From an uncultured Chloroflexota bacterium (GTDB taxonomy: Bacteria > Chloroflexota > Dehalococcoidia > UBA3495): 9,892 nt of DNA. The notes beneath the pieces are model-generated. The model ran no database searches, had not been told where the DNA came from, and saw nothing but the letters and a program-made list of their open reading frames with translations. The position numbers were made by a program, and so were the translations under genes. The stretch is taken from positions 1-9,892 of the forward strand of contig CAJWBT010000060.1 in assembly GCA_913020235.1 (NCBI GenBank). Direction: 5' to 3'. How positions within the stretch are numbered: position 1 is the stretch's first letter; every line of letters begins with the position of its first letter. Positions 1 to 9,892 of the stretch are shown here, piece after piece.

Positions 1-1080
1 GTCGAACATGCCGAAGGCGCTGTCTTTGTCCATGAACTGGAAATCGGCCCCGCCCATGGCACCGGCCGCGTCGAATAGCTGGCCGGCGTCGAATCCGGCT
101 ACCTGGTCGTGGTCCATGGCACCGAACATGCCGGCCAGGTTCTCCCCGCCCATGCCGAGGGCCTGGTCAAAGCCCATGCTATCGAAGGCTTGGAACACCT
201 GGTCTTTGCTCATATCGTGGTAGGCGTTGGGGTCCATGGCGCCGAACATGCCGGCAAGCTGATCCCCGCCCAGGTCCAAGGCTTGGTCGAAGCCCATGGT
301 GTCGAACATGCCGAAGGCGCTGTCCTTGTCCATGAACTGGAAGTCGGCGCCGGTCATGGCTCCGGCCGCGTCGAAGAGTTGGTTGGGGTCGAACCCCGCT
401 ATCTGGCGGTCGTCCATGGCGCCGAACATGCCGGCCAGGCTGTCGCCACCCAGGTCCAAGGCCTGGTCGAAGCCCATCTGGTCGAACATGCCGAAGGCGC
501 TGTCCTTGTCCATGAACTCGAAGCCTGCCCCGCCCATGGCTCCGGCCGCGTCGAAGAGCTGGGTGCCGCCCAGGTCCTGGAAGTGGTCCGGGCCCATGGT
601 GTCGAACATGCCCGCCAGGGCGCCGCCATCCATGCCGAAGGCCTGGTCGGCCCCCATGGAGTTGAACGCCTCGAAGACCTGGTCGCTGCCCATATCCTGG
701 AATTGATCCTGGCCCATGGCGCCGAACATACCGGCAAGCTGATCCCCGCCCAGGTCCATGGCCTTGTCAAATCCCATGGTATCGAACATGCCAAAAGCCT
801 GGTCGCCGGCCATACCGGAGAAGTCATTGAACCCCATATTTCCGACGGCGTCGAATAGACCGTCGCCGCCGATCTCGACGAAGTTGGCCCGGTCCATCAC
901 GTCGAACATGCCGGCCATCTGGCCGCCGTCCAGGTCGGTGAACTGGCCGGGGTCCATGGCCTGGTACATATCGAAGACGGCGTCCCCGCCCAGGTCGTGG
1001 AAGCCCCGCTGGTCCAGGTCCCCGGCAAGGTCAAAGGTGAAGTCGCCGCCAAGGTCCTTGAAGTCCCCGGGCGCGAATTC
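1..1080 (-). repeat. Tandem array of 18 x 60-bp coding repeats with nested higher-order duplication
   Basis: Counting back from 1080, every 60 bp encodes one 20-residue unit with no length change across 18 units. Three unit flavours recur, ending ...LAGMFGAM, ...LFDAAGAM and ...AFGMFDTM. Their order is 3-2-3 then 3-2-3, giving a larger period of 8 units (480 bp): units 4-8 of the first block match units 12-16 of the second closely. Shorter 3-unit and 5-unit near-copies are also visible; for example the 60-bp blocks beginning at 1, 301 and 481 share nearly the same first 40 bases. The array continues past the left edge. Confidence 0.9.
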
Positions 1081-1653
1081 CGAAGCCGTGGAGAACGCAT
1101 CCAGCGCGCCGTCCGTCCGGACTTCGAAGGTGAAGCCGCCTTCGGGGACATCGCCGCCCTGGAAATCCACCAGGTCGCCGGTGTTCGGGTCGAAGAACTG
1201 AACCGAGCTGAAATCTACGGCCTCGCCCGTGCCAGGGTCGAAGCTCCCATCTTTGAAAGAGTCGTCGAAGGTCCCGCCCGCATTGGGGTCGAAGGTCCCT
1301 CCGCCATCACTCGCGCTGGGGTCGTGGATCGCCCCACCGTCGGGAGGCGGCGCGCCATCGGGAGGCGGTGCGCCATCGGGAGGCGGTGCGCCATCGGGAG
1401 GCGGCTCGCCATCCTTGCTTCCGTCGTCGGGAGGCGGTGAGCCATCGGGAGGCGGCGCATCGTGGGTACCACCGTCGGGAGGCGGAGGTGGAGGATCATC
1501 CGGAGGTGGAGGCGGAGGATCGTCCGGAGGCGGCGAGCCGCCTCCGTCGTGTTCGTGCGCATACACCGAGGTGACGGGCGCGGAGTCCCAAGGGAAAACC
1601 ACCAGGCCCGTCAACATTAGCAGAACGGCCAAAATCCTGACCACACGTAACAT
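1..1653 (-). CDS. Secreted 20-residue-repeat protein (N-terminal part, runs off left edge)
   Basis: The frame is open from an ATG at 1653 to position 1 without a stop (551 codons), so the C-terminus lies outside the window. A ribosome site AGGTGG (1660-1665) sits 6 nt before the ATG. Residues 1-32 look like a Sec signal peptide: Arg3 and Arg6, a hydrophobic stretch 7-20, and a likely cut after Val-Tyr-Ala32. Residues 40-107 are a Pro/Asp/Gly linker with repeated APPPDG. Residues 108-191 are Asp/Phe/Gly-rich with no recognised fold. From residue 192 there are 18 units of exactly 20 residues, roughly x-D-Q-A-x-D-L-G-G-D-Q-L-A-G-M-F-G-A-M-D/G, rich in Asp, Met and Phe and very acidic. The protein is probably exported to the cell surface or medium. 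I do not recognise the family. An extracellular scaffold, adhesin or ion-binding role is only inference. Long frames on the opposite strand are shadows of the 60-bp repeats. Confidence 0.85.
   Translation of the reverse strand, partial: MLRVVRILAVLLMLTGLVVFPWDSAPVTSVYAHEHDGGGSPPPDDPPPPPPDDPPPPPPDGGTHDAPPPDGSPPPDDGSKDGEPPPDGAPPPDGAPPPDGAPPPDGGAIHDPSASDGGGTFDPNAGGTFDDSFKDGSFDPGTGEAVDFSSVQFFDPNTGDLVDFQGGDVPEGGFTFEVRTDGALDAFSTASEFAPGDFKDLGGDFTFDLAGDLDQRGFHDLGGDAVFDMYQAMDPGQFTDLDGGQMAGMFDVMDRANFVEIGGDGLFDAVGNMGFNDFSGMAGDQAFGMFDTMGFDKAMDLGGDQLAGMFGAMGQDQFQDMGSDQVFEAFNSMGADQAFGMDGGALAGMFDTMGPDHFQDLGGTQLFDAAGAMGGAGFEFMDKDSAFGMFDQMGFDQALDLGGDSLAGMFGAMDDRQIAGFDPNQLFDAAGAMTGADFQFMDKDSAFGMFDTMGFDQALDLGGDQLAGMFGAMDPNAYHDMSKDQVFQAFDSMGFDQALGMGGENLAGMFGAMDHDQVAGFDAGQLFDAAGAMGGADFQFMDKDSAFGMFD
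1333..1536 (-). repeat. Low-complexity Pro/Asp/Gly linker with 18-bp APPPDG repeats
   Basis: Residues 40-107 of the repeat protein. Four near-identical 18-bp units encode E/A-P-P-P-D-G at 1336-1407. Further PPPDD and PPPPPPDD blocks lie nearer the signal peptide. Such stretches are extended and unstructured, and would hold the repeat domain away from the secretion or attachment point. Confidence 0.8.
1558..1653 (-). other. Sec-type signal peptide of the repeat protein
   Basis: Residues 1-32 of the minus-strand protein. The n-region has Arg3 and Arg6. The h-region ILAVLLMLTGLVVF (7-20) is strongly hydrophobic. The c-region ends in Val-Tyr-Ala, a good -3/-1 pattern for signal peptidase I. There is no Cys lipobox, so a lipoprotein is unlikely. 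Confidence 0.7.
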
Positions 1654-1749
1654 TATCCGCCACCTATCAATCGATTTTTGGGGTGCAATGAGGGCTTGAA
1701 GGCCCAGCCGAGTATCACTAGCACCATAACTGCCTACGCACATCTTAAC

Positions 1750-1778
1750 ATATTAGGAGAACCACCCTCTATTGTCTA
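1750..1778 (-). promoter_or_regulatory. Sigma70-like promoter of the repeat protein
   Basis: On the minus strand, TAGACA (1773-1778, 5 of 6 matches to TTGACA) is followed after 17 bp by TAATAT (1750-1755, 4 of 6 matches). Transcription would begin near 1742, leaving a leader of about 90 nt before the ATG at 1653. Confidence 0.5.
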
Positions 1779-2337
1779 GCCGCCCGTCGAAATGGAGTTG
1801 AGTCGCCGTGGCGCGGGTCTAACTCGCTACGTCCGTCAGACCGGCAGGTGCTCTTTCATTGGAACCGGCTCGTTGGAACCGGCCCGTTCCAAACCCGGCA
1901 ACCCGGTGGGCCGCCCGCACCGGCCGATCGCCATCCCGGTGCGGCGGCAGCCGAGCAGCCCCCGGCGAAGCCGCGGGCAGGGAATATCGAGCCTTTTCCA
2001 TTGTAACCCAGGCCACCTCTTTCCGGTTTCCGGTAGGGTGTGTACACCAGCTTTTGGGGTTCCGGTCCGCGGCTTCTCGCGGGCGCAGATAATCCGGCCG
2101 CCCCGACTTCGGCGGCTCCTACCTAGGACACCCCCCCCGCGCATGGGGGATTTACCCCGGTCGGATAGGTGTCAGCGCCCTAGTCGGTGTCCGGCATGGG
2201 GCTTAATGTAGGGCCATGCCATTGGCAACCGATGCGCGGACCATCCGAGAGGGTTGACTGAACGCGGGCCGGGGGGAGGCGGTGGCATCACCATCTCGCG
2301 ACATTACCGAGTCCTCACTCGCAGAGGACAAGCAATC
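1779..2337. other. Gene-free stretch upstream of both flanking genes
   Basis: Roughly 560 bp with no convincing coding frame. The longest frame (1792-2211, +) is Arg/Pro/Ser-rich, has no ribosome site and shows no recognisable domain. Visible structure: a direct repeat TTGGAACCGGC at 1859-1869 and 1873-1883 (14-bp offset), and a GCCGCC/GGCGGC hairpin at 2097-2116. Nothing here allows a functional assignment. Confidence 0.5.
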
Positions 2338-2348
2338 AGGAGGTTACG

Positions 2349-2621
2349 ATGTTCTGGTTCAGGCAATGCCCACGTTGCTCGGGAGACATTTATGTGGACC
2401 GGGACCAGTACGGGCCGTATATCACTTGCATCCAATGCGGCTTCAGTCGGGACGTACCCAGCACCTCTCAGGGGCCGGAGGTAATCTCCGCCGAGCCCGT
2501 CCCGGTGCCGGTCGTCCCCAGGGAAGAAGGAGGCCGACGCCGGCGCATATCCCACGGCGGACGCCACTTCGCGAAGACGCTGGAGTTCGACTTCGAGCCG
2601 TTGATCGAAGAAGCCGCCTGA
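2349..2621 (+). CDS. Small Cys4 zinc-ribbon protein
   Basis: A 90-residue protein with AGGAGG (2338-2343) 5 nt before its ATG, the best ribosome site in the window. Cys7-x2-Cys10 and Cys27-x2-Cys30, 16 residues apart, form a classic zinc ribbon at the N-terminus (CPRC...CIQC). The remaining 60 residues are a Pro/Val-rich linker, an Arg-rich patch (GGRRRRISHGGRH, about 61-73) and an acidic tail. There is no signal peptide, so it is cytoplasmic. The zinc ribbon plus basic patch could contact nucleic acid, but this is inference; the family's function is unknown to me. It stands alone, with a strong hairpin about 100 bp downstream. Confidence 0.8.
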   Translation: MFWFRQCPRCSGDIYVDRDQYGPYITCIQCGFSRDVPSTSQGPEVISAEPVPVPVVPREEGGRRRRISHGGRHFAKTLEFDFEPLIEEAA

Positions 2622-2686
2622 CGCCCATCCGCCGGCCACCCAGTGGGCTATCCGGGTTTCAGGCGGCGGGTCAAGGCTTCGGGACC

Positions 2687-2715
2687 GCCACCGGCAAGAG
2701 CGGTATGCCGGTGGC
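2687..2715 (+). other. Perfect 9-bp hairpin downstream of the zinc-ribbon gene
   Basis: GCCACCGGC (2687-2695) pairs perfectly with GCCGGTGGC (2707-2715) around an 11-nt loop. It stands 8 nt before the next, longer hairpin, so the transcript end would fold into two consecutive stems. Confidence 0.5.
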
Positions 2716-2723
2716 GAAACCCA

Positions 2724-2765
2724 GGAAACAGCCCACGGCCGTCACGGGCCTCGTGGGTTGTTTCC
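2724..2765 (+). terminator. 14-bp stem-loop, probable transcription end of the zinc-ribbon gene
   Basis: GGAAACAGCCCACG (2724-2737) pairs with CGTGGGTTGTTTCC (2752-2765), 14 bp with one G-T wobble and a 14-nt loop. The following bases are only moderately T-rich (CAATTACTTTGTATCTT), so termination is likely but not textbook. The stem works on both strands. Confidence 0.45.
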
Positions 2766-3039
2766 CAATTACTTTGTATCTTCCCCTATCACCCGCCCTG
2801 GAGAGAGTGTGACTTGCTAAACTCGTCGCTCTCTCTTCGGCTCCAGGAGATGCAGCAATTTTTTTCAGTCCATTCCAGGCTGCGGGGTGCTGAGACGGCA
2901 ACCCTCCGGCCGGCGCGGCAAGTCCCCCTTCCGGGGGAGGCCGCCGTGATTGCCTCGGGCCCGCCGCCAGCTCAAACCCGGCCCCTTGTTCCCGACCGTC
3001 CAACCCTCTGCCGCTGCGTGTCCGGCGCCGGCAGCCCTG
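2766..3039. other. Structured gap without a recognised gene
   Basis: No convincing coding frame. Visible structure: outer arms CCTGGAG/CTCCAGG with inner GAGAG/CTCTC around 2798-2848, a run of seven T after 2853, and a nested hairpin GCGGC/GCCGC plus TCCCCC/GGGGGA at 2915-2944. It could hold an untranslated leader or a small RNA, but no known RNA family signature (tRNA, RNase P, SRP, tmRNA) is recognisable. Confidence 0.35.
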
Positions 3040-3048
3040 TGGTAGTAT
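3040..3048 (+). promoter_or_regulatory. Possible extended -10 promoter upstream of the CoA-transferase
   Basis: TG-G-TAGTAT (3040-3048) fits an extended -10 element. No clear -35 box lies 17 bp upstream. Transcription would start near 3055, about 120 nt before the CoA-transferase ATG. Confidence 0.25.
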
Positions 3049-3053
3049 TGGGT

Positions 3054-3072
3054 GCGCCATTCGGCGCTTTTT
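3054..3072 (+). terminator. Small intrinsic terminator (GC stem plus T5)
   Basis: GCGCC-ATTC-GGCGC followed directly by TTTTT (3068-3072). The 5-bp stem is short but all G-C, and this is the only hairpin in the window with an immediate T-run. It would end any transcript entering from 2766-3050. Confidence 0.45.
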
Positions 3073-3176
3073 CCGTCCCTCGGCGGTCCATCCCCGCGGG
3101 GCGGCTGGAACGGCCCACCGGAAGAACTTGACCGGCAGTGGGCCGGAAGACGCCGGGGCGAGGAGACAGCGGCAAG

Positions 3177-4364
3177 ATGAAAGCGCTTGAAGGGATACGG
3201 GTGCTCGATTTGACTCGGGCTTTGGCGGGCCCGTTCTGCACCCTGATGCTGGGGGACTACGGGGCGGACGTGATCAAGATCGAGCTTCCCGGCTTGGGGG
3301 ACGACACCCGGCATTGGGGTCCGCCCTTCATCGGCGAGGAGAGCGCTTACTTTCTTTCCATCAACCGCAACAAACGGAGCCTGACCCTGAACTTCAAGGA
3401 GCCCCAGGCGAAAGAGATCTTCCTCCGGCTGGCCCAAAGGGCCGACGTGGTGGTGGAGAACTTCACCCCCGGAGTGATGTCCCGGTTCGGCCTGGACTAT
3501 GAAACGGTGAAGGGGACCAATCCCAAGATTATCTACTGCTCGATCTCCGGTTTCGGACAGGACGGGCCCTACCGGAACCGTCCGGCCTACGACCAGATAA
3601 TGCAGGGAATCGGCGGCATCATGAGCGTCACCGGCGGGCCCGACGACGATCCGCAAAAGGTTGGGATCGCCATAGCCGACATCGGGGCCGGAATGTGGGC
3701 CGCTTTCGCGATTTTGGCCGCGGTTCGACACCGGGACCAACAGGGTGAAGGCCAGTACATCGACGTCTCCATGATGGATGCCCAGGTGGCCTGGCTGACC
3801 TACCAGGCGGGCTATTTCTTCGCCAACGGAGAGCCGCCCAAGCGTTTGGGGGCCGCACATCCCAACCTGGTTCCCTACCAGGCATTCATGTGCGGCGACG
3901 GCAAGTACCTCAACGTGGCCGTGGGCTCCGAGCGTATCTGGCAGCGGTTCTGCCAAGGCATGGGGCTGGAAGACCTGCATGACAGCCCGGACTATGCCAC
4001 CAACGGCGACCGGGTGCGTAACCGGGCTGCGCTGGTGCCCAAGCTGCAGGAGCTGTTCCTGACCCAGTCGAGCGCGGAGTGGGTGGACGCTCTCATGCCT
4101 TCCGGTGTCCCCTGCGGCCCCATCAACGACCTGGCGGACGTTTTCTCCGACCCCCAGCTTCTCCACCGCCAGATGTACCTGGAGATGCCCCATCCTACCC
4201 TAGGGTCCGTTAAACAGACGGGCATTCCCATCAAGTTCTCCCAGACCCCCGGTGGCCTGGACCGGCCTCCGCCCCTGTTGGGCGAGCACACCAGGGAGAT
4301 CCTGCGGGAGCTGGAATACTCGGAGTCCCAGATCGACGAGATGGCTGAAAAGTCGGTGACCTAG
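3177..4364 (+). CDS. CaiB/BaiF (family III) CoA-transferase
   Basis: 395 residues, the usual family length. It moves CoA from an acyl-CoA donor to a carboxylic acid through enzyme-bound anhydride intermediates. The start MKALEGIRVLDLTRALAGPF is typical of the family, and AGGAG (3161-3165) lies 11 nt upstream; the frame is open to 3138, but that extension has no family match. Further family signatures are LGDYGADVIKIE (25-36), NRNKRSLTLNFK (63-74), VVENFTPGVMSRFGLDY (92-108), CSISGFGQDGPYRNRPAYD (121-139) and VGIAIADIGAGM (162-173). Asp168 falls where the catalytic Asp of formyl-CoA transferase sits. The C-terminal part has the usual PCGPINDLADVF block. It is cytoplasmic and acts as an interlocked dimer in the family. 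The substrate cannot be told from sequence. An SDR-fold gene follows on the same strand after 316 bp. Confidence 0.95.
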   Translation: MKALEGIRVLDLTRALAGPFCTLMLGDYGADVIKIELPGLGDDTRHWGPPFIGEESAYFLSINRNKRSLTLNFKEPQAKEIFLRLAQRADVVVENFTPGVMSRFGLDYETVKGTNPKIIYCSISGFGQDGPYRNRPAYDQIMQGIGGIMSVTGGPDDDPQKVGIAIADIGAGMWAAFAILAAVRHRDQQGEGQYIDVSMMDAQVAWLTYQAGYFFANGEPPKRLGAAHPNLVPYQAFMCGDGKYLNVAVGSERIWQRFCQGMGLEDLHDSPDYATNGDRVRNRAALVPKLQELFLTQSSAEWVDALMPSGVPCGPINDLADVFSDPQLLHRQMYLEMPHPTLGSVKQTGIPIKFSQTPGGLDRPPPLLGEHTREILRELEYSESQIDEMAEKSVT

Positions 4365-4392
4365 TGTACTGTCTCGTAAATAGCGTTGCATC

Positions 4393-4414
4393 GGAAATGT
4401 TGTCCAACATTTCC
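4393..4414. repeat. Perfect 10-bp inverted repeat after the CoA-transferase
   Basis: GGAAATGTTG (4393-4402), 2-nt spacer, CAACATTTCC (4405-4414). It begins 28 nt after the stop codon. There is no T-run, and such a tight spacer is more like a cruciform, repeat remnant or protein-binding palindrome than an intrinsic terminator. Confidence 0.6.
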
Positions 4415-4424
4415 TCTCCACCTT

Positions 4425-4452
4425 CGTCTTTCCGGCGGAAGCCGGAATCCAG
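4425..4452. repeat. REP-like palindromic repeat element
   Basis: TTCCGGC (4430-4436), GGAA, GCCGGAA (4441-4447), followed by TCCAG and preceded by CGTCT. This resembles the widespread bacterial intergenic repeat of the form 'CGTCATTCC(n)GAAAGC(n)GGAATCCAG'. The assignment rests on pattern recognition of that repeat class. Confidence 0.55.
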
Positions 4453-4601
4453 AGAATTCGCTGGGTCCCCCTTTCCTTGCCGATGATTTCCACGGCCACG
4501 ATTCCAACCCCGGCCGGGGCCCCCTTTGCCGGGGCCATCGTTCCTCGCCCCTGTTGCCAGGTGCCAGGCGTAGGATGTGGCTTCCGAGTTGATACATATT
4601 G

Positions 4602-4626
4602 GGCCTCAGACATCTTGTCTGAGGCC
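4602..4626 (+). promoter_or_regulatory. Perfect 11-bp stem-loop upstream of the SDR gene
   Basis: GGCCTCAGACA (4602-4612), loop TCT, TGTCTGAGGCC (4616-4626): a perfect 11-bp stem ending 54 nt before the SDR start codon. It could be a leader hairpin, an operator or the end of another repeat. No T-run follows. Together with 4393-4452 it means most of the 316-bp gap is palindromic. Confidence 0.5.
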
Positions 4627-4680
4627 GGAGGTGCGTCTATCATGGGACGGAGCCGCCGGGGACGAGGAGGTTGACGGGCA

Positions 4681-5478
4681 ATGGACCTTGGACTGAAAGA
4701 CCGCGTGGCTATCGTGGGAGGCTCTTCCAGGGGTATGGGGCGGGCAATCGCGGTGGCCTTTGCCCAAGAGGGCGCCAGCGTCACCATCTCCGCCCGCACC
4801 GAGGCCGACCTGCGCCGCACTGAGATCGAGTTGGCCCGGATCGGTTCGCAACATCACGTGCTGGCCATCCCCGCCGATCTGTCGGTGCCCAGGGACATCC
4901 GCCGGGTGGTGCGAGACACTTTCAACCGCTTCGGCCAGATCGGAATCCTGGTGACCCACGTGGGGCACGGACCTCCCGGCCGGCCCTCCGAGTTCAACGA
5001 CGAAACCATTTTGGCGGCGCTGGAAGAGAACTTTCTCAGCGCTATCCGCCTCGCCAGGGAAGTGATTCCCTACATGAAGCAGCAGCGATGGGGGCGCATC
5101 ATCCACCTGCTGCACAGCCCGGTGGACCGCCCGGACAACGGGGCGGCCCTCTCCGCCGCCAGCCAATCGGCGCTGATGGGCTACTCCAAGCTGCTTTCCA
5201 ACGAACTGGCCCCGTTCAACATTACCGTCAACAACCTGCTTTCCGGTCCCATCCAGACCGATTACCTGACCGCCGCGTTGGAGGCCAGGGCCAAGGAGAA
5301 TGGCCGCACGGCTGAGGACCTGGCCAAGGAAGCGGTAGCCGCCATCCCCATGCGTCGCTTCGGCAAGCCCGAGGAGGTGGGAGACCTGGTCGCATTTCTG
5401 GCGTCGGACCGGGCCGGGTACCTCACCGGTACCAGCGTGGTCCTCGACGGCGGCAGGACCCAGCCCTTCAGCCGCTAA
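4681..5478 (+). CDS. SDR-fold protein with degenerate active site
   Basis: 265 residues, normal for a classical short-chain dehydrogenase/reductase. AGGAGG (4665-4670) lies 10 nt upstream of the ATG. The Rossmann N-terminus is recognisable: VAIVGGSSRGMGRAIA (9-24), with Gly in place of the usual Thr of TGxxxGxG. ADLS (65-68) is the adenine-pocket Asp region. The NNAG motif is replaced by THVG (92-95). The helix-4 Asn is present (Asn117) and Ser146 is kept, but where Y-x3-K is expected the sequence is ALSAASQSALMGYS: Ser158 and Gln162 align with the catalytic Tyr and Lys. The end, YLTGTSVVLDGG, is typical. It likely binds a nucleotide but may not be an ordinary oxidoreductase. The upstream CoA-transferase suggests a shared metabolic setting, which is inference. 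Confidence 0.9.
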   Translation: MDLGLKDRVAIVGGSSRGMGRAIAVAFAQEGASVTISARTEADLRRTEIELARIGSQHHVLAIPADLSVPRDIRRVVRDTFNRFGQIGILVTHVGHGPPGRPSEFNDETILAALEENFLSAIRLAREVIPYMKQQRWGRIIHLLHSPVDRPDNGAALSAASQSALMGYSKLLSNELAPFNITVNNLLSGPIQTDYLTAALEARAKENGRTAEDLAKEAVAAIPMRRFGKPEEVGDLVAFLASDRAGYLTGTSVVLDGGRTQPFSR

Positions 5479-5602
5479 GTCCGAACCAGCCCCTCCAGCC
5501 GGCCCCCAACGATCCCCTGCCGGGCGAAGCCGTCTATCACGTCTATATGCAAGATACATGGGCGAGCGGATTTTCCCCGTTCGTGGTTAGCTCCGATTCA
5601 AC

Positions 5603-5616
5603 CCCGACGCGTCGGG
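5603..5616. repeat. Perfect 14-bp palindrome
   Basis: CCCGACGCGTCGGG is fully self-complementary. It lies in the non-coding gap after the SDR gene and 76 bp before the larger inverted-repeat element. It could be another short dispersed palindrome or a binding site. Confidence 0.45.
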
Positions 5617-5672
5617 ACGAAGCCGGACCTGTCTAACCGTAGTGGCTGGTGATTGGATCGGCTCTAGCGACA

Positions 5673-5788
5673 AGTCAACCTGAAATTGATAGATGTCATT
5701 CTGAGCAAAGCGAAGAATCTCGTTGTTACGCTGAGATTCCTCGTCGCTCCGCTCCTCAGAATGACATCCTGTTAAAACCAAGTTGACT
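5673..5788. mobile_element. MITE-like palindromic intergenic repeat
   Basis: GATGTCATTCTGAG (5692-5705) and CTCAGAATGACATC (5755-5768) are perfect 14-bp inverted arms. Inside them GAATCTC (5715-5721) pairs with GAGATTC (5733-5739), and the intervening GCGA/TCGC tracts also pair imperfectly, so almost the whole segment can fold on itself. AGTCAAC (5673-5679) and GTTGACT (5782-5788) add outer inverted ends. The core belongs to a very widespread repeat that is often mistranslated as 'HSEERSDEES...FAQND'; that false peptide is readable here on the minus strand. There is no transposase, so it is non-autonomous. Confidence 0.75.
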
Positions 5789-5985
5789 GAGTTCGAGGTG
5801 TGTTTGCACGATAGATTTGACCGGCGATCCCCGTGCCTCCAAGAGCCCCTGCCCGTGCCGGCATCCTTCCTGACCGGAGGCCCTTCAGCCGGGTTCTCCA
5901 ATCAAGAGGGCAGGCTTCCGGGCATCGTCGCGCCGCTACGGCCCGGTGCCGTGCCTCCGAGGTGACGGCCAAAGTCCCGAAGCGG

Positions 5986-6010
5986 TACAGTACAATGGGG
6001 AAACCCCATT
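5986..6010 (+). promoter_or_regulatory. Possible promoter and operator-like palindrome of the S49 peptidase gene
   Basis: Overlapping -10-like hexamers TACAGT (5986-5991) and TACAAT (5991-5996). The only -35 candidate is GTGACG (5962-5967), 18 bp from the first. AATGGGG (5994-6000), AAA, CCCCATT (6004-6010) is a perfect 7-bp inverted repeat over the expected start point, so it could act as an operator or as a hairpin just ahead of the ribosome site (AGGAG, 6012-6016). Confidence 0.35.
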
Positions 6011-6026
6011 CAGGAGACGTCGAGAA

Positions 6027-6869
6027 ATGCCTTTGTTTCTGAAAAGAAGGGCCGGTGTGGCGGTGGTGGAAATAGAGGGGGTAATCGGCGCCCGCGTCCG
6101 GGCGCCGGTGTACGCTCGTCTCTTTGACTCCGTTGCCCAGAGCACGCGCTACCGCGCCCTGCTGCTGGACATAGACTCTCCCGGAGGGTCCGCCTCCGGC
6201 TCGGAGATTCTCTACCGCAGCTTGCTGAGAGTGGCGGAGCGGAAGCCGGTGGTGGCCTACATTCGCGGCATGGGAGCCTCCGGCGGCTATTACCTGGGCT
6301 GCGCCGCCAGCAAGATCGTCGCGCTGCCGACCGCGCTGGTCGGCTCCATCGGCGTCATCTACCTCCGGCCCGTTCTGGAGCAGCTGCTGGGCAAGGCCGG
6401 TGTGGAGTTTTCCGTCTTCAAGGGAGGCCGGCTGAAAGACATGACCGGGTTCTGGCGCGGCCCGACAGCCGAAGAGGGGGAGAAATTCCAGGGGTTGATC
6501 AACGAGATCTACGATAATTTCGTCGCGGTCGTGGCCCGGAGCCGCCCCCTTGACGAGGGGCAGGTCCGAGAGCTGGCCACCGGCGAAGTGTTCACCGCCC
6601 GCAAGGGGAAGGAGCTGGGCCTGGTGGACGAGCTGGGGGACTTCCAGGATGCGCTGGAGCTGGCAGCACGGCTGGGAAACAGCCGGCCTCGCCATCTCCC
6701 GGTGCGTCCCAAACGCTCTCTGAGCCAGAGGATGTTTGGCGGTATGGGCAACAACCGCGGTTCCGGCCTGCCCCTACTCACGGCCCAGGTCCAGCGGTTG
6801 CTGGCCGGTGGCATTTACTACCTGGAACCTTCGAATCTGATCAGTGACTACTGGTCAGAGGGGGAGTGA
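6027..6869 (+). CDS. sppA: S49 family (SppA-like) serine peptidase
   Basis: 280 residues with a single S49 domain, close to the short B. subtilis-type SppA rather than the doubled E. coli form. The family cleaves left-over signal peptides and other membrane peptides with a Ser/Lys dyad. Seen here: DIDSPGGSASGSE (48-60), GMGASGGYYLGCAASKI (81-97) with nucleophile Ser85, PTALVGSIGVIY (101-112), and GGRLKDMTGFWRGPTAEE (133-150) with Lys137 in the general-base position. The block ATGEVFTARKGKELGLVDELG closes the domain. The start is chosen at ATG 6027 because AGGAG lies 10 nt upstream and the domain's first beta strand (VAVVEIEG) begins at residue 11; the frame itself is open to 5946. No N-terminal membrane helix or signal peptide is visible, which is unusual for SppA. 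Convergent with mazG, 63 bp apart. Confidence 0.93.
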   Translation: MPLFLKRRAGVAVVEIEGVIGARVRAPVYARLFDSVAQSTRYRALLLDIDSPGGSASGSEILYRSLLRVAERKPVVAYIRGMGASGGYYLGCAASKIVALPTALVGSIGVIYLRPVLEQLLGKAGVEFSVFKGGRLKDMTGFWRGPTAEEGEKFQGLINEIYDNFVAVVARSRPLDEGQVRELATGEVFTARKGKELGLVDELGDFQDALELAARLGNSRPRHLPVRPKRSLSQRMFGGMGNNRGSGLPLLTAQVQRLLAGGIYYLEPSNLISDYWSEGE

Positions 6870-6932
6870 CGCCGGGCGCACGCACTCGGTCCAGTGGGCC
6901 GGCCGGCGGGCTCTCCGGGTGACCAGGGCTGG

Positions 6933-7736
6933 CTAGTCCTTCTCCAGGGCCTTCGCCTCCTGCCAGAGGGCCTCCTTCTCGGCCAGCGGAAGCCGGACGA
7001 AGTCCTGGCCGCGGCCGGAAGCCAGTCGCTCCATCGTGGCGTACCGGCTTTGGAAGCGGCGGTTGGCCTGCCGCAGGGCATCTTCGGCATGGATGTCGAG
7101 CCACCGGGACAGGTTGACCAGGGTGAAGATAAGGTCGCCCAACTCGTGGGTCTTTTCCTCTTGGCCGGCTGCCTGGCGAAGCTCTTCCACCTCCTCCGCT
7201 ACTTTGTCCAGCACGCCGGAGAGGTCCTCCCACTCGAATCCGGCCCGGCCCACCCGGTCTTGCATTAGCTGAGCGTAGGTGAGCGCGGGCAGTTCCAAGG
7301 GAATGCCATCCACCGCCGATTTGCGCACCCCCTTGCTCCGGTTCTCCGCCTCTTTCAGACGCTCCCAGTTGCGCTCTACCTCCCTGGAGTCGGCGACCTG
7401 GGCGTCACCGAAAACGTGGGGATGGCGTCGCATCAGCTTCCGGTTGACCCGCTCCAGCACGTCGGCTAGCCCAAACTCGCCGGCTTCGGTGGCGATTTGA
7501 ACGTGAAAGGCCACCTGCACCAGGAGGTCGCCCAGCTCCTCGGACAGCGCCGGGGCGTCGTCTCGGTCCACGGCCTCCAGGACTTCGTAGCACTCCTCCA
7601 GCAGGTTGCGCTTCAGTGAGGCGTGGGTCTGCTCCCGGTCCCAGGGGCAGCCCCCCGGAGCGCGGAGCCGCTCCATGATGTCCATCAGGGTCTGGAATTT
7701 CCCGAGATCGCTCTCGGGGAACGGTTCGTCAGGCAT
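6933..7736 (-). CDS. mazG: Nucleoside triphosphate pyrophosphohydrolase MazG
   Basis: 267 residues with two MazG domains in tandem, the usual layout. It hydrolyses (d)NTPs to monophosphates plus pyrophosphate, clearing abnormal nucleotides and lowering alarmone levels in E. coli. The N-terminal domain opens with FQTLMDIMERLRAPGGCPWDREQTH (14-38), almost a family signature. Metal-binding acids are Glu47, Glu48, Glu51 (LLEECYEVLEA) and Glu67, Asp70 (SEELGDLL). RRHPHVFGD (103-111) is also conserved. The C-terminal domain has AEEVEEL (180-186) and HELGDLIFTLVNLSRWLDI (197-215), with its own Glu/Asp set, so both sites look intact. No ribosome site precedes the ATG; a TATAAT lies only 6 nt upstream, which suggests a leaderless mRNA. 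Divergent from the DUF1461 gene. Confidence 0.96.
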   Translation of the reverse strand: MPDEPFPESDLGKFQTLMDIMERLRAPGGCPWDREQTHASLKRNLLEECYEVLEAVDRDDAPALSEELGDLLVQVAFHVQIATEAGEFGLADVLERVNRKLMRRHPHVFGDAQVADSREVERNWERLKEAENRSKGVRKSAVDGIPLELPALTYAQLMQDRVGRAGFEWEDLSGVLDKVAEEVEELRQAAGQEEKTHELGDLIFTLVNLSRWLDIHAEDALRQANRRFQSRYATMERLASGRGQDFVRLPLAEKEALWQEAKALEKD

Positions 7737-7742
7737 GTGCGA

Positions 7743-7772
7743 ATTATAGACAGGCCGGTGGTTGCTTCACAA
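7743..7772 (-). promoter_or_regulatory. mazG promoter (leaderless arrangement)
   Basis: On the minus strand, TTGTGA (7767-7772, 4 of 6) is followed after 18 bp by a perfect TATAAT (7743-7748). Six bases separate the -10 box from the mazG ATG (7734-7736), so transcription should begin at or next to the A of the start codon. Confidence 0.55.
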
Positions 7773-7796
7773 GGCGTTGGGATGCTAACGTAGAAT
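7766..7796 (+). promoter_or_regulatory. Candidate promoter of the DUF1461 gene
   Basis: TTCACA (7766-7771, 5 of 6) and TAGAAT (7791-7796, 5 of 6) with a 19-bp spacer, slightly long. Its -35 box overlaps that of the divergent mazG promoter, so the two could compete for polymerase. Confidence 0.35.
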
Positions 7797-7813
7797 CCAC
7801 CCTGGGAGGAAAC

Positions 7814-8554
7814 GTGCGTCGCGTCGCCTGGATCCCGGCCGCCCTATTCGTCGTTGCCGTTCCCCTATTCCTGGTGACCACCAGCGTTACCTGGGCGTTC
7901 AACAGCGCCGGCGCATACGAAAGGGGCTTCGAGAAGTACGGTGTTTCCGGCCTCACCGGCATCACCCGCGCGGACCTGGTCCAGGTGGCTGCTGACATCC
8001 GCCACTACTTCAACTCCCGAGAGGAGCCCATGGCGGTGCGGACCCGGATTTTCGGCGAAGAGAGGGACCTGTTCAACAGCCGGGAGGTCTCGCACATGCG
8101 GGACGTGAAGCGCCTGATCTGGGGAGTTTACATAATAGCGGCGCTATCCACCTTCTACTTGCTGGCCGCGGCTGGGCTTGGCCTGGCGCGGTACCGCCGC
8201 CGGTTCGCCGAAACCCTGGCGCGCCGCTGCCTCTGGGGTGGTGGAGTCACGCTGGCGTTGATACTGGCGGTGGGACTCTTCGCACTGGTGGGGTTCGACA
8301 GGCTGTTTCTGACGTTTCACCAGCTCAGCTTCTCGAACGATCTGTGGCAGTTGGACTGGCGGACGGACTACCTGGTGCGGCTGTTTCCCCAGAACTTTTG
8401 GTTCGACTCGACTATGTGGGTAGCTACCAGGGCCGTGGCCGGAGCGCTGGCCGTAACCGTCCTTTCCGGTGGCTACCTGCTGTATCTCCGCCGTGCCGCA
8501 CAAAAAGGGGTTCTGGCGCCGCGGGGCGAACTGAGTAAGACGCCGGGAATGTGA
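7814..8554 (+). CDS. TIGR01906/DUF1461 family integral membrane protein
   Basis: 246 residues starting at GTG, with GGAGG (7805-7809) 4 nt upstream. Four membrane segments are visible: about 5-29, 101-124, 138-161 and 201-225. Between the first two lies an extracytoplasmic loop with the conserved pattern GITRADLVQVAADIRHYFN (49-67) and FNSREVSHMRDVKRLIWGVY (87-106). The loop before the last helix carries FHQLSFSNDLWQLDWRTDYLVRLFPQNFWFD (168-198). These blocks match the family known as TIGR01906/DUF1461. No biochemical function is known to me. The C-terminal tail (226-246) is short and basic, then neutral. It is divergent from mazG and convergent with the zinc-ribbon gene downstream. Confidence 0.88.
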   Translation: MRRVAWIPAALFVVAVPLFLVTTSVTWAFNSAGAYERGFEKYGVSGLTGITRADLVQVAADIRHYFNSREEPMAVRTRIFGEERDLFNSREVSHMRDVKRLIWGVYIIAALSTFYLLAAAGLGLARYRRRFAETLARRCLWGGGVTLALILAVGLFALVGFDRLFLTFHQLSFSNDLWQLDWRTDYLVRLFPQNFWFDSTMWVATRAVAGALAVTVLSGGYLLYLRRAAQKGVLAPRGELSKTPGM

Positions 8555-8570
8555 GAGGGGCACGGTTTGC

Positions 8571-8595
8571 CGGCCCTGCGTTTTCCGCGGGGCCG
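8571..8595. terminator. Bidirectional hairpin between convergent genes
   Basis: CGGCCCTGCG (8571-8580) pairs with CGCGGGGCCG (8586-8595), 10 bp with one T-G wobble around the loop TTTTC. It sits 17 bp after the DUF1461 stop and 39 bp beyond the end of the minus-strand zinc-ribbon gene. There is no T-run on either side. Confidence 0.4.
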
Positions 8596-8633
8596 CTGTC
8601 CGCCCTCTCTTCAGGTGAGCACCGGGGCCGGCT

Positions 8634-8858
8634 CTAGCCGCAGGCGCAGGAGCCGCCACAGCAGCCTCCGCCGCCGAGAGGGGGCGGCGGGCCTGCCTGG
8701 CCACCGGCTGCTTCGCCCCGGAACACCGAGGCGAAGACCGAGATCGCCCGCTGGGCCGGTTGCTCGCAGACCGGACAATCAGCGCCATCGGCGCTCATGG
8801 ACTGGAGTCTCTCAAACTTGGCGCCGCAGGTGGGGCAGTAATACTCATAGATTGGCAT
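8634..8858 (-). CDS. FmdB-family zinc-ribbon protein
   Basis: 74 residues. It begins MPIYEYYCPTCGAKFERLQS, the standard start of the FmdB/CxxC_CxxC_SSSS regulatory-protein family. The ATG at 8858 is chosen because MPIYEY is nearly invariant; the frame is open 7 codons further. Cys8-x2-Cys11 and Cys28-x2-Cys31 form the zinc ribbon. The tail is a Gly/Pro stretch ending in GGGGCCGGSCACG with four more Cys (66, 67, 71, 73), which could bind a second metal. FmdB was named from a formamide/amide-regulation locus, but the role of most members is unknown. A GAGGGA-like site lies upstream, and a promoter is visible at 8944-8972. Convergent with the DUF1461 gene. Confidence 0.92.
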   Translation of the reverse strand: MPIYEYYCPTCGAKFERLQSMSADGADCPVCEQPAQRAISVFASVFRGEAAGGQAGPPPPLGGGGCCGGSCACG

Positions 8859-8943
8859 CTCTGATCTTCCCTCAAGCACGAGCTTCGCGGTCTTGACTTC
8901 GAGGCTGGGTGAGAGCCGGGTCCAGCTAATTGCCGGCTACTTG

Positions 8944-8972
8944 AATGTATCCGAGCCAGCGGCCCGCGTCAA
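8944..8972 (-). promoter_or_regulatory. Sigma70-like promoter of the FmdB-family gene
   Basis: On the minus strand, TTGACG (8967-8972, 5 of 6) is followed after 17 bp by TACATT (8944-8949, 4 of 6). Transcription would start near 8936, giving a leader of about 80 nt. Confidence 0.5.
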
Positions 8973-9212
8973 GTGGCGCACCCCTACGGCCCCGGCCATG
9001 GCGGGAGCTGACCTTCGTCTCCACTCTGGCCCCCGTTTCGGACCGCGATGGCGAACCGCTTGACAAGAAGCTGGTTTGGCGCACACATTGGTTGGCATTC
9101 CGCCGTTGCATGCGGGTACATCGAATCCCCGGAATTCCCGGCTCCGGGCAGGCAGCCAAGAAGGGGCGGGGCCGAGGAGCGGCTCATCAACAAACGTATC
9201 CAACTGTCTCGG

Positions 9213-9892
9213 TTGACTCGAATCCGGACCTTCGATTCTCTGCGATTATACCGGGACTACCGTTACCTTTGGGCGGGCAATTTCTGCGCCAACTGCGCCC
9301 AGTGGCTTCAGTTGCTCAGTGTGGGCTGGCTGGTGCGGGACCTCACTGCTTCAACCGGGTCTTCGGCGCTCCTGGTGGTGACCGCCGGGGGACTGAACAC
9401 AGTTCCCGTCTTGTTTCTGGGTCCCTGGGGCGGGGTCATGGGCGACCGCATCAACCGCAGGAAGTTGGTGATGATGCTACAGGCCTTCATGGCCTGTGCG
9501 GCTCTCTTGTTTGCCTTCCTGGTGCTGTCTGACTACATTGAGTGGTGGCACGCCTACGTCTACGTATTGGTGGGCGGTTCATGCCATGCCGTGACTCTCC
9601 CTCTGAGGCAGGCGCTGGTGGCCAACACCGTGCCCCGGGAATCGGTCGTCAATGCCTTTGCCTCCAACATCTTCACCGTTACGGGAACCCGCATGCTCGG
9701 CCCGTTTGTCGGCGGTGTCCTTATCGCCACGCTGGGGTTCTTCTGGAATTTCGCTTGGGAGTCCGCATTGTATGCGGGCACGGTACTGGCTTATTGGCGC
9801 ATGAGGACTCCCTATTCCCACGGAAACGCTTCCACGATGAAGGTTTCCCTACTGGCCAGCTTGAAAGAGGGGATCACGTACGTGAGGAAGGG
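9213..9892 (+). CDS. MFS transporter (ENTS/MFS_3-like), N-terminal part, runs off right edge
   Basis: The frame is open to the last base of the window. After TRIRTFDSLRLYRDYRYLWAGNFCANCAQWLQ, a start typical of MFS_3 exporters, come helices rich in Leu/Val/Gly. The MFS motif A between helices 2 and 3 is clear: GPWGGVMGDRINRRKL (70-85 from the TTG at 9213). PLRQALVANTVPRESVVNAFASNIF (130-154) and TRMLGPFVGGVLIATLG (159-175) are also typical of this branch. About the first half of a roughly 400-residue protein is present. It probably exports small molecules or drugs by proton antiport. The start is uncertain: TTG 9213 gives the family-like N-terminus but has no ribosome site. An in-frame ATG at 9048 would add 55 residues with no resemblance to the family. 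Confidence 0.88.
   Translation, partial: MTRIRTFDSLRLYRDYRYLWAGNFCANCAQWLQLLSVGWLVRDLTASTGSSALLVVTAGGLNTVPVLFLGPWGGVMGDRINRRKLVMMLQAFMACAALLFAFLVLSDYIEWWHAYVYVLVGGSCHAVTLPLRQALVANTVPRESVVNAFASNIFTVTGTRMLGPFVGGVLIATLGFFWNFAWESALYAGTVLAYWRMRTPYSHGNASTMKVSLLASLKEGITYVRK

Follow-up and report, generated by a model that had tools for sequence, protein, structure and literature searches.

The window (the whole stretch of DNA analysed here, 9,892 nucleotides long) begins with a minus-strand gene for an apparently exported protein made of 20-residue units, which runs off the window edge, and carries genes for two metabolic enzymes on the opposite strand. The features are:

1..1653, minus strand: gene of a predicted exported 20-residue-repeat protein, start ATG at 1653, 3' end beyond the window; relatives P0001 and P0012
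1558..1653, minus strand: predicted signal peptide, residues 1-32, ending V-Y-A, assigned by eye
1054..1557, minus strand: low-complexity Pro/Asp/Gly linker and Asp/Phe/Gly-rich lead-in, residues 33-200
34..1053, minus strand: 17 complete 20-residue units, residues 201-540, a predicted alpha-solenoid (unit profile, AlphaFold2)
1..33, minus strand: opening 11 residues of an 18th unit, which the window edge truncates
3180..4364, plus strand: CoA-transferase family III (CaiB/BaiF type), divergent neighbour (PF02515, E 1e-139)
4681..5478, plus strand: short-chain dehydrogenase (SDR; PF13561)

As the initial annotation had stated, the minus frame is open for 551 codons, with no stop between the ATG at 1653 and the window edge at position 1, where its 3' end remains open; AGGTGG lies 6 nt before the ATG. 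The G+C content of the three codon positions over the repeats (0.67/0.38/0.88 in the minus frame) marks minus as the coding strand and rules out the plus-strand frames over the repeats, which are shadows and not genes. Judged by its relatives in the protein search and in SAR202-type Chloroflexota (below), the repeat gene is a real gene. Both the signal peptide and the Pro/Asp/Gly linker that had been proposed were found, the former visible by eye in the window and in relatives, and the linker region contains DNA arrays of 18, 51 and 24 bp (within 1340-1533). The sequence speaks for export and says nothing further on location; since no anchor was recognised in the protein itself, any place at the cell envelope is a proposal.

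We examined the repeats with a unit profile built from 26 of 28 aligned blocks, two L039 blocks having been dropped as out of register. This profile, whose training rows include four blocks of the window protein, detected 17 complete units in the window with a start-to-start spacing of exactly 20 residues in 16/16 cases, and a mean of 0.0 units in ten shuffles of the window sequence. The protein had been described as at least 18 exact 20-residue repeats free of insertions and deletions: the unit length and the constant register stand, but the count comes to 17 units plus 11 residues of another, and with an identity of 27% between neighbouring units the repeats are constant in length, not in sequence. 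Identity rises from 27% at a lag of 20 residues to 38% at 40, 46% at 60 and 55% at 100, compared with a baseline of about 11% in shuffled sequence, and a higher-order repeat of 60/100 residues is thus present. Constant spacing is not universal, as relatives such as P0012 deviate (27 spacings of 20, five of 21 and a few others, among those listed). Comparison of synonymous with other changes between units gave dN 0.41 and dS 0.69 at lag 100, and dN/dS of about 1.15 at lag 20 and 0.99 at lag 120, which is weak evidence.

The window protein is acidic (Asp 16.5%, Met 7.1%) and, as had been noted, contains hardly any Lys or Arg (1.5% and 1.1%, together 2.6%). Across six unit sets with very different surfaces, hydrophobic residues recur at unit positions 1, 6, 9, 10, 13 and 18 in 6/6 sets, and at position 7 in 5/6, this position being polar in G294. 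Structure prediction, which had been suggested as a check, yielded an AlphaFold2 model of an alpha-solenoid with two short helices per unit and a pLDDT of about 90 over most units (alignment of 3 rows). The "stacked-helix rod" of the initial annotation is therefore supported as a solenoid, by prediction and by the recurring hydrophobic positions; its display outside the cell is not part of this result. According to the available part of one report, AlphaFold2 can be overconfident on repeat sequences, as demonstrated there for beta-solenoids (PMC11795689).

No known family accounts for the repeats, in keeping with the earlier remark that no repeat family could be named. A Foldseek comparison with solved folds gave no match at E<=1e-3 and only generic PDB matches, and we accordingly make no family claim for the solenoid. 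The window protein had no match over the curated cut-off in Pfam and none up to E 0.1 in NCBIfam, where P0012 had none either, and the PDB sequences held no match of weight to the repeat protein. Among the low-scoring hits we read as chance DUF2523 (Pfam, window, E 0.33), calpain chains (PDB sequences, E 0.5-1), a fulvocin-related NCBIfam model for L043 (26.6 of 35 bits) and Phage_int_SAM_1 for L043 (23.1 bits vs a cut-off of 22.3, with no single stretch passing, in a helical repeat). The ALTTAQ repeat (PF20080) is likewise a short bacterial repeat, but the match of P0001 to it is sub-threshold (23.7 of 26.4 bits), the window protein has none up to E 10, and three aligned matches, themselves putative members, show a period of 8 residues vs 20 here (L051, with stops in its frame, was left out of this comparison); the assignment was rejected. 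The MgtE N-domain (PF03448) is a short helical superhelix; its matches to L037, L041 and L043 are sub-threshold (14.8, 21.3 and 22.9 of 25.9 bits), the window protein has none, and hhalign against nine members gave a probability of 12.5% (E 0.0023), so that this family was rejected too. In Armadillo/HEAT solenoids the helical unit comprises about 40 residues, whereas the unit here has 20, forming two short helices in the model.

Searches of 5.8 billion proteins, each scoring about 8000 candidates sharing most words, returned 7 matches when the single sequence was the query and 13 when an alignment was used. The closest complete relative, P0012 (1162 residues), has a signal peptide, a Gly/Asp linker, repeat units and a C-terminal cap; P0001 resembles it without the N-terminus. 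Scored units number 35 in P0001, 37 in P0012 and 43 in L036, counts that in members used to build the profile are not independent of it. A genome-contig scan with P0001 found no relative, and a second such scan found a single locus, in a SAR202 cluster bacterium (Chloroflexota, Dehalococcoidia), with two tandem copies of the repeat gene. Homologues in related genomes, the object of another suggested check, were thus found in SAR202-type Chloroflexota. Within the family of the SAR202 source genome the repeat gene occurs in 7/50 genomes with alignment A3 and in 9/50 with A2, the seven being contained in the nine; within the order, in 22/250 (unit profile, E<=1e-5), counting one weak match unlike the others (L071, from G815); within the class, in 3/393 (A2); and within the phylum, in 1/400, the source genome itself (unit profile, E<=1e-6). 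By these counts the repeat family is rare and centred on one order. G082 probably lies outside that order, since it is absent from the order's matches despite its own units being in the profile. All G-numbered genomes are drafts, and G430, a partial match only, was left out of the locus comparison. In 10 of the 14 newly fetched genomes (L066-L079) a contig end cuts the repeat gene, which suggests that assemblies and gene catalogues probably under-represent the family.

The relatives differ in unit surface, that of G294 being rich in Lys/Arg and that of some others in Met. In L045 (1-931, a piece of G082) the units are nearly identical (per-20 identity 0.94), suggesting a recent expansion, and the fragment L040a reaches 23.3% Met, with a linker of MDMGG runs. 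We compared the C-termini of 21 of the 26 sequences, leaving out the window, L040a and L045 (cut or X-rich ends), P0009 (unrelated end) and L040b: one Ala is kept in 21/21, an LF pair in 19/21 and the following G in 16/21. In L040b, whose frame does reach a stop, the tail is Ala-rich and lacks LFG, which counts against a universal C-terminal cap.

At the SAR202 cluster locus the divergent neighbours are a CoA-transferase 73% and an SDR 77% identical to those of the window, and given this identity and the shared neighbourhood we take the window to be the same locus in a related organism. Copies of the CoA-transferase beside the module in L001, L036, L047 and L050 are 72.4-75.6% identical to that of the window, and copies of the SDR in L001, L036, L038, L046, L047 and L050 are 76.5-79.3% identical. 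Several relatives also have, near the repeat gene, a MarR regulator and a further SDR that shares 84-92% identity with the one in L001 (surroundings at L039:8243-9040, L041:2501-3298, L050:6236-7051 and L001:12412-13209), and a polyketide-cyclase-like gene, with a sub-threshold score of 22 bits against a cut-off of 27.4, flanks the pair described below. Beside the pair in L042 and L043 none of these (CoA-transferase, SDRs, MarR, polyketide-cyclase-like gene) was matched, and L045 has only a CoA-transferase of 32% identity. According to the available parts of published work, CaiB/BaiF transferases and SDRs abound in SAR202 genomes and are interpreted by the authors as tools for recalcitrant organic matter (PMC5395668), and the metabolic neighbours fit such accounts of SAR202 catabolism (PMC5395668, PMC6306507).

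A new observation is that the repeat gene of the relatives is the second gene of a pair. Directly upstream of 11 of the 12 repeat genes with their 5' end in hand, the window being the exception, lies a lipoprotein gene of roughly 225-265 codons, counted from provisional starts and separated from the repeat gene by a few tens of bases. The first set accounts for 7/7 cases: G001 twice, G420, G432 (C17), G294, G082 and G418 (contig C170), where the repeat gene is known by its N-terminus only. A prediction fixed beforehand was then borne out in 4/4 new uncut genes (G797, G810, G819 and G919). In the 10/14 new genomes with a cut repeat gene, the fetched stretch contained no clear lipoprotein, L079 giving a weak 17-bit match, and in G428, where the 5' end of the repeat gene is cut, the lipoprotein lies downstream. 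For the window, a lipoprotein of the relatives' family was rejected both upstream of the repeat gene and anywhere in the 9.9 kb. Between the repeat gene and the CoA-transferase, where the lipoprotein lies in several relatives, the window has a 90-residue ORF (2349-2621) with two CxxC pairs, zinc-ribbon-like by eye and with no Pfam match.

The reverse search gave 11 lipoprotein matches of >=100 bits in 9/50 family genomes; at E<=1e-3 all 50/50 match, the weak ones listed covering mainly the lipoprotein signal and linker. Five of the 11 adjoin repeat coding sequence (G001 twice, G420, G432 C17 and G428), one adjoins a repeat N-terminus (G418), and three (G432 C55, G426 and G427) adjoin a signal peptide plus low-complexity linker running up to the end of the contig. 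The lipoprotein gene of G435 (L050:7892-8580) contains a stop, is spread over more than one frame and continues directly into the repeat gene's C-terminal tail with the units lost, a decayed, fused module. In G438 (L046:8118-9083) the gene after the lipoprotein encodes another protein, apparently exported and with a linker of Gly runs, which matched neither the unit profile nor Pfam, and G001 carries tandem paralogous pairs.

Relatives of the lipoprotein number 182 at E<=1e-3 among the candidates scored. A model from 52 sequences (2 from L001 and 50 of the 120 matches listed) has blockwise pLDDT values of 84-97 from residue 101 on and matches CyanoP, PsbP, Apa, Mog1, LpqN, DcrB and SciW. The predicted fold of the outer domain is thus Mog1/PsbP/DUF1795, in agreement with solved members. 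At the sequence level the likeness is remote: 0/8 lipoproteins match the Pfam families of this fold at E<=1, and identity to its members is at most 16% among the matches listed. CyanoP, Apa, LpqN, DcrB and the type VI Eag chaperones SciW and EagT6 would thus share a common fold with the relatives' predicted domain, although the lipoprotein's genetic partner is a repeat protein and not, as for the Eag chaperones, a type VI effector. That the fold includes effector chaperones is stated in the available part of PMC7773334; taken alone, the modelled fold does not fix a function.

Together, the observed frame, period, relatives, gene pair and shared neighbourhood and the two predicted folds lead us to a tentative model, to which we assign a probability of roughly 0.45: the acidic solenoid is exported as a rod, and a lipoprotein anchored in the envelope acts as its chaperone or anchor, the rod forming a scaffold or an adhesive/binding surface. 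The signal peptide would send the strongly acidic protein across the membrane, followed by a flexible low-complexity linker; the 20-residue units, of which the window has 17 and a half, would each contribute two short helices to a stacked alpha-solenoid, and in the relatives a C-terminal cap, in most cases finishing near LFG, would close it. In the relatives the protein would be made from an operon-like pair with the Mog1/PsbP/DUF1795-fold lipoprotein, which is most likely attached to the membrane through its lipid, may hold or chaperone the rod as it leaves the translocon, and would keep it at the cell envelope, where the rod could serve as scaffold or binding surface. The conserved pairing, combined with a fold that includes effector chaperones, suggests this chaperone or anchor role. 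Against the model, the window has no lipoprotein of this family, which would have to be encoded elsewhere in its genome, and the lipoprotein of G438 keeps a different exported partner.

Capture of substrates is an unlikely alternative, in which solenoid and lipoprotein bind hydrophobic or recalcitrant organics outside the cell and pass them on for uptake and to the CoA-transferase and dehydrogenases encoded nearby. The flanking CoA-transferase, SDRs, MarR and polyketide-cyclase-like gene (22 bits) of several relatives fit it, as do the SAR202 wealth of CaiB/BaiF transferases and SDRs (PMC5395668, available part) and the naming of LpqN, of the same fold, as a lipid-binding protein in the PDB; the hydrophobic residues, however, are located in the predicted core, and with L042, L043 and L045 as described the metabolic neighbours are not constant beside the pair, and we therefore give this account lower weight. 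We consider it quite unlikely that the protein is disordered and matrix-forming and that the helices of the model are artefactual: six positions stay hydrophobic in forms whose surfaces differ widely, and this, together with the invariable window spacing of 20 (16/16), speaks against disorder, despite the low-complexity linker, the high Gly and Asp content and the reported overconfidence of AlphaFold2 with repeats (PMC11795689, available part).

That the exported protein attacks rivals while the lipoprotein protects the producer, like type VI immunity proteins of similar fold, appears very unlikely. The fold of the lipoprotein does match Tsi3, TplEi and Tli4, and the tandem paralogous pairs of G001 and the swapped partner in G438 would suit such a system, but no toxin family scored over cut-off in the Pfam scans, and the C-terminus is conserved in most of the 21 sequences rather than polymorphic. 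Least probable of these accounts is a Met-rich acidic protein binding copper or calcium at the cell surface, to which the Met content (7.1% in the window, 23.3% in L040a with its MDMGG linker runs) might point; the Met residues of the units sit mostly at core positions, the window linker consists of Pro/Asp/Gly and not Met, and in G294 the core positions are occupied by Phe, Val and Leu.

Returning to the rod and its envelope-anchored lipoprotein, the gene pair suggests an undescribed two-part cell-surface system. At somewhat less than even odds, it is a two-gene envelope system of SAR202-type Chloroflexota in which the Mog1/PsbP-fold lipoprotein helps to export, fold and anchor an acidic alpha-solenoid fibre of 20-residue units that escapes surveys, since assemblies break at its low-complexity gene and no profile matches it. 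The openly licensed literature, searched in full text, contained no description of this repeat-protein/lipoprotein system. The dark ocean harbours SAR202 bacteria in abundance; most are uncultured, and to our knowledge their surface structures have hardly been characterised. A conserved pair of lipoprotein and solenoid would give a first handle on the SAR202 envelope, add a new short-unit solenoid scaffold, and extend partner binding to another Mog1/PsbP-fold family beyond type VI secretion; with the two genes paired, binding of their proteins can be tested directly.

Elsewhere in the window, 7814-8554 encodes Lit, a lipoprotein intramolecular transacylase (PF07314, E 1.7e-32), here in what looks like a genome of the Chloroflexota. 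A 14-nt perfect inverted repeat with 49 nt between its arms (5692-5768) lies inside the minus-strand ORF 5587-5901, which reads HSEERSDEESQ...ILRFAQND, presumably a frequent interspersed-repeat translation.
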